Shown one piece after another: positions 1 through 64,000 of a stretch of DNA of 64,000 nucleotides. The DNA comes from Stenotrophomonas nitritireducens. GTDB taxonomy: Bacteria; Pseudomonadota; Gammaproteobacteria; Xanthomonadales; Xanthomonadaceae. The stretch spans positions 1,860,001-1,924,000 of the forward strand of contig NZ_CP016756.1 of the NCBI RefSeq assembly GCF_001700965.1, in the 5' to 3' direction. Position 1 is the first letter of the stretch, and each line of letters begins with the position of its first letter. The translations under genes and the position numbers were made by a program. The notes under the pieces are model-generated. The model was not told where the DNA came from, searched no databases, and saw only the letters and a program-made list of their open reading frames with translations.

Positions 1-100
1 GCGGGCGGCCGCTTTCCAGACGCTGGCGCAGTTCTTCCAGCTTGAGGATTTCGTCGGCTCCGCGACCGATCAGGGCAAGGGCTTCATCAATCGAGGACAC
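1..100 (-). CDS. tyrS: Tyrosyl-tRNA synthetase, N-terminal fragment (runs off the window)
   Basis: Only the first 33 codons are inside the window. The protein charges tRNA-Tyr in the cytoplasm. The visible residues, starting with a GTG codon and reading [18 protein letters not shown], then [14 protein letters not shown], match the conserved N-terminus of bacterial TyrS just before the core that carries the HIGH motif, which is outside. The gene diverges from the M23 peptidase gene. The 167 bases between the two starts must hold both promoters. The GTG at 100 is chosen because no ATG precedes the conserved residues. Identity rests on a short stretch but the match is characteristic. Confidence 0.75.
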
Positions 101-267
101 GCTAAAACTCCCGACTTCGCAGTCAAAAACATGAATGGTGTTAAGTACAAGTTAACCACGTTAACCAATCGAAAAGCCATGCGGCTCAATGGTTTGACGC
201 GGTATTGATAGGTGTCTATGTTACCTGCGTTTGGGCCCGCGATCCGGGTCGACCAGAGAACCGACCG

Positions 268-1728
268 ATGTCCCAACCCGATCATGGCTCCGCGCGCAAA
301 CAGCGCTTCCAGGAAAGACTCCACGTCCTGCACGACAACGCCCTGCATCGGAAGTTGAAGGAACATCTGCCCGCCGCGTTCAACGAACGCTGGAACCGGC
401 GGCACTGGATCCACGCCAGCCTGTTCGTCACCATTGGTGCGCTGGCAGCGACGATTGTTCCGGGTTTTTCGAACGCGATTGACAGCAACCTGCCGTCCTC
501 CCACTCCACACTTGCGCTGCCGTTGCCGCCGCTATCCTTGGCGCGACGCGGGGAAACGCCGGGCGACAGCTGGCAGATCCAGCGCGTGGAACGCGGCCAG
601 ACACTGAGCGACCTGTTTGCCGCAGCGGGCGTGCCTGCCACCACCATGCAGAAGGTGCTTGATCACCCGGGCACCCGCGAGGTGCTGACCAAGCTGCGCC
701 CAGGCGCGGAAATCGCCTTCGACCTGCCGGTCAATGGCGCGCTGCGCACGATCCGCTTCGACCGCGATGCCAATCACCGGGTGGAACTGAGCCTGCAGGG
801 CGACAAGATCAGCGAGAAGGTCAGCGAGCGCGCAACCAGCACCCGTACCGTGGTGGCCAGCGGTGAAATCACCAGCTCGCTGTACAACGCCGCGCGCAAG
901 GCCGGCCTGTCACCCTCGGCCATCGCCACGATGACCGATGAAATCTTCAAATACGACATCGACTTCTCCAAGGACCTGCAGCCGGGTGACCGCTTCAGCG
1001 TGGTGATGGACGAAACCTGGCGCGAAGGCGAGCGCATTGATACCAGCAAGATCCTGGCAGCCACCTTCCAGACCGGCGGCAAGACCTATACCGGCTTCCG
1101 TTTTGATCGCAATGGCAAGTCGGAATACTTCGACCTCAATGGCCGCTCGCTGAAAAAGAGCTTCATCCGCTCGCCGATCCAGTTCGCCCGCCTGAGCTCG
1201 AATTTCGGCACCCGTCGCCATCCCATCCTAGGCACCATGCGCACCCACAAGGGTGTGGACTACGCCGCGCGTACCGGCACCCCGATCATGGCCGCCGGTG
1301 ATGCCCGCGTGCAGTTCGCCGGCACCCAGCGCGGCTACGGCAACGTGGTGATCCTCGACCACGGAAGCGGCCACACCACGCTCTATGGGCATATGTCACG
1401 GCTTGGCCCCTACCGTGCCGGCCAGCGCGTGGCGCAGGGCCAGGTGATCGGCTATGTGGGTTCCACCGGCATGTCGACCGGGCCGCACCTGCATTACGAA
1501 TTCCGCGTCAACGGCGTGCACCGCAACCCGTTGTCGGTGACCATGCCGCCACCGCAGCCGCTGCAGGGCGCCGATCTGGCCGCATTCCGGGCACAGACCG
1601 CACCGGCCATGGCCCGCATCCAAGGCATGGAAGAACTGATCTACGCCGATGCCGGCGACAAGCGGAAGCCGACCGCCGCCACCCAGACCGCTGCGGCGAC
1701 ACCCGCAGCAGGCGGCAAGCGCGGCTGA
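268..1728 (+). CDS. M23 family metallopeptidase, membrane-anchored (MepM-like murein endopeptidase)
   Basis: This is a cell-envelope zinc peptidase expected to cut peptidoglycan cross-links. From the ATG at 268 the protein has a basic N-terminus, one membrane helix around residues 45-68 (WIHASLFVTIGALAATIVPG), a LysM/OapA-like region (GQTLSDLFAAAGVP), and a C-terminal LytM domain. The domain carries the zinc ligands in HKGVDYA and in PHLHYEF. An upstream in-frame ATG at 205 would add 21 unlike residues, so 268 (MSQPDHGS) is preferred. The C-terminus is Ala/Thr-rich and low complexity. A strong terminator follows. The usual place of this gene beside tyrS in xanthomonads supports the call. I cannot tell whether it is a MepM, an MltG-partner or another endopeptidase. 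Confidence 0.9.
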   Translation: MSQPDHGSARKQRFQERLHVLHDNALHRKLKEHLPAAFNERWNRRHWIHASLFVTIGALAATIVPGFSNAIDSNLPSSHSTLALPLPPLSLARRGETPGDSWQIQRVERGQTLSDLFAAAGVPATTMQKVLDHPGTREVLTKLRPGAEIAFDLPVNGALRTIRFDRDANHRVELSLQGDKISEKVSERATSTRTVVASGEITSSLYNAARKAGLSPSAIATMTDEIFKYDIDFSKDLQPGDRFSVVMDETWREGERIDTSKILAATFQTGGKTYTGFRFDRNGKSEYFDLNGRSLKKSFIRSPIQFARLSSNFGTRRHPILGTMRTHKGVDYAARTGTPIMAAGDARVQFAGTQRGYGNVVILDHGSGHTTLYGHMSRLGPYRAGQRVAQGQVIGYVGSTGMSTGPHLHYEFRVNGVHRNPLSVTMPPPQPLQGADLAAFRAQTAPAMARIQGMEELIYADAGDKRKPTAATQTAAATPAAGGKRG

Positions 1729-1751
1729 GCCAGCGCGACACCGTTGACGAT

Positions 1752-1790
1752 ACGGGCAGGGAGCTTGAAGCTTCCCTGCCCGTTTCTTTT
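1752..1790 (+). terminator. Rho-independent terminator of the M23 gene
   Basis: Perfect 11-base arms (ACGGGCAGGGA at 1752-1762, its complement at 1773-1783) are followed by a T-rich run, TTTCTTTT. The hairpin lies between the M23 gene and anmK. Confidence 0.85.
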
Positions 1791-1801
1791 TGGCGAACGC
1801 C

Positions 1802-2926
1802 ATGACCTCTGTTGATCCGCAGCTGCCCCTGTTTCTCGGCCTGATGTCCGGCACCAGTGCCGACGGCATCGATGCGGCGCTGGTGCAGTTTCCGCAGAGC
1901 GGCGGCTGTCATTTCGTGCATGGCCATACCCACGCCTGGGATGCGGCTACCCGCGAGGCCCTGATCGCGCTGGGCCAGGGCGGCGAGCCTGCGTCGATGG
2001 ATGCGTTGGGGCAGTTGGATGCGCGCGTCGGCATCGCCTTCGCCAACGCCGCCAATCAACTGCTGGACCTTGCCGGAGTGCAGCGTTCGCAGGTGCAGGC
2101 CATCGGCTCGCATGGCCAGACCATCCGTCACCGCCCGCTGAGCACGCCTGCCTTTACCTGGCAGATTGGCGATGCCAACCGCATTGCCGAGCTCACCGGC
2201 ATCACCACCGTGGCCGATTTCCGCCGCCGTGATGTGGCCGCCGGCGGCCATGGCGCGCCGTTGATGCCCGCTTTCCATCTGGCGATGCTGGGCAGCACCG
2301 ATGAAGACCGCGCGGTGCTCAATCTCGGCGGCATCGCCAACCTGAGCCTGATTGCCCGCGATGGCAGCATCCGTGGTTTTGATACCGGCCCAGCCAATGC
2401 CCTGCTCGATGGCTGGTGCCAACGGCATCTTGGCCATGCGTTTGATGCCGATGGTGCGTTCGCGGCCAGCGGGCGGGTGGATGAGAGCTTGTTGGCGCGT
2501 TTGCTGGGCGAACCTTGGTTCGCGCTGCCACCGCCGAAGAGCACCGGCCGCGAGCAGTTCCATCTGCAGTGGGTGGAAGCGCAGCTGGGGGCTACGACGT
2601 TGGCTCCAGCCGATGTACAGGCCACTTTGCTGGAACTGACTGCCGCCACCGTGGCCGATGCCTTGCTGGCGCAGCTGCCGGGTGCGCGCCGGGTGCTGGT
2701 CTGCGGCGGCGGCGTGCGCAATCCGCAGCTGCTGTCGAGGTTGCAGGCGCGGCTACCGGGTGTGGCGATCGGGTCCAGTGCCGCGCATGGGCTGGACCCG
2801 GATTACATGGAAGCGATGGGGTTTGCGTGGCTGGCGCAGGAGACCCTGGCCGGCCGCCCGGGCAATCTGCCCAGTGTCAGCGGCGCACGCGGGCCGCGGA
2901 TTCTGGGCGCGATCCATCTGGCTTGA
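1802..2926 (+). CDS. anmK: Anhydro-N-acetylmuramic acid kinase
   Basis: AnmK phosphorylates and opens 1,6-anhydro-MurNAc to MurNAc-6-phosphate in the cytoplasmic arm of cell-wall recycling. The protein (374 residues) starts with the family signature [16 protein letters not shown] and has the later [26 protein letters not shown] and [11 protein letters not shown] blocks of the ASKHA-fold kinase. The length is normal. The ATG at 1802 is chosen. A TTG at 1790 is in frame but lies in the upstream terminator's T-run. It shares the neighbourhood with the M23 endopeptidase and the AmpG muropeptide permease, so three murein turnover or recycling steps sit within 5 kb. Confidence 0.95.
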
Positions 2927-2956
2927 GGGGAAGCGAGAGGCGAGAGGCGGTAGGCG

Positions 2957-3121
2957 GTAGTGCCGAGCCATGCTCGGCAGAGGCTTTACCGGGAACGCCC
3001 CTGCCGAGCATGGCTCGGCACTACAGGGTTGGCTTTGTTGGGAAAGCCCCTGCCGAGCATGGCTCGGCACCACAGGCTGGCTTTGTTGGGAACGCCCCTG
3101 CCGAGCATGGCTCGGCACTAC
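2957..3121. repeat. Cluster of four SMAG (GTAG-type REP) palindromes
   Basis: Four 24-base palindromic units are seen at 2957-2980 (forward, GTAGTGCCGAGCCATGCTCG then GCAG) and at 3001-3024, 3050-3073 and 3098-3121 (all reversed, ending CTAC or CCAC). The three reversed units recur with a period of about 49 bases together with their spacers, so they are also a tandem duplication. SMAG elements are the known Stenotrophomonas REP family, thought to be mobilised by RAYT transposases. Here they lie between the converging anmK and ribbon-helix-helix genes. Confidence 0.9.
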
Positions 3122-3126
3122 CGAGC

Positions 3127-3354
3127 TCAGATGTCGCTGCCGGCTGGCATTGCCTGCAGGGCCTTGATGGCTTCGGACAGCACGTCCACTTCGGGATCGT
3201 CGAAGCCGCCGCGCACATGGTGCTCGCTGGCGAACAGGCCCTGTTCGAGCAGGGCCAGACAGGTTTCTTCCCGGGTCCAGCCGCGCGCCACTGACAGGCG
3301 CCGAATGCGCTCCATCAGCAGCGGGTCGATATCCCGCAATACAACTTCTGCCAT
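3127..3354 (-). CDS. Small ribbon-helix-helix (FitA/Arc-like) DNA-binding protein
   Basis: The 75-residue product begins MAEVVLRDIDPLLMERIRRL, a beta-strand followed by helices typical of ribbon-helix-helix regulators such as FitA-type antitoxins. The second part (GWTREETCLALLEQGLF) fits the second helix. The ATG at 3354 is chosen because a GAGGA Shine-Dalgarno sequence lies 7 bases upstream; a GTG at 3360 sits on top of that site. No PIN or other toxin gene is adjacent: the neighbours are repeats on one side and ampG 80 bases away on the other. It is therefore probably a solitary regulator or an orphan antitoxin. The target is unknown. Confidence 0.75.
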   Translation of the reverse strand: MAEVVLRDIDPLLMERIRRLSVARGWTREETCLALLEQGLFASEHHVRGGFDDPEVDVLSEAIKALQAMPAGSDI

Positions 3355-3435
3355 GCTCACTTCCTCGTTAGCAAGGCCGCCCCCTCGGCGCGTCGGGGGC
3401 GATCATCCCGCAGCAGGCAGGTGCAGGCAACTGGC

Positions 3436-4803
3436 CTACCCAGCGCGGGCAAGCCGGCGCTGATGCAGTATCAGCAATACGCACAGGATCACGACCGGTA
3501 TCGCCACCAAGGCCGTGCCAATGAAGAACAGCGCATAGCCTTCCAGCAAGCTGCGACCCTGGGCCAGGGTCTGTACCGCCCACCCCGAAAAACCCTTCAA
3601 CGCCTTGCCCGGCATGGCGTAAAAGGAGCTCAACAGGGCGTACTGGGTAGCGGTATAGCCAATGCTGGTCAGGCTGGACATGTAGGCGATCAGCGCAGTG
3701 CCGGCAAAGCCGCTGGCAAAATTGTCGATCGCCATGGCGATGGCGAAATGGGTGATGTCGGGGCCTGAATAGGCCAGCCAGGCAAACGCCAAGTTGGAAC
3801 ACGGGCCCAAGACGGCACCCACCACCAGCGCTACCAGCATGCCCCAGCGCAAGGCAACTACACCGGCAGCGGCAATACCTACGAAGGTGGCTACCAGGCC
3901 GACCGAGCCGCGTACCGCACCGACCGTCTCCTCGCTCAGGCCCAGATCGACATAGAACGGATTGGCCATCGGCCCCATCACGAAATCGGCCAACCGATAG
4001 AAACTGATCGCCGCCAGAATCAGCAGCGCACCGCTGCGGTGCTCACGCACGAAAGCGACGAACGGCCCAATCACGGCGTCAAACAGGCCGCGCGTCGTCC
4101 ATAACGGTGCGGACTGCGTAGCCACCGCCACCTGTACAGGCAACGGCTCGCGGGCCATGAACACGGCGACAACACCTACCGCCATCAAGCCGGCCATGAT
4201 TTCGTAGGAAACCTGCCAACCCACCTTGGCCGCGATCAGCAGGATCAGCGCATCGGTGACCAGCAACGCCGAGCGGTAGCCCAGGGCCGATGACGAGGTA
4301 AGCAAACCCAGTTGTTCACCGTTGTCGGCCGATTCGATCCGCCACGCATCGATCACGATGTCCTGGGTGGCCGAAGCGAAAGCGACGATCACCGCCATCA
4401 CCCCGAACACCACCAGGTGTTCCCAGGCAATGCCGAGGAAAGTGATCTGACCGCCCTTGGGCTGGATCAAGCCCATCCCGACCAGCCCCACCACCACGAT
4501 CAGCTGCGACAGCAACATCCAGCCACGGCGGCGCCCCAGCCAGCCGAGCAGCGGCGCATTGGTCTTGTCGACGATGGGCGCCCACAGGAACTTCAGTGAA
4601 TATGCCAGCCCCACCCAGGACAGGAAGCCGATGGCGTCCAGCTCGATGCCTTCCTTGCGCATCCAGAAGCCCAGCGTGTTGCCTACCAGGTACAGCGGCA
4701 GACCCGAGCTGAAGCCAAGCAGCAGCATCGCCAGCACCTTGCGCTGGCTCAGATTGGACAACACCCGCTGCCAGGGGCGGCGGGGTTTGGCAGCCTCACT
4801 CAC
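3436..4803 (-). CDS. ampG: AmpG-family muropeptide permease (MFS)
   Basis: This inner-membrane carrier imports GlcNAc-anhydroMurNAc peptides, the signal molecules that induce chromosomal beta-lactamases. The 455-residue product has the AmpG signature near the N-terminus (GFSSGLPLYLVGNTLGFWMR, then LKFLWAPIVDK) and about 12 hydrophobic segments. The start is a GTG at 4803 that overlaps the stop of the exonuclease III-like gene (GTGA), so translation is probably coupled. In S. maltophilia, published work describes an ampN-ampG operon required for L1/L2 beta-lactamase induction; this pair has that layout. The stop is followed by 80 bases and then the ribbon-helix-helix gene on the same strand. 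Confidence 0.92.
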   Translation of the reverse strand: MSEAAKPRRPWQRVLSNLSQRKVLAMLLLGFSSGLPLYLVGNTLGFWMRKEGIELDAIGFLSWVGLAYSLKFLWAPIVDKTNAPLLGWLGRRRGWMLLSQLIVVVGLVGMGLIQPKGGQITFLGIAWEHLVVFGVMAVIVAFASATQDIVIDAWRIESADNGEQLGLLTSSSALGYRSALLVTDALILLIAAKVGWQVSYEIMAGLMAVGVVAVFMAREPLPVQVAVATQSAPLWTTRGLFDAVIGPFVAFVREHRSGALLILAAISFYRLADFVMGPMANPFYVDLGLSEETVGAVRGSVGLVATFVGIAAAGVVALRWGMLVALVVGAVLGPCSNLAFAWLAYSGPDITHFAIAMAIDNFASGFAGTALIAYMSSLTSIGYTATQYALLSSFYAMPGKALKGFSGWAVQTLAQGRSLLEGYALFFIGTALVAIPVVILCVLLILHQRRLARAG

Positions 4804-5600
4804 AGGTCATAGTCCACGGTGAACGGGGCGTGGTCGGAGAAGCGCTGGCCGGTGTAGATCGAGCTGCCGCGCAGGCGCTCGCGCAGGCCCGGGGTGACGA
4901 ACTGGTAGTCGATGCGCCAACCGACGTTGTTGGCGCGGGCCGCGCCACGGTTGCTCCACCAGGTGTAGTCCTGGCCTTCCGGGTGCAGCGCGCGGTAGGC
5001 GTCGACCCAGCCGCGGCCCTTGGCCGTATCGACCAGTTCGGTCTGGTCGGCGCAGAAGCCGTTCATCCAGTCGCGCTCTTCCGGCAGGCAGCCGGAGTTT
5101 TTCTGGTTGGATTTCCAGTTCTTGATGTCCAGCGCGCTGCGCACGATGTTCCAGTCGCCGCACAGGACGTAGTCACGGCCGCTGGCCAGCCATTCGTCCA
5201 GGATGGGCTTCAGCCACTGCATCACCTCGAACTTGAAGCCCTGCCGCAGCTCGCCCGAGGAACCGGACGGGATATAGAACGACACCACGCTGAGGTTGCC
5301 GAAACGCGCCTCGATGTAACGGCCTTCATCGTCGAACGGTGCCCAACCCAGCGCGGTACGCACTTCGTCGGGCTCGCGGCGGCTCCAGATTCCTACGCCG
5401 CTGTAGCCCTTCTTGGTGATCGCGTCGCGGTAGAAACAGTGGTGGCCGTCCGGGCGGAACAGTGCATCGGTCAGCTGCGACTCCTGCGCCTTGGTTTCCT
5501 GAATGCAGAGCACGTCGGCCTGCTGGCCCAGGAACCACTCGTTGAAGCCCTTGGTGGTGGCCGAACGGATGCCGTTGGCATTGAAGCTGGTAATACGCAT
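4800..5600 (-). CDS. xthA: Exodeoxyribonuclease III family protein (the ampN position)
   Basis: This is an Mg-dependent exonuclease/AP-endonuclease of the EEP fold acting in base-excision repair. The 266-residue protein shows FNANGIR (Asn7-type), IQETK (catalytic Glu), GDWNI (Asp/Asn pair) and the C-terminal SDHAP dyad. The ATG at 5600 is chosen because the MRITSFNANG start matches the family; upstream in-frame sequence has no resemblance. It is the first gene of a two-gene operon with ampG, with which it overlaps. The pairing of a repair nuclease with a murein permease has no obvious logic. In S. maltophilia the upstream cistron is called ampN; I equate the two from memory of the operon, not from a sequence comparison. 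Confidence 0.9.
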   Translation of the reverse strand: MRITSFNANGIRSATTKGFNEWFLGQQADVLCIQETKAQESQLTDALFRPDGHHCFYRDAITKKGYSGVGIWSRREPDEVRTALGWAPFDDEGRYIEARFGNLSVVSFYIPSGSSGELRQGFKFEVMQWLKPILDEWLASGRDYVLCGDWNIVRSALDIKNWKSNQKNSGCLPEERDWMNGFCADQTELVDTAKGRGWVDAYRALHPEGQDYTWWSNRGAARANNVGWRIDYQFVTPGLRERLRGSSIYTGQRFSDHAPFTVDYDL

Positions 5601-5798
5601 GAAGGACCGCTGTTGGGAAAGCTCAAGACCGGCACAGCATACCGCCCGGACCGGGGCGGTCGACACACTGGGCTGGCGCTTTCCCCTGACAGTGGGCCGG
5701 GGCCGGCCAGCAGGCGGCTGCCGGCCCCGCAACGCAGCAATTGCAAGGGCCATGCTTTACCCTAGGCCCCTCAATAGACGACAAGAATCCGTATTTAC

Positions 5799-6458
5799 AT
5801 GAGTGACCACCGTTCCCGTTTCCTGCAGCTGGCGCTGAACGCCGACGCGCTGCGTTTTGGCCAGTTCACCCTCAAGTCCGGCCGGGTGAGCCCGTATTTC
5901 TTCAATGCCGGCCGTTTTGACACCGGCCTGGCGCTGGCCCAGCTGGGCAATTGCTACGCCGATGCCATCGATGCCGCCGGCATTGCCTATGACCAGCTGT
6001 TTGGCCCGGCCTACAAGGGCATCCCGCTGGCCACCGCGATCGCCTGCGAGTTCTCGCACCGCGGCCGCAACCTGCCGCTGACCTTCAACCGCAAGGAAGC
6101 CAAGGAACACGGTGAAGGCGGCACCCTGATCGGCGCCGACATGGCCGGCAAGCGCATCCTGATCGTCGATGACGTGATCACCGCCGGTACCGCCATCCGC
6201 GAGGCGCTGGCCATCATCCGCGAAGCCAACGGCATTCCGGCCGGCATCGTGGTGGCACTGGACCGCCAGGAGATCGCCTCGGAAACCGACCCGCGCTCAG
6301 CCGCGCAGGCCGTGGCTGCCGAAACCGGCATTCCGGTGATTGCGGTGGCCAATCTGGCCGACCTGCTTGCATTCGCCTCCGGGAACCCGGAACTTGTCGG
6401 CTATCGCGAACCGTTGCTGGCCTACCGTGGCCGCTACGGGAGCAATCCGACAGGCTGA
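5799..6458 (+). CDS. pyrE: Orotate phosphoribosyltransferase
   Basis: PyrE makes orotidine 5'-phosphate from orotate and PRPP in pyrimidine synthesis. The 219-residue product has the N-terminal FTLKSGRVSPYFFNAG block, the FNRKEAKEHGEGG catalytic loop (with Lys and His) and the PRPP-binding motif ILIVDDVITAGTA. Its length and ATG start are as expected. The gene diverges from xthA; the 198 bases between hold both promoters. A GTG-started DUF4124 gene follows 18 bases after the stop and may be co-transcribed. Confidence 0.97.
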   Translation: MSDHRSRFLQLALNADALRFGQFTLKSGRVSPYFFNAGRFDTGLALAQLGNCYADAIDAAGIAYDQLFGPAYKGIPLATAIACEFSHRGRNLPLTFNRKEAKEHGEGGTLIGADMAGKRILIVDDVITAGTAIREALAIIREANGIPAGIVVALDRQEIASETDPRSAAQAVAAETGIPVIAVANLADLLAFASGNPELVGYREPLLAYRGRYGSNPTG

Positions 6459-6476
6459 TAGCAGGGGGCTGCCAAG

Positions 6477-7196
6477 GTGCCAAATCCGACGAAAAACGCG
6501 GCAACGTTGTTGCTGGTGCTGGCCGCACTGGCAGCCCCGGCGCTTGCCCAGAACAAGGCCGCCGACACCGGCAAGAAGCTGTACTGCTGGGATGAGGGCG
6601 GCAAGCGCATCTGCTCGGACACGCTGCCACCGGAAGCGGTGAACAGCGCGCGCCAGGAGTTCAATGCGCGCAGCGGAACGCGCGGGGCCGAAGTGCAGCG
6701 CGCGCTTAGCGCCGAAGAACGAGCCGACGCTGCGTTGGCCCAGGCCCAGCAGGAAGTGGATGCGGCGGCGGCGGACACGCGCAAGCGTACCGAACAGGCG
6801 ATGTTGTCCACCTACGCCACCGAAGACGATCTGCGCCGTGTGTTCAATGAACGCACCGCGATTGTCGACAACAACATCAAGACCGCGGTGTTCAACGTGA
6901 CCAGCCTGCGTGGTGCGCTGGCCGCCCAGCTCACTGCCGCCGGCAACAAGGAACTGGCGGGGCAGAAGGTGCCCGACCAGCAAGCCACCGAGATCCGCCA
7001 GCGTCACAACGAACTGCTGGCGCAGCTGCGTCTGCAATCGGCGTTCGAGCAGCAGCGGCAGGCGATGGATGTTGAAATCGCCGAAAGCCTGGCGCGTTAC
7101 CGCGAGCTCAAGGGCATTGCGGCGCCGGTGGATGCTGCGGGCAGCGCGTCGGCGGCTGCACCCGCGCCTGCTGCGGTTGTACCTGCCAAGGGCTGA
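6477..7196 (+). CDS. DUF4124-type secreted protein with coiled-coil region
   Basis: The 239-residue product has a clear signal peptide (hydrophobic core LLLVLAALAAPALA, cleavage after ALA-Q) and then KKLYCWDEGGKRICSDTLPP, the DUF4124 pattern with two cysteines that could pair in the periplasm. Residues ~70-210 are Ala/Glu/Gln/Arg-rich and probably a coiled coil. The C-terminus is Ala/Pro-rich. The start is a GTG at 6477. It lies 18 bases after pyrE and is closed by a strong terminator. Function is unknown; such proteins are common and uncharacterised in xanthomonads. Confidence 0.85.
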   Translation: MPNPTKNAATLLLVLAALAAPALAQNKAADTGKKLYCWDEGGKRICSDTLPPEAVNSARQEFNARSGTRGAEVQRALSAEERADAALAQAQQEVDAAAADTRKRTEQAMLSTYATEDDLRRVFNERTAIVDNNIKTAVFNVTSLRGALAAQLTAAGNKELAGQKVPDQQATEIRQRHNELLAQLRLQSAFEQQRQAMDVEIAESLARYRELKGIAAPVDAAGSASAAAPAPAAVVPAKG

Positions 7197-7220
7197 GCGA
7201 TTGGTATTAGTGAAATATGG

Positions 7221-7248
7221 AAGCGGCCTTCGGGCCGCTTTTTTGTTT
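7221..7248 (+). terminator. Rho-independent terminator after the DUF4124 gene
   Basis: An 8-base perfect stem AAGCGGCC / GGCCGCTT with a TTCG tetraloop (7221-7240) runs into TTTTTTGTTTT. This is a textbook intrinsic terminator. Confidence 0.93.
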
Positions 7249-7269
7249 TGGAGCTTTCAATCAAGAGCT

Positions 7270-7319
7270 CCCCTCATCCGCCCCTGCGGGGCACCTTCTC
7301 CCGTAAACGGGAGAAGGGA
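7270..7319 (+). repeat. Dispersed hairpin repeat (CTCATCCGCCCC...GGGAGAAGGGA family), copy A
   Basis: The unit is about 50 bases: a GC-rich head (CCCCTCATCCGCCCCTGCGG) followed by CACCTTCTCCCG, a short loop and CGGGAGAAGG. The same unit recurs inverted at 7511-7561 and again at 28336-28384, with pieces at 25193-25410. Each copy can fold into two small hairpins. Confidence 0.85.
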
Positions 7320-7440
7320 ATGGCTCCCTGCAGCGTTGAGTCCGCGAGTGGTTCCGGGGCTGCGAGTGGCTCCCTGCGGCGTTGAGACCGCGAGTGTTCC
7401 GGTTCTGCGAATGGCTTCCTGCGGCTTTGATGGCTTGCCG
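7319..7440 (+). repeat. Degenerate tandem repeat of about 47 bases, three copies
   Basis: Successive units begin GAATGGCTCCCTGCAGCGTT, GAGTGGCTCCCTGCGGCGTT and GAATGGCTTCCTGCGGCTTT, each running into a CCGCGAGTG...TTCCGG...CTGC segment. The block is enclosed by the two inverted copies of the dispersed hairpin repeat. No convincing gene is present here. Confidence 0.6.
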
Positions 7441-7510
7441 CGGCTTTGAGTGCTGGAGTCGCGGCAGATCCGGAGGCTGCAGCGGACTTGCCGCAAGCCA
7501 TGAACCATTT

Positions 7511-7561
7511 CCCTTCTCCCGCTTGCGGGAGAAGGTGCCCCGAAGGAGGCGGATGAGGGGG
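7511..7561 (-). repeat. Dispersed hairpin repeat, copy B (inverted)
   Basis: This is the reverse complement of the family seen at 7270-7319: CCCTTCTCCCGCTTGCGGGA then GAAGGTGCCCCGAAGGAGGC. Copies A and B face each other around about 190 bases, an arrangement like a small non-autonomous element. Confidence 0.85.
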
Positions 7562-7722
7562 CTTTGGCTTTGGCTTTGGCTTCGGCTTCGGCTTCGGCTT
7601 CGGCTTCGGCTTTGGCTTCGGCTTTGGCTTCGCTTTGGCTTCGCTTCGGCTTCGGCTTCGGCTTTGGCTTCGGCTTTGGCTTTGGCTTTGGCTTTGGCTT
7701 TGGCTCCGCCTCTGGCTTTGGC
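7561..7722 (+). repeat. GGCTTY hexanucleotide microsatellite
   Basis: About 26 consecutive units of GGCTTT or GGCTTC run from 7561 to about 7722, with two 5-base units (GCTTC) where a G has been lost. Read as protein, the tract gives Lys-Pro, Phe-Gly or Leu-Trp repeats in different frames. None has a coding context, so I treat it as non-coding. It ends about 220 bases before kdpF. Confidence 0.9.
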
Positions 7723-7760
7723 TATCGCCCTGCCTCCATCCCACCCACCAAACCCCGACT

Positions 7761-7812
7761 TTTTACGCGCCTTTTACGCCAGCGCCCACTCCGCAGCGTC
7801 GATCATTTACGC
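7761..7812 (+). promoter_or_regulatory. Candidate KdpE operator / kdp promoter region
   Basis: TTTTACGC occurs at 7761-7768 and again at 7772-7779, one helical turn (11 bases) apart, and ATTTACGC follows at 7805-7812. Direct repeats spaced by one turn are the usual site layout for OmpR-class regulators such as KdpE. The site lies about 130-180 bases before kdpF. This is inference from position and spacing; no -10/-35 pair was assigned. Confidence 0.4.
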
Positions 7813-7943
7813 CCTCCGGGCGGACGATAACGGCCTGATCGGGGTGATCAGAACTGCCATCCGTGCCGGCCTGTCGCCCCGCCCGTCCACCGACGCGCGT
7901 GCCGGCAGCTCCGGCCGCGTGCTGATCGTAATTCGAGGTTTCC

Positions 7944-8036
7944 ATGCCCGGCTGGCTTGCTCTGTTGTGCGGCGTAGTGGTGCTGATCGCCGCTGCCTAC
8001 CTGTTGTACGCGGTCCTTCGACCCGATTCGTTCTGA
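7944..8036 (+). CDS. kdpF: KdpF, small membrane subunit of the Kdp potassium ATPase
   Basis: A 30-residue ORF reads MPGWLALLCGVVVLIAAAYL and ends LYAVLRPDSF. It has one transmembrane helix with the LxxxYLxxAVLRPE-like tail typical of KdpF. It ends 11 bases before the kdpA GTG and starts the operon. KdpF stabilises the KdpABC complex in E. coli. The gene is too short for most gene finders and is easily missed. The order kdpF-A-B-C-D-E is complete here. Confidence 0.88.
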   Translation: MPGWLALLCGVVVLIAAAYLLYAVLRPDSF

Positions 8037-8047
8037 GGGGCGCCATC

Positions 8048-9766
8048 GTGATTGAAGCCATCCTCATTATTCTGGTCAGCCTTGCGCTGGCCTGGCCGCT
8101 GGGCCTGTACCTGGCGCGGCTGATGCGCGGTACGCCCATGCGTATCGACGTCCTCTTCCACTGGATCGAAAAACCGCTGTACCGCGTGCTCGGGGTTGAC
8201 CCCAACCACTCCATGTCCTGGCGCGGCTATGTGCTCGCCTTCCTGATCAGCAACCTGGTTTTGGCGGTGCTGACCCAGGCGGTGTTCATGACCCAGGCCT
8301 GGCTGCCGTTGAACCCGGACAACATTCCCAACATGCGTTGGGACACCGCGTTCCACACCATGGTCTCGTTCCTGACCAATACCAACCAGCAGCACTACAG
8401 CGGCCAGGCGCAGCTGTCCTACTTCGCGCAGATGACCGGTATCACCGGCCTGCAGGTGATCACCCCGATGATGGGCCTGGCCCTGGCGGTGGCCACGCTG
8501 CGCGCCTTGTTCATGAAGCCGGCCAGCAACGACACCAGCAACGCTCCGATACGCGTCACCGTAGGCAACTACTACGCCGACGTGGTGCGCCTGTGCCTGC
8601 GCTTCCTGCTGCCGCTATGCCTGGTGTGGACGCTGCTGCTGAACTGGCAGGGTGTCCCTTCCACGCTGGCCGCTGGGCCGCAGGCCACACCGATCGATGC
8701 CAGTGCCGGCATGGAAACGCAGAAGATCCCGCTCGGTCCGGTCGCGGCGATGGTCGCGGCCAAGCAGCTCGGTGCCAATGGTGGCGGCTGGTATGGCCCG
8801 AACAGCAGCTTCCCGCTGGAAAACCCGACCCCGCTGTCCAACGCCCTGGAGCTGATCGGCATCCTGCTGATCCCGATGGCCATCATCTGCATGCTCGGCA
8901 GCTTCACCGGCCGGCGTCGCTTTGGTGCATTGGTATTCGGCTGCATGCTGACCATGTCGGTGCTCTCCACCAGCGCAAGCCTGTGGCTGGAAGGCCATAG
9001 CGCCAGCGCCGCCAGTGCCCTGCTGATGGAAGGCAAGGAAGCCCGCTTCGGGGCCGATGGCACGGCCTTGTGGTCGACCATCACCACCCAGGTGCAGAAC
9101 GGCTCGGTCAATGGCATGCATGATTCGCTGAGCCCGCTCGGCGGACTGGTGCCGCTGGTCAACATGTTGATCAGCGCGATCTGGGGCGGCATTGGCTGCG
9201 GCATCCAGCAGTTCCTGGTCTATCTGATGATGGCGGTGTTCCTGGCCGGCTTGATGACCGGGCGCACGCCTGAACTGCTGGGCCGCAAGCTGGAAACGCC
9301 ACAGGTGCGCCTGCTCGCGGTGCTGGTGCTGCTGCAGCCGATCACCCTGCTTGGCCTGACCGCGCTGACCCTGGCCGTACCCGGCCTGGCCGGCACCTCC
9401 AATCCCGGCTTCCATGGCATCAGCCAGGTGTTCTACGAGTTCACCTCGGCTTATGCCAACAACGGCTCGGGCTTTGAAGGGCTGGCCGACAACACCGTGT
9501 GGTGGAACCTGAGCTGCGCGCTGGTGTTGGCCTTGGGCCGCTTCCCGATCCTGATCATCCCGCTGGTCATTGCCACACAGCTGGCTGCCAAGCGGCAGGT
9601 GCCGCAAAGCGCCGGCAGCCTGCAGATCGAAACCCCGACCTTCGCACTGACGCTCATCTGCGTGGTCATCGTCCTTACCGTGCTGCAGTTCCTGCCGGCA
9701 TTGGTGCTTGGCCCGGTGGCCGAACACCTGAGCCTGCTGGCCCTGCAGGGAGCCCCCTCACCGTGA
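8048..9766 (+). CDS. kdpA: Potassium-transporting ATPase subunit A
   Basis: KdpA is the K+-selective channel-like subunit of the high-affinity KdpFABC pump in the inner membrane. The 572-residue protein begins with a hydrophobic helix and the LYLARLM...[13 protein letters not shown] block. It shows the selectivity-filter-like segments [31 protein letters not shown] and [11 protein letters not shown]. The GTG at 8048 is chosen: it follows kdpF directly and begins where KdpA homology begins. The end overlaps the kdpB start (GTGA), implying coupled translation. Confidence 0.96.
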
Positions 9767-11823
9767 ACGCCCCCATGAACCGTTCTGCTTCTCCTGCGGC
9801 AACCCGCCGCCCTGCCCTGCTCGATGCGGCCGGCCTGCGCCGTGCGTTGATCGACGCGGTTCGCAAGCTGTCGCCGCTGCATCTGCTGCACAACCCGGTG
9901 ATGGCGGTGGTGATGGCCGGCACCGTGCTGGCGCTGATCGTCACCCTCAGCGGCAACGCGCCGCTGGGCTTCGGCCTGGCCGTCACCGCGATCCTGCTGG
10001 TGACGGTGCTGTTCGGCAATTTCGCCGAAGCGGTGGCCGAAGCACGTGGCCGTGGCCAGGCGGCGTCGCTGCGGCGTGCACGCCAGGACCTGGTCGCGCG
10101 GCGTGTCGCCACGCCGCTGCAGGGCGCCGCCGAAAGCCGCATCCCCGCTGCGGAGCTGAGCCCGGGTGATTACGTGATCGTCAGTGCCGGTGAGTTCGTA
10201 CCGGCCGATGGCGAGATCGTGCGTGGCCTGGCCACCATCAACGAGGCCGCGGTCACCGGCGAATCGGCACCGGTGCTGCGCGAGGCCGATACCGACCGCT
10301 CCGGCGTGATCGGCGGCACCAAGGTGCTGTCCGACGAGATCATCGTGCGGGTCAGCGCCGAGCCGGGCCATAGCTTCCTCGACCGCATGATCGCCTTGGT
10401 GGAAGGTGCCAACCGGCAGAAGACGCCGAACGAGATCGCGTTAACCCTGTTGCTGGCGGCGATGTCGCTGACCTTCCTGGTGGTGGTGGCGACGCTGCCG
10501 GCGATTGCAGGCTTTGTCGGCGTCAGCGTCGATCCGCTGCTGCTGATCGCACTGCTGGTATGCCTGATCCCGACCACCATCGGCGGCCTGCTGCCGGCCA
10601 TCGGCATCGCCGGCATGAACCGTGCGCTGTCGGCCAATGTGCTGGCCAAATCCGGCAAGGCCGTGGAAGTGGCTGGCGACGTTGACGTGCTGCTGCTCGA
10701 CAAGACCGGCACCATCACCTACGGCGACCGCCAGGCCACACACTTCCATCCGCTGGCCGGCATCGATGCTGCGCAGCTGCGTGAAGCATCGCTGTTGTCG
10801 TCCCTGGCCGACCCAACCCCGGAAGGCAAATCCATCGTGCGTCTGGCCCGCGAGCAGGCCTGCACCACAGCCGAGCCTGAAAAAGCGGAGTATTTAGGCT
10901 TCACCGCGCAAACCCGCATGTCCGGCGTCGACCTCGACAACGGCCGCAGCATCCGCAAGGGCGCTGCCGATGCCATCACCGCGCATGTGCTGGCGTTGGG
11001 TGGCACGGTACCGAACAAGCTGCAGGCGAGGGTGGATCAGGTGGCCCGCGGTGGTGCCACGCCGCTGGTGGTCAGCGAAGGCCGGCACGTGCTCGGTGTG
11101 GTGGAGTTGGCCGACGTGGTCAAGCACGGCATGCGCGAGAAGTTCGCCCAGCTGCGGGCGATGGGCATCCGCACGGTGATGATCACCGGCGACAACCCGC
11201 TCACCGCCGCCGCCATTGCCGCCGAAGCCGGCGTCGATGACTACATCGCCCAGGCCCGGCCCGAGGACAAGCTGGCGCGCATCCGTGCCGAGCAGGCCGG
11301 CGGCCGGCTGGTGGCGATGGTCGGCGACGGCACCAACGACGCGCCGGCGCTGGCCCAGGCCGACATCGGCCTGGCGATGAACTCCGGCACGCAGGCAGCC
11401 AAGGAGGCCGGCAACATGGTCGATCTGGATTCGGATCCGGCCAAGCTGCTGGCGGTGGTGGAAGTGGGCAAGCAGCAGCTGATCACCCGCGGCGCGCTGA
11501 CCACCTTCTCGCTGGCCAATGACGTGTCCAAGTACTTCGCGATCCTGCCGGCATTGTTCGCCGCCAGCATCCCGTCGATGGCGGCCTTGAACGTGATGCA
11601 GCTGTCGAGCCCGCGCAATGCGGTGCTGGCGGCGCTGATCTTCAACGCGCTGGTGATCCCGGCGCTGATCCCGCTGGCCCTGCGTGGCGTGCGCTTCCGT
11701 CCGGCCACCGCCACCGCGCTGCTGCGGCGGAACATGCTGGTGTACGGATTGGGCGGCGTACTGCTGCCGTTTGCGGCCATCAAGGCCATCGACCTTCTGC
11801 TTGCTCTGGTATTTGGCGCATGA
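9763..11823 (+). CDS. kdpB: Potassium-transporting P-type ATPase subunit B
   Basis: KdpB hydrolyses ATP to drive K+ uptake. The 686-residue protein has the actuator TGES motif (AVTGESAPV), the phosphorylation motif DKTGTIT with the Asp near residue 313, the KGA nucleotide-binding motif (IRKGAAD) and the hinge [10 protein letters not shown], with membrane helices at both ends. The GTG at 9763 overlaps the kdpA stop and has CAGGGAG upstream; an ATG at 9775 is an alternative but lacks a nearby ribosome site. It ends overlapping the kdpC ATG. Confidence 0.96.
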
Positions 11824-12428
11824 ACACTTCACTCACGTCTTCCCGTCGTACCGGCAACCCGCTGTGGCGGCCGGCCATTGGCCTGTCGCTGTTCGGCCTG
11901 TTCGGCAGCGGCCTGGTCTATGCGGTGCTGGCAACCGGCATCTCCGGCTCACTGTTTCCGGCGCAGGCCGATGGCAGCCTGATCCGCGATGCCGATGGAC
12001 AGGTGCGTGGCTCGCTGTATCTGGCCCAGCCCTTCGCCGGCGACGGCTACTTCCAGACCCGTCCTTCGGCGGCCAACTACGATCCGATGGCGGCCGCCGG
12101 CAGCAATATGGCGCGCAGCAACCCGGACTTGATCAAGCGCGTGAGCGAAGCCACCGCCGCCGTTGCCGCGCGCGAGAAGATCGATCCGGCCAAGGTGCCG
12201 GGCGATCTGGTCACGCAGTCGGCCAGCGGCCTGGATCCGGAGCTGTCGCCGGCCGCCGTGCAGGTGCAGGTGGCACGTGTAGCCAGCGCGCGCGGCTGGC
12301 CCGAGGCGCGCGTGCAGGCCTTGGTCGATGCGCAGCTGCAGGACCGCCAATGGGGCGTGTTCGGCCAGCCGCGCATCAACGTCATCGCCCTCAACCGGGC
12401 GCTGGATCAGGCCACGCATGCGCGTTGA
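11820..12428 (+). CDS. kdpC: Potassium-transporting ATPase subunit C
   Basis: KdpC is the single-span subunit that raises the ATP affinity of KdpB. The 202-residue product has one N-terminal membrane helix ([20 protein letters not shown]), the [15 protein letters not shown] block, the conserved [14 protein letters not shown] motif and the C-terminal [10 protein letters not shown]. Start and kdpB stop overlap as ATGA. kdpD begins 36 bases after the stop. Confidence 0.95.
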
Positions 12429-12464
12429 TGCGGACTGCGCCTGCGACAGCGCACAATCGCCGCC

Positions 12465-15125
12465 ATGAACGACTCCCGTAGCCGCCAGGCCGATGCCCTG
12501 GCAGGCGCCCTGCAACGCGACGCCGGCGGCAAACTGACCGTCTTCCTTGGCGCTGCGCCGGGCGTGGGCAAGACCTACAGCATGCTCACCCGCGCCCAGG
12601 AGCAGCTGCGGCGCGGCGTGGACGTGATGGCGGCGGTGGTTGAAACCCACGGCCGCAGCGATACCGCCGCGCTGCTCGACGGCCTGCCGCGCGTCGCCCT
12701 GCGCACGCAGGACTACCACGGCCATCAGCTGCAGGAACTCGACCTGGATGCGGTGCTGGCACGGCGGCCGGCACTGGTGCTGGTCGACGAACTGGCCCAT
12801 CGCAATGCCCCCGGCAGCCGCCATGAGCGGCGCTGGCAGGATGTGATGGAACTGCTCGACGCCGGCATCGACGTCTGGACCACCATCAACATCCAGCACT
12901 TGGAAAGCCTCAACGATGTGGTGATGCGCATTACCGGCGTGCGCGTCAGCGAGACGGTGCCGGATGTGGTGTTCGACCGCCTGCACGACATCGTGCTGGT
13001 CGACCTGCCACCGCGCGAGCTGATCGAACGTCTGCAGCAAGGCAAGGTCTACGTCCCCGAACAGGCTGCGCAGGCGCTGCAGGCATTCTTCTCGCCGGCC
13101 AACCTCACCGCCCTGCGCGAACTGGCCATGCAGGAGGCCGCCGACCGCGTCGACAGCAGCCTGCGCGAAACCCGCGCCGCACGCGGCGAGAGCAACCTGC
13201 CCTTGCGGCGCCGGGTGGTGGTCGCCATCGATGGCAGCGGCCAGAGCGAATACCTGGTGCGGGTGGCGCGGCGCATCGCCGAGCGCCGCGATGCGCCGTG
13301 GACGGTGGTGACCGTGCAGCACCGACGCCACGACGAGGCGACCCGCCGCGAAATCGATGATGCCTTCGCGCTGGCCCGGCGGCTGGGCGGTGATGCCGAA
13401 CTGCTGCACGGCCCGGGCATCGCCGACGCGCTGCTCGACTACGCCGCGCACAACGCGGTGTCTTCCCTGCTGCTGGGCCGCACCCGCGAACGACCGGTGG
13501 CGCGGCTGTTCAACCAGACCCTGACCCAGCAGCTGATCCAACGCGGCGCGCACTACGAAATCACCATCATCAGCACCCCGCAGGCACGCGCCAATTCGCG
13601 TCGCTTCGGGCTGTCGCTGGCACCGGACAGTTGGGGCAAGGACGCCACCACAGCGGTGGTGGCAACCGCGATTGCCTGCCTGGCCGCATGGCTGGGCGAG
13701 CGCTGGATAGGGCTGAGCGATCTGGCGATGGTATTCATCGTCGCGGTGGTGCTGGTCGCTGCGCGTACCCGCATGAGTGCGGCGGTGCTGGCGGCGACGC
13801 TGTGCTTCCTGGCCTACAACTTCTTCTTCATCGCGCCGCGTTTCACCTTCGCCATCAGTGCACGCCAAGGCGTGATCACGGTCTTCCTGTTCCTCGCCGC
13901 CGCATTGGTTGCCGGGCGGTTGGCATCGCGCCTGCGCATGCAGGTGGTGGCGCTGCGCGCGGCCAACCGTCACGCCAACGTGCGGCAGACGCTGGGCAGG
14001 CAGCTGGTCGGTGCCACCGACAACGCGCAGGTCGCACATGCCGGCCGTGTCGCCCTGGAGCAGGCGCTAGATGCACCGGCCTGGGTACGGCTGGGTGCCG
14101 ATACCAGCACCAGCGGCAGTGCCGCGCCCGGCGACACCGATCTGGCGGCGGCCGATTGGGCGCTGCGCCATGGCCAGCCCGCCGGCCGCTTCACCGACAC
14201 GCTGGCCGGCGCCGGCTGGTGGTTCCTGCCCTTGTTGGATGGCGAGGCGCGGGCGATAGGCGTGGCCGGCCTGCGCTTTGACCATCAGCACCCACGGCTT
14301 GCACCCGAGCAGCGCCAACTGGTGCAGGCGATGGCCGACGACATCGCCCAGGCCGCCCTGCGCACCCGCCTGGTCGCCGACCTGGAAACAGCGCATCTGC
14401 ACAACGAAACCGAACGCCTGCGCTCGGCCCTGTTGTCGTCGGTGTCGCACGACCTGCGCTCGCCGTTGGCGGCGATGATCGGCTCGGCCGACAGCCTGTC
14501 CAGCTACGCCGATGCGATGGATGCCGGTGACCGCCGCGCCCTGCTCGACACCATCGTTGTCGAGGGCGAACGACTGGACCGCTACATCCAGAACCTGCTG
14601 GACATGACCCGGCTCGGCCACGATGGGCTCAAGCTCAACCGCGACTGGATCGGCGTGGATGAACTGATTGGCTCAGCCGCGCGGCGCCTGCAGCGCTATC
14701 AGCCCGAGGTGCGCCTGCAGCTGGATATTCCGGCCGCACTGGCGCCGATCTGGGTGCACCCGGCGCTGGTCGAGCAGGCGGTGTTCAACGTGATGGAGAA
14801 CGCCGCCAAGTTCTCACCACCCGGCGTGCCGGTGGAGGTACGTGCGCGCCAGCAGGGCAACGAGCTGCGTATCGAGGTGATCGACGCCGGCCCGGGCATT
14901 CCCGATGCCGAGCGCTCGCGCATCTTCGACATGTTCTACAGCGTGGAGCGCGGCGACCGCGGCCGCCAGGGCACCGGCCTGGGCCTGACCATCTGCCAGG
15001 GCATGATCGGTGCGCACGGCGGCAGCGTCGAAGCGCTGCCGGGACGCGACGGACGCGGTACGCTGATACGCATGACCCTGCCCCTGCTCCAGCCCCATCC
15101 CGAAAGCCCGCACGACGATGGCTGA
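12465..15125 (+). CDS. kdpD: Osmosensitive K+ channel sensor histidine kinase
   Basis: KdpD senses low K+ and salt stress and phosphorylates KdpE. The 886-residue protein has the N-terminal KdpD domain with a Walker A (GAAPGVGKTYSM, ~residue 28) and Walker B-like VDELAHRNAPGS, a Usp-like domain (~245-370), four closely spaced membrane helices (~395-500), a GAF-like segment, and the kinase core. The core shows the H-box SVSHDLRSPLAAM (His near 661), the N-box VMENAAKFSPP and the G-boxes DAGPGIP and GTGLGLTIC. It overlaps the kdpE start by 8 bases. Confidence 0.96.
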   Translation: MNDSRSRQADALAGALQRDAGGKLTVFLGAAPGVGKTYSMLTRAQEQLRRGVDVMAAVVETHGRSDTAALLDGLPRVALRTQDYHGHQLQELDLDAVLARRPALVLVDELAHRNAPGSRHERRWQDVMELLDAGIDVWTTINIQHLESLNDVVMRITGVRVSETVPDVVFDRLHDIVLVDLPPRELIERLQQGKVYVPEQAAQALQAFFSPANLTALRELAMQEAADRVDSSLRETRAARGESNLPLRRRVVVAIDGSGQSEYLVRVARRIAERRDAPWTVVTVQHRRHDEATRREIDDAFALARRLGGDAELLHGPGIADALLDYAAHNAVSSLLLGRTRERPVARLFNQTLTQQLIQRGAHYEITIISTPQARANSRRFGLSLAPDSWGKDATTAVVATAIACLAAWLGERWIGLSDLAMVFIVAVVLVAARTRMSAAVLAATLCFLAYNFFFIAPRFTFAISARQGVITVFLFLAAALVAGRLASRLRMQVVALRAANRHANVRQTLGRQLVGATDNAQVAHAGRVALEQALDAPAWVRLGADTSTSGSAAPGDTDLAAADWALRHGQPAGRFTDTLAGAGWWFLPLLDGEARAIGVAGLRFDHQHPRLAPEQRQLVQAMADDIAQAALRTRLVADLETAHLHNETERLRSALLSSVSHDLRSPLAAMIGSADSLSSYADAMDAGDRRALLDTIVVEGERLDRYIQNLLDMTRLGHDGLKLNRDWIGVDELIGSAARRLQRYQPEVRLQLDIPAALAPIWVHPALVEQAVFNVMENAAKFSPPGVPVEVRARQQGNELRIEVIDAGPGIPDAERSRIFDMFYSVERGDRGRQGTGLGLTICQGMIGAHGGSVEALPGRDGRGTLIRMTLPLLQPHPESPHDDG

Positions 15126-15825
15126 CGCGCCTGCCATCCCGCCGCCGCGCGTGCTGGTGGTGGACGACGAAGTGCAGATCCGGCGCTTTCTGGATATCTC
15201 GCTGCGTGCGCAGGGTTATGCGGTCAGCCAGGCCAGCACCGGCGCCGAAGGCCTGCAGCGGCTGGCCGAGGACGGTGCCGATCTGGTGGTGCTGGATATC
15301 GGCCTGCCCGACATGGAAGGCCACGAGGTGCTGGCCGAGCTGCGGCAATGGAGCCAGGTGCCGGTGATCATGCTCAGCGTGCGCGCCGGCGAGGCCGAGA
15401 AGGTGCGCGCCCTGGACAACGGCGCCAATGATTACGTGACCAAACCGTTCGGCACCCAGGAATTGATGGCGCGCGTGCGTGCCCTGCTGCGCAGCCGCAG
15501 CACCGACAGCGAAGGTCAGGTGCCGGTATTCGATGACGGCCGCCTGCACATCGACCTGTCACGCCGCGAGGTGCGCGCGGATGGCGAGGCGATTGCACTG
15601 ACCCGCAAGGAATACGCACTGCTGGCCCTACTACTGCGCAATGCCGGCCGGGTGGTGACCCAGCCGCAGATCCTGCAGGAAATCTGGGGGCCGACACATC
15701 GGCATGACACCCACTACCTGCGCATCCTGGTGGGAAGATTGCGGCACAAGCTGGGTGATTCAGCGCTGGAATCGCGTTACCTGTTCACCGAGCCCGGGGT
15801 GGGTTTGCGGTTTGGTGGCAGCTGA
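15118..15825 (+). CDS. kdpE: OmpR-family response regulator
   Basis: KdpE activates the kdp operon. The 235-residue protein has a receiver domain with the acidic cluster VDDE, the phospho-acceptor Asp near residue 60 (LDIGLPDMEGHEVL), Thr/Ser in MLSVRAG and Lys in VTKPFG. A winged-helix domain follows (LTRKEYALLALLLRNAGRVV, RILVGRLRHKLGD). The ATG lies inside the end of kdpD. No separate promoter is apparent, so the sensor pair is probably transcribed with kdpFABC. Confidence 0.96.
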   Translation: MADAPAIPPPRVLVVDDEVQIRRFLDISLRAQGYAVSQASTGAEGLQRLAEDGADLVVLDIGLPDMEGHEVLAELRQWSQVPVIMLSVRAGEAEKVRALDNGANDYVTKPFGTQELMARVRALLRSRSTDSEGQVPVFDDGRLHIDLSRREVRADGEAIALTRKEYALLALLLRNAGRVVTQPQILQEIWGPTHRHDTHYLRILVGRLRHKLGDSALESRYLFTEPGVGLRFGGS

Positions 15826-15861
15826 AGTGATGCGGGGTTGTTGTGGTTGAATTTGTGGTGG

Positions 15862-15978
15862 TTGTGGGAGCGGCGTCAGCCGCGAAGCTACTGGAACACC
15901 AGACGCTGGTTGATCTGAGATTGCAGATTATTTGACGCCGAGGCTGCATTAGCTTCGCGGCTGACGCCGCTCCCACAA
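15862..15978. repeat. Paired REP elements in inverted orientation (BIME/REPIN-like)
   Basis: A 29-base sequence TTGTGGGAGCGGCGTCAGCC... (15862-15890) and its perfect reverse complement (15950-15978) flank 59 bases. The TGTGGGAGCGGC head belongs to a REP family common in Pseudomonas and xanthomonads. The pair sits between the converging kdpE and algC genes and could form a long hairpin in either transcript. Just after it, CCCCTCCCCAACCCTCCCCT (16008-16027) is half of the GC-rich hairpin repeat seen entire at 31635-31736. Confidence 0.85.
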
Positions 15979-16059
15979 GCGAAGGCGACAGCAAGGGCAA
16001 CGGCAACCCCTCCCCAACCCTCCCCTTGACTACGCCAAAGGGAGGGAGAAATGCAGCCC

Positions 16060-16102
16060 ACAAAAAACAAAAAGCCGCCTGCGCAACACGCAGACGGCCT
16101 TT
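16060..16102 (-). terminator. Intrinsic terminator of the algC operon
   Basis: On the minus strand a stem of GCCGTCTGCG and CGCAGGCGGC with a TGTTG loop is followed by TTTTTGTTTTTT. It lies about 18 bases downstream of the algC stop. Confidence 0.8.
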
Positions 16103-16119
16103 TGCCAGTCAAAAACCGA

Positions 16120-18471
16120 TCAGAACCCCAGCTCGGTCCCTGCCGGCAATACCTGCATCAGCTGCTCGCGGAACAGACCTTTGATCCGCTCCAACGCCGC
16201 TTCGTCATTGGCCTCGAAACGCAGCACCAGCACCGGCGTGGTGTTGGACGCCCGTACCAGGCCCCAGCCATCGTTGAAGTCGGCACGCAGGCCATCGATC
16301 GTCGAAAGACGCGCGCCCGAGAACGCCGAGTCCTCCAGCTGCGCGGTCGCCACGATCAAGGCCACCTGCGCGTGCTGGGTGCCCTCTTCCACTGCCACTT
16401 TCAACTCCGGCGTGGACACCGCATCCGGCAATTCGCCCAACACCTCGGACGGATCTTCCTCGCGCTGGGCCAGGATCTCCAACAGGCGCGCGGCCGCATA
16501 CAGGCCATCGTCAAAGCCGTACCAGCGCTCCTTGAAGAAGAAGTGGCCGCTCATCTCGCCCGCCAGTTCGGCACCGGTTTCACGCATCTTGGCCTTGACC
16601 AGCGAATGCCCGGTCTTCCACATCATCGGGCTGCCGCCATTGCGCAGGATGTAGTCCGACAACTTGCCCGTGCACTTGACGTCATAGATGACCATCGCGC
16701 CCGGGTTGCGGGTCAGCACATCGGCGGCGAACAGCATCAGCAGGCGGTCGGCGAAGATGATCTTGCCGTCCTTGGTGACCACGCCGAGGCGGTCGCCATC
16801 GCCATCGAAGGCCACGCCGAGGTCCGCGTCGAAACGCTTGACCATCTGCACCAGGTCTTCGAGGTTGTGCGGATCACTGGGGTCGGGGTGGTGGTTGGGG
16901 AAGTTTCCATCCACATCGCAGTACAACGGAATCACGTCGGCGCCGATGGCTTCCAGCAACTGCGGTGCCACCGCACCGGCAACACCATTGCCTGCGTCGG
17001 CGACGATCTTGAGCGGGCGATCCAGCTGCACGTCGTCGGCAATGCGCTGCACGTAATCGTCGATGACCTCGCGCTGCTGCAGGCTGCCCTCGCTGTCGGC
17101 ACGCTGCAGGCGGCCTTCCTGGATGCGCTTGTACAGGTCGGTGATGGCATCGCCGGACAGGGTTTCGCCACCAATGACGATCTTGAAACCGTTGTAGTCC
17201 GGCGGATTGTGGCTGCCGGTCACCGCCACGCAGCTGCCGGCGCGCAGGTGATAGCTGGCGAAGTACACCACCGGGGTGGGCGCCATGCCGATATCGATCA
17301 CATCGCAGCCGGCGCGGCGCAGGCCGGTGATCAAGGCGTCGGACAACTCCGGGCCGGACAGGCGGCCGTCACGGCCCACCACCACATCGCGCAGGCCCTG
17401 TGCCTGCATCTCGCTGCCGATGGCCTGGCCGATCAGGGTGGCGACACTGGCATTCAACTCGTTGCCCAGCACACCGCGGATGTCGTAGGCGCGGAAAATG
17501 CCCGGCAACACCGCTTCGGCACCTGGCTCAGCCTGCGCCTGCGGGGCATCCGCCGCGCGCCCGGTGGCTGAAACCGGCACGGGCTGCGGGTCCTGCTCCA
17601 GCGCTTCCTGCAGGGTGGGGCCGGTATCGTCGGCCTGGGCCGTGCTCTTGCGCAGGGCCGGCAGGTTCATCAGCCGCTTGCGCCCCAGCAGCAACAGCAG
17701 CGCGGTGGCCACCAGCAACAACGCCACGATGGCACTGGGAATCGGCCCAAGGCCAAGCGGGCCGGCGCTGGCGTCTGGCAGTTCGGCGACCACCCGCAGG
17801 CCGCTTTCACCCACCGGGCGTGCCAGCGCATCAGCGCTGCTGCCAAGATTGGTCGAGCCCTTCTGGACGATCGTGAAACCGCCTTGGCGCAGCCCGAGGA
17901 AGGCACTGGCCGGCGAATCGATACCATCGAATACAGAGGTCAACCGGGTCAGCGGCTGACGGATGTAGACCACGGACGGCTTGCCCTGCAGCAGCACCGG
18001 TGCGGCCAGGCCCAGGCGCGGGCTGCCACCGTCGCGGATCACCTTGACGGTCGGCTGGCCGGCGGCCAGTGCCTGCTCGAGCAGGGCCAGGCGCGAGTAG
18101 CCGAACGCGGCCGGGTCGGCGTAGGCCTGCGTCAACAGTGCGTCCAGCACCTGCGCGTCTTCCACGCCATTCCACTTGTCACGTACCGCCACGGCGGCTG
18201 CCGTGGCATCACCACTGGCCAAGGCGGCCTTCACCGGCTCCAGGGCCAGCTGCCGGCCGAACTGCGCGGTCTGCGTGTCCAGCGCTTTCTGCACCTCGGC
18301 CACGGCCTGGTCGCGCGCCTGCTCCAACCCGGCACTGGTGCCCGACTGCATCCACTGTTCGGCTGCGCTCCAGCCGAACCAGCCGGCCAACAGCAGCAGC
18401 ATCACCGCCAGCAATGGCGTTGAGCGCCCCAGTGCAGGACGTTGCCGCCCGCTTTCATTCCCTTGGCTCAT
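16120..18471 (-). CDS. algC: Phosphomannomutase/phosphoglucomutase with N-terminal membrane/periplasmic domain
   Basis: The C-terminal half is a bifunctional alpha-D-phosphohexomutase that interconverts Man-6-P/Man-1-P and Glc-6-P/Glc-1-P for LPS and exopolysaccharide. It has the phosphoserine loop TGSHNPPDYNG (~418), metal site DGDGDR (~557), sugar loop GEMSGH and phosphate loop RASNTTPVLVLR. The first ~300 residues are different: a membrane helix (PLLAVMLLLLAGWFGWSA), a ~200-residue presumed periplasmic segment, a second helix (PSAIVALLLVATALLLLLG) and a Pro/Gln/Glu linker. The total is 783 residues; the classic enzyme is ~460. The ATG at 18471 (MSQGNESG) is preferred over one 20 codons upstream. 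The coaBC-dut-algC order matches Pseudomonas. The xanthomonad name for this activity is xanA. Confidence 0.93.
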   Translation of the reverse strand: MSQGNESGRQRPALGRSTPLLAVMLLLLAGWFGWSAAEQWMQSGTSAGLEQARDQAVAEVQKALDTQTAQFGRQLALEPVKAALASGDATAAAVAVRDKWNGVEDAQVLDALLTQAYADPAAFGYSRLALLEQALAAGQPTVKVIRDGGSPRLGLAAPVLLQGKPSVVYIRQPLTRLTSVFDGIDSPASAFLGLRQGGFTIVQKGSTNLGSSADALARPVGESGLRVVAELPDASAGPLGLGPIPSAIVALLLVATALLLLLGRKRLMNLPALRKSTAQADDTGPTLQEALEQDPQPVPVSATGRAADAPQAQAEPGAEAVLPGIFRAYDIRGVLGNELNASVATLIGQAIGSEMQAQGLRDVVVGRDGRLSGPELSDALITGLRRAGCDVIDIGMAPTPVVYFASYHLRAGSCVAVTGSHNPPDYNGFKIVIGGETLSGDAITDLYKRIQEGRLQRADSEGSLQQREVIDDYVQRIADDVQLDRPLKIVADAGNGVAGAVAPQLLEAIGADVIPLYCDVDGNFPNHHPDPSDPHNLEDLVQMVKRFDADLGVAFDGDGDRLGVVTKDGKIIFADRLLMLFAADVLTRNPGAMVIYDVKCTGKLSDYILRNGGSPMMWKTGHSLVKAKMRETGAELAGEMSGHFFFKERWYGFDDGLYAAARLLEILAQREEDPSEVLGELPDAVSTPELKVAVEEGTQHAQVALIVATAQLEDSAFSGARLSTIDGLRADFNDGWGLVRASNTTPVLVLRFEANDEAALERIKGLFREQLMQVLPAGTELGF

Positions 18472-18487
18472 CGTGCGTTTCCCCCTG

Positions 18488-18955
18488 TCAGCGCACCCCG
18501 GTGTGGCCGAATCCACCCGTTCCACGCGCACTGTCGATGAAAGTATCCACTACCTGCAATGCAACGCGCGCAATCGGCAGCACCACCAACTGTGCGATAC
18601 GGTCGCCCGGCTCGATCGTGAAAGCGTCACGGCCACGGTTCCACACGCTGATCAGCAGGGGTCCCTGGTAGTCGGCATCGATCAGACCCGTGCCATTTCC
18701 CAACACGATGCCGTGGCGATGGCCCAGCCCCGAGCGCGGCAGAACCACAGCACACAGGCCGGGGTCGGCAATATGGATCGCGATGCCGCTGGGCAGCAGC
18801 GCCGCATCACCCGGTTCCAGGGTCAACGCGACTTCGGTCGCCGCGCGCAGGTCCATGCCGGCGCTGGCATCGGTGGCGTAGGCCGGCAGCGGCCAGCTGT
18901 CGCCGAAGCGCGGGTCCAGCAACTTCACCTGCAGGGGCTGCAGTCCATTACTCAT
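18488..18955 (-). CDS. dut: Deoxyuridine 5'-triphosphate nucleotidohydrolase
   Basis: Dut hydrolyses dUTP to dUMP, keeping uracil out of DNA and feeding thymidylate synthesis. The 155-residue trimeric-type protein has motif 1 ([10 protein letters not shown]), motif 2 (PRSGLG), motif 3 with the catalytic Asp ([13 protein letters not shown]), motif 4 (GDRIAQLVV) and the C-terminal motif 5 ([10 protein letters not shown]). It overlaps the coaBC stop (ATGA) and is followed 16 bases later by algC, so the three genes form one operon. Confidence 0.97.
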
Positions 18956-20193
18956 GCGTCCAACCTCTCGGCAATCAGATCCAACAACTGTTCGGCCAAC
19001 TGGGTCTTGGCGGTGCCCGGGAACTCGCGCAGGCCGCCGTTCCAGTAGGCCACGGCCGCATTCTGGTCACTTTCAAAGCCATTGCCGGCAATGCCGACCT
19101 GGTTGGCGATAATCAGGTCCAGGTGCTTGTCGGCCAGCTTGCCGCGCGCGTACTTCTCCACGTCGTGGGTTTCGGCGGCAAAGCCCACCACCAGCTTCAA
19201 TGCCTGCTCCTGCACGGCGACTTCGGCCAGGATGTCGGCGGTGCGCACCAGCTCCAGGGTCAGCGTCTGGGTGCCGGCGGTCTTCTTGAGCTTCTGTGGC
19301 GAAACCTGGCGCGGCGTGTAATCGGCCACGGCGGCGGCGCCGATATAGATATCGGCTGGCAACGCGGCCAGCACGGCCTCGCGCATCTGCGCGGCCGAGC
19401 GCACATCAATACGCTGCACGCCGGCCGGGGTGGGCAGCTGCACCGGGCCGCTGACCAGCACCACCTGCGCACCCTGGCGGGCGGCGGCGGCGGCCAGCGC
19501 GTAGCCCATCTTGCCGCTGGAGCGGTTGCCGACATAGCGCACCGGGTCCAGGTCTTCATAGGTGGGGCCGGCACTGATCAACACGCGCATGCCGTTGAGG
19601 CGGCCGGGCTTGGGTGCTGCCTGCGGCGCCAGATTGGCCGCCAGCGCGGCAATGATGGTCGGTGCCTCACTGACCCGGCCCGGGCCGGATTCGCCCTCGG
19701 CCAGCGGGCCGTCTTCGGGCCCGATCACCTGCACGCCGCGCTCGCGCAGCAGCACCATGTTGGCCTGCGTGGCCGGATGCAGCCACATGCGGTGGTTCAT
19801 GGCCGGGCAGACGGTCAACGGCGCGGTGGTGGCCAGGCACAACGTGGTCACCAGGTCGTCAGCATTGCCATGGGCCAGCCGCGCCAGCAGATCGGCAGTG
19901 GCTGGGGCAATGAGGATGCGGTCGGCCCAGCGCGCCAGCTCGATATGGCCCATGGCCTGCTCGGCGGCGGTGTCCCACAGCGTGGTGCGGGTGGGGTGGC
20001 CGGACAGCGCCTGGAAGCTCAGCGGCGTGACGAACTGCTGCGCACCGGCGGTCATCGCCACCTGCACGGTGGCGCCGGCATCACGCAGCCGCCGCACCAG
20101 CTCCAGCGACTTGTACGCGGCAATGCCGCCGCCTACGCATAGCAGCAGCTTCTGTCCTTCCAAGGGTCGGGAAGTGGGGGAAACGCTGGTCAC
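18952..20193 (-). CDS. coaBC: Bifunctional phosphopantothenoylcysteine decarboxylase/synthetase
   Basis: CoaBC carries out two successive steps of coenzyme A synthesis. The N-terminal CoaC half has the FMN-binding start [20 protein letters not shown] and the PAMNHRMW motif. The C-terminal CoaB half has [20 protein letters not shown] and the later VGFAAET and DLIIANQ segments. The length of 413 residues is normal. It leads the operon with dut and algC and diverges from radC across about 100 bases. Confidence 0.96.
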
Positions 20194-20290
20194 GGGTGGA
20201 TAGTCCTAGGTACAGAAGAATCATTAGCTTAACCGAAGGATTTGTTACGCCTGATCCAGTTTTTGGCAAATGGCGGCGAATCTGCCACTC

Positions 20291-20965
20291 ATGCATATAC
20301 GTGATTGGCCCCGCGCTGAACGCCCGCGCGAAAAACTGCTCGCACGCGGCGTGGCCGCACTTTCCGATGCTGAACTGCTGGCGATTTTCCTTGGCTCGGG
20401 GCTGCCCGGCCGGGACGCGGTGCAGACCGCGCGCGAACTGCTGCTCGGCCACGGCCCGCTGCGGGCGCTGCTGGACCGCAGTGCCCCGCAGCTGGCCAAA
20501 CTGCCGGGGCTGGGCCCGGCCCGCGCCTGCCAGCTCAGTGCGGCGCTGGAACTGGGCCGGCGCCACCTGGCCGCAGAGCTGGAACGCGGCCAGGCGCTGA
20601 CCGACCCGGCCGCCGCCGGCCGCTATTTCTCCCAGCGCCTGCGCCATCGGTCGCAGGAGGTGTTCGCGGTGCTGTACCTGGACAACCGCCATCGGGCGCT
20701 GGCCTTCGAGGAGTTATCCACAGGCACCGTGGACAGCGCCGAGGTCCATCCGCGCGAAGTGGTGCGGCAGGCGCTGGCGCACAACGCGGCGGCGCTGATC
20801 ATTGGCCACAACCACCCGTCCGGGAACCCTGAACCGTCTGCGGCCGACCGCGCCATCACCGAACGGCTGCGTCAGGCGCTGGCGCTGGTGGACATCCGTC
20901 TGCTGGACCATTTCGTGATCGGCGATGGCGCGCCGGTGTCATTGGCGGCGCGCGGTTGGGTATGA
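20291..20965 (+). CDS. radC: RadC/YeeS family JAB-domain protein
   Basis: The 224-residue protein has an N-terminal helix-hairpin-helix-like part ([36 protein letters not shown]) and a C-terminal JAB/MPN metalloprotease-like domain with the zinc motif [14 protein letters not shown]. The family was once linked to DNA repair, but that role has been questioned. The ATG at 20291 ([17 protein letters not shown]) matches the family's usual start; a further ATG at 20270 would add 7 residues. It is a typical chromosomal copy, diverging from coaBC. Confidence 0.9.
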
Positions 20966-21176
20966 ACAGGCGGACGTACCGGCGTTCGGACGAAATACGG
21001 CGTTCTTCGGCTGGCCCGAGCCCGGTGAGGCCCACTGCATTAGAACGGCTGCCGGGTCCACAAACCTGATCTTTCTGTTTTTTTGACATTCCTGACCCCC
21101 CGCCTGACGCCCTTGGGGCGGCCGTGCCGCAGGTCAGGTAAAATGGTCAGTTCCGCGCTTCAAGCAGAATAGTCAC

Positions 21177-22865
21177 GTGAAACCCCAACTCCGCGCCCTC
21201 ATCGGCCAAGGCATCGAAGCCTTGCGCGCCAACGGCACTTTGCCTGCCGACACCCTGCCGCCGGATTTCGTGGTCGAACGACCCAAGACCCGCGAACACG
21301 GTGATTTCGCCACCAACGCCGCCATGCTGCTGGCCAAGGCTGCGCGCAGCAACCCGCGCGCCGTTGCGCAGGCCCTGGTGGCCGCGTTGCCGGTCAGCGA
21401 CGACATCGTCAATGTCGAGATCGCAGGCCCTGGCTTCATCAATTTCAAACTCTCGCCGGTGGCCTACCAGCGCGAAGTGGTCAGCGTGCTCAAGGAGGCC
21501 GAGGACTACGGCCGCAACCTGAGCGGCAACGGCCGCAGCGTCGGCGTCGAATACGTGTCGGCCAACCCGACCGGCCCGCTGCATGTCGGCCACGGCCGCG
21601 CCGGGGTGATCGGCGATTGCATCGCCCGCGTGCTGGAAGCCAACGGCTGGAATGCCAAGCGCGAGTTCTATTACAACGACGCCGGCGTGCAGATCGAGAA
21701 CCTTGCCAAGTCGGTGCAGGCACGTGCGCGCGGCTTCAAGCCGGGCGACGAGCAGTGGCCGGCCGAAGCCTACAACGGCGAGTACATCGGCGATGTGGCC
21801 AAGGCCTACCTGCTGGGCCAGACCGTGGACCTGGAAGGCAGCCAGATCATCGGCGCCAAGGATGCCAACAACCTGGATGAAATCCGGCGTTTCGCCGTGG
21901 CCTACCTGCGCAACGAGCAGAACCAGGACCTGGCCGCGTTCGGCGTGGATTTCGACATCTACTTCCTGGAAAGCTCGCTGTACAAGGACGGCAAGGTTGC
22001 CGAGACCGTGCAGCAGCTGATCAGCTCCGGTCATACCTACGAGGAAGGCGGCGCGCTGTGGCTGCGCTCCACCGATTTTGGTGACGACAAGGACCGCGTG
22101 ATGCGCAAGTCCGACGGCACCTTCACCTACTTCCTGCCGGACGTGGCCTACCACCTGAGCAAGTGGCAGCGCGGTTACGAACGCGCCATCACCGAACTCG
22201 GTGCCGACCACCATGGCTCGCTGGCACGTGTGCGCGCCGGCCTGCAGGCACTGGACGTGGGCATTCCAAAGGGCTGGCCGGAATACGTGCTGCACCAGAT
22301 GGTGACGGTGATGCGCGGCGGCGAGGAAGTGAAGCTGTCCAAGCGTGCCGGCAGCTACCTGACCCTGCGCGACCTGATCGACGAAGTGGGTGCCGATGCG
22401 GTGCGCTGGTTCCTGATCGCGCGCAAGCCCGATTCGCAGCTGACCTTCGACATCGACCTGGCCCGCCAGCAGAGCAGCGACAACCCGGTGTTCTACGTGC
22501 AGTACGCGCATGCCCGCGTCTGCTCGCTGCTGCGCCAGGCGCAGGAGAAGGGCCTGGACTACAAGCAGGCCGAAGGCCTGGCAGCGCTGTCGCAGCTGGG
22601 CGACGAGCTGTCGCTGGAACTGATGAACGAGATCTCGCGTTACCCGGAAGTGGTGGAAGCGGCCGGCACCGCGCTGGAACCGCACCAGATCGCGCAGTAC
22701 CTGCGTGAATTGGCACACGCTTTCCACACGTGGTATCACGGCACCCCGGTACTGGTGGATGATGCCGCCGAGCGCAACGCCAAGCTCGCTTTGGCCAGCG
22801 CCGCACGGCAGACCCTGGCCAATGGCCTGAGCATCCTGGGCGTCAGTGCCCCGGAAAAGATGTAA
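21177..22865 (+). CDS. argS: Arginyl-tRNA synthetase
   Basis: ArgS charges tRNA-Arg. The 562-residue protein shows the N-terminal add-1 domain, the HIGH-type motif [11 protein letters not shown] (~125), and the KMSKS-like loop [13 protein letters not shown]. The C-terminal DALR domain ends in the usual [17 protein letters not shown]...PEKM. The start is a GTG at 21177 with no competing ATG. The 211 bases after radC include a T-rich tract and probably the argS promoter. A SPOR-domain gene follows 21 bases downstream. Confidence 0.97.
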
Positions 22866-22886
22866 ACACCTGGAGACGCAGTAGAC

Positions 22887-23771
22887 ATGGCAGCACGACG
22901 CGGCAAAAGCCAAGCCCGGCGCAACAACGACAACGGCACGCCCGGCTGGGTGTGGCTGGTTGCCGGCGTGGCGATTGCGGCCGTGGTGTTCCTGGCAGCG
23001 CCCAACCTGTTCAAGAAGGACGGCGACGGCTTTCTGCGCGTAGGCCCGCAACCGAACCCGGACGCACAGCCGGCGCCGGTGGTGGATGCCGACGTTGACG
23101 CCGGTGCGGAATCGAACAAGCCAGCAACGCCTGCCGGTGCCAAGCCGGAAGAGAAGCCAGCCACCCAGTACGATTTCTACACGTTGTTGCCGGGTACTGA
23201 AGTGCAGATGTCCGACGCCGAACTGGCCGCCAGTGCCAAGGCAGAGGAACAGCGCCGTGCCGCCGCAGCGCGCGCAAGCGCGGCCGCGAGCCCGACCACG
23301 CCGGCTGCTGCACCGACCGAAGCCCAGCGTGCGCAGGCTGCGTTGGAAGGACGCCCGTTGCCGGCACCGGTAGCAGAAACAGCGCGCCAACCAGCACCGA
23401 TCAGCGAAACCGCACCGCGTCCAGCCCAGGTTGCCAGCGCTACGCCGGCCCCTGCGGCTACCGCGCCCAAGCCGGCGCCTGCAGCGGCAGCGCCCGCCGC
23501 AACCGTGGCAACTGCCGCACCTGCGGCGGCGACGGACAACGTGCGCTACATCCTGCAGGCAGGTGCATTTGGTGCCTCCGGCGATGCCGAGTCGACCAAG
23601 GCCAAGCTGGCAATGATGGGTTTGGCGGCACGGGTGGAATCGGCGCAGATCAACGGCAACACCGTGTACCGCGTGCGCATGGGCCCGTATGGCACCGCCA
23701 GCGAACTGGCCGAAGCCAAGGCCAAGCTCAACGGCACTGGTCTGCAGGCGATGGCGATCAAGGCGCAGTAA
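22887..23771 (+). CDS. SPOR-domain membrane protein
   Basis: The 294-residue protein has a basic N-terminus, one membrane helix (VWLVAGVAIAAVVFLAA, ~30-46), an Ala/Pro-rich periplasmic linker, and a C-terminal SPOR domain (~215-292). The SPOR domain contains the typical YILQAGAFGASGDAES start and VYRVRMGPYG end. SPOR domains bind denuded peptidoglycan glycan strands at the septum, so a FtsN-like or DedD-like division role is likely. argS followed by a SPOR gene is a common arrangement in this group. Confidence 0.92.
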   Translation: MAARRGKSQARRNNDNGTPGWVWLVAGVAIAAVVFLAAPNLFKKDGDGFLRVGPQPNPDAQPAPVVDADVDAGAESNKPATPAGAKPEEKPATQYDFYTLLPGTEVQMSDAELAASAKAEEQRRAAAARASAAASPTTPAAAPTEAQRAQAALEGRPLPAPVAETARQPAPISETAPRPAQVASATPAPAATAPKPAPAAAAPAATVATAAPAAATDNVRYILQAGAFGASGDAESTKAKLAMMGLAARVESAQINGNTVYRVRMGPYGTASELAEAKAKLNGTGLQAMAIKAQ

Positions 23772-23820
23772 CACCGCTGATGGCGGTGTTACCCCAAAGT
23801 TTGTGAAACAAACTTTGGGG
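23770..23820 (+). repeat. Two consecutive perfect hairpins after the SPOR gene
   Basis: AACACCGC/GCGGTGTT (23770-23790) is followed at once by the 12-base perfect stem CCCCAAAGTTTG/CAAACTTTGGGG (23792-23820, loop TGAAA). There is no T-run after either, so they are not classic intrinsic terminators, although they may protect or end the argS transcript. Confidence 0.7.
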
Positions 23821-24092
23821 TCCGTTGACAACTTTCAAAGTTGACGCAACCAGCTCAACCGTCGTTGTCGAAGACGGCGATGCGTGCACCAAGTGCGACG
23901 TAGTCAGCGTCCAGCGTGACCCGCGCAACAAAACCGACGATGGCTTGGCACGTGGCGCTGGGGTTCCAACTCCAGAGCAATCCTTCGTGCATGAGTGCGA
24001 CTCACGGCAGTTCCCGGAATGGAAATGCTGGCTCCAGGGCGCGGTGGCTACCTGCGCAGAATCACTGCGTGGGGTGCAGTAGTTTTACTTGG

Positions 24093-24635
24093 TTACCGCG
24101 TACTCCGCCTCAACTGCATGATCGCTTCCGGCAACTCGGTGCGCATCTGTTCGCGCAGGGCTTCGGCGACGCCGTGGTAGCGGCGGCGCTGGATGAAGTA
24201 GCAGTACACGAACAACCCCAAGATGATCAGCAGCGGCCAGGTGGAGGCCACAACCATGGGCATGGCCACGCACAGCACTCCAAAGCCCAGCGTCATCCAG
24301 TTGCAGATACCTTCCACCCGCACCTGGTTGCGTTTGGCGTCCACCACGACCAGGCCGCGCATCACCGGGTAGTAACGCCCGGTGAAGCTGATGAAGAAGC
24401 TTTCGCGGAATGCCATACGGCCATCGGGCAGCGCACGGAATACCAGTGGAAGCCCCTCCTGCGTGGCCACGTCGCGCTCCAGGCAGTTCAGCACCAGCCG
24501 TTCGCGCATCTCCGCCGAGGCAGGAATGCGCTCGCTGAACAACCGGACGCCGGTTCCGAAGTAGAGCGGACTCCATGTGAGCAGGAGCACCATCTCCAGC
24601 ACGATAAGGGCGACCAACAGGTACCAGAACGGCAT
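24093..24635 (-). CDS. Small membrane protein of unknown function
   Basis: The 180-residue product begins with a hydrophobic helix (MPFWYLLVALIVLEMVLLL) and has a hydrophobic pair near the C-terminal third (MTLGFGVLCVAMPMVVAS, WPLLIILGLFVYCYF), followed by a basic tail. I do not recognise the family. The ATG at 24635 is chosen because GAGGA stands 8 bases upstream; an ATG at 24653 has no such site. It is a single gene between the argS operon and an IS remnant. Codon use looks host-like. Confidence 0.7.
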   Translation of the reverse strand: MPFWYLLVALIVLEMVLLLTWSPLYFGTGVRLFSERIPASAEMRERLVLNCLERDVATQEGLPLVFRALPDGRMAFRESFFISFTGRYYPVMRGLVVVDAKRNQVRVEGICNWMTLGFGVLCVAMPMVVASTWPLLIILGLFVYCYFIQRRRYHGVAEALREQMRTELPEAIMQLRRSTR

Positions 24636-24798
24636 GTTTGTGTCCTCAGCCATCTGTGGCCGTGGTGGGTAACGGCCGCCATGTTGAACCTGATCAGCAT
24701 ATAGGCCTAAGGGAAAATGGCTCGAGCTAAGCTTTGGTCAAAAATAAAACTGATCTTGCCCCCGCCCCACGGACACCTATCCAAGCGACATGGGTCCG

Positions 24799-24921
24799 CT
24801 GGTACTGCTCAGGGCTGAGGTAGCCCAGAGTCGGGGGCAGCCGGGTTCGATTGTAGTCCACCTCGATGTATTCAAATCCTTGCGCCTTGGCCTGCTCGCG
24901 CGTGGCAAAGCGTTCGCGTGC
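24799..24921 (-). pseudogene. IS3-family transposase (OrfB) C-terminal remnant
   Basis: The minus-strand translation ARERFATREQAKAQGFEYIE then VDYNRTRLPPTLGYLSPEQY closely follows the end of IS3-family OrfB transposases. No catalytic DDE domain, inverted repeat or OrfA is seen, so this is a fossil. The reading frame continues about 24 codons of unrelated sequence. The area upstream to ~25090 is unassigned and probably also derived from the insertion. Confidence 0.75.
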
Positions 24922-25147
24922 TACCGCCGAACACCGTCCTTCACTGCACGCAACAGGGCCTGCTGGCTGAGCTCCGTGCTGAGCTGCTTGCGTACATGCT
25001 TCGTCTCTGCCTTCTTCCCGGTCATCTGTCTCACCTCGAATTGCGATGTTGAATCGCTTATCCAGGTGTACGTGAAGTGGGCACAAGATCACTTTCAGAC
25101 TCTCCGCCAACAGCCCCGGGTGCGCTGCGCTTACCCGGGCTACAGCC

Positions 25148-25171
25148 CTGCCGAGCATGGCTCGGCACTAC
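25148..25171 (-). repeat. SMAG palindrome
   Basis: CTGCCGAGCATGGCTCGGCA then CTAC is a single reversed GTAG-type REP unit, beside the IS3 remnant. Confidence 0.88.
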
Positions 25172-25192
25172 AGGCACCGCTCGGCTTTGGCT

Positions 25193-25325
25193 TTGTCCCT
25201 TCTCCCGCAAGCGGGGTTAAGAACAGGCGTTTACGAGCCAACAGCTCGTGACTGTTCGTACGCCCCGCGTGCTACGCGAGGCTGGGGCGCGGAGCGAGGT
25301 GCCCCGAAGGGGCGGATGAGGGGGG
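25193..25325 (-). repeat. Dispersed hairpin repeat interrupted by an ~81-base hairpin-rich insert
   Basis: The left part of the hairpin repeat (CCCTTCTCCCGCAAGCGGGG, 25197-25216) and its right part (AGGTGCCCCGAAGGGGCGGA, from 25298) are separated by about 81 bases. The insert contains nested palindromes: ACGAGC/GCTCGT, GAACAG/CTGTTC and CGCGT/ACGCG. A further partial copy begins at about 25388. Confidence 0.6.
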
Positions 25326-25347
25326 TTTGGGTTTTGCGGTAAAGCCT

Positions 25348-25371
25348 CTGCCGAGCATGGCTCGGCGCTAC
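25348..25371 (-). repeat. SMAG palindrome
   Basis: CTGCCGAGCATGGCTCGGCG then CTAC. It is a second reversed GTAG-type unit, 85 bases before the ydfG-like gene and joined to a copy of the sequence GGTTTGGCTTTGTCCCTTCT also found near 25180. Confidence 0.85.
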
Positions 25372-25455
25372 AAAGACAAGGTTTGGCTTTGTCCCTTCTC
25401 CCGCTTCCGGCGCCACAGTGCGAAAATCGGCCTTCCCTGCCCCAAGGATTCCGCA

Positions 25456-26205
25456 ATGTCCAAGACCGCTCTGATCACTGGCGCCACTTCCGGTTTCGGC
25501 GCCGCCGCCGTCCGTCGCTTCGCTGCTGCGGGCTGGAAAGTGATCGCCACCGGTCGCCGGGCCGAGCGCCTGCAGCCGTTGATCGAGGAATTCGGCGCCG
25601 ACGAGATCCACGCTGCCGCCTTCGACATCCGCGATGCCGCCGCAATGGAAGCCGCGCTGGCCGCATTGCCGCCGGCCTTCCGTGACATCGACCTGCTGGT
25701 CAACAACGCCGGCCTCGCCCAGGGCACCGCCGCCGCCCAGCACGCCAGCCTGGAAGACTGGCGCACCATGATCGACACCAACATCACCGCGCTGGTCACG
25801 CTGACCCACCACCTGCTGCCGAAGCTTGTAGAGCGCCGTGGTGCCATCATCAACATCAGCTCCACCGCTGCCCTGTATCCCTACCCGGGCGGCAATGCCT
25901 ATGGCGGCACCAAGGCCTTTGTCAGCCAGTTTTCGCTGGGCCTGCGCTCGGACCTGCATGGCACCGGCGTGCGCGTGACCGCTATCGAGCCCGGCATGGC
26001 AGAAACCGAGTTCACCCTGGTGCGTACGCACGGCAACCAGGCCGCGTCGGACCAGCTGTACGGTGGCGCCAGCCCGATGACTGCCGAGGACATCGCCGAG
26101 CAGATTTTCTGGGTGGCAAGCTTGCCGGCACACTTGAACGTCAACCGCATCGAGTTGATGCCGGTGAGCCAGTCGTTTGCAGGGTTTCAGGTGTTTCGGG
26201 GTTGA
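25456..26205 (+). CDS. ydfG: SDR-family oxidoreductase, YdfG-like (3-hydroxy acid / malonic semialdehyde reductase)
   Basis: This is an NADP-dependent short-chain dehydrogenase. E. coli YdfG reduces malonic semialdehyde and oxidises L-allo-threonine and related 3-hydroxy acids. The 249-residue product has the cofactor motif TGATSGFG, NNAGLA, the catalytic Ser in NISSTAAL and the YGGTK (YxxxK) pair. It matches YdfG along its length, including KVIATGRRAERLQ, the TDIEPG-like VTAIEPGMAETEF, and the C-terminal LPAHLNVNRIELMPVSQSFA. The ATG at 25456 is chosen; in-frame sequence before it is repeat DNA. Confidence 0.92.
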   Translation: MSKTALITGATSGFGAAAVRRFAAAGWKVIATGRRAERLQPLIEEFGADEIHAAAFDIRDAAAMEAALAALPPAFRDIDLLVNNAGLAQGTAAAQHASLEDWRTMIDTNITALVTLTHHLLPKLVERRGAIINISSTAALYPYPGGNAYGGTKAFVSQFSLGLRSDLHGTGVRVTAIEPGMAETEFTLVRTHGNQAASDQLYGGASPMTAEDIAEQIFWVASLPAHLNVNRIELMPVSQSFAGFQVFRG

Positions 26206-26282
26206 ACTGGCGGGCGCTTGAAAACCTGCCCTCACCCCAACCCCTCCCCCGAAGGGAGAGGGGCTTTGATTGCCGCTTGCTG

Positions 26283-28172
26283 TCAGGCCAGCGGTTCGTC
26301 TGACAGGTAGGTGTAGCCGGTCAGGCCGGCTTCCAACGCTGCATCCAACTCAGCTGCGCGATCGGCCGGCAACTGGGCGTCGGCCACGCGCTTGCGGTAG
26401 GAGGCGCGCAGCTCATCCAGGCTGTAACCCACGTAGTCGAGCATCACGTCGGTGGTGTCGCCGCGACGCTGCTGGGTGATCACGTAGCCATCGGCATCGA
26501 CCACCACTTCCACCGCGTCGGTGTCGCCGAACAGGTTGTGGATGTCGCCGAGGATCTCCTGGTAGGCACCAACCAGGAAGAAGCCGATGCGGTAGCTCTC
26601 GCCATGACGCACCGCGTGCAGCGGCAGCGAGCTGTCCAGGCTTTCGTTCTCGACGTAGGTCTTGACCATGCCATCGGAATCGCAGGTCATGTCGGCGATC
26701 ACGCCGCGACGCTCGGGGCGCTCGTTCAGGCGCTCGATCGGCACGATCGGGAACACCTGGTCGATCGCCCAGGCATCCGGGATGGACTCGAACACGCTGA
26801 AGTTGACGAAGTACTTGTCCACCAGCCGGTCGTTCAACTCATCCAGCGCCGGGCGATGGCTCTTTTCGTCGTAGCTCAGGCGCGCACGCACGCCGTTGGC
26901 AATGGCGTAGAACAGGTCGTCGATGCGCGCACGCTGCGGCAGGTCGATCTGGCCAAGCGCATAGGCGCTCAGGCCCTCGGCATGGAAATGCTGGGCCTCC
27001 TGGAACAGCTCCACCGCCGGACGCTGGTCCAGTTCGTCGTGGATCTCGCGCAGGTGGCGGACCGCCGCCGGCTCGTCGTCATGCGCTTCCGGCACACGGC
27101 CTTCGGCGGCCTGTTCCACTTCGGACACATTGGCGATCAGTACGGCGTGGTGCGCGGTCATCGCGCGGCCACACTCGGTGATGATGCGCGGCGGCGTCAG
27201 GCCGTGCTGCTCGCAGGCTTCGGCCAGCGGCTGCACGATGTTGCTGGCGTAGGCGCTGAGGCCATAGTTGATCGAGCAGTAGCTGCGCGAGCGGGTGCCT
27301 TCGTAATCGATACCCAGGCCGCCGCCCACGTCGACGTGACTGATCTTGGCGCCAAGGCGCGACAGCTCGACGAAGTAACGGGTGGCTTCACGCATGCCGT
27401 TGGCGATGTCGCGCACATTGCTGATCTGGCTGCCCATGTGGAAATGCAGCAGGTTCAGGCAATCGGCGTATTCGGTGTCGCGCAGGCTCTTCCACAGGTC
27501 CAGCAGCTGGCGCGGCGACAGGCCGAACTTGGCCTTGTCACCACCGGAGTTCTGCCACTTGCCGGCGCCCAGCGAGGCCAGGCGCATGCGCACGCCCAGG
27601 CCCGGCATCACGTCCAGTGCCTTGGATTCTTCCAGCACCAGCTTCAGCTCGGACGGCTTCTCGATGACGATATAGGTCTGCAGGCCCAGCTTGCGGCCAA
27701 TCAGCGCCAGTCGGATGTATTCGCGGTCCTTGTAGCCGTTGCAGACGATCAGCCCGCCCGGCCGGCTCAGCGCCAGCACCGCCATCAGCTCCGGCTTGGA
27801 GCCGGCTTCCAGGCCAAAGCCTTCGCCGTGGTGGCTGGCCAGGGTGCCGGCCACGCCACGGTGCTGGTTCACCTTGATCGGGTAGACCGCGGTATAGCCA
27901 CCGGCGTAGTCCCAGTCGGACTGGGCCTGCGCGAACGCGGCCTGCAGCTTGCCCAGGCGCTGGCCGAGGATGTCCGGAAAGCGCACCAGCAACGGCAGTT
28001 TGGCGCCGGCAGCGCGCGCCGAATCGACAATCTGCGGCAACGACACCGCCGTGCCCTGGGCACCTGCGGGACGGACCACCACGTGGCCTGCGGCATCGAC
28101 GTCGAAATACCCGTCGGACCAGTGCGGAATCGAATAGGTCTTGCGGGCCTGTTCGAGGGACCAATCGCTCAT
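26283..28172 (-). CDS. speA: Biosynthetic arginine decarboxylase
   Basis: SpeA is a PLP- and Mg-dependent enzyme that converts arginine to agmatine, the first step of putrescine synthesis. The 629-residue product has the PLP lysine in YPIKVNQHRG, the glycine-rich DVGGGLGIDYEGT phosphate-binding loop, and the C-terminal catalytic block in which Cys is part of DMTCDSDGM. The ATG at 28172 (MSDWSLEQARKTYSIPHWSDG) is preferred over one 14 codons upstream. It diverges from speE, so the two polyamine genes share a 239-base control region. Confidence 0.95.
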   Translation of the reverse strand: MSDWSLEQARKTYSIPHWSDGYFDVDAAGHVVVRPAGAQGTAVSLPQIVDSARAAGAKLPLLVRFPDILGQRLGKLQAAFAQAQSDWDYAGGYTAVYPIKVNQHRGVAGTLASHHGEGFGLEAGSKPELMAVLALSRPGGLIVCNGYKDREYIRLALIGRKLGLQTYIVIEKPSELKLVLEESKALDVMPGLGVRMRLASLGAGKWQNSGGDKAKFGLSPRQLLDLWKSLRDTEYADCLNLLHFHMGSQISNVRDIANGMREATRYFVELSRLGAKISHVDVGGGLGIDYEGTRSRSYCSINYGLSAYASNIVQPLAEACEQHGLTPPRIITECGRAMTAHHAVLIANVSEVEQAAEGRVPEAHDDEPAAVRHLREIHDELDQRPAVELFQEAQHFHAEGLSAYALGQIDLPQRARIDDLFYAIANGVRARLSYDEKSHRPALDELNDRLVDKYFVNFSVFESIPDAWAIDQVFPIVPIERLNERPERRGVIADMTCDSDGMVKTYVENESLDSSLPLHAVRHGESYRIGFFLVGAYQEILGDIHNLFGDTDAVEVVVDADGYVITQQRRGDTTDVMLDYVGYSLDELRASYRKRVADAQLPADRAAELDAALEAGLTGYTYLSDEPLA

Positions 28173-28335
28173 CGGCGTAGCAACTCTCAGCTGTGGATAA
28201 ACAAGGACGCGCATTCTAACGCTAGCGGGGCAAGGGTCCGTTACAATCCGCGCCCGCGCCCTTCCCCCAGCCTGTCTGAATCGGGGTTCAGGGCCAGATT
28301 ACGGGTGAAACCCTGCTGTGGCAGGCTCACCGCTG

Positions 28336-28384
28336 CCCTCATCCGCCCCTTTGGGGCACCTTCTCCCGCCAGCGGGAGAAGGGA
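28336..28384 (+). repeat. Dispersed hairpin repeat, intact copy in front of speE
   Basis: This is a full copy of the CCCTCATCCGCCCCTTTGGG / CTTCTCCCGCC / AGCGGGAGAAGGGA family. It ends 27 bases before the speE ATG and therefore must be in the speE 5' leader if transcription starts upstream. Confidence 0.88.
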
Positions 28385-28411
28385 AAAAGTCCATTGCACC
28401 CAGGAATCATC

Positions 28412-29269
28412 ATGACCTCCAACGAAAACTGGTTCATCGAACACTTCCAGCCGACCGGTTCGGCTATTGGTTTCCGCATCACCGGCAAGCTGGACGAGGT
28501 GCAGTCGCCGTTCCAGAAGATCGAGATCTACGACAGCACCGACTGGGGCAAGTTGATGGTCATCGATGGCGCCATGATGCTGACCACGAAGGACAACTTC
28601 TTCTATCACGAGATGATCAGCCACCCGGTGCTGTTCACCCACCCGGCGCCCAAGCGCGTGGTGATCATCGGCGGCGGCGACTGCGGCACCCTGCGCGAGG
28701 TGCTCAAGCACCCGGGCGTGGAAAGCGCCACCCAGTGCGATATCGATGAGCAGGTCACGCGCATGGCCGAGAAGTACTTCCCGGAGCTGTGCGAATCCAA
28801 CGGCGACGTGCGCGCCGAGCTGCTGTTCGACGACGGCGTGGCCTATATGGCCAACTGCGCCCCGGGCAGCGTGGACGTGGTGATCGTGGATTCCACCGAC
28901 CCGGTCGGCCCGGCCGAAGGCCTGTTCAACAAGGCGTTCTTTGAAAGCTGCTTCCGCGCCCTGAAGGACGACGGCCTGCTGGTGCAGCAGAGCGAGTCGC
29001 CGCTGGCGCTGCTGGACCTGATCAAGGACATGCGTTCGGAAATGGGCAAGGCCGGCTTCCAGTCGTTCAAGACCCTGCCGTTCCCGCAGCCGTGCTACCC
29101 GACCGGCTGGTGGTCGGTGACCGTGGCCAGCAAGCAGGCCGGTTTCAGCTTCGGCTTCCGTGAAGCCGATTCGGCCGCCAAGCCGTTCGACACCCTGTAC
29201 TACACCGCGCCGCTGCACACCGGTGTGCTGGTCAGCCCGCCGTTCGTGGCCAAGGCACTGGGCGAATAA
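28412..29269 (+). CDS. speE: Spermidine synthase
   Basis: SpeE transfers an aminopropyl group from decarboxylated SAM to putrescine. The 285-residue protein has the GGGDCGTLREVLKH SAM-binding motif, the conserved DSTDPVGPAEGLF segment with the catalytic Asp, and the PTGWWSV block near the C-terminus. The ATG at 28412 is preceded by CAGGA. The C-terminal coding region has a decayed second copy at 30620-30718. A strong terminator follows. Confidence 0.96.
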   Translation: MTSNENWFIEHFQPTGSAIGFRITGKLDEVQSPFQKIEIYDSTDWGKLMVIDGAMMLTTKDNFFYHEMISHPVLFTHPAPKRVVIIGGGDCGTLREVLKHPGVESATQCDIDEQVTRMAEKYFPELCESNGDVRAELLFDDGVAYMANCAPGSVDVVIVDSTDPVGPAEGLFNKAFFESCFRALKDDGLLVQQSESPLALLDLIKDMRSEMGKAGFQSFKTLPFPQPCYPTGWWSVTVASKQAGFSFGFREADSAAKPFDTLYYTAPLHTGVLVSPPFVAKALGE

Positions 29270-29290
29270 ACCCGCTGCCAGCGCCAACAG

Positions 29291-29315
29291 AAAACCCCGC
29301 TTGATGCGGGGTTTT
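29291..29315. terminator. Bidirectional terminator between speE and lpxO
   Basis: AAAACCCCGC / GCGGGGTTTT with a TTGAT loop is followed by more Ts on the plus strand and carries A-tracts on the left. It can therefore serve both converging genes. Confidence 0.92.
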
Positions 29316-29378
29316 TTGTGCCTTCCGTACTCACCTTTGCACTGGCCTGGGCCAGATGCCGGCGCCGTTGCGCGCCGC

Positions 29379-30284
29379 TCACAGCGCCCAGATGGCAGCA
29401 ACCACCGCCAGCACCAGGCCCCATTTGAGGCAGTTGTAGGCCAACACGCTGCGTGCGCGCAGCGCCTTGGCGTGCAGGCGCAGTTTGTACACGCTGCCGA
29501 ATGCCTTGTTGACGCCGCCAGTGGGGTCACCCGGCAGGTTGGGCGACGCTCCGCCAGCCAGCAGGGTGGCGGCCACCGCGCGACTGAACAAGACCGGCAA
29601 GCCGAAGCGCAATGGCCGCACCACGTCGCAGAACAGGATCACCCGATCCTGCCCGGTCTGGTTCTGCGCACGGTGGATATAGGTCTCGTCGAACATCATC
29701 CACTCACCATCGCGCCAGCTCCGGCGGATGCCATCGACCTCGATATAACAACCATCATCATTGGGCGTGCTCAGGCCCAGATGCAGACGCAACGAACCGG
29801 CAAACGGATCACGGTGCGGGCGCAGCTCACTGCCTGGCGGCAACTGCGCGAACATCGCCGCGCGCACCTCCGGCAGCGCTTCGAGCAGCGCCACCGTACG
29901 CGGGCACAACGCCTTGGCCGAGGGATGCGGCGGGCCATACCAGCGCAGGTAGAAGCGCTTCCAGCCACGACGGAAGAATGAGTTGAAGCCAGCATCGTTG
30001 TAGCCGCTGGCAGCGGCGATCTTCTCCGCGTCACGCAGGGCCAAGGCCTCATCGCGGATGACCTGCCAGTTCTGCTGCAGCGGCTCCAACTGCGGGAACT
30101 CCTTGCCCGCATCCAGGAACGGCGTGGTCGGCACTTTCGAGAACAGGTAGATGACCACGTTGATCGGTGCCATGAAACTGGAGTGATCCAGCAACTGACG
30201 GGACCAGCGCGCACGCACCTTGCCCCGGTAATGGATGTACAACACGCAGGCCGCGAACAAGGCCGCCAGCACCAGTTTGATCAT
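29379..30284 (-). CDS. lpxO: Aspartyl/asparaginyl beta-hydroxylase-like lipid A hydroxylase (LpxO family)
   Basis: LpxO is an Fe(II)/2-oxoglutarate dioxygenase at the inner membrane that 2-hydroxylates a fatty acyl chain of lipid A. The 301-residue product has an N-terminal membrane helix (MIKLVLAALFAACVLYIHY), the iron motif LRPHRDPFAGSLRLHLGL with HxD, the distal His in TYIHRAQNQTG, and a hydrophobic C-terminal helix (WGLVLAVVAAIWAL). The ATG at 30284 is chosen for the helix start. The substrate is assigned by family and topology; the related BlpA-type hydroxylases are an alternative. Confidence 0.82.
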   Translation of the reverse strand: MIKLVLAALFAACVLYIHYRGKVRARWSRQLLDHSSFMAPINVVIYLFSKVPTTPFLDAGKEFPQLEPLQQNWQVIRDEALALRDAEKIAAASGYNDAGFNSFFRRGWKRFYLRWYGPPHPSAKALCPRTVALLEALPEVRAAMFAQLPPGSELRPHRDPFAGSLRLHLGLSTPNDDGCYIEVDGIRRSWRDGEWMMFDETYIHRAQNQTGQDRVILFCDVVRPLRFGLPVLFSRAVAATLLAGGASPNLPGDPTGGVNKAFGSVYKLRLHAKALRARSVLAYNCLKWGLVLAVVAAIWAL

Positions 30285-30619
30285 CTCACCTCCCAGCCGC
30301 GGCCGGACCCGGGGACGCAGCGGAGGAGCGTTCGGTTCGCGCCTGACAGCGCCGCCACTACTGCGTCCAAGCATAGGGGCGCCACGCAGGCGGGAGAGGG
30401 CGACATCGCGCTCTGTCGCGATGTCCGCAAATTTTGTATATCGAAAATTTAGCGGGTTTTAAGTTTCGTACCCCAAGCCGTACCGGGTACGACAAACCCT
30501 TCTTCTCCACCCGTCATCACTGCAGCTGCCGCGTCGGCAACGCGCCTCCGGAATACCCGTCACCTACGCTGCTGGTCGGGCTTGGCGGAGGTACAAGCCA
30601 GCATCTTCTTCGCGCGCCC

Positions 30620-30718
30620 GACGCAACCGCCAAGCCGTTCGACCCCGTGTTCCACACCAGCGCTCGGATCAGCCCGCAGTTGACGGCCAAGGCACTGGGC
30701 GAACAAGCCCCTGTCCGC
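30620..30718 (+). pseudogene. Decayed copy of the speE 3' end
   Basis: The translation DATAKPFDPVFHTS then ISPQLTAKALGEQ parallels the SpeE C-terminus (DSAAKPFDTLYYTA ... VSPPFVAKALGE). At DNA level GCCAAGCCGTTCGAC and GGCCAAGGCACTGGGCGAA are identical to speE. An internal deletion of about 9 bases is present and the stop codon is gone. The source is 29165-29285, 1.45 kb upstream. The rest of the 690-base stretch between lpxO and the kinase gene shows no gene; its last 100 bases are A/T-rich and presumably hold the kinase promoter. Confidence 0.75.
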
Positions 30719-30972
30719 GCGGTCAACGCATCCCGCACCGCAGCCGTGACGCGGAATGCTGCGGTTCCGGGTCTGCGTTGCGCACAAGGCCTGGAATGGG
30801 GCAAGCGCGCAGCTGCAACGAACATTTCCGTCACAACATTCCGACATTTTTTTACATTCAGCAATTCATGGACTGTGCAGTTTTATAATTGCGCACATCC
30901 CGCCCACCCGGGCACGTTAGACCGGCTTTGCAAGACGCTTTCCGCGCCGTTGCCCGCGTCAGGAAGGTTTTG

Positions 30973-31629
30973 ATGAACACATTGCCCCGCTTCGACGGTG
31001 ACCACGCCGTGGTTCCCGACAATCAACTGCTCAAGCGCGGCGAACGCCTGCTGGAGCCCGACGTCTACCGCACCGAACTGGACGGGCGCCCGGCTGTGGT
31101 CAAGGACTACCGGCGCTACCGTGGTACGCCGTTGTCGCCGGTGGCGCGCCTGCTGGTCCGCCGCGAGGCCCGGGTGCTTAAGCGCCTGCAGGGCTGGAAG
31201 CACGCACCGGCCCTGCTGGGCACCTTGGGTGGCCTGGCACTGGGCATGGAGTTCATCCCCGGCGACACCTTGAGCGCCGGTGTGCAGGGTGTCAGCCAGG
31301 AAGTCTTCGACCAGCTGCAGAACGCCCTCGCCCGCCTGCATGCCGCCGGCATCACCCACAACGACCTGCATGGCACCAACGTGGTGGTCAGCGCCGGCGT
31401 GCCGGTGCTGCTGGACTTCACCTCGGCCCTGCGCGCGCCGCGCTGGCTGCGCAACTGGCCGATCTTCCGCCAGCTACGCCGCAGCGACATGAAGAACCTG
31501 GTCAAGATGCGCCAGCGTCTGACCGGCCAGAAGCCCAGCGCCGAACAGGCGGCGATGCTGGCCGAACCGGGCTGGGTGCAGACCGTGCGTAATGCGTGGA
31601 AGCGGCTTTACCGGCGGATCAAGGGCTAA
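30973..31629 (+). CDS. RIO/KdkA-like small protein kinase
   Basis: The 218-residue protein carries the minimal kinase core: a Lys in AVVKDYRRYRG, the catalytic loop THNDLHGTNVV (HxDLHxxN) and a metal-binding LLDFTSAL (DF-type). This pattern is shared by RIO1-type kinases and by LPS sugar kinases (KdkA, WaaP-like). A basic C-terminus (WKRLYRRIKG) suggests membrane or nucleic-acid contact. The ATG at 30973 has AGGAAGG upstream. The lpxO neighbour weakly favours an envelope-sugar role, but the substrate cannot be read from sequence. Confidence 0.75.
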   Translation: MNTLPRFDGDHAVVPDNQLLKRGERLLEPDVYRTELDGRPAVVKDYRRYRGTPLSPVARLLVRREARVLKRLQGWKHAPALLGTLGGLALGMEFIPGDTLSAGVQGVSQEVFDQLQNALARLHAAGITHNDLHGTNVVVSAGVPVLLDFTSALRAPRWLRNWPIFRQLRRSDMKNLVKMRQRLTGQKPSAEQAAMLAEPGWVQTVRNAWKRLYRRIKG

Positions 31630-31634
31630 AGCCG

Positions 31635-31736
31635 ACCCCTCCCCAACCCTCCCCTCCGCCTTCGGCGCAATGGAGGGGGTAGAAGCCTGGCTCCGCTCCC
31701 TCCCTTGGCGCAGCCAGGGGAGGGCTGGGGAGGGGT
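31635..31736. repeat. Long GC-rich imperfect palindrome (terminator-like repeat)
   Basis: A 21-base arm (ACCCCTCCCCAACCCTCCCC..., 31635-31655) pairs with 31716-31736 with one mismatch. Between them lie CGCCTTCGGCG and a second GGAGGG/CCCTCC pair. It separates the converging kinase and glnB genes. Half copies occur at 16008-16048 and, in a shorter form, at 26229-26264. Confidence 0.8.
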
Positions 31737-31781
31737 GCTTTAAAGCTTCAAAGCTCTAAACCCTCACTCCCCAAAAAAAAC

Positions 31782-32189
<408 letters not shown>

Positions 32190-32276
32190 CTATCCTTACC
32201 GCAAGTCAAAACGGATACCGATGCCCGCCAACGGCGGCCAGCTCCCACGCTAGGCCCAACCCTGCGGAGAAACCCC

Positions 32277-32534
32277 ATGATCGACCTCAACCACATCGAT
32301 GAGCTGGCCCGCCGCCTCAGCAGCCTGGTGCCGCCGGGCCTGCGTGAATCACGCGAAGAACTGCAGGCCACCTTCAAGACCGCGCTGCAGGCCGGGCTGA
32401 GCAAGCTGGACCTGGTCACCCGCGAAGAATTCGAAGTGCAGCGCGCCGTGCTGCTGCGCACCCGTGAAAAGCTCGACGCGCTGGAACAAGCCGTCGTCGC
32501 CCTGGAAAGCCGCGTCTCCGACAAGAACGCCTGA
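32277..32534 (+). CDS. ubiK: UbiK-type ubiquinone biosynthesis accessory factor (BMFP domain)
   Basis: The 85-residue protein is an all-helical, coiled-coil BMFP/YqiC family member (MIDLNHIDELARRLSSLVPP, then REELQATFKTALQAGLSKLD and VTREEFEVQRAVL). In enterobacteria UbiK binds UbiJ and helps aerobic ubiquinone synthesis. It lies 156 bases from the diverging glnB gene and 11 bases before comM, with which it is probably co-transcribed. Confidence 0.87.
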   Translation: MIDLNHIDELARRLSSLVPPGLRESREELQATFKTALQAGLSKLDLVTREEFEVQRAVLLRTREKLDALEQAVVALESRVSDKNA

Positions 32535-32545
32535 GCACCGGGCCC

Positions 32546-34057
32546 GTGAGCCTGGCGCTGGTGCACAGCCGCGCCCGTGCCGGCGTGCACGCGCCGTTGG
32601 TGCAGGTGGAAGTCCACCTGTCCGGCGGCCTGCCCTTCACCCAGATCGTTGGCCTGCCCGAAGCCGCCGTGCGGGAATCGCGTGACCGGGTGCGTGCGGC
32701 CATTCTCTGCGCACAGTTCGACTACCCCGCCCGCCGCATCACCATCAATCTGGCGCCGGCAGACCTGCCCAAGGAAGGCGGCCGTTTTGATCTGCCGATC
32801 GCACTGGGCATCCTCGCCGCCAGCGGGCAGATCGACCGCAATGCGCTGGCCGATTACGAGTTCATCGGCGAACTGGCACTCACCGGTGAACTGCGCGCGG
32901 TGGATGGCGCCTTGCCTGCCGCCATATCGGCCGCCAACGCGGGGCGCTGCCTGATCGTGCCGCCAGGCAATGCGGGCGAAGCCGCGCTCGCCCAGCGCGC
33001 CGAGGTCAAAGTCGCGCGCACCTTGCTTGAAGTGTGCGCCGCACTGGCCGGCAGCAAGCAGCTGCCAGACGCACAGGTGCCTGCAACCGAGCCAGCGATA
33101 CTGGCCGACCTCGTTGATGTGCGCGGCCAGCTGCATGCGCGGCGTGCGCTGGAGATCGCAGCCGCAGGTGGCCATCATCTACTGTTGCTGGGTTCACCCG
33201 GTTGCGGCAAGACCCTGCTGGCCTCGCGCCTGCCCGGCATCCTGCCCGAGGCCAGCGAAGCGGAAGCCCTGGAAACCGCTGCGATCGCCTCGGCCAGTGG
33301 CCGCGGCGTCGATCCCAGCCGCTGGCGGCAACGCCCGTATCGCGCACCGCACCATACCGCCAGCGCGGTCGCCCTGGTGGGTGGCGGCTCGCACCCACGG
33401 CCAGGTGAAATATCCCTGGCGCACAACGGTGTGCTGTTCCTGGATGAACTGCCGGAGTGGAATCGACATGCGCTGGAAGTGCTGCGCGAACCGTTGGAAT
33501 CGGGCACGGTCACGGTATCGCGGGCGGCACGCAGCATGGAGTTTCCGGCGCGCTTCCAGTTGATTGCCGCCATGAACCCCTGCCCCTGCGGTTGGGCCGG
33601 CGACAGCAGCGGGCGCTGCCGCTGTTCGGTGGAAAGCATCCGCCGTTATCGCGCGCGCATTTCCGGGCCGCTGCTGGACCGCATCGATCTGCATCTGCAG
33701 GTGCCACGGCTGGCCCCGAGCGAGCTGCGCGGCGATGCCAGCGCAGGCGAGAGCAGCACGCAGGTGCGCGAACGGGTGATGCAGGCACGTGTGCGCCAAC
33801 TGCAACGTGCCGGCAAGGCCAATGCGTATCTGGCGCAGGCCGAAACACTGCGCGATTGCCGCCTTTCCACTGCCGACGAAGACCTGCTTGAGCAGGCGAT
33901 GGAACGCCTGCAGCTGTCGGCGCGGTCGATGCATCGCATCCTGCGGGTAGCGCGGACGATTGCCGACCTTGCCGCCAAAACGGCGATTGAACGGGCCCAT
34001 CTGACCGAAGCGATCGGCTACCGGCAGTTGGATCGCGGCGAAGCCGGTGACGCGTAA
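32546..34057 (+). CDS. comM: YifB/ComM family Mg-chelatase-like AAA+ ATPase
   Basis: ComM is a hexameric helicase that promotes branch migration during natural transformation. The 503-residue product has the N-terminal ChlI-like domain (VQVEVHLSGGLPFTQIVGLP), Walker A GSPGCGKTLLASRLPGIL, Walker B NGVLFLDELPEW, the MNPCPCGW cysteine motif with a paired CRC, and the C-terminal sensor-2 region RSMHRILRVARTIADL. It starts with GTG at 32546, 11 bases after ubiK. It converges on the LysR gene. Confidence 0.93.
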   Translation: MSLALVHSRARAGVHAPLVQVEVHLSGGLPFTQIVGLPEAAVRESRDRVRAAILCAQFDYPARRITINLAPADLPKEGGRFDLPIALGILAASGQIDRNALADYEFIGELALTGELRAVDGALPAAISAANAGRCLIVPPGNAGEAALAQRAEVKVARTLLEVCAALAGSKQLPDAQVPATEPAILADLVDVRGQLHARRALEIAAAGGHHLLLLGSPGCGKTLLASRLPGILPEASEAEALETAAIASASGRGVDPSRWRQRPYRAPHHTASAVALVGGGSHPRPGEISLAHNGVLFLDELPEWNRHALEVLREPLESGTVTVSRAARSMEFPARFQLIAAMNPCPCGWAGDSSGRCRCSVESIRRYRARISGPLLDRIDLHLQVPRLAPSELRGDASAGESSTQVRERVMQARVRQLQRAGKANAYLAQAETLRDCRLSTADEDLLEQAMERLQLSARSMHRILRVARTIADLAAKTAIERAHLTEAIGYRQLDRGEAGDA

Positions 34058-34138
34058 CTAGCAACCCTGGTCCGCGCAGAACACGCCCAGGCAGCGGCAG
34101 CGCTGCGTTGTGGTCATGCGCAGCGACAAGCCGCCAGC

Positions 34139-35050
34139 TCAGCCCTCGACAATGGCCAGCTGCGCAGGCAGCTTTTCCGCCAGAAGATCGATCGCAGTGC
34201 GCAGTTTGCGTGGCATATGCTGCGTGCGTGGCCACAGCGCATTGATCGGAAAGACCGCACTTGCGCCTATGGTCTTCAACTCCCAGAGCGCTCCACGCAC
34301 AAGGTTTTCCCTTGCCAGCCACGAGGGCAGCCAGGCAACGCCCATCCCCGCCACAGCCGCGTCCATGACACCTTGCAGATCGTCGGTCTGCATGCGCGCC
34401 TTCGGGCGCACGCAGATTGAACGCTCCTCCACGGTCAACCGCCAATCAACCACCTGACCGTGCCGGGTATACGCGACAGCGTCCAATCCCTCCAGCGCTG
34501 CCACGTCGAATACCGCTGAAGTCCGCCGCAGATATTTCGGCGCCGCACAGAACACCATCCCGTGCTCGCCCAGACGCTTGGCCACCAGGTCACCACTGTC
34601 AGGCGGGTTGCCGTTGCGGATACTCAGGTCAACGCCGTCCTCCAGCAGGTCAACCATGCGATCGGAGAACATCACATCCAGCAGCAGCTGCGGATGCTGC
34701 GCCGCCAACTCGATGAGGATGGGCATCACGCACAAATGCCCGAACAGCACCGGTATCGAAACCCGGAGCCGCCCGGCGATTTCTGCCTTGCCACTTTCCA
34801 GCGCCTGCTCCGCGCTCTTCATTTCGTCCAGGGCGCGCAAACAGTGTTCGTAGTAGGTCGCGCCGGCCTCGGTAAGATTCAGGCTGCGCGTGTTGCGGTT
34901 GAACAACCGCACCTTCAGGCGCGATTCCAGCCGGGCGATCGCCTTTGCCGCCGCCGACCGGGTCACGTGCAAGCGCTCAGCAGCCCGCGCGAAATTGCCG
35001 GCCCCGACAACCTCGACAAAAACGTCTATATCGGCTGAGAAATTTGCCAC
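34139..35050 (-). CDS. LysR-family transcriptional regulator
   Basis: The 303-residue protein has the winged helix-turn-helix (ADIDVFVEVVGAGNFARAAE, HVTRSAAAKAIARLESRLKV) and the LysR substrate-binding domain. The GTG at 35050 is preferred: GGAGG lies 7 bases upstream and the homology starts there. It diverges from the azoreductase gene, and a perfect palindrome abuts its start codon. It is likely to regulate azoR and itself, as divergent LysR genes usually do. Confidence 0.9.
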   Translation of the reverse strand: MANFSADIDVFVEVVGAGNFARAAERLHVTRSAAAKAIARLESRLKVRLFNRNTRSLNLTEAGATYYEHCLRALDEMKSAEQALESGKAEIAGRLRVSIPVLFGHLCVMPILIELAAQHPQLLLDVMFSDRMVDLLEDGVDLSIRNGNPPDSGDLVAKRLGEHGMVFCAAPKYLRRTSAVFDVAALEGLDAVAYTRHGQVVDWRLTVEERSICVRPKARMQTDDLQGVMDAAVAGMGVAWLPSWLARENLVRGALWELKTIGASAVFPINALWPRTQHMPRKLRTAIDLLAEKLPAQLAIVEG

Positions 35051-35073
35051 ATTGGATCCTCCAAGGATCCAAT
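35051..35073. promoter_or_regulatory. Candidate LysR operator palindrome
   Basis: ATTGGATCC-TCCAA-GGATCCAAT is a perfect 9-base inverted repeat with a T-N11-A core. It lies immediately upstream of the LysR GTG, inside the LysR ribosome site, and 79 bases before azoR. Position and symmetry suggest autoregulation and control of azoR. Confidence 0.6.
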
Positions 35074-35151
35074 GTGTGTATCTGATATGGACAATGGATA
35101 CAAGCAGGAACCTTAAGGTGGCGGCATCGTCAAACTTCCGCGGCAACCGCC

Positions 35152-35754
35152 ATGACCCGAATTCTCGCCCTGAAATCCAGCCTCAACGGCGCAAACTCCC
35201 GCAGCAATGGATTGATCGACAGCTTCCTGGCCCAACGACGCGCCAATGGCTACACCGACCAGGTGGTCGAGCGTGACTTGGCCGACATCGATCTGCCAGT
35301 GCTGGATGCCGAGCTGTTCCATGCCCTGCGTGGCGCGCAATCGCCGAATGACCGCGTCAGCGATGCCATTGCGCTCTCGGACAAGTTGATCGATGAGCTC
35401 AAGGCCTGCGAACTGATACTCATCGGAGCGCCCATGTACAACTTGAACGTGCCTACGCCGCTGAAGAACTGGTTCGATCTCATCGCCAGAGCGCAGGTTA
35501 CCTTCCGCTACACCGACACCTATCCGGAAGGCCTGATCCACGGTGTGCGTGCCGTTGTCTTCAGCTCCCGCGGCGGTGTCCATGCCGGGCAAGCGACAGA
35601 CGCAGTCACGCCTTACCTGCGTTCGGTGTTGGGCCTGATTGGCGTCACCGACGTGTCATTCGTTTACGCCGAAGGCATGGATATCCGCCCACATGGCATC
35701 GCGGCCGGAATGAATGAGGCCGCCACTCAGATAGCGCAGTTTGCGGGCCACTGA
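35152..35754 (+). CDS. azoR: FMN-dependent NADH-azoreductase
   Basis: This flavodoxin-fold quinone/azo reductase uses NAD(P)H and FMN and protects against quinone stress. The 200-residue product has the FMN-binding start RILALKSSLNGANSRSNGLI, the PMYNLNVPTPLKNWFD block and the SSRGGVHAG loop typical of AzoR. The ATG start at 35152 and the length are standard. It is paired with a divergent LysR regulator, a frequent arrangement for this enzyme. Confidence 0.92.
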   Translation: MTRILALKSSLNGANSRSNGLIDSFLAQRRANGYTDQVVERDLADIDLPVLDAELFHALRGAQSPNDRVSDAIALSDKLIDELKACELILIGAPMYNLNVPTPLKNWFDLIARAQVTFRYTDTYPEGLIHGVRAVVFSSRGGVHAGQATDAVTPYLRSVLGLIGVTDVSFVYAEGMDIRPHGIAAGMNEAATQIAQFAGH

Positions 35755-35814
35755 TATTCCCTCCTTGTAAACAAGTCGCCGCGCCACCCGGCCGGATGGC
35801 CAGCAGCATCCGTC

Positions 35815-35854
35815 CCCAACCCACTCCCGTTGCGCCACAGGGGAGTGGGTTGGG
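35815..35854. terminator. Hairpin after azoR
   Basis: CCCAACCCACTCCC (35815-35828) and its perfect complement (35841-35854) form a 14-base stem with a 12-base loop. No T-run follows, so termination is plausible but not certain. Confidence 0.5.
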
Positions 35855-35938
35855 CGGGCGGCGCTGCCAGCGCTACGGATTCAGGACAAATCCCAAAAAT
35901 CCGTTCACCATCGCCAGCAGCCCCCGCAGAGCCCGGCC

Positions 35939-37465
35939 ATGGAACGCATCGAACGCCCTTTCTTCCCGGTCATCTATGTGCGCGGCTACGCGATGACCCG
36001 CGATGAGATTGTGGAAACCACCTCCACCCCGTTCATGGGTTTCGAGGCCGGCTCCACCAAGATGCGCCAGGCGCAGGACGGCAGCATCGTCAAGTTCGTG
36101 TTCGAGTCGCCGCTGGTGCGGCTGATGAAGGATTACGACTACCGCGATGTCTACGAATTCGGTGCCGAACGCCGCGACCGCATCTCGCCACGCTGCATTG
36201 TCATCCATCGCTACTACGACCCGGCTGACCCGGCCTTTGGTGACGGCAAGACCCCGTCCATCATTGATGCGGCCACCGCGCTGGGCAAGCGCATCGAGCA
36301 GCTGCGCGACAGCATCTGCGGCAACAACGCGGCCATGCGCAAGGACTTCCGCGTCTACCTGGTGGCGCACTCGATGGGCGGGCTGATCTGCCGCTGCCTG
36401 CTGCAGAACCCGGATGTGGCCAGCGCCGAGGTGCGCGCGATGGTCGACAAGGCCTTCACCTATGCCACCCCGCACAACGGCATCGAGGTGGGCGGCATCA
36501 ACCTGCCCAACCTGCTGTCGATCAACGACCTGAATAATTTCAACCGGACCAACATGGGCAAGTACCTCAAGGTGCCCAAGGACAAGGTCAATACGCTGGG
36601 CAACTCCGGCTTCCCGCCGGAGCGGCTGTTCTGCCTGATCGGCACCAACAGCCGCGACTACGCCGCCGCGCACGGGCTGTCATCCTTTGCGGTGGGCGCG
36701 CTCAGCGACGGGCTGGTGCGCATCGCCAACGCCTATGTGGAAGGTTCGCCGCGCGCGTTCGTCAACCGCAGCCACAGCGGCTATTTCGGCATCGTCAACT
36801 CCGAGGAGGGCTACCAGAACCTGGTGCGCTTCCTGTTCGGCGATACCTGCGCCACCGCGCAGCTGGACATCAATGCGCTGCCGTTCCCGCCGGAGATCGA
36901 GGCCGCCCGCAAGCGCGGCAAGAAGATCGAGTCTTCTTATTACATCGAGGCCACGGTGGCGCCGCGCGGTGCCTACACCTATGAACTCACCTCGCGCACA
37001 CAGGCCAACCAATGTGCCATCCGACGCGAGTACGGCGACATCTTCGATGCGCAGGGCAACCTATTGAAGGACAAGCGCTCGACCGTGCTGTTCTCGGTGT
37101 TCCTGGACAGCAGCAAGATCCTGGCCGGCAGCGAGATTGCGTTCTCCATCGATCTGGCAGTGAGCAACGCCGGCTATCAGGTCGATGGTGCGCTGTTCCT
37201 GAAGAACCACATCCCCGGTGAATACCTGTTCCGCAACACCCTGGTGGTCTTCGCCAAACCCGACGAGGCGGGCGGCTGGCGGCTGCGCTATGTCTGGAGT
37301 GATGACCAGTGGGCCGGCGGACCGAAGAACGAGGCCGAGCTGGCGGGCGCGCGTACCAAGGCCGTCGGCATCACCCAGCAGGCGCCGAACATCTTCGCCA
37401 TTCCACTGCAGTCGGCCAAGGGCTTCAACGCGGAACTGAAACTCTCCCTTTCCGCCTGGCGCTGA
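35939..37465 (+). CDS. Alpha/beta-hydrolase (lipase-like) of unknown substrate
   Basis: The 508-residue protein has an N-terminal hydrolase domain with FFPVIYVRGYAMT and the nucleophile elbow VAHSMGGLICRC (Ser near 148), followed by ATPHNGIEVGG, a pattern shared by PGAP1/triacylglycerol lipase-like folds. There is no signal peptide or membrane helix, so it is probably cytoplasmic. The C-terminal third (~340-505) is beta-rich and unlike the lipase core. It is a single gene, with about 240 empty bases after it. The catalytic Asp and His are not assigned. Confidence 0.72.
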   Translation: MERIERPFFPVIYVRGYAMTRDEIVETTSTPFMGFEAGSTKMRQAQDGSIVKFVFESPLVRLMKDYDYRDVYEFGAERRDRISPRCIVIHRYYDPADPAFGDGKTPSIIDAATALGKRIEQLRDSICGNNAAMRKDFRVYLVAHSMGGLICRCLLQNPDVASAEVRAMVDKAFTYATPHNGIEVGGINLPNLLSINDLNNFNRTNMGKYLKVPKDKVNTLGNSGFPPERLFCLIGTNSRDYAAAHGLSSFAVGALSDGLVRIANAYVEGSPRAFVNRSHSGYFGIVNSEEGYQNLVRFLFGDTCATAQLDINALPFPPEIEAARKRGKKIESSYYIEATVAPRGAYTYELTSRTQANQCAIRREYGDIFDAQGNLLKDKRSTVLFSVFLDSSKILAGSEIAFSIDLAVSNAGYQVDGALFLKNHIPGEYLFRNTLVVFAKPDEAGGWRLRYVWSDDQWAGGPKNEAELAGARTKAVGITQQAPNIFAIPLQSAKGFNAELKLSLSAWR

Positions 37466-37704
37466 ACTGCGCTGGCATCCTGCAGCGGACCGGCACTCGA
37501 CGGAACGGGCGGCCTGCTGCCGCCACCATCATCGGCGTGCTCCAACGGCGCCTGCGAATGCCGGGGTGAAGGCGTTGCCTTGCATATTACTGGCGTGCAC
37601 CGGCGGCGATTCCCGCCCATGGCAGCCACTGCCGCACGCACCGTCTGCGAACAACACATGCGCGCCAACGTGCGGTGCCGCTTGCCGGCACCGCACAACA
37701 GCGC

Positions 37705-39120
37705 TCAGGCCATCGCTGGCACCTGATCCAACTCTTCGCGGATGCTGTCGATGAACACACCATCGTTCAAGTACGCAACATTCAACCGCGTCCACGGCGA
37801 CACCTGTTCCGTATCGACATTGAAGAACGCGCCCGGGGCCAGTACCACCCCGCGTGACAACAGCCGCGAAGTCAGCAGCCGGGTGTCGTCAATGCCCCTG
37901 AATCGTGCCCACAGATACAGACTCTGCTCCGGCGCGGCGTAGACCGTTGCATCCAGCCGATGCAATACCTCCAGGCCTTCGGCGGTGGCCGCACGTACGC
38001 GGTCCTGCAGGCGGCCCACGTGGCGCAGGAAATTGCCTTCGCGGAGAATTGCCTCCAGCACACGCTCGCCGTACTCGCTGCTGCCGATGTGCAGCAGCAT
38101 CTTCAGGTCGGCCAGTTCCTCGACGTGCGAGTTCTCGCCGGCAATGAAACCGCTGCGCAGTGCGGCGGACACCGACTTGGAGAAGCTGCCCACGTACAAG
38201 GTGTTCCTGAACTGCGACAGCGAGGACAGCCGGAACGCCGAGTTGGGCTTGAAATCGGCCATGGCGTCGTTCTCGACGATCAGCACATTGTGCGCGGCCG
38301 CCAACTCCAGCAGGCGCTTGCCAACCTCGGGGGATACATCGGTGCCGGTGGGGTTGTGCGCGGTGGACTGCATGAAGAAAACGCGCGCCTTGCTGGTCTG
38401 CAATGCGGCTTCGAACTCGGCCAGGTCCGGGCCGTCCACACGCCGCGTGATCGCGATCGACTTGGCGCCCTGCAGCTGCAGTTTGCCGAACAACGGGTAG
38501 TAGCCGGGTTGTTCGACCAGCACCGTGTCACCCGGCGCGACGTAGCGTCGGATAATCAGGTCCAACGCATGGTTGGCGCCAAAGGTGGTCACCAGCTGGC
38601 GCGGACCCAGCTCCATGCCGTGCATCGCCATGCGCCGGATCAGCTGCTGGCGCAACGGCAGGTAGCCATAGCGGTTGCCGTAGCGGAACAGGCTGCCGCT
38701 GCCACTGCGTGCCACCTGCCGGTGGAAGCGGTCCAGGCGCATGTACGTCAACCAGTCAACCGGCGGAAAACCCTCGGCCAGATGCGAGCGTCCCGGTTCG
38801 CGGATGGCCTGCTGCCGCATCAGCCACAACGTGTCGATCACGCGGCTGTAGCCGACCGGCTCTTCATCGATGTCGCGTTCCGGCGGCGCCTCCACACCAC
38901 GCACAAAAAAACCTTTGCCGTGTTGTGCTTCCACCAGTGCTCGCTCGCCAAGCAGATCGAATGCCGAGATCACCGTGTTCTTGGAATAGCCATTCAATCG
39001 CGCGTACTCGCGCAACGAAGGCAGCTTGTCGCCGGGCTTCAACACGCCGGCTAATATCTGGCGGCCAATATCCATGGCAACTTTTTCCGCCAATGAAATC
39101 TTACGTGGTTCAGAGCGCAT
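37705..39120 (-). CDS. MocR-type GntR regulator with PLP aminotransferase-like domain
   Basis: The 471-residue protein has an N-terminal GntR winged helix (LAEKVAMDIGRQILAGVLKP, LPSLREYARLNGYSKNTVIS) joined to a fold-type I aminotransferase domain. That domain keeps NPTGTDVSPE, ENDAMADF and the PLP Lys in YVGSFSKSVSAALRSGFI. MocR proteins use PLP or its adducts as effectors and often control a divergent operon. Here the divergent genes are the HMG-CoA reductase-like and lyase-like pair, starting 210 bases away. The regulator keeps its PLP lysine although those two enzymes appear inactive. Confidence 0.9.
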   Translation of the reverse strand: MRSEPRKISLAEKVAMDIGRQILAGVLKPGDKLPSLREYARLNGYSKNTVISAFDLLGERALVEAQHGKGFFVRGVEAPPERDIDEEPVGYSRVIDTLWLMRQQAIREPGRSHLAEGFPPVDWLTYMRLDRFHRQVARSGSGSLFRYGNRYGYLPLRQQLIRRMAMHGMELGPRQLVTTFGANHALDLIIRRYVAPGDTVLVEQPGYYPLFGKLQLQGAKSIAITRRVDGPDLAEFEAALQTSKARVFFMQSTAHNPTGTDVSPEVGKRLLELAAAHNVLIVENDAMADFKPNSAFRLSSLSQFRNTLYVGSFSKSVSAALRSGFIAGENSHVEELADLKMLLHIGSSEYGERVLEAILREGNFLRHVGRLQDRVRAATAEGLEVLHRLDATVYAAPEQSLYLWARFRGIDDTRLLTSRLLSRGVVLAPGAFFNVDTEQVSPWTRLNVAYLNDGVFIDSIREELDQVPAMA

Positions 39121-39330
39121 AAAAATCCATACAAAATTTTTCGGGCGCTAACTGTATCTACGCGTCCGCGCACGCTGTAAAGAGCATAAATAGACATTTA
39201 GAGATGAATTGGCGGATCCACATTCGGTCATGCGCTGTCCGAAAAAACTGTATCTGCCGCACGTGTCTGGCGGAGCACATTACTGCTTGCACTTTGCGCA
39301 ATCCTGCTCGACACGAACGCAATCGAAAGG
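39121..39330. promoter_or_regulatory. Divergent control region, MocR / HMG-CoA reductase-like operon
   Basis: This 210-base region is the only space for both promoters. Its first 90 bases are markedly A/T-rich (ATAAAAATCCATACAAAATT), in contrast with the GC-rich genes around it. GCATGCAA-type short repeats and several GCATG words occur near the right end and into the start of the gene. No palindrome was found that I would call a MocR operator. Confidence 0.45.
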
Positions 39331-40578
39331 ATGCATGTGAACGCAACTTCCGCACATCCGTTGCATGCAAGGCATGCAACGTCAGCACCGCTTGCATCGA
39401 CTGCGACGCTCGCACCTGCATGTGCGAATGGCACACATGCGGAACACCCTGGGTCGACCCATCCACCCATGGTTTCTCCTGCGCTGGTCGCCAACCAAGA
39501 CATGCATGCGAACGCGCATACGTTCATGGAAGACCTGCTGATCAATGGCGCCGAGCTGCGCATCCCGGTGCCAGCAGATGTGGAGTGGAGTGCCGGGGTC
39601 CGCCGCATCGCGGAGCTTGCACGCCAGGCAGGCGGCTTCATCACCTTTCGCGCAAGCCCGCTGATCCGCTCGCGCATCCAGTTCACCGGCATCGACGATG
39701 TCTACAATGCGCGCCTGCAGGTGCTGCGTCTGCGCAATGAGCTGATCGGCCTGGCCAACACGATGAACCCGATGCTGGTGGCGCTGGGCGGCGGCTGCAA
39801 GGACATCGCCGTGCATGCGCGCCAGTCCCGCCAACTGGGTGCGTGTCTTGAGGTTGATCTGATCGTCGAGGTGCCGGACCGTTCCGAGGGCCGCGTCCTC
39901 GACATGCTGATCGCGAGGATGGCGCCCCTGATCGAACAACTGACCCATGGCACACGCAACAGGACGTCGATAAGCGACATCGCCGACCGCCAGCTGTTGT
40001 GCGCGCAGGTGGCGCTGGACGGGCACTGCTTCGCACTGGCCCCACAACAGGCCGATGCCATGGCCGCCCGCATTGTCCACCTGCACCGCCACATCTGCAC
40101 CACGCCTGGCCGCATGGCCCTGCACAACGCCGGCATCGTGGCTGTGGTCAACTCCATGCTGGCCACCAGTACACCCGCGGGGGCGCTCCACAACAGTGTG
40201 TGGACCGCGCAGAGCGATCCCGATGCGCCGTTGTGCATCTGGTATCGCGATCATCGTGGCCGCCTGTGCGGCAGGATCGCGCTGCCCCTGATCACCGCCC
40301 TGGTGGAGCACGACATGTCGGCAACTACCGGTGTATCCGGCATCCTCGAGGCCAAGCACGCCATTGCGGCCATCGGTCTGGCGCACAGCCTTGCCAGCCT
40401 GCACGCCGATGCCGGCACGGCCACGCATAACCAGGCAGGCCTGCACGCACACGATCTGGCCTTGCTGGCCGGCGCACGTGGCGATGAAATCACCACGCTG
40501 GCGCGGTCGCTGCACAACGCCGGGCAGATCCGCTGCGAATATGCCATCGACCTGCTCGATGTGCTGCGCAGGCAATGA
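39331..40578 (+). CDS. HMG-CoA reductase class II-like protein, catalytic residues replaced (probable pseudoenzyme)
   Basis: The 415-residue product follows class II (degradative) HMG-CoA reductase throughout: ELARQAGGFITFRASPLIRS, ARLQVLRLRNELIGLAN, LGGGCKDI (153-159), LEVDLIVEVP, APLIEQLTHGT, SDIADRQLLCAQV and the C-terminal LALLAGARGDEITTLARSL. The active-site motifs are altered: the HNKGI lysine motif reads HNAGI (Ala267), the GND aspartate motif reads TSTPAG (~278-284), the GHM histidine motif reads NQAG (367-370) and the cofactor motif DAMGAN reads DRSEGR (183-188). The first 60 residues are His/Ala/Thr-rich. The start could be ATG 39331, GTG 39337 or ATG 39469. It overlaps the lyase-like gene by 4 bases. 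Codon use is host-like. Function is unknown; a ligand-binding or scaffold role is possible. Confidence 0.78.
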   Translation: MHVNATSAHPLHARHATSAPLASTATLAPACANGTHAEHPGSTHPPMVSPALVANQDMHANAHTFMEDLLINGAELRIPVPADVEWSAGVRRIAELARQAGGFITFRASPLIRSRIQFTGIDDVYNARLQVLRLRNELIGLANTMNPMLVALGGGCKDIAVHARQSRQLGACLEVDLIVEVPDRSEGRVLDMLIARMAPLIEQLTHGTRNRTSISDIADRQLLCAQVALDGHCFALAPQQADAMAARIVHLHRHICTTPGRMALHNAGIVAVVNSMLATSTPAGALHNSVWTAQSDPDAPLCIWYRDHRGRLCGRIALPLITALVEHDMSATTGVSGILEAKHAIAAIGLAHSLASLHADAGTATHNQAGLHAHDLALLAGARGDEITTLARSLHNAGQIRCEYAIDLLDVLRRQ

Positions 40579-41537
40579 TGGCCGGGGGCAACGAGGACGA
40601 AGATCGTGTGCGCATCATCGAGGTCGGTGCATGCAGCGGCTTGCAGCACCAGACCAAGCTGCTGCCCACGGCGGTGCGCATCAACCTGATCGAACTGCTG
40701 GAATCGGCCGGCATCACGGAGATGGAAGTCGGTGCGTTCAGCACATCGCGCCTGCTCCCGCAGATGGCCGATAGCGCTGCGCTGTGCACGCAGCTGGGCG
40801 TCGCACCCATCGACCGCATCCGTTCGGTGAGAGTGGCCGACATCAAGGCACTGGAATTGGCCATTGCTGCCGGTTGTCGCGACATCACCATCAGCGCGGC
40901 CGCGTCCAACGCCTGGTGCCGCGCCAACCTCAACTGCAGCAGCAGCGAGAGCCTGCGCCGTGCCGACCAGATCGCCGAGCACGCACTGGCGCTTGGCATC
41001 CAGGTACGCGCCACGCTTTTCACCGTCATCCACTGCCCGCTCAGCGGTGCGGTGGCACCGGCAGAGGTCGCCCGCGCCGTGGCGGCGCTCCACACCATGG
41101 GCTGCCGTGAGGTCAGCCTGTGCGATACCACCGGCTCCGGCACGCCCGCATCGGTAGGCAAACTGCTGCGCGCATGCGCGGTGGAGGTGCCGCTGCATTG
41201 GCTGGCCGCACACTTCCGTGACACCTACGGGTTTGGCATCGCCAACACGATCGAAGCGCTGGAACATGGCGTGCGCGCCTTTGATGGCGCCATTTCAGGG
41301 CTTGGTGGCGACCGCCATGCCCCGGGCGCCGCTGGCAGCCTGGCTACCGAGGACCTGGTGCATGCGTTCGACGCGTTGGGGATCGGCTGTCATGTCGATC
41401 TGGATGGGCTGCTGCTGGCAGCCGATTACATCGATTGTGTGCTTGAGCGCAGCACCGAATCACGGGTAGGCCGCGCCCTGCGCGCCAGCCGACGCCAATC
41501 CAGGCAGCATGCCGCCGGTTGCGGCTGGGCGAGCTGA
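40575..41537 (+). CDS. HMG-CoA lyase-like TIM-barrel protein, catalytic residues replaced (probable pseudoenzyme)
   Basis: The 320-residue product aligns with HMG-CoA lyase (HMGL-like barrel) over its length: VRIIEVGACSGLQ, TEMEVGAFSTSRLLPQMAD, ANLNCSSSESL, HTMGCREVSLCDTTGSGTP and GLGGDRHAPGAAGSLATEDL. The residues that define the enzyme are lost: the RD of VGPRDGLQ is CS (20-21), the HxH metal pair is HFR (213-215), the catalytic Cys of GLGGC is Asp246, and the metal-binding Asn of SGNVATED is Ser255. Its ATG overlaps the stop of the reductase-like gene (ATGA). An intrinsic terminator follows. The pair therefore looks like a preserved, expressed operon of two inactive homologues of enzymes that act on the same metabolite. 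Confidence 0.8.
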   Translation: MMAGGNEDEDRVRIIEVGACSGLQHQTKLLPTAVRINLIELLESAGITEMEVGAFSTSRLLPQMADSAALCTQLGVAPIDRIRSVRVADIKALELAIAAGCRDITISAAASNAWCRANLNCSSSESLRRADQIAEHALALGIQVRATLFTVIHCPLSGAVAPAEVARAVAALHTMGCREVSLCDTTGSGTPASVGKLLRACAVEVPLHWLAAHFRDTYGFGIANTIEALEHGVRAFDGAISGLGGDRHAPGAAGSLATEDLVHAFDALGIGCHVDLDGLLLAADYIDCVLERSTESRVGRALRASRRQSRQHAAGCGWAS

Positions 41538-41620
41538 GCCGCAACGTAGGCGGCATGGTCAGCGCTGCATGCGCTGCTGGCCGTCGTCAGCAACAGCGGC
41601 GGGCGGACTGCGGACAAGCA

Positions 41621-41650
41621 AAAGCCCCGTCAGTGCGGGGCTTTGGCGAC
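41621..41650 (+). terminator. Terminator of the HMG-CoA reductase/lyase-like operon
   Basis: AAAGCCCCG / CGGGGCTTT (41621-41629, 41636-41644) with a TCAGTG loop. The T-run is short (CTTT), so strength is uncertain. A second small hairpin, ACCCGC/GCGGGT, follows at 41649-41667. Confidence 0.65.
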
Positions 41651-41673
41651 CCGCGCAGTGAGCGGGTTGAATC

Positions 41674-41695
41674 TGGCGCCCCGGAGGGATTCAAA
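41674..41695 (-). other. tRNA-3'-end-like fragment, candidate left boundary of the island
   Basis: Read on the minus strand this is TTTGAATCCCTCCGGGGCGC followed by CA, resembling the 3' half of a T-arm plus acceptor strand plus CCA. It is about one base short of a regular tRNA end. No tRNA body lies on either side. Host-like sequence ends here and A/T-rich sequence begins. It may be an attachment-site scar. The next 550 bases to 42248 contain no convincing gene. Confidence 0.35.
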
Positions 41696-42248
41696 TAAAT
41701 TCTACATCCATCTGATTATCATGAATTTTCAAAAATTAGAACAACCATAATGCCCCCGTGCATGCCCCCAATCGATCTCGTGACAAGGGTTGCAATCCGC
41801 AACGCATAATTGTCGCTGAACTGATCATAAGCAACGGGCATCCTTGGATCCAGCTAGCCGGCCAATACGCTGCACAGCGCCGATTTGCGCGCCTCAGGCA
41901 GCCTGCTTAGCCGACATTGATCACAATGTGTAAGAACGTCGTAAGGCGAAGACTTCACTTTTCCCACGAGCCTGTTAAACCTCAGCTAGGTAGTCGAGCT
42001 GATCGCCTCCTGGTTGGTCCGCTTGGGCACTCCCTTCCACGCCTTTCGGGGGATGATGCGAGGCCTCCAAGCCCTCGATCCTCGCCGACGTCCAACGCTT
42101 CACTGCGGGGGGGCGGAAGCGCCGAAATGTACACTCAACGAACTAGCTCCAGTTCGCGCTGACTCGATCTTCACAGAGATGAAGGAATCATCTGCGCTCC
42201 TCTAGCGGGACCGGAGGATGTCTTGAAAAAGTCAAAGGGAGATTTTCC

Positions 42249-42500
42249 ATGGGGTCAGTCGCAATGTACCTGGAAGGGCCAGGTCAGCAACGCCGCTCGG
42301 TGAGCATTCTGTCACGCCAAAACAAGCGATTGTTTACCGGCAGTGTCGACAGCATTCGCATCAAGAATCGCTCGATCTCAGAGATCGAAGTGAAGACGTT
42401 GGTAGACGAGAATGGAAACATTGCCGTTCAGTCTGACTACGACGGATTCCGCTTCAAATACCCGGACTCTGAGATCCACTGGAGCCTGGTAATCGGCTGA
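42249..42500 (+). CDS. Small protein of unknown family (paralogue of the 44388 gene)
   Basis: The 83-residue product reads MYLEGPGQQRRSVSILS... and ends GFRFKYPDSEIHWSLVIG. It shares the plan of the 80-residue protein at 44388: a YLEGPG/FLQGPG start, a middle Ile/Ser-rich part, DENGNIAVQSDYDGFRFKY versus DTEGRVAIQVDQEGFLYRY, and a WSLVI/WALVV end. The family is unknown to me. The ATG at 42249 follows AAAGGGAG; an internal ATG at 42264 is possible. It has its own strong terminator. It has no signal peptide or membrane helix. Confidence 0.72.
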   Translation: MGSVAMYLEGPGQQRRSVSILSRQNKRLFTGSVDSIRIKNRSISEIEVKTLVDENGNIAVQSDYDGFRFKYPDSEIHWSLVIG

Positions 42501-42503
42501 ACA

Positions 42504-42529
42504 AAAGCCCGGCTCCGGCCGGGCTTTTT
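42504..42529 (+). terminator. Intrinsic terminator of the small-protein gene
   Basis: AAAGCCCGGC / GCCGGGCTTT (10-base perfect stem, TCCG loop) is followed by TTTTTC-type sequence. It begins 4 bases after the stop codon. Confidence 0.93.
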
Positions 42530-42615
42530 CGTGATGAGAACAGCAAGTCAGGACACATCAACTTCACCCTGCATAGTGGAGCATAAGCACTCATAAGCCA
42601 GCTTTTGGAAGCTGT

Positions 42616-42720
42616 ATGAAGACCGCGCCGCCGCATTCGCGCCGACCCTCGCTATGGTTATCTGCCTTTTGCATCGGGCTTGGTGTGACGCTGGCATCCG
42701 TCATACAAGCTGCCCTGTAA
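42616..42720 (+). CDS. Possible 34-residue single-span peptide
   Basis: A short ORF reads MKTAPPHSRRPSLWLSAFCI then GLGVTLASVIQAAL, a basic N-terminus and one hydrophobic helix. GGAAG lies 5 bases upstream of the ATG. It is the only coding candidate in the 330 bases between the small-protein gene and the cho pseudogene. Nothing else supports it; it could be chance. Confidence 0.25.
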   Translation: MKTAPPHSRRPSLWLSAFCIGLGVTLASVIQAAL

Positions 42721-42833
42721 GCCCGCGTCAGCCCACTCGAAGCCGTCCGCCAAAGCCCTCTCCTTGCGCTCGCTCGAACACCTGAACAACCCGTCGCTGC
42801 AGCAATAAGAGTTGGACGCTACGCTTGTTTCCA

Positions 42834-43634
42834 ATGGAATCGTTATCCGATCTACGCGCGCTCACTCGCGACCTCCCCCATGCCCCTGGCACCTACACTT
42901 TCCATGGCCACGGCGGAGTACCCCTCTATATAGGCAAGAGCATCCATATCCGCACTCGGGTCCTCGACCACCTGAGATCCGCGAATGATGCGCGACTGAA
43001 TAGTCCGACTCTCAATTTCTCGTTCATTCGCACCGCTGGCGACATCGGTGCCAAGTTGCTTGAAGCGCAGCAAATCAAACACCACCAGCCGCTGTTCAAC
43101 CATCGCATGAGGCGCAACCGGAAGCTGTGCACACTGACTTTCGGGCATGGTGAGCTCACCATCGCTAACGTCCATGAAGCAGGTGGTGCACCCAGCTATG
43201 GCCTGTTCGCCAACAGGCATGCCGCTATCGCGGGCTTGCGAGCTATCGCCGACACTCACCTGCTTTGCTACAGCCGGCTTGGAATCGAGAAGCTGCGGGT
43301 TGGACGCTCCTGCTTTCGCCACTCGATTCATCGATGCCTTGGGGTTTGTTGTGGAAAAGAGACTGATGACACTCATCGACATCGACTTCTATCAGCCCTT
43401 GTGAAACGCCAAGAACAAGCATGGCCCTAACCAGGTGCAGTAGGGATCATTGAACGCTCCAGCGACTTGGAGCAGATTCACGTGGTCCGCAATTGGTCCT
43501 ATCTGGGAAGCGCGCCCGACAAGGCCGCTGCGAAGAAACTGTCAAAACCAGCCCCAGGCTTTGATCACGATGGCTACAAAATATTGGTAAGGCCACTCCT
43601 ATCCAAGACCGTGAACCTCATTGAGCTCCCTTAG
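42834..43634 (+). pseudogene. cho: Excinuclease Cho (UvrC homologue), interrupted by an in-frame stop
   Basis: Cho makes the 3' incision in nucleotide-excision repair at bulky lesions. The first 199 codons give the GIY-YIG nuclease domain (PGTYTFHG, PLYIGKSIHIRTRVLDHL, IGAKLLEAQQIKHHQPLFNH) and RSCFRHSIHRCLGVCCGKE, as in E. coli Cho. A TAA at 43428 stops the frame after QEQAWP. Reading on in the same frame, the normal Cho C-terminus continues (IHVVRNWSYLGSAP, GFDHDGYKILVRPLLS) to a TAG at 43632. One nonsense change therefore separates this from an intact gene. The truncated product keeps the nuclease domain. No SOS box was seen upstream. Confidence 0.85.
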
Positions 43635-43826
43635 CCATTGGGTTGCTGTGCCTTTGGCCAGGCATGGACATGGCATTTCGCTCCCGAACGAGCAAGAGCA
43701 GCAAAGCCTTCAGCAAAAAAAGCCAGGGCATTCGATGGCGACAGACCGGCACAAAAAACTCCCACAAGAACGGTGGGGATGTGCCAATCTGGACGACAGA
43801 AATGCTGTCATCATCAGGATAAACGA

Positions 43827-44258
43827 ATGCAATATCACGCGATTGCTTATGCGAGCACCGCAGTCGCAGGCCTGACAACAGAAGATGTTGATCGACTGTT
43901 GATCGACGCTCGCGCTAGGAACCAGATCCAAGGTGTGACCGGAGTTTTACTTTACGATGGAAGCCGATTCTTTCAGTATCTGGAAGGGCCTGACTACGGT
44001 GTGAGCAAGATCTACTCACGCATACAGGAATCCTCAAAGCATGCCCGGATCGAGGAACTCTTCAACGGTCCTGTTGAAGCAACCTATTTCCGTCAGTGGT
44101 ACATGGCCTGCAGCGAAACCGACGGCAGCATCCTGCAAAAATTCTGCACGAAAGAGTGGCGTCGCGAGGCTCCGTATCTCGGTGAAGACCACAATGGGGA
44201 GCCACCAGAAGTGCTTCAAGATTTGATCCAGTTCTGGAACGAGATTTGCTCAGACTGA
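43827..44258 (+). CDS. BLUF-domain blue-light sensor protein
   Basis: The 143-residue product is a single BLUF domain binding FAD: the conserved Tyr in MQYHAIAYAS (Tyr8), the Asn in ARNQIQGVTGVLLYDG, the Gln in RFFQYLEGP and the Trp in RQWYMA are all present. BLUF domains signal through a light-driven hydrogen-bond change around this Tyr/Gln pair. There is no attached EAL, GGDEF or other output domain, so it should act on a partner protein. The ATG at 43827 has AGGA 7 bases upstream. The partner may be one of the two small paralogous proteins flanking it (42249 and 44388), but that is conjecture. Confidence 0.92.
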   Translation: MQYHAIAYASTAVAGLTTEDVDRLLIDARARNQIQGVTGVLLYDGSRFFQYLEGPDYGVSKIYSRIQESSKHARIEELFNGPVEATYFRQWYMACSETDGSILQKFCTKEWRREAPYLGEDHNGEPPEVLQDLIQFWNEICSD

Positions 44259-44387
44259 TCTTCCACGAAGCTGGGGGCGAGCTTCAAGCTAAGAATCCAC
44301 CAACGCCTCGACTTCGCCTTCGAGGGGGCGAGGCATTGGCAAACAGCCATCTGCAACCAATTTGTCCAGCCTCTACTGGAAATAGCC

Positions 44388-44630
44388 ATGCCCAAAATTG
44401 AAATTTTCCTTCAGGGCCCGGGCGGGGAACTGCGCAAGGTAAAGTCCGCGAAACCCAGCATTTCCGAAAAAATAGAGCGATCTTCCCAGCACGCCCCAAT
44501 CTCGCAAAGTATGCTGGGAATAAGTCGCGTGATCGACACGGAAGGACGCGTTGCCATCCAGGTCGACCAAGAGGGGTTTCTTTACCGATATGACGAACGG
44601 GGCCCAACCTGGGCGCTAGTTGTTCAGTAG
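44388..44630 (+). CDS. Small protein of unknown family (paralogue of the 42249 gene)
   Basis: The 80-residue product starts MPKIEIFLQGPGGELRKVKS and ends FLYRYDERGPTWALVVQ. It resembles the protein at 42249 in length, GPG start, the (D)xxGxxAIQxDxxGF core and the W(S/A)LV end. It follows the BLUF gene by 129 bases on the same strand. There is no signal peptide. The middle is Ser/Ile/Lys-rich. Function unknown. About 310 bases after it contain no recognisable gene before the IS remnant. Confidence 0.72.
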   Translation: MPKIEIFLQGPGGELRKVKSAKPSISEKIERSSQHAPISQSMLGISRVIDTEGRVAIQVDQEGFLYRYDERGPTWALVVQ

Positions 44631-44939
44631 TGATGGCCTGCTCACAAGGTCAGTACACCTGTGGTACTGCTTGCACGTATTCGATGCATTGCGCACGGGA
44701 TGTATCGGCAGAGGCTGGCCGCACGACTCGCGTACCCCGTTATGCATTCGATAGACTAGGGCAAGAAGCCGGTATGGATTGAAGTCCAGAGATGTGTCAG
44801 ACAGCGCACCGGTAAGATGCGGCCGCAGCACTGGCTAACCTAACGCCTTGAACAACTGTCGCCCACCCGTAAATCCGAGCCAGACATCCTGGGAAGCCTC
44901 CAGGAAGAAGTTCCAGGTCAAAGTTAACGTCCGCTGTCG

Positions 44940-45258
44940 GCCGAGGCTGTGTGAAAACTCTTTGCCGATGACCTTTCGGGGAGAGCGCATCCGGTTCAAG
45001 CGGTTTCGTCAAAGCAATGAACCAAGTCTCTCAGGCCGTGATCGCTCTCAGCATGCCTTGCATTCCGACAATCTTGATCATGCGCTTCATGTTGTAAGCC
45101 AGAACCGCCAGGCTGATCTCTGTTCTGACCTTCGGAAGCGTCTTCGTCAGCAGTGGCGTCGTGCCCAGCCACGCCTTGAGCGTGCCGAACACGTGCTCTA
45201 CGGTTTGCTTTCGCACGATAGCGACTTGTGGCCTTGCATTGAGGCGGATCTGCATCGA
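44940..45258 (-). mobile_element. IS1182-like insertion sequence, 3' remnant
   Basis: The minus-strand translation IVRKQTVEHVFGTLKAWLG, LLTKTLPKVRTEISLAVLAY, NMKRMIKIVG (45031-45258) is the C-terminus of IS1182-type DDE transposases, with the conserved Glu region VEH. GAGTTTTCACACAGCCTC near 44945-44962, downstream of it, resembles the terminal repeat of such elements. The rest of the transposase is absent: the dispersed repeat at 45264 abuts the broken end. Confidence 0.72.
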
Positions 45259-45263
45259 GCGTG

Positions 45264-45349
45264 TGCAGATTCTTGTGCGAACGGAACTCAGGTTATGTAT
45301 CGCCCGATGGTCTCTAGGCGGTGTATGCCCGCTTTGGGTCGCATGACGC
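45264..45349 (+). repeat. Dispersed ~85-base repeat, copy 1 (GCTTTGGGTCGCATGACG type)
   Basis: The sequence GCAGATTCTTGTGCGAACGG...ATGTATCGCCCG...CGCTTTGGGTCGCATGACGC is nearly repeated at 54559-54645. Its core, a CGCTTTGGGTCGCATGAC word, is a widespread intergenic motif whose translation (MRPKADIH...) often appears as false ORFs. A weaker third copy is seen near 47405-47435. Here it truncates the membrane-protein pseudogene. Confidence 0.75.
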
Positions 45350-45798
45350 CCTGCGGCCAGAAGCGGTCGTTCGCGTCGAAGCAGTTCACATCCGATCCAT
45401 GACGCGCGTGATGTCGTGCGAATGCCGTACGCGCCAAGATGCACAACAACGCCACCGCTAAAAATGATTCCAGCAGGATGAAGGCATGGATCCTTCCGCT
45501 GATGGCGTGCAACGGTGCGTAGAGGTAGTGCCCTAGCGATAGCAGGTTGCAACCGGCATAACCCATCAGGAGCAAGGGCCCGGCTACCGGATGACCACGT
45601 TTGATCGCCAACCATCCTGCAAATGCCAGTGGCGTCATGACGAACCAGAACGCGTCGATCATGGCTCGATTGATCCACGGCGGCTCCGGGTATTCATGGG
45701 AAGAACAGCAGGTTGTCGACGTAGTGAAGGATGCTGCTTATCGCTGTTGCGAGCAGCATCAAACCCAGGCGTATCAAGTGCGCGGCCGGGAAGCTCAT
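45340..45798 (-). pseudogene. Membrane protein, frameshifted and 3'-truncated
   Basis: The gene begins at the ATG at 45798 (MSFPAAHLIRLGLMLLATAI then SSILHYVDNLLFFP), loses frame by one base near 45695 (a stop follows FFP), and resumes as EYPEPPWINRAMIDAFWFVM with three more hydrophobic helices (LLMGYAGCNLLSLGHYLYAP, FILLESFLAVALLCILA). After ARHHARH the sequence runs into the dispersed repeat, so the end is lost or replaced. The ATG overlaps the stop of the upstream hydrolase gene (ATGA), showing that the two formed an operon. Confidence 0.7.
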
Positions 45799-46703
45799 GC
45801 GGTCTGCCGGCTTGGCAGTGAATCAAACCTGGAGAGCTTCTCTACGGCACGCCCCTTGGGCAATGATCCAAACCAGTCCAGCATCTCGTCCCACAGTGGT
45901 TCAGCACTCTGGCGGAAATAGCCCATGTGTCCGATGGCCCGTCCCAGGCTGCGCGGGTCGATGTCACGTTTCGTCAGCGGAGCGTTGCTGTAGGCTTTCA
46001 CGAACGCATCGCGCGATGCGGGCGCTGCCCACAGGTCATCGAGTGCGTTGGCCGCGATGATTGGCGTCGTGACCGTGGCGTAGGATGCCTCAATCCCGCT
46101 CATCGCCGGATCATCGAAAAAATAGTGGGGAAAACGACACCAGTGGCGCCACTGTCGGAATGCGTCCTCCGGAATGTCCTCGCCCATGCCGAGAGTCTTC
46201 CACGGCGAATAGCCCTTCCAGCGGGTCACCGGACCCAGCACGGCCCACAGCGCTCGCACCTTGATCCGCTCGCCGAGCGGCATCCAGCCATGCCAACCCG
46301 CACCGGTACCGGAGACATGGAATCCGGCGACCTTGGCATGGTTGGGAAGCAGGCCGAACGCGTGCCCGGCGTACGAGTGCCCCGCGATGAACAGCGGCAC
46401 GCCATCCTCCGGCATGGCATCCACCGCTGCGGCAAGGTCTTGCCTGGCCCAGTCGAGCAGATCCATGCGAAATCCCTTCAACGAAGGAGGCCGCGACTGG
46501 CCGATGCCGCGGTAGTCGAAGGTCAGGATCTCATGGCCGCGCCGGCGGGCATGCTCGGCGAAACGCTTGTAGAAACCCTGCGGGACCGCGGTGGCACTGG
46601 CCACGATGATGCGACCACGCAACGGCCCCATCGCCGGGTAGCGGGTGGCGCCCAGCCGATAACCATCCGCCGCTGTCAGCGTGGTGGAACGCACCTCGTT
46701 CAT
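45795..46703 (-). CDS. Alpha/beta hydrolase
   Basis: The 302-residue protein has an alpha/beta-hydrolase core: IIVASATAVPQGFYKRFA, TFDYRGIGQS, the nucleophile elbow AGHSYAGHAFG (Ser near 106) and late AIGHMGYF with the probable catalytic His. The ATG at 46703 (MNEVRSTTLTAADGYRLGAT) is chosen over far upstream starts, which would cross the operator and the TetR gene. It is followed by the overlapping membrane-protein pseudogene. The divergent TetR gene probably controls it. Substrate unknown. Confidence 0.82.
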   Translation of the reverse strand: MNEVRSTTLTAADGYRLGATRYPAMGPLRGRIIVASATAVPQGFYKRFAEHARRRGHEILTFDYRGIGQSRPPSLKGFRMDLLDWARQDLAAAVDAMPEDGVPLFIAGHSYAGHAFGLLPNHAKVAGFHVSGTGAGWHGWMPLGERIKVRALWAVLGPVTRWKGYSPWKTLGMGEDIPEDAFRQWRHWCRFPHYFFDDPAMSGIEASYATVTTPIIAANALDDLWAAPASRDAFVKAYSNAPLTKRDIDPRSLGRAIGHMGYFRQSAEPLWDEMLDWFGSLPKGRAVEKLSRFDSLPSRQTA

Positions 46704-46750
46704 GGCTCGATTCCGCCCTATGACACTTGTTATAGTCGAGGAGCGTAGAC

Positions 46751-46766
46751 TATGACGACCGTCATA
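46751..46766. promoter_or_regulatory. TetR operator palindrome
   Basis: TATGACG-AC-CGTCATA is a perfect 16-base inverted repeat in the 76-base gap between the divergent hydrolase and TetR genes, 14 bases before the TetR ATG. Related half sites (TATGACA at 46718, TATAGTC at 46732) lie beside it. It is well placed to repress both genes. Confidence 0.72.
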
Positions 46767-46779
46767 ACAAGGTGCGCCG

Positions 46780-47364
46780 ATGACCAAGCCCGCCCTGGAT
46801 TCGCGACAGCGCATGGTGGTCGCCGCTGCCGACATGCTCGCTCGCCATGGCCTCAATGCCACCAGCATCCGCGAGTTGGCGAAGCGCGCCGATGCACCCT
46901 TGGGGTCGACCTATCATCATTTTCCCCGGGGCAAGGACCAGGTCATCGTCGAAGCAATCGCGCTTGCCGGTGCGCGCGTCGATGCCGGACTCGACCTTTA
47001 CCTGCAAGCAGGCAATCCAGCAGGACTTGGTCAGTTCATTGCCAGCTGGCGAGACATTCTGGTGCGATCCAAGTTCCGGATCGGATGCCCGGTGATGGCC
47101 GCTGCCATCGACGAGCCGCTGGTTCCAGAGGGGGATGCACCACGCGAAGCGGCCGCCAAGGTTTTCGCTGGCTGGCGCCGACGCCTGGAGAAATCGTTCG
47201 CATCCGGCGGCATTGGCAAGGATGAGGCTGCGGACTTGGCGACACTCGTGATCGCGAGCCTGGAAGGCGCGGTGGTCCTTTGCCGCGCCGAGCAGAGCAT
47301 CGAGCCCTTCGATCGGATCGCCAGACAAATTGAATCCCTAGCCAAAAGCCAATTACGCAAGTAA
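46780..47364 (+). CDS. TetR-family repressor (LmrA/YxaF type)
   Basis: The 194-residue protein has an N-terminal helix-turn-helix (MVVAAADMLARHGLNATSIR, LAKRADAPLGSTYHHFPRGK) and an all-helical ligand domain containing FRIGCPVMAAAIDEP, which is typical of the LmrA/YxaF group that responds to small drugs or flavonoids. It diverges from the hydrolase operon over a perfect palindrome. The ligand is unknown. Confidence 0.9.
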   Translation: MTKPALDSRQRMVVAAADMLARHGLNATSIRELAKRADAPLGSTYHHFPRGKDQVIVEAIALAGARVDAGLDLYLQAGNPAGLGQFIASWRDILVRSKFRIGCPVMAAAIDEPLVPEGDAPREAAAKVFAGWRRRLEKSFASGGIGKDEAADLATLVIASLEGAVVLCRAEQSIEPFDRIARQIESLAKSQLRK

Positions 47365-48009
47365 GCGAATAGCTCGCATCCACGCCAACCACCAAGGCGC
47401 TGTCGCATGACTGGCGGCTTTGGGTCGCTTAACGCCCAGTGGCCAGGTTCGGAAATGCTCACGAATGATGCCCGGCTCCAAACCGAGGCGATTCAAAATC
47501 CCGTGCACACAAAAATCCGGACACGCTCGCCATACCGGCCGTTGCATCCGCCCACCGGCCCGGCTGCCATGATCCTCCCTAGTGTGATCTTGGGTCCGCT
47601 CGGGCTGCTCGCGCTGGGCGGCGGCCAGGAAGCCATGAGGTCCAGCGTGTTGCTGGGCTCGCTCTACTGCGCCGAAGGCCCACTCATTTTCGCGTTCCTG
47701 GCGTTGTGCTTGGTGCTCACATCCGCGCTCAGCGGGTATGCAACTGCCATGGCACGGGCATCCCCTGCGCATGGATCCCGACGTGGTGCCTTGGGCTGAT
47801 CTCGTGGCAAAAGGGTGGGCGAACGCATGCGGGGAAGCTATTAGCCATGCGAACCTTGCAATTCGTGGACGACTTCTATCTCAGATCATTGACGAGCAAC
47901 TCGAAGCCGATTCGTCCAGGATTTCCCATCGCTGGGCTCCGCATTCACTGGTGGGGGACTAAGACCAGCATTGCCCACTTCCCCCGTCTTTACAGCAGCT
48001 CGAGCACGA
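47365..48009 (+). other. Decayed interval between TetR and the large helicase gene
   Basis: There is no convincing intact gene in this 645-base interval. Near 47408-47435 a degenerate piece of the GGGTCGC dispersed repeat is visible. A short stretch (MILPSVILGPLGLLALGG, 47569 on) could be a membrane-helix fragment, and 47772-47900 reads DPDVVPWADLVAKGWANACG in one frame. Both lack a ribosome site and partners. I take the interval as remnants. Confidence 0.4.
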
Positions 48010-51000
48010 TCACTGTTGAACAGCTCGCTCCACCAACAATCCATTCCGGAGGTCCAAGACACCACGCGCCAAAAGTGTTTCGGCCCTAGCCACCAGAGCC
48101 GCTCGCAGCTGCGCGCTCGTCGTTCGGAAGCCCAGCCGACGCGACACGTGGAGTGCTACTTCGTCCAATGATGCCCCTAGGTTCTCGCGCACCAGTTCCA
48201 AGATCGCGACATCCATCTCCATAGGTGGAAGCAACTCGGGTCGACGCAGGCTCAGGGAATGAACGCTGCTTCTGTCCCTCACTCGAATAGCGCGACCAGG
48301 CCACAGGAGGAACTCCCCATCCTGCAACACCAGACCGTCTTCAACCGCCCGCCGAACGCCCTCATCCACCGCACTCTGGATGCGCCCTCCGGCCCGTTGC
48401 AACCCCCATAGAGAACGAATGCGAACAACGGCCTCTGACCGATGGATTGGGCCCTCGACGTGAACCAAGTCGCGCACAAAACCTGCCATCCGCATTGCTG
48501 GAACTGCATGCAACTCCTGTTGCTGGCTGGGCACCGCGAAGTTGGCTTCCACATAAGGCTCGGTGCGAGGTAACTCGTCAGAGCTAACCAGACCCACTTC
48601 GACGAAGTCGTCGTGTTCCACGCTCTCGATGTTGACTGGAACGGCGCGCGGCCGAGATACCGTCTCTGCCTCAAAGGGGTCCGGCTCCAGTTTTGAACGC
48701 TCGATGACGCGCACCAAGGCATCAAGTTCCGCGGCAGGCCTGAGGAACCATTCCGCACTCCATACCCTTTGGACTTGCCAGCCTTTATCGCGCAGCGCCT
48801 GGTCACGTAAACGGTCCCGATCACGCGCACCGTTGGACCTGCGGTAGGAGTCTCCGTCGCATTCGATACCAATGATGTAGCGCCCTGGCCTCTCCGGATC
48901 GGCGATAGCAATGTCGACGAAGAAGCCGGCCACCCCCACGTTCATGTGAAGGTCGTAGCCACGACCGATGAGCGCTTTTGCAACCTCCTGCTCAAACGTC
49001 TTTTTGCGCTGCTCTACAGCTTCGTCGGCAATATGGAGGCGCCCTGTGCGGGCATAGTGCAAGAACAGTTTGAGTGCAGCAGTGCCCTTGCCCTTGCCTC
49101 GACTGAGATCGATGTCTTCGTCAGTGATGGACGAAAAGACCTCACATCGTTGTTTGGCGCGACTGATGAGCACGTTGAGACGTCGTTCGCCGCCTTCGCT
49201 ACTGACCGGACCGAAGTTCATACTCACCCCGCCGCGCGAATCTCGGCCATAGCCGATAGAAATGAAGATGACATCGCGTTCATCGCCCTGGATGTTCTCC
49301 AAGCTTTTGACGAAGAACGGCTCATGGGCGTGTGCCGTGAAGAAACCTTCGGTCTCAGGGTGTTGGCGACGCAGCAGTTCCACTTCGTCAAAGATTGCCC
49401 GTCGTTGCTGTGTCGAGAAAGCGGCAGCCCCCAAGGTAAGATGCGGTGTCGTTTGCGCGTGAGCAATGACCGCCATGGCAACCGCCTTCGCCTCACGCGC
49501 GTTGGTGCTAGTGCCACCACGATCATAAACGGCGTCGGGCAGGTGATGGAACCGCAGACCCACGCCCGCCTCACTCGTGTAGGGGCTTGGCACGATCAGT
49601 AGCTTGTTCTCGTAGAACTGACTATTGGACACCGCAATTAGAGACTGGTGGCGGCTTCGGTAGTGCCACTGGAGCATTCTGTCCGGCAGCCCCCGCGCCA
49701 GACACAGTCCCAAGATACTCTCAACGTCCGCCGGCGCTGCGGACTCATCCACGGGTGTGGACGAATCGCCCAGAGCTCTTGAGAAGAACCGCGTGGGCGG
49801 CAATTGACGCTCGTCCCCTACGATGACCAGTTGCTTGGCGCGGGCAATGGCACCCAAGGCGTCGATTGGCTGGACCTGACTTGCCTCGTCGATGACCAAA
49901 AGATCAAATTCCACCGCACCTGGCGGTAGAAATTGCGCCACCGACAGCGGGCTCATCATGAAAACCGGCTTGAGTGCCTGGATGGCAGGCGCCGCCGACA
50001 CCATCAGTTGGCGAATAGGGAGGTGGCTTCTCTTCTTCGCCATCTCGCCGAGAATCACCGCCACAGGGCCCGCTGCCCCATTCTTCGACGGGATTCGCTC
50101 GCGATGCGAGCGCGAAACCTGCCGCCGAGCCAGGTCAATGCGGCTTCGGTCTAGCTCGCAGAACGACTCGACAAGCTCGGTCTGCTTTTTCCCGTCGAAC
50201 GTCGCCAGCTCGGGGGCCCGCGCAACCATTGCTGACAGAACCGCCTCATAATAGGCTAGATCGAACGTGCCCCGGGCCTCATCAGGAGTTAAGACACCGG
50301 TCGCCAGCGCATCGACGAAGTTCTTCAGTCCACGTCGTTTGGCCACATTTGCTTGAGCTATGTAAGCAACCCATTGCGGAAGCCCTTCCGGATCTGCTTC
50401 CCACGCTTTGAGCTGGCCTATCGTGGCATTCACGGAGACGTCAGCGGTATTCGATGCGACCTCGTCGTTACCCGCAAATCGTAAAGCAGTGAATAGCTCA
50501 GAAAGCTCTATGCCCAGTCTTTCAGCTTCCTCAAGCTGATTTGTCGCCTGCTCAAGCGTCTGCTGGGCGTCGACGGTGCGCGAGGCCAGCATCCTCAACT
50601 CAGCATTGGTGGTCATCCAGAGACAAGCATCTTGAAGCGCAGCAGCATCCGATGCGAGGCCTAGCCACAGGTCACCGAACGCGGCTTCGCCTTGCCGGTC
50701 GAATTGAGCAAGTGCGGCAAGTGCAGCCTGAGTGCTGGTCAGAGCGTCGATGCGTTCGAGGGCCAGTGACACGGTCATCGTCTGAGCGTTGTTCAGCGAA
50801 TCGCAAACCGAGATTGCCTGTCCGAACGGGGCCGTGTCGCCCAACAATCGAAGCAGCGGAACCCTTGGAAGCGAGGACTCTACCGCGCTCCACAGCATCT
50901 GCCCGCTAGTGAGCAATGATTCATGTATGGGAGACAAAAGGGCTTGGACTTCGGCCAGTCCTGGGCCAAGGCGAGCCGCCAACTCAGCCGCTAAGCCTTT

Positions 51001-53667
51001 ATCACCAATGGTGGCGACTTGCTCGCGCGCGCCCAGCCCAAACGGGCGCATGCTACGCATCCAGGCTACAACGCCTCTTAAGAAAGCGGTATCAGAGCGA
51101 TCACGCTCCCAGTTAGCGCCGAACGCTTCCTCACCCTGAGCATTGCCCTCCTCGACCCGGCGGAGCGCCGCCTGGGCGTCAAGGAGTTTGTCCAGTGCTG
51201 GCAGCAAAGAATCAGCTGGAAGCTTTGGATTTCGCAGCTGCGCGCGGACCAGCCGATTTGCGGCACGCCACTCGCCGCTTAAAAAGCGCATGAGGCTCCC
51301 GGTACGGCTAGCGATTTGCAGCCGAGCGCCCTCAAGGTTGGCAGACCACGCAGAGTCGCGGAAAACCTCACTTAGTTCACGGCGGGCCGCCTGGACCTGT
51401 TGCACCCAGTCGACCAAGTTCTGGACCGAATCAACGCCTCGCTCCCAAATACGAGCAACTAAAGCATCGCGATCAATCTGCGGCGCTGAGCTTGCACGCT
51501 CCGCAAGCGCGCAGACATGAGCCATTACCTCGAATGTTAGCGGCCGCTGCTCCCCTACCAACTGTGCTAGACGGGCTAGGTCAGACCCCATGCCTGACAG
51601 CTTCTGGTGCGCATCGCGCATCACAGACAGTTCCCTGCCGAGGAGGAAGTCACCAGGAACACTCGACAACTCTTGCCTCGTTTGCTCCCATACATGTTCA
51701 ATTGCCGATTCGGCCGCGAATTCGTTACAAGTTCGGCGCAGCTCCTGCGCACGCCGAACGTCTTCGATCAGGCTATCGAGGCCCGCAGGAGTCTCCCAAG
51801 ACGCGTCGGCGAGTGCATCGGGTCCGATAGCCGGCGCAGTCAGCAGAACCTTGGTTCGGCCAATTGCGGCTTGTGGCGCATCTAGGCTGTCCGAGAATGT
51901 AAGGTCGAGAGCGCTGGCCAGTTCGACAGTGCGTTGCCTCCATTCCTTCAGAGTAGTGGCGAGTTCAGCGATCTCCCCAATCAACCGGTCCCGATCGTTC
52001 GGCAGCAGCGCATCATTCCCGACACCGGCCCAGGCGTGCTGGTCGGGGATGCCCATTGTAAGGACTCGGTCGCACAGGTCCTGAAGCAGCTTCTGGTTTT
52101 CCTCTACCCTCTCCCACGTCCACTCGAGAGGCGAATCAAGCCGAATGCGAGCCGTAACATGCCCCTCCCGACGCAGCCGAACAAGGTTGCCGAACACTTC
52201 GTAGGGCGTCAGTCTCGACGGAAGCATTTCTTGGTGCAGGCGCGAGGCATGGGCGTTAAGCAAATCGCGTCGCTCAATGAGCTGACGAACGATCGGGCCG
52301 CTGTCCTCATCGGCCAGCGGGCTCAAGTTCCATGTGAGCCGAAGTTCTTCCAGTAGGGCTCGCTTGTTCGCCTTGTTGCTGTGAAGCTCAAGACAGGCGG
52401 CGCCGAGTCGAACTTGGTCCAAGCGCCTCTTCACAACTTCTAGGGCCGCCAATTTCTCCGCCACGAACAACACGCGCTTATTATCGGCAATTGCCCCCGC
52501 GATAACATTCGCGATGGTTTGGGACTTACCGGTCCCCGGCGGCCCTTGAACGACGATGCTCCGCCCCTTGAGCACGTCATGGACAACGAGGGACTGGGAG
52601 CTGTCGCTGTCCACGACATGGCGCATCTCTTCCGGGCTTACAGTGGCGTCAATGTCCTCTTCGCTTGTCGAAATAGCCGCGCCGGGGAATCCATCCGAAA
52701 CTACGCCCCGAAGTGCACGGAGCGCTCCTAAGCCACCAAACTGCTCCCAGCTCACAGGGTCTAGATCCCGATACATCATGAACTTCGCAAACGAGAATAG
52801 GCCCAATACCGCATCGTCCGGCATGACTGCCCAATCAGGCTTGCCCTCAATCAGTGACGCAACCTTGGACAGGTAGTCATCGATGTCGAGGCTTTCGAAC
52901 TCATCGATTTCGGGAAGCTTCATCTCAAACTGACGTTGCAGGAAGAGCTGGAGCGACAGGTTGGCGACGATCTCATCGCCCTGCCATCTGAGGTGAAATT
53001 TCTCGCCTGCGTTGCTGCGCTCCAAGGCGACGGGCACCAGCACGAGTGGCGCATATCGATCGATCTTAGGGGTTGTCGGTGCACGCCATTTTAGATAGCC
53101 AATACCGAGGTAGAGCACGTTGATGCCCTGCTCTTCTTGAAGCGTGCGGGCATCAACATAGAGATCTAAGAGTCGCTTCTGCAAGCCGGTCGGTGTCAAG
53201 CGCGTCATCAACTGGGCGTCCCAGTGGCTAACGCGACGACCCTGCTCGTCCAGCTCTAGGTTCGGCTGCGCCAGAAGTTCGAAGTCGTCCAGCTCATCCT
53301 CGACAAGCGTGAGGTCCGCTTCCGCATCAACACCCTCCACCTGGACGGCACCGACTGAGTCGGCCTGATCGCCCTCCTCGCCTACTGCATCGTCTGCGAC
53401 TGTCTTTGGGTCAGCCCTACCTGCAGCGAAAGTGAAGCGCTTTCCGTCGATGACGAGCGTCTGATACATCGCCTGCGCGAGCTCATTGATCACTTCGACC
53501 GTCTTGGCGTGGCCGGACCTGGGAACGCTAAGCAACCGGTTGCGAGTCGATAGATCCAGCAGCTCGAGGCGGGCCCGATTGACCTTGTCAATCAGCGAGC
53601 CTCGCTCCCGGAGCACAGATCCGCTCTCCGGGGTGTCGACCGTCCCGTCCTCAAACGACTTATCCAT
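48010..53667 (-). CDS. Large DUF4011-helicase-nuclease protein, Hhe-like anti-phage defence candidate
   Basis: The 1885-residue protein has, in order: a DUF4011 N-terminus (ARLELLDLSTRNRLLSVPRS), a split superfamily 1 helicase with Walker A VVQGPPGTGKSQTIANVI (~371), Walker B VIDEASQVQPIDALG (~1254), motif III VGDERQLPP, WHYRSRHQSLI and a late VLISRAKQRCEVF. A Vsr/MTES_1575-like PD-(D/E)XK nuclease follows near 1580-1660 (GIECDGDSYRRS, ARDRDRLRDQALRDKGW, VWSAEW), then a C-terminal DUF3320 region. This layout matches the DUF4011-helicase-Vsr (Hhe) defence gene reported in a survey of anti-phage systems; I recall this from memory. The ATG at 53667 follows AGGGGGG; starts at 53754 and 53790 would overlap the divergent gene. 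It is A/T-richer than the core. Confidence 0.82.
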   Translation of the reverse strand: MDKSFEDGTVDTPESGSVLRERGSLIDKVNRARLELLDLSTRNRLLSVPRSGHAKTVEVINELAQAMYQTLVIDGKRFTFAAGRADPKTVADDAVGEEGDQADSVGAVQVEGVDAEADLTLVEDELDDFELLAQPNLELDEQGRRVSHWDAQLMTRLTPTGLQKRLLDLYVDARTLQEEQGINVLYLGIGYLKWRAPTTPKIDRYAPLVLVPVALERSNAGEKFHLRWQGDEIVANLSLQLFLQRQFEMKLPEIDEFESLDIDDYLSKVASLIEGKPDWAVMPDDAVLGLFSFAKFMMYRDLDPVSWEQFGGLGALRALRGVVSDGFPGAAISTSEEDIDATVSPEEMRHVVDSDSSQSLVVHDVLKGRSIVVQGPPGTGKSQTIANVIAGAIADNKRVLFVAEKLAALEVVKRRLDQVRLGAACLELHSNKANKRALLEELRLTWNLSPLADEDSGPIVRQLIERRDLLNAHASRLHQEMLPSRLTPYEVFGNLVRLRREGHVTARIRLDSPLEWTWERVEENQKLLQDLCDRVLTMGIPDQHAWAGVGNDALLPNDRDRLIGEIAELATTLKEWRQRTVELASALDLTFSDSLDAPQAAIGRTKVLLTAPAIGPDALADASWETPAGLDSLIEDVRRAQELRRTCNEFAAESAIEHVWEQTRQELSSVPGDFLLGRELSVMRDAHQKLSGMGSDLARLAQLVGEQRPLTFEVMAHVCALAERASSAPQIDRDALVARIWERGVDSVQNLVDWVQQVQAARRELSEVFRDSAWSANLEGARLQIASRTGSLMRFLSGEWRAANRLVRAQLRNPKLPADSLLPALDKLLDAQAALRRVEEGNAQGEEAFGANWERDRSDTAFLRGVVAWMRSMRPFGLGAREQVATIGDKGLAAELAARLGPGLAEVQALLSPIHESLLTSGQMLWSAVESSLPRVPLLRLLGDTAPFGQAISVCDSLNNAQTMTVSLALERIDALTSTQAALAALAQFDRQGEAAFGDLWLGLASDAAALQDACLWMTTNAELRMLASRTVDAQQTLEQATNQLEEAERLGIELSELFTALRFAGNDEVASNTADVSVNATIGQLKAWEADPEGLPQWVAYIAQANVAKRRGLKNFVDALATGVLTPDEARGTFDLAYYEAVLSAMVARAPELATFDGKKQTELVESFCELDRSRIDLARRQVSRSHRERIPSKNGAAGPVAVILGEMAKKRSHLPIRQLMVSAAPAIQALKPVFMMSPLSVAQFLPPGAVEFDLLVIDEASQVQPIDALGAIARAKQLVIVGDERQLPPTRFFSRALGDSSTPVDESAAPADVESILGLCLARGLPDRMLQWHYRSRHQSLIAVSNSQFYENKLLIVPSPYTSEAGVGLRFHHLPDAVYDRGGTSTNAREAKAVAMAVIAHAQTTPHLTLGAAAFSTQQRRAIFDEVELLRRQHPETEGFFTAHAHEPFFVKSLENIQGDERDVIFISIGYGRDSRGGVSMNFGPVSSEGGERRLNVLISRAKQRCEVFSSITDEDIDLSRGKGKGTAALKLFLHYARTGRLHIADEAVEQRKKTFEQEVAKALIGRGYDLHMNVGVAGFFVDIAIADPERPGRYIIGIECDGDSYRRSNGARDRDRLRDQALRDKGWQVQRVWSAEWFLRPAAELDALVRVIERSKLEPDPFEAETVSRPRAVPVNIESVEHDDFVEVGLVSSDELPRTEPYVEANFAVPSQQQELHAVPAMRMAGFVRDLVHVEGPIHRSEAVVRIRSLWGLQRAGGRIQSAVDEGVRRAVEDGLVLQDGEFLLWPGRAIRVRDRSSVHSLSLRRPELLPPMEMDVAILELVRENLGASLDEVALHVSRRLGFRTTSAQLRAALVARAETLLARGVLDLRNGLLVERAVQQ

Positions 53668-53752
53668 GTCCCCCCCTATGGCCCGGAACTGGGCGCCAAG
53701 GCTATAGTGCCTCCAACTGGGCCGGCCTTCCAGCCGGCGAGCAAGGGTATCC

Positions 53753-54523
53753 ATGGAAGGCCTACGCCCGACTGAAATACATTGGATCATCAGCCACTAC
53801 ATTGGCGTGTCGGGCGGTTACCTGGGCGATTTCACCTATCCATCCCACCGTGAGTTCTATGCCGCCTACTGCGACCTAACGGTCGATCCCGAAGCCTACC
53901 CGGGCACCACGCGGCAACGCTTCTTGGCGGTGCTCTCTTCCGCCAATTCGCAGACTCAGGCAGCGATAGTGCGAGGCGTTGCCCGACGATTTCCGGTGGG
54001 GTCAGAGGTCCAGCGGACGCAAGATGCACATTCGAAGCTGCTTACCATGGCAAAGCGATGCAGCCAAGTAGCCGCCGTAGAGCCGACGTCACCCAGGTTA
54101 GCCAGCGAGCTGGTGCGCCAAGCCTTGGCCGATGCTGCATCGCTGCTAGAGGTGCAGGGTCCAGTGAGTGCCTTGGATCGCGTTCACACGGCTCTCCATG
54201 GTTATTTGAAAACGGTATGTCGATCGGCAGGACTGGATCTGGCGTCGCTGCCAGCAGATCCTGGAGTCACTCAAGTTTTCAAACTGATGCGTGAACGCCA
54301 TCCTGCGCTGCGCGATATGGGCGTCCAAGACGACGCAATGCGCAAGATTGTCTTTTCCATTGGCAACATTCTAGATTCACTTAATCCGCTCCGTAACAGA
54401 GGGAGCCTAGCTCACGCCAACGATCAGCTTGTCGAACGCGATGAGGCGCTGCTTGCCATCAATCTAACCCGCAGCATCATTCAATACCTAGATAGCAAGA
54501 TAGTGGCAAATCGCAATACGTAG
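53753..54523 (+). CDS. Abi_C-domain (abortive infection C-terminus) protein
   Basis: The 256-residue protein ends in a helical domain with the Abi_C pattern: VHTALHGYLKTVCRSAGLDL, ILDSLNPLRNRGSLAHAND then ERDEALLAINLTRSIIQYL. RN followed by AH is the conserved core. The N-terminal ~110 residues (HWIISHYIGVSGGYLGDFTY, HREFYAAYCDLTVDPE) are not recognised. It diverges from the Hhe-like gene, with 85 bases between starts, which suggests a joint defence locus or shared control. HEPN-like RNase activity has been proposed for related folds, but no catalytic motif is certain here. Confidence 0.75.
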   Translation: MEGLRPTEIHWIISHYIGVSGGYLGDFTYPSHREFYAAYCDLTVDPEAYPGTTRQRFLAVLSSANSQTQAAIVRGVARRFPVGSEVQRTQDAHSKLLTMAKRCSQVAAVEPTSPRLASELVRQALADAASLLEVQGPVSALDRVHTALHGYLKTVCRSAGLDLASLPADPGVTQVFKLMRERHPALRDMGVQDDAMRKIVFSIGNILDSLNPLRNRGSLAHANDQLVERDEALLAINLTRSIIQYLDSKIVANRNT

Positions 54524-54558
54524 GACTACAGCCGACAGTCTACGGTCAGCGAGCGTAT

Positions 54559-54645
54559 GTAGATTTCTGTGTAAACGGAACTCGGGTTATGTATCGCCCG
54601 GTTGTCTTTAGACGGTGTATGTCCGCTTTGGGTCGCATGACGTCC
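54559..54645 (+). repeat. Dispersed ~85-base repeat, copy 2
   Basis: GTAGATTTCTGTGTAAACGG...ATGTATCGCCCG...CGCTTTGGGTCGCATGACGT matches the copy at 45264-45349 at most positions, in the same orientation. Between the two copies lie the hydrolase/TetR genes and the defence pair. The next 260 bases, to hxsD, show no gene. Confidence 0.75.
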
Positions 54646-54905
54646 TTTAGCAAGGATCCTTTGTTGATCTCTACAGAACGTCTTGGGCGATTCCTCGCAA
54701 CGCTTGGAATTGGACCCTGAATCCGTCGTTCAGACGCCGGCAAACCGTCGCCGCGCTCACAGAAGCCCGCAATTAACACTCGAAACCCCTTGATAGCCGC
54801 GGAAAAAGCCTCGACGAGCACATGATGATTCTTACGAGCTGAACTATCTTCCTTGCAAAAAGCACGGCTCAAGCGCAAAGTTCGCCTATCCAAGGGGGAT
54901 GAGCA

Positions 54906-55205
54906 ATGGAAAGCTCTCAGTATGTTGTTGACCGTCGGTTGTATAGCGACGACGTGGTCGCTAGAGCGGCCCATCGCTACACCGGCAAACACAAGGTGGA
55001 ACTACGCATCGAGGGCGACACGATTGTGGCCTCCTTCGAATCTCCCAGTCTCCCCGAAGACATCGACGCCTCCTTTGCGCGCGATCTCTTGGACGAGCGC
55101 CTCCGGGCACAAGTACGTGCTGAGACAGCAGGACTCCAGGAGGAACTGCTCAAGGCCGCATTGGCGCAGGCCCAACCGCCGGTGACACCTGATGTCCAAG
55201 TTTAG
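54906..55205 (+). CDS. hxsD: His-Xaa-Ser system protein HxsD
   Basis: HxsD is the small companion protein of the HXS systems, which pair two radical SAM enzymes with a His-Xaa-Ser repeat protein. The 99-residue product starts MESSQYVVDRRLYSDDVVAR and continues AAHRYTGKHKVELRIEGDTI, resembling HxsD in length and in its opening strand-helix-strand. A strong CAAGGGGG Shine-Dalgarno precedes the ATG. It opens the operon and overlaps hxsB by 14 bases. Its role is unknown; a leader-binding or chaperone function is a guess. Confidence 0.8.
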   Translation: MESSQYVVDRRLYSDDVVARAAHRYTGKHKVELRIEGDTIVASFESPSLPEDIDASFARDLLDERLRAQVRAETAGLQEELLKAALAQAQPPVTPDVQV

Positions 55206-56685
55206 GTCACCGCAGGCCTTCGCGCTCTCCGATTCATACAAACTGCTGCCCTTCCGATTCCGGCGCCTGCCATGGGACCACAATCGAGCTTTTGTTTCGT
55301 CCATGGGCGGAGACTGGCTCCTTATGGGCATGAAGGACCTTCAGAAGTTCGTTGCCCACGAGCTGCCGTCAGACTCTTCTTTATTTGCTGATATACAGGC
55401 GCGCCACTTGGCGGTCGCAAGCGCGGATACCAGCAGCATTGCTCCTTTACTTAGCCAAATTCGCACTAGGAAATCCTACATTCTCGGCGGACCAGCCCTG
55501 CACATCTTCGTCGTCTCGCTGCGCTGCCATCACACCTGCAGTTATTGCCAGGTATCGCGCCAAGAGACGACAGCTGCAGATTTCGACATGGAAAAGCGAC
55601 ATGCCGAACTTGCAGTAGAGCGCCTTTTTGAATGGCCTAGCCAAGAGCTGACAGTAGAGTTTCAAGGTGGCGAACCGCTGCTCAACTTCGAGCAGGTTAT
55701 ACGTCTTACGGAACTGATCGTAGAACGCAATAGATCTGCTGGGCGCAGCCTACGTTTCGTGCTTGCCTCAACTCTGCACGACCTCACCGAGGGACAACTT
55801 GAGTTCCTAGCCGAGCACCGCTTCAAGCTTTCAACGTCGCTCGACGGCCCTGAGTGGCTCCACAACGCCAACCGGCCTCGACCTGGGCGCGACAGCTATC
55901 GGCGGACTATCGACGGCATTGACTTAGGTCGCCGTTGGCTTGGCGAAGATGGTGTATCCGCACTCACAACCCTCACCAAACGAAGCCTCGAGGTGCCGGA
56001 AGCCATCATCGACGAGTATCGGAAGGTAGGTTTTCACTCCATCTCACTACGCCCCCTCAGCCCTTACGGCTTCGCCACTCGTACAGCGCCGCGAACCGGC
56101 TACACAACTAGTGACTATCTAGCCTTCTACAGGCGCGCTTTTCAGCACCTGATCTCGATCAATCGCTCGGGCTACGCCATGGATGAGTCTTACGCATCCC
56201 TGTTGCTCTCACAGCTCTTCACTTCTTTCGGGCACGGCTATGTCGATCTTCGCTCGCCTTCCGGTGCAGGGCTTGGCGCAGTGATCTACGATTACGATGG
56301 ACGTGTCTACCCATCCGACGAAGCCCGGATGCTTGCCGCGATGGGCGATGACGGCTTTGCACTGGGGGACGTGTCCCAGACCGTTCCGGAGTGGCTAGTC
56401 TCACCTGCAATGGAGCGCATATTGAGTGCTGGAGTAGCGGAAGCACTTCCGACCTGCTCCGATTGTGCATTCGTTCCTATGTGCGGCGCGGACCCCATTG
56501 AGCACTATGCACGCCAAGGGGACCCAATTGGTCACCGGCCGACGAGCGACTTCTGCAGCAGGAATATGGGGCTCTTCGACTTTCTATTGGAGCAATACGA
56601 AACCACTGATCAGTGGACCCGAAGCCTGATGCGCTCCTGGGCAATGCCCAAGATTGTTAGAGAGACACCCGATGTTGCCGCTTGA
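55192..56685 (+). CDS. hxsB: HxsB, radical SAM maturase of the His-Xaa-Ser system
   Basis: The 497-residue protein binds a 4Fe-4S cluster through LRCHHTCSYCQ (CxxxCxxC, ~120-127) and has VEFQGGEPLLNFE (SAM-binding GGEP) and LSTSLDGP. It has a C-terminal cysteine-rich region (TCSDCAFVPMCGADP, then DFCSRN) like the SPASM/twitch domains of peptide-modifying enzymes. It is longer than HxsC and lies second in the operon. It presumably modifies the repeat region of HxsA, although no product is known for any HXS system to my knowledge. Confidence 0.9.
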   Translation: MSKFRSPQAFALSDSYKLLPFRFRRLPWDHNRAFVSSMGGDWLLMGMKDLQKFVAHELPSDSSLFADIQARHLAVASADTSSIAPLLSQIRTRKSYILGGPALHIFVVSLRCHHTCSYCQVSRQETTAADFDMEKRHAELAVERLFEWPSQELTVEFQGGEPLLNFEQVIRLTELIVERNRSAGRSLRFVLASTLHDLTEGQLEFLAEHRFKLSTSLDGPEWLHNANRPRPGRDSYRRTIDGIDLGRRWLGEDGVSALTTLTKRSLEVPEAIIDEYRKVGFHSISLRPLSPYGFATRTAPRTGYTTSDYLAFYRRAFQHLISINRSGYAMDESYASLLLSQLFTSFGHGYVDLRSPSGAGLGAVIYDYDGRVYPSDEARMLAAMGDDGFALGDVSQTVPEWLVSPAMERILSAGVAEALPTCSDCAFVPMCGADPIEHYARQGDPIGHRPTSDFCSRNMGLFDFLLEQYETTDQWTRSLMRSWAMPKIVRETPDVAA

Positions 56686-57859
56686 GACCGGAGCCCAAAT
56701 CGCGCCTTCAACCAAGGCTTCTTTACTGAAGGTCGTCGACCTGACTGAGTTCGCTCAAACGGCCCTGCCCTTCGACCGTTTAGCCCTGGACCTGCGAGAA
56801 GTCGGCTCCGAGACACTCAGCGGAGCCCTACTAGAACTCCCCTGGGGCGCCATACTTCCAGGTAAAGCCTGGGATGGGTCAGAAGCACTGCCAGTGGTTC
56901 GTTTGGAAGGTTCGCCAGACCTCTGTAAGTCAGGGGACGCGATCGAACTCAACCCTATACGTAAGAAGGTTGCGATTCGCTATCGCCGCGGTGATACAGG
57001 CAACGTCCTATTCGCCACCGAGCGCTGCAATAGCTACTGTCTGATGTGCTCTCAGCCACCTAGGGAGGTCGAAGACGCATGGCGCGTCGGACACCTCCTA
57101 GATCTAATCGACCTGATTGACGTCAGCGAGCCCTCTCTAGCGATTAGCGGTGGCGAGCCTACTCTGCTCGGCGACGGACTAGTGGAGATCGTAAAGAAGT
57201 GTGCGACATCGCTACCTGAAACGCACATTCATATTCTATCTAATGGACGCATACGGGATGCTGGGCTACATGCCAAGTTTTCTGGCGTACATCCGAACCT
57301 AAGCTGGGGAATTCCCCTCTACGGCGATCATTACGCCTTGCACGACTATGTGGTCCAGAGCTCTGGTGCGTTCTCCCAGACGCTGCGCGGCTTGTATGCC
57401 ATGCAAGCAGCCAACCAACGTATCGAGATCCGTGTTGTTCTGGTGAAGCCAACCGTAGAGCGTCTAGCTGAGCTCGCTCGATACATCTGGCGCAACCTTC
57501 CTTTTGTTGAGCATGTAGCCTTGATGGGGATAGAACCCATCGGCTTTGCGAAGGCACATCACCAGGAGCTTTGGGCAGATCCCGCTGACTATTCTGAGGC
57601 ACTCAGTACTGCGGTGGAGACACTTGCCGGTAGTGGGATCCCTGTGTCCTTGTACAACCTTCCACTATGCTCGCTAGACCGTTCCTTGTGGGCTTACGCG
57701 GTTCAGAGCATTTCGACATGGAAGAACGACTATCTTCCTGCCTGTAGCGCTTGCTCCGTGCGAGATCGTTGCGGCGGATTCTTCTCTTGGGTTACGCCGG
57801 CTTGGACCAGCCGTGCCATCTCCCCCGTACCGGAGCTACAAGCATGTCCAGTGCCTTAA
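56672..57859 (+). CDS. hxsC: HxsC, radical SAM protein of the His-Xaa-Ser system
   Basis: The 395-residue protein has an N-terminal ~110-residue domain without cysteines, then the cluster motif ATERCNSYCLMCSQPP, ISGGEPTLLGDGL and HILSNGR, and a C-terminal cysteine set (LPACSACSVRDRCGGFF) that may bind another cluster. The ATG at 56672 overlaps the hxsB stop by 14 bases and has an AGAGAG ribosome site. It is the partner radical SAM enzyme of HxsB; the two enzymes are always found together in these loci. Confidence 0.9.
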   Translation: MLPLETGAQIAPSTKASLLKVVDLTEFAQTALPFDRLALDLREVGSETLSGALLELPWGAILPGKAWDGSEALPVVRLEGSPDLCKSGDAIELNPIRKKVAIRYRRGDTGNVLFATERCNSYCLMCSQPPREVEDAWRVGHLLDLIDLIDVSEPSLAISGGEPTLLGDGLVEIVKKCATSLPETHIHILSNGRIRDAGLHAKFSGVHPNLSWGIPLYGDHYALHDYVVQSSGAFSQTLRGLYAMQAANQRIEIRVVLVKPTVERLAELARYIWRNLPFVEHVALMGIEPIGFAKAHHQELWADPADYSEALSTAVETLAGSGIPVSLYNLPLCSLDRSLWAYAVQSISTWKNDYLPACSACSVRDRCGGFFSWVTPAWTSRAISPVPELQACPVP

Positions 57860-58470
57860 TGATCATTGGCGCAACGATTGGCGCTATTAGCACAGAGCCC
57901 TCAAAGGGGCAGTTGGATATTTCACGGCTTTCGGAAATGGATGGCAAGTATGTAACTGTGTTGAGCACCTCGCTCAATGCTGGCAGCCACAATCTGTACG
58001 CCGGCCACAGAAGTCATAGCTCGCACCGATCACATAGCTCCCATCGATCACACTCATCCGGCTCAGGCAGCTCATACCGCTCTTACACGCCGCCTGCCAC
58101 GTATACGCCGCCGAGCACCTATACGCCACCCTCAACCACCAGCAGCAAGGGTAATAGTGGTAATACGTCAAACGTACAGAGCTTGCAGCCATCGACCAGC
58201 CGGCCTTCATCGACTGGCAGCAACCTCACGTTGGAGCCAAGCTCAACTACACGCCTCCCATCGCAGAGCCGGGACGCTGACACCCTGAAGCTGCTGATCA
58301 TGCGCGTGCAAGCTGCGCTCTACTCAAAAGGCTACGACCCGGGTGCCATTGATGGAACTCTTTCTACGGAAACACGCCAAGCGCTGCGCATGTTCCAGCT
58401 AGCTCACGGAATTTCTGCAACAGGAACTATGACCACCCCTACGCTCGACGCTTTGGGAGTTCGACTCTGA
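57844..58470 (+). CDS. hxsA: HxsA, His-Xaa-Ser repeat protein with peptidoglycan-binding domain
   Basis: HxsA is the presumed substrate. The 208-residue protein has a hydrophobic N-terminus (ALMIIGATIGAIS), a run of six uninterrupted HxS triads at residues 55-72 (HRSHSSHRSHSSHRSHSS), a Ser/Tyr/Pro/Thr linker with TPPATYTPPSTYTPPST, and a C-terminal PG_binding_1 domain (~146-206: LIMRVQAALYSKGYDPGAID, TRQALRMFQLAHG). The layout suggests an exported, wall-bound protein carrying a modified repeat. The ATG overlaps the hxsC stop by 16 bases. Confidence 0.9.
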   Translation: MSSALMIIGATIGAISTEPSKGQLDISRLSEMDGKYVTVLSTSLNAGSHNLYAGHRSHSSHRSHSSHRSHSSGSGSSYRSYTPPATYTPPSTYTPPSTTSSKGNSGNTSNVQSLQPSTSRPSSTGSNLTLEPSSTTRLPSQSRDADTLKLLIMRVQAALYSKGYDPGAIDGTLSTETRQALRMFQLAHGISATGTMTTPTLDALGVRL

Positions 58471-58553
58471 CCAATGAATTAGCGTTTAACCCAGATCAGA
58501 ATCCAAACACAAGGCAATACGTGAAGCCCCCCACTGGATAGGAAAACTAGGAT

Positions 58554-59321
58554 TTGGCACACCATCAGCAGGAAGCATCTGTCGCCGTAATGATTGATTG
58601 CGATAACGTCTCAGCCGAGATCATCGATTTTGCGCTTTTGATGGCAGCTCAGGCCGGGCGAGTGACCTTACGTCGCGGCTACGGAAACAAGTCCACTCTA
58701 ACCAACAGCTGGGAAGAGGCTCTTGTTAGACAAGCCTTCACTCCTTGCCTTCAATTTCAGTACGCTGCAAAGAAGAACACCTCAGACATTGCTTTAGCGC
58801 TAGATGCGCTCGAAGCACACTTCGATCGTAGAGCAGAAACTTTCTGCCTTGTCACCAGTGACTCAGACTTCGCGTACTTGTGCCGCCGACTTCGCGAACG
58901 AGGCGCTTCAGTCTTCATTGTTGGTGAATCCAAAACTCCAGATGCGCTGCGTAACGCTTGCGATCAGTTCTTTGAGTGGACCAAGGAGGTCGTAGTCACT
59001 GCGGAGCCAGTTGCAGCTAGCTCATGCAAGCCCACAGATGTAGTCGCCGTCGAGCCACATCCGGCAGGTCCTGTAGCACCCATTAAGCGCCGACCACGTT
59101 TTGTTGTCGAAGCAGTTTCGCTGCTTGCAGCTAGTACCCCCGACGGGAAAGTCACGCTCAATGCTTTGGGCATATATCTCAAGAGAGCCGACTCTGGCTT
59201 CTCACCCAACGCCTACGGGCACTCTGGCCTATTGAACATGTTGAGGACCTACGATCTTCTTACCGTCAATCAGGAGAGCAGTGGCATCTGGACTACAAGC
59301 CTGGCGGCTGAGACCGCTTAG
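58554..59321 (+). CDS. NYN-domain (LabA/DUF88-like) protein with C-terminal OST-HTH domain
   Basis: The 255-residue protein begins with a PIN-like NYN nuclease domain: VAVMIDCDNVSAEIIDFAL (first Asp), KKNTSDIALALDALE and FCLVTSDSDFAYLCRRLRER, followed by GESKTPDALRNACDQFF. After a Pro-rich linker, residues ~180-250 (VVEAVSLLAASTPDGKVTLN ... YGHSGLLNMLRTYDLL) form an OST-HTH/LOTUS RNA-binding domain. RNase activity is inferred from the acidic cluster. The TTG at 58554 with AGGA upstream is the best start. It lies 83 bases after hxsA on the same strand; whether it belongs to the HXS operon is unclear. Confidence 0.85.
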   Translation: MAHHQQEASVAVMIDCDNVSAEIIDFALLMAAQAGRVTLRRGYGNKSTLTNSWEEALVRQAFTPCLQFQYAAKKNTSDIALALDALEAHFDRRAETFCLVTSDSDFAYLCRRLRERGASVFIVGESKTPDALRNACDQFFEWTKEVVVTAEPVAASSCKPTDVVAVEPHPAGPVAPIKRRPRFVVEAVSLLAASTPDGKVTLNALGIYLKRADSGFSPNAYGHSGLLNMLRTYDLLTVNQESSGIWTTSLAAETA

Positions 59322-59548
59322 CCGATGTTGCCGCCAAATATTGATTTCGGGCTTTCCTTAAGTTCGCTAGTGCTTCATGTGCAGATAGCCGCCCAGTTTC
59401 TCCAAGGGACTGTCGCATCTCTGCTCGCAGCCCTTGGCCGGGTTTGTACAGATTTCGGTCTAACTTGAATACTGTTTTCACAAAAGTCTACACACGCTCC
59501 CACCAGCAGACTGACCGGGACAAGGCAGTCAACGCAGACACGTTTGCT
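59322..59548. other. Right junction zone of the island
   Basis: No gene is recognised in this 227-base interval. It includes ACAGATTTCGGTCTAACTTG and GTTTTCACAAAAGTCTACAC, which faintly resemble the start of the ~85-base dispersed repeat and an IS end. It abuts the truncated amidotransferase, so the recombination breakpoint should lie near 59549. Confidence 0.4.
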
Positions 59549-59653
59549 ACCTGCTTCCAAATAGGACACGGCGTAGATGCGCGCGACGAGCAGCGACACC
59601 CACGTGCGCAGGTTCTCGAATGCCAGATGGCGGATGACCGCAACCTTCTTCAT
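59549..59653 (-). pseudogene. Class I glutamine amidotransferase, N-terminal stub
   Basis: The first ~35 codons read MKKVAVIRHLAFENLRTWVS then LLVARIYAVSYLEAG, the usual start of GMP-synthase-like class I amidotransferases. After that the frame enters unrelated sequence. Its ATG overlaps the yggS stop (ATGA), exactly as yggS overlaps the transporter gene. It therefore was the third cistron of that operon before it was cut. Confidence 0.72.
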
Positions 59654-60465
59654 GCGGTCGCCATTTCAGCACCCGCATCGTCGGGCCAGTAGTAGTGGTC
59701 GGGCAGCAAGCGCGCACCGAAGATCGCCTGCCCGACGCGTACCACCGTCGCCCCTTCTTCGATCGCGATCTCGAAGTCACCCGACATGCCCATCGACAGT
59801 TCGTCGAGTGCAATGCCAGCAGGCATCTCTTGTCGCAGCCGGTCGCGCAACCCGCGTAGCAGGCCGAAGCAGCGGCGCACGCGCTCAGCCTCACTGGAAA
59901 ACAGCGCCAGGGTCATAAGGCCGCGCACACGCAACGCCGGGAACGCAGGCAGCGCCCCGAGGAAGGCTGGCACGTCATCCGGCGCAAGGCCGTACTTGCT
60001 TGCCTCACCCGAGGTGTTGACCTGCACGTAAACATCCAGCGAGCGGCCCTCGATCTGCAGCCGTCGCTCCAGCGCCTCGGCGACGCGCAGGCTGTCGAGC
60101 GCCTGGAACTCGCTGGCGAACCGCGCCACCTGCTTGGCTTTGTTGGTTTGCAGATGGCCGATGACCGACCACTGCAGATCGCTCAGATCCTGCATCGCCT
60201 CCCACTTGCGGTGCGCTTCCTGCACCTTGTTCTCGCCCAGCAGCCGGCAACCCGCGGCATACGCCAGCCGCAGGCTGGCCTCGGGTTTGGTCTTGCTGAC
60301 GGGCAGCAGGCGCACCTTCGCCGGATCGCGTCCGGCGCGGTGGCAAGCGGCCTCAATGCGCGCATGCACCGCTGCCAAATTGCGCCGGAAATCCTCGACG
60401 CTGGTCGCTTCGGGATAGCGGCCGTGCCGGTCGTGGCCGGTGGGGGTGAGGTATGTAACCGGCAT
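59650..60465 (-). CDS. yggS: YggS/PLPBP family PLP-binding homeostasis protein
   Basis: PLPBP proteins bind pyridoxal phosphate and balance vitamin B6 and amino-acid pools. They have no known catalysis. The 271-residue product has the PLP Lys in RLLPVSKTKP, the LLGENKVQEAHRKWE and WSVIGHLQTNKAKQVARF blocks, VQVNTSGEASKYGL, and the C-terminal LSMGMSGDFEIAIEEGATVVRVG. The ATG at 60465 overlaps the stop of the upstream transporter gene. It has an unusual N-terminal extension of ~25 residues (MPVTYLTPTGHDRHGRYPEA). It is likely a second copy in the genome; the housekeeping one usually sits near pilT. Confidence 0.92.
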   Translation of the reverse strand: MPVTYLTPTGHDRHGRYPEATSVEDFRRNLAAVHARIEAACHRAGRDPAKVRLLPVSKTKPEASLRLAYAAGCRLLGENKVQEAHRKWEAMQDLSDLQWSVIGHLQTNKAKQVARFASEFQALDSLRVAEALERRLQIEGRSLDVYVQVNTSGEASKYGLAPDDVPAFLGALPAFPALRVRGLMTLALFSSEAERVRRCFGLLRGLRDRLRQEMPAGIALDELSMGMSGDFEIAIEEGATVVRVGQAIFGARLLPDHYYWPDDAGAEMATA

Positions 60466-61700
60466 CAATGGGGCCTCCCATTCAAAGGCATTGCCGTGGC
60501 CACCGGCACGGTCTGCGACGATCGACCGTTGAGGATCGCGTACGCCACCAGCCCGATCACCAGACCCCAGAACGCCCCGCCAATGCCCAGCAGCTTTATG
60601 TTGGCGGCCGCAGCCAGGAACGTGATCAGAGCGGCTTCGCGGGTCTTGGCGTCGGCCAGCGCGCTGGCCAGGCTCCCCCCGATGGTGCCCAGCAATGCCA
60701 GACCAGCGAGCGTAGCGATGAATGTCGCCGGAAACGCCATGAACAGCGTCGCCAGCGTGACGCCGAACACGCCGACCAGAATGTAGAACACACCGGCGGC
60801 CACGCCGGCAACCCAGCGTCTGGAAGGCTGTTCGTGTGCCTCGCGGCCGGTGCAGATCGCCGCGGTAATGGCGGCGATGTTGAACGCGTGCGAGCCGAAC
60901 GGCGCCATCAGCAACGAGCCCAATCCGGTCAGCGCCACGATGGGGCTGGCGCTGGTCTTGAAACCATCATTGCGCAGTACGAGCATGCCCGGCATGTACT
61001 GGCCGGTCAGCGTGATCAGGAACAGAGGCAACGCTACGCTAAACAGGGCATTGAAGGAGAACGCCGGCACGGTGAACACCGGTGCGGCCAATGCCAGACG
61101 CAGCTCAGCGACATCGACCCGATCCTGGAACAACAGGAACGCTAGCCCCAAAACCAGGACACCCACCACCGCATAACGCGGCGACACACGCTTGAGTACC
61201 AGATAGGCGACGATCAACAGGCCCGCCAGCAGTGGATCCAGGCTGACACCGGCAAAGGCACCGATACCGAATTGCAGCAGGATGCCGGCCAGCAGTCCGG
61301 CGGTCACACCCGGCGGAATCAGCCGAATCACGCGCTCGAACCAGCCCGACAAGCCTAATAGCACGAAGGCAGCCGCCGAGATCAGATAGGCGCCCACAGC
61401 TTCCGCGTATGGGGTCGTGGTCAGCGCGGTGACCAGAAATGCTGCAGCCGGCGTCGACCAAGCGGTGATGATCGGCTCGCGGGTCGTCCAGCTCAAGACG
61501 ATGCCGGTGACACCGACTCCTATGGAGACCGCCCACACCCACGAGGCCGTCAGTTCCGGGCTTAGGCCCGCGCTCTTGGCGGCCTGGAACACCAGGATAA
61601 AGGTGCCGCCATAGTTGACGATGACAGAGATGAGCCCGGCGATAACCGGGTGAGGGAGGTCCTTCCAGTGAAGGGACGCAGATGTGGGGGCATCGGCCAT
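60465..61700 (-). CDS. BenE-family (benzoate/H+ symporter-like) membrane transporter
   Basis: The 411-residue protein has ~12 membrane helices and the BenE features: HPVIAGLISVIVNYGGTFIL, ITAWSTPAAAFLVTAL, IPPGVTAGLLAGILLQFG, FSVALPLFLITLTGQYMPGM and APFGSHAFNIAAITAAICTG. BenE proteins are nominal benzoate/proton symporters, but few are tested. The ATG at 61700 (MADAPTSASLHW) is chosen. Its operon partner YggS and its divergent MocR regulator are both PLP-linked, which makes a vitamin B6 compound a possible substrate. That is inference only. Confidence 0.88.
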   Translation of the reverse strand: MADAPTSASLHWKDLPHPVIAGLISVIVNYGGTFILVFQAAKSAGLSPELTASWVWAVSIGVGVTGIVLSWTTREPIITAWSTPAAAFLVTALTTTPYAEAVGAYLISAAAFVLLGLSGWFERVIRLIPPGVTAGLLAGILLQFGIGAFAGVSLDPLLAGLLIVAYLVLKRVSPRYAVVGVLVLGLAFLLFQDRVDVAELRLALAAPVFTVPAFSFNALFSVALPLFLITLTGQYMPGMLVLRNDGFKTSASPIVALTGLGSLLMAPFGSHAFNIAAITAAICTGREAHEQPSRRWVAGVAAGVFYILVGVFGVTLATLFMAFPATFIATLAGLALLGTIGGSLASALADAKTREAALITFLAAAANIKLLGIGGAFWGLVIGLVAYAILNGRSSQTVPVATAMPLNGRPH

Positions 61701-61759
61701 GTGTAACGGGCTTCTCCTGCAGCGGCAGTGGACTTGCGGTGCCCATTTATAGGCGGACA

Positions 61760-62608
61760 ATGGCCCGATTTCCCCCGCCACTTTCACCCTATAGAGCAGA
61801 CCATTTGTTCAAACATGCCCAACTTGAATCGGTGAAGGCCGCGATCGGCGACCCTGCGCAAAGCGCCTTGCCGCTGCATCTGCGGGTGCAACGCGCCATA
61901 CGCCAGCTCATCCTCGATGGCATGCTCGATGTCGGCCGGCCCCTGCCAGCGTCGCGTGCGCTGGCGAAATCGCTGGGCGTCTCGCGTGACACCATCGAGA
62001 CCGCCTACGGCCAGTTGCATGCCGAGGGCTTCATTGAACGCCTCGTGGGCAGCGGCAGCTTCGTGTCCGAACACACGCAACGCCTGCCCGGACGTGGTAA
62101 AGCACGGCACACCCCACCCTGCACTTCTCCGCCGCGCCTGAGCCAGCGCGGCAGCGTGCTCGTCCAGCGCGGCGGCGTGCGCGATTTCCTGGCGCCGCGC
62201 GCATTCGCTCCCGGTGTGCCGGAGACGCGCAGCTTTCCCCTGCAGATCTGGAAACGGCTGGAACGCCAGGTCTTGAAGGAGTACGGCACCCGGGCACTGC
62301 TGCACAGCCCTGCGCAGGGCATGGCGCCACTGCGACAAGCCATTGCTGACTATGTCAACCTGGAACGCGGCGCGCGTGCCACACCCGATCGCGTGCTGAT
62401 ACTGACCAGCTCCCAGCAGGCACTGACGCTGTGCGCCACTCTGTTGCTAGATGCAGGAGAGCGGATTTTCATCGAGGACCCCGGCTACCACGGTGCACGC
62501 AAAGCTTTCGAAGCAGCTGGGTTGCATTGCGTGCCTGTTCCGGTCGACGCGCATGAGGTTCGGCAGGGAATCATTACGAACAAGGCCAGATTTGCGCTAA
62601 GCCATTGA
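61760..62608 (+). pseudogene. MocR-type GntR/aminotransferase regulator, 3'-truncated
   Basis: The N-terminal GntR domain (LHLRVQRAIRQLILDGML, PASRALAKSLGVSRDTIETA) and the first half of the aminotransferase domain are intact (FPLQIWKRLERQVLKEYGTR, LTSSQQALTLCATLLLDAGE, EDPGYHGARKAFEAAGLHCV). After PVDAHE near 62560 the reading frame enters unrelated sequence and stops at residue 282, where ~480 residues are expected. The PLP lysine region is missing. It diverges from the BenE/yggS operon with 59 bases between starts and was surely its regulator. Confidence 0.82.
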
Positions 62609-62714
62609 TATTACGCAGGCACGTAGGTGGAGACTTAGTCGTCGCTGCTAAAAGTTGACGCCGCGCCTCACAAGGTTCTAGGTGGGTGCCTAGCGGCACC
62701 CACCTATTTGCCGG

Positions 62715-64000
62715 TCAATGGCCAGACGATAGCGTGGCGCCCGGCGTTCGATGCTTGCCTAAGCGATCGACCAGCGTCTCACTCGCGTCGTTGAGACCAT
62801 AGACCTCGACAATCGCGCCATGCTCACGCAGCTTCATTACCACCCGGTCCAGAGCGTCCACGGCGGTCAGATCCCAGAAGTGCGCATCTTTCAGATCGAT
62901 GATGACGTCCTTGGGAACATCTAGATAGTTGAAGCTGCTCACGAACTGGCCAGCGGAGGCGAAGAACACCTGTCCCTTGACCACATAGACGCTTGACTCT
63001 GCGTCTACCTGGGTCATCTCGATGGTGAGCATTTTGCCAACCTTCCGGGTGAAGAACACTGCTGACAGGACGACGCCTGTCAGGACGCCCTTGGCCAGGT
63101 CGTGTGTAGCCACGGTGACTATCACGGTGCCAATCATCACCACTGACGAGCTCTTCGGATGGATGGCCAACTCACGCAGCGAGCGCCAGCTAAAGGTGCC
63201 GATGCTGACCATGATCATCACCGCCACCAATGCTGCCATCGGAATCTGACTCACCAGGCCCGAGCCGTACACCACCAGCAAAAGCAGGACCACGCCGGCG
63301 ACCAGGCAGGAAAGCCGGCCCCGGCCACCCGATGTGATATTGATCACCGACTGGCCGATCATGGCGCAGCCAGCCATGCCTCCGAAGAACCCGGTGACGG
63401 TGTTGGCTAACCCTTGGCCTGCACATTCGCGATTCTTCTGGCTCGGCGTCTCGGTCATGTCTTCCACGATCTGCGCCGTCATCAGCGACTCCAGCAGGCC
63501 TACCACCGCCAACGTCGCCGACACCGGCAGCAGAATCTGCAGCGTTTCCCAGGTCAGCGGCACGTTGGGGATCAGAAATACCGGAAGGCTGTCCGGCAGT
63601 TCGCCCATGTCGCCGACGGTGCGCACCTCAAACCCGAAGTACATGGAGGCAGCTGTCAAGACGACGATGGCCACCAAGGGCGAAGGAATCGCCTTGGTCA
63701 GCAGCGGCAATAGATAGATGATTGCCAAACCCACAGCACAGATCGCGTAGACCGGCCAAGGCATTCCGATCAGCTCGGGTAGCTGTGCAAGGAAGATCAA
63801 GATAGCCAGTGCGTTGACAAAGCCGGTGACCACCGAGCGTGATACAAAGCGCATCAGCGAGCCCAGTCGCATAGCACCGGCAATCATTTGCAGCACGCCT
63901 GCCAAGATCGTCGCCGCGAACAAGTACTGGATGCCATGATCCTTGACCAGGGTGACCATCAACAAGGCCATGGCGCCGGTCGCGGCCGAGATCATGCCAG
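62715..64000 (-). CDS. SulP-family anion transporter, partial (start outside the window)
   Basis: The visible 428 codons hold most of the membrane domain and a C-terminal STAS domain (~residues 325-426 of the visible part: [40 protein letters not shown]). The core has [20 protein letters not shown] and [20 protein letters not shown], as in bicarbonate/sulfate-type SulP carriers such as BicA. No start is assigned, because the frame stays open at the window edge (codon before the ATG at 63995 is Gly). About 106 bases without a gene separate it from the truncated MocR gene. Confidence 0.92.

Follow-up and report, generated by a model that had tools for sequence, protein, structure and literature searches.

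The window analysed, a stretch of 64,000 nucleotides of Stenotrophomonas nitritireducens, carries two overlapping open reading frames related to class II HMG-CoA reductase and HMG-CoA lyase, adjoined by a divergent gene for a regulator of the MocR type (Table 1). The first-pass annotation had described the two frames as a pair of overlapping genes deprived of catalytic residues, and the open reading frames and phmmer alignments confirmed this. The reductase-like protein probably starts at the GTG at 39337, since a relative (P0002) begins with MNATSAHP at that point. The GC3 of the two genes (0.77 and 0.79) is close to that of the MocR gene (0.80). The terminator proposed at the end of the pair found no support: a scan of positions 39000-41800 returned no terminator-like site, and the GC hairpin visible by eye near 41620-41650 has a run of just three T behind it. 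A search of positions 41000-43000 revealed no tRNA. The two open reading frames downstream matched PHROGs families of unknown function.

Table 1. Genes and predicted control sites at the locus (positions in the window; residues of the lyase-like protein in human numbering)
Feature	Position	Strand	Basis and remarks
MocR-type regulator	37705..39120	-	Open reading frame call; GntR DNA-binding domain and aminotransferase-like domain, lysine kept
Extra half-site AACTGTATCT near the MocR start	39150..39159	+	Intergenic alignment
Predicted MocR operator	39235..39255	+	Direct repeat CTGT-N8-ACTGTAYCT
Class II HMG-CoA reductase-like pseudoenzyme	39331..40578	+	Without E83, K267, D283, H381 and DAMGAN
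HMG-CoA lyase-like pseudoenzyme	40575..41537	+	C41, S42, H233, R235, D266, H268, S275

The reductase-like protein aligned with the Pseudomonas mevalonii reductase over the motif regions (phmmer, E 2.3e-43), pairing HNAGI with HNKGI, the P of TSTPAG with the D of GND, the Q of NQAG with the H of GHM and DRSEGR with DAMGAN, with small gaps near the E83, D283 and H381 regions. The numbering of catalytic residues, for this enzyme and for the lyase, was taken over from the first-pass annotation, and we assume it to be correct. Class II reductases (TIGR00532/PF00368) carry E83, K267, D283, H381, DAMGAN and ENVIG, whereas the window protein, 25 to 33% identical to active-type members, has none of the four catalytic residues, a replaced NAD-site DAMGAN and no ENVIG. 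It scored 82 bits with TIGR00532 (cut-off, 259.95), and a Pfam search at E 0.001 assigned it no family. The losses are shared by its relatives: after removal of the near copies P0001 and P0003, no complete site was found in the 18 reductase-like rows (window included), where E83 is kept in 0/17 (one gap), K267 in 2/18, and D283 and H381 in none. The M of DAMGAN is S in 17 of the 18. Among the columns that we take to be HMG-binding, S85 persists in 1/17 rows, N271 and N365 in none (N365S in 17/18) and R261 in 12/18. The earlier suggestion that an HMG-CoA-like ligand is sensed is unsupported; most of these columns (S85, N271, N365) are gone too. Mean conservation was 0.10 for eight active-site columns versus 0.36 for 95 other columns, chosen for showing no variation among the active-type reductases compared (P = 0.017), and the E83 and H381 columns scatter within the reductase-like family (conservation percentiles 11 and 9). 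The structure model had a pLDDT of 76.5, with residues 1-59 below 50; searches with it ranked class II reductases first, at an rmsd of 11-17 Å and with whole-chain TM scores not exceeding about 0.4, and our statements on pockets leave this model out.

The lyase-like protein aligned with the human lyase (phmmer, E 2.3e-64), with VGACSGLQ opposite VGPRDGLQ, HFR opposite HCH, GLGGD opposite GLGGC and AGS opposite SGN. These pairs correspond to R41C, D42S, H235R, C266D and N275S, and only H233 of the six lyase residues is kept. The replacement of HxH by HFR noted earlier therefore holds as a loss of H235 and has to be corrected for H233, which is retained in the alignment with the human lyase. The structure model (pLDDT 90.3) matched human lyase 2cw6 with a target-normalised TM score of 0.97 at 1.2 Å, and in this model the TIM-barrel fold is kept. 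The protein also passes NF004283, the NCBIfam HMG-CoA lyase model (260.6 bits; cut-off, 246). It shares both traits with HMG-CoA lyases (DRE-TIM metallolyases, NF004283/PF00682), which have R41, D42, H235, C266 and N275, whereas the lyase-like relatives mostly have Arg42, Asp266 and His268. Once the copies P0017 and P0030 and the partial P0058 were removed, none of 30 lyase-like rows (window included) had a complete site: D42 is absent from all (Arg in 23), as is C266 (Asp in 24), and His268 is present in 29. The replaced pocket positions 42, 266, 268 and 275 carry recurrent new residues; in conservation within the family, most replaced pocket columns lie below the median (percentiles 15-34), and His268 lies at percentile 71. 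Arg235 is confined to rows in which position 42 is not basic (3/30 rows, Fisher P = 0.005). Two of these three rows are sisters, and a further three rows with a non-basic position 42 lack Arg235. Less altered are the eight lyases of the G004/G025 type (counted without P0044 and P0051, copies of G004 and G025, respectively): R41 and D42 are each kept in 7/8 and H233, H235 and N275 in 8/8, while C266 is changed to N in seven and to S otherwise. For comparison, 37 intact-type lyases and 17 intact-type reductases, judged intact by sequence, were selected from among the matches, several of the database lyases having been picked after the alignment had revealed their motifs.

The genome encodes a second, intact HMG-CoA lyase paralogue elsewhere, 39% identical to the lyase-like protein. 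A quick SH-aLRT tree placed both lyase-like clades with the mvaB of G166, a genome from a different genus (support, 100), and separated them from 31 further lyases, this second lyase among them. On the strength of this tree and the low identity, we reject descent of the lyase-like gene from the paralogue in its own genome.

The regulator contains the Pfam domains PF00392 and PF00155. That it retains the lysine of the PLP site was borne out by alignment with 1wst, where SFSKSVSAALR meets TFSKILAPGFR, whose lysine is presumably the Schiff-base lysine. Orthologues with at least 71% identity occur in 7 of 91 genomes of the genus, this genome counted. The pattern CTGT-N8-ACTGTAYCT was found without mismatch at 8/8 aligned MocR loci and exactly at the MocR locus in 8/8 further genomes searched; allowing up to one mismatch, it has one site only in the 4.54 Mb genome. 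We predict that this site is the MocR operator, and the extra half-site, conserved as ACTGTATCT in G000, G113, G107 and G090, is a possible autoregulatory site. A survey of MocR regulons describes direct-repeat operators for the family, and its main text makes no mention of mevalonate or HMG-CoA (PMC5320631). The window regulator matches MocR factors (GabR, PdxR, TauR and others) in domain make-up, lysine and direct-repeat predicted operator, and is unlike them in its predicted target, a mevalonate-degradation operon or the dead descendant of one. None of the literature matches listed concerned paired HMG-CoA pseudoenzymes or MocR regulation of mevalonate genes, which is weak evidence of absence.

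The order MocR, reductase-like and lyase-like recurs in G113, G107, G090 and G004. An arrangement named in the first-pass annotation as one that would refute it, this gene order with complete active sites, does exist: G166 has an orthologous MocR, an intact reductase and lyase, and in addition transporter and lactonase-like genes. This set is probably what the pair came from, which does not make the window proteins active. Mevalonate degradation of the Pseudomonas mevalonii type is encoded by an mvaAB operon. With this operon and the G166 set the window shares the order of reductase then lyase, the divergent MocR, the operator pattern and homology over most of the length, but the window proteins lack the catalytic residues, and no uptake genes were found at the pseudo-pair loci. 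MocR is divergent from an intact reductase in 7/7 inspected plasmid-collection records, whereas at fourteen other reductase loci no MocR and no lyase was seen in the surrounding 1.5 kb or so, and the pairing with MocR is not general to class II reductases.

The changes K267A and N365S in the reductase-like protein and a changed C266 in the lyase-like protein are already common to G004, whose reductase-like protein has an unsure tree position (long branch). Both losses may therefore stem from one event, the loss of the pathway. This qualifies the first-pass view that two parallel losses are unusual: the losses do stand side by side, but a single event may explain them. Sequence error or an accident of one genome is excluded, since the losses are common to relatives. 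In the clade, MocR, lipase-like and ComM proteins are 92-98% identical versus 39-66% for the reductase-like proteins, which led us to consider horizontal replacement of the pair; vertical descent is preferred because G000 groups with G113 by MocR identity and in both trees. The neighbourhood of G113 differs, as the G113 stretches examined (L013, L046) yielded neither ComM nor the lipase-like gene.

Selection was assessed from dN/dS, estimated by NG86 and a GY model. Within the clade sharing the losses, omega was 0.27 for the reductase-like and 0.19 for the lyase-like gene, and an omega of 1 was rejected for both (lnL -5115.5 versus -5226.5 and -3206.4 versus -3341.1, respectively, with omega fixed at 1). 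In the window's clade, all four genomes have kept both frames open, although their synonymous distances (NG86) are about 0.6-1.6. When the observed differences were placed at random, the reductase-like frame stayed free of stops in 0/1,000 runs for three genome pairs and 8/1,000 for the fourth, and the lyase-like frame in 11-40/1,000 runs. Omega and the simulated stops exclude neutral pseudogenes as the sole account. The substitution pattern indicates that purifying selection continued after the catalytic residues were lost, in agreement with the initial proposal that the proteins are kept by selection; a dN/dS near 1 was not found. The constraint is weak, since omega is 5 to 14 times that of MocR (0.019) or of the intact lyase paralogue of the same genomes (0.037).

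We propose that the locus is a dead but retained descendant of a MocR-controlled mvaA-mvaB operon, with a non-catalytic role (rough probability, 0.6). Judged from sequence comparison, the origin from a mevalonate-degradation operon with selective retention of the pair is very likely, while a non-catalytic binding role has about even odds. The pair probably has a new job, since the genes, the regulator and the control site are still kept by evolution. The ancestor would have been a mevalonate-degradation operon under MocR, with the mvaA reductase followed by the mvaB lyase, and the sequences show that in one Stenotrophomonas lineage the catalytic residues of both enzymes disappeared, with open frames, gene order, MocR and operator all preserved. 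At the loss of the pathway both folds may have been recruited for a non-catalytic role, the pair being produced when the old or a related MocR signal is present. Of the two proteins, the lyase-like one is better conserved, and its rewired TIM-barrel pocket (mostly Arg at the metal-ligand position 42 and Asp at Cys266) may hold an acyl-CoA or dicarboxylate ligand without a metal. The reductase-like protein evolves faster and perhaps serves as a subunit for binding or scaffolding. A bolder and less likely version is that the two-step module became a non-catalytic two-protein device on the old MocR switch. In it the former lyase would bind a mevalonate- or acyl-CoA-derived ligand, with Arg42 (in the window's lineage Arg235) replacing the lost metal, and together with its fast-evolving partner, the former reductase, would modulate MocR or another target.

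It is unlikely, though conceivable, that the pair is useless and slowly disappearing, with omega below 1 only because a misfolded or toxic product is selected against while expressed. In G025 a remnant of about 100 codons is all that is left of the reductase-like gene, in G004 the end of this gene is shortened, and at the G065 locus the pair is missing entirely, MocR and the operator being retained, so that MocR may be kept for another reason. Decay would also fit the elevated omega, the failure to find TctA transporter, SMP-30/lactonase-like or outer-membrane genes beside the pseudo-pairs, and the rarity of the system in the genus, where 84 of the 91 genomes lack a MocR orthologue (at least 71% identity) and 86 a reductase-like match. 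Against it stand the rejection of omega 1 for both genes, frames that stay open over distances at which random substitution would rarely spare them, and the recurrent new residues at lyase positions 42, 266, 268 and 275.

These same residues suggest another doubtful account, in which one or both proteins, the lyase-like one being the likelier candidate, are enzymes for another reaction, with an altered site comprising Arg42, Asp266, His268, His233 and mostly His235. The intact modelled fold and the G004/G025 type, altered chiefly at C266, are consistent with it. However, the metal site of known lyases is unavailable in the window protein, as D42, H235 and N275 are all changed, no member with another known function stood out among the matches listed (in one search, 120 of 251), and in the reductase-like partner the cofactor residues disappeared along with those for the substrate. 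That the proteins are active through residues elsewhere in the chain, or that the losses are sequence errors, is most improbable despite the match to NF004283, as the alignments cover the motifs directly, the same positions are altered in other genomes and database proteins, and an intact lyase paralogue lies elsewhere in the genome.

The retained descendant proposed here resembles bacterial pseudoenzymes in general in keeping homology and open frames with the catalytic residues gone. To our knowledge, such proteins are usually described singly; here, two consecutive enzymes of a pathway, in one operon, lost their chemistry together while the regulator and predicted operator stayed nearly frozen. 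The lyase-like protein is also a warning for annotation, since it passes a curated HMG-CoA lyase model without the catalytic residues. As a by-product, a regulator family and an operator can be proposed for bacterial mevalonate degradation. Every stage, from intact through partly to fully changed, can still be found in living genomes, and the conversion of a metabolic into a non-metabolic operon is therefore testable step by step.

Alignment of both proteins to solved structures bore out the catalytic substitutions that the first-pass annotation had named in a reductase-like and a lyase-like protein encoded next to a MocR-type regulator. The presence of two adjoining proteins without their catalytic residues is thus real and well supported. 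The protein search (8000 scored candidates) gave 16 reductase-like matches; with those from the three other genomes of the window's clade, and after removal of near copies, the set comprised 18 rows including the window, which were compared with 17 intact-type reductases sharing 103 invariant columns. Among the catalytic residues (P. mevalonii numbering), E83 was absent from all 17 rows that could be scored (one gap), K267 survived in 2 of 18, and D283 and H381 in none of the 18. N271 was likewise never retained, N365 was changed to serine in 17 of 18 rows, and the DAMGAN motif was lost. Mean retention was 0.10 in the eight active-site columns, compared with 0.36 in the other 95 invariant columns. 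The E83 and H381 columns scatter within the family, and conservation is highest in the WYRDH strand (0.76) and the AAIGLAQSLA helix (0.79).

The losses in the lyase-like protein are graded. All six catalytic columns (human numbering) were invariant in 37 intact-type rows, and the eight rows of the type found in the relatives G004 and G025 were altered mainly at C266 (N in 7, S in 1), the other five columns being almost complete. The 30 window-type rows had lost both D42 (R in 23, S in 3, T in 2, K and E in 1 each) and C266 (D in 24, S in 3, N in 2, E in 1) throughout, and kept N275 in 7 (S in 21), R41 in 17, H235 in 26 and H233 in 29, the window's own protein among the last. The intact, G004/G025 and window types thus form a surviving stepwise series. 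New residues recur in this type (Arg42, 0.77; Asp266, 0.80; His268, 0.97; Cys at column 172 in the numbering of the intact lyase of G166, 0.80), most of these columns being less conserved than the family's median column (0.90). Columns 42 and 235 are associated, Arg235 occurring only in rows that lack a basic residue at 42 (P = 0.005); three rows, including two sisters, underlie this association. The model of the lyase-like protein was confident (pLDDT 90.3) and superposed on the human lyase at 1.2 Å. That of the reductase-like protein reached a pLDDT of 76.5, with the first 59 residues below 50; class II reductases ranked first in both structure searches, yet with an rmsd of 11-17 Å and a TM score of about 0.4 or less, so its domain placement is unreliable.

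Features of the locus and its flanks
Feature	Position in window	Strand	Remarks
Lipase-like protein	35939-37465		highly conserved; weak PGAP1-like match
MocR-type regulator	within 37.7-41.5 kb	-	divergent from the pair
Predicted operator	39235-39255		CTGT-N8-ACTGTAYCT direct repeat
Reductase-like protein	within 37.7-41.5 kb	+	415 codons; probably 413 with start GTG 39337
Lyase-like protein	within 37.7-41.5 kb	+	320 codons; overlaps reductase-like gene
BLUF photosensor gene	43638-44258		3' of the pair

The source genome is a single contig of 4.54 Mb. Among 91 genomes of the genus Stenotrophomonas, 5 have a reductase-like match and 7 a MocR orthologue (at least 71% identity). The window shares the order ComM, lipase-like gene, MocR, pair with G107 and G090 of its clade and with G004, where ComM is partly aligned. 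In the remaining clade genome, G113, MocR is accompanied by the pair, but the stretches analysed yielded neither ComM nor the lipase-like gene. The lipase-like gene adjoins MocR in G107, G090, G004, G025 and G065. The downstream flank (41540-44260) varies among relatives, with a sigma-70-type (ECF-like) factor gene in G107 and UbiA in G113.

The earlier proposal that both frames are under selection was upheld by maximum likelihood (GY+F3X4, four clade genomes), which rejected an omega of 1; the estimates were 0.27 (reductase-like gene), 0.19 (lyase-like gene) and 0.019 (MocR). The lipase-like gene and ComM gave 0.015 and 0.043 (three genomes each), and a second HMG-CoA lyase, present in all four genomes with its catalytic motifs kept and 93-97% identity, gave 0.037. 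When the observed number of differences was placed at random (1000 runs for each of four genome pairs), the reductase-like gene acquired a mean of 4.9-8.6 stops, with 0, 0, 0 and 8 stop-free runs, and the lyase-like gene 3.3-4.2, with 11-40. Both frames are therefore constrained, but weakly. Against a strong need for the pair, G004 has a shortened reductase-like gene, G025 retains about 100 codons of it as a remnant, and the G065 locus lacks both genes. Such losses would suit a slow relic, a reading opposed by the rejection of an omega of 1 and by the rarity of stop-free frames in the simulation. A pair with a new enzyme activity is the other alternative.

The predicted operator had no mismatches at all eight aligned loci (the four of the clade, G004, G025, G065 and G166) and, in the window genome, was the only site with at most one mismatch (reversed control pattern, 0). 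In further genomes searched, it was exact at the MocR locus in 8 of 8, with nine exact sites altogether, the additional one being in G334. Elsewhere in those eight genomes there were seven sites with one mismatch, which are probably due to chance, since the reversed control gave 27. Loci of B. arboris and B. cenocepacia carried the repeat with one mismatch; the motif was not supported at five other distant MocR-reductase loci, where 2-4 mismatches were needed. Direct-repeat MocR operators are consistent with a published survey (PMC5320631). It is therefore likely that the regulator is dedicated to the pair's operon. At the G065 locus (L081, C1:426000-443000), MocR and an exact operator persist beside ComM and the lipase-like gene, and no reductase-like or lyase-like gene was found there, indicating that regulator and operator can outlive the pair. 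At a G334 locus (L120, C84:451000-470500), a MocR relative (60-61% identity to that of G166) is accompanied by two exact operators. One separates MocR from an ORF resembling by eye an acyl-CoA synthetase, and the other lies upstream of ORFs leading to an HMG-CoA lyase gene some 5 kb away. This arrangement points to a broader regulon that feeds HMG-CoA breakdown.

Homologs with a full active site under the same gene order were found in G166, from another genus of the family, and in none of the window-type rows. In G166, the reductase retains its EEPS, HNKG, GND, GHM and DAMGAN motifs and has a MocR orthologue (66% identity) divergent from it, and the lyase has all six catalytic columns. Downstream lie genes for a TctA transporter, an SMP-30/gluconolactonase-like protein and an outer-membrane-type protein (PF13557), none of which was detected at pseudo-pair loci. 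In a quick tree, the window-type lyases (30 rows, support 98) were sister to the G004/G025 type (8 rows, support 100; sisterhood 99), both nesting with G166 and the database proteins P0048, P0049, P0052, P0056 and P0057 (support 100), and 31 other lyases fell outside. A similar reductase occurs in 37 plasmid-collection records; of the 10 listed, seven were inspected, and in each a reductase that retains its motifs has a divergent MocR (34-50% identical to the window's) beside it. Five of the seven also carry TRAP or TctA transporters, and two have a lyase nearby. These divergent loci (Ruegeria, Tistrella, Rhizobium, Allorhizobium, Sulfitobacter and two Burkholderia, besides G166) suggest a MocR-type regulator of mevalonate degradation. 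Another 14 reductase loci, 7 of which belong to other genera of the family, had neither MocR nor a lyase within about 1.5 kb and may have a biosynthetic role. Taken with the intact set of G166 and the lyase tree, the divergent records make a mevalonate-degradation operon the likely ancestor, its substrate being one that we infer from the enzymes.

The origin of the pair is thus fairly clear. At the sequence level, altered sites, intact frames, purifying selection, a kept regulator with its predicted operator and an intact relative of the same layout are established. From these we infer that the pair would be made under MocR control and take a non-catalytic binding or scaffolding role, in which the lyase-like pocket, with Arg42 (Arg235 in the window's lineage) and Asp266, could bind an anionic ligand in the absence of metal.
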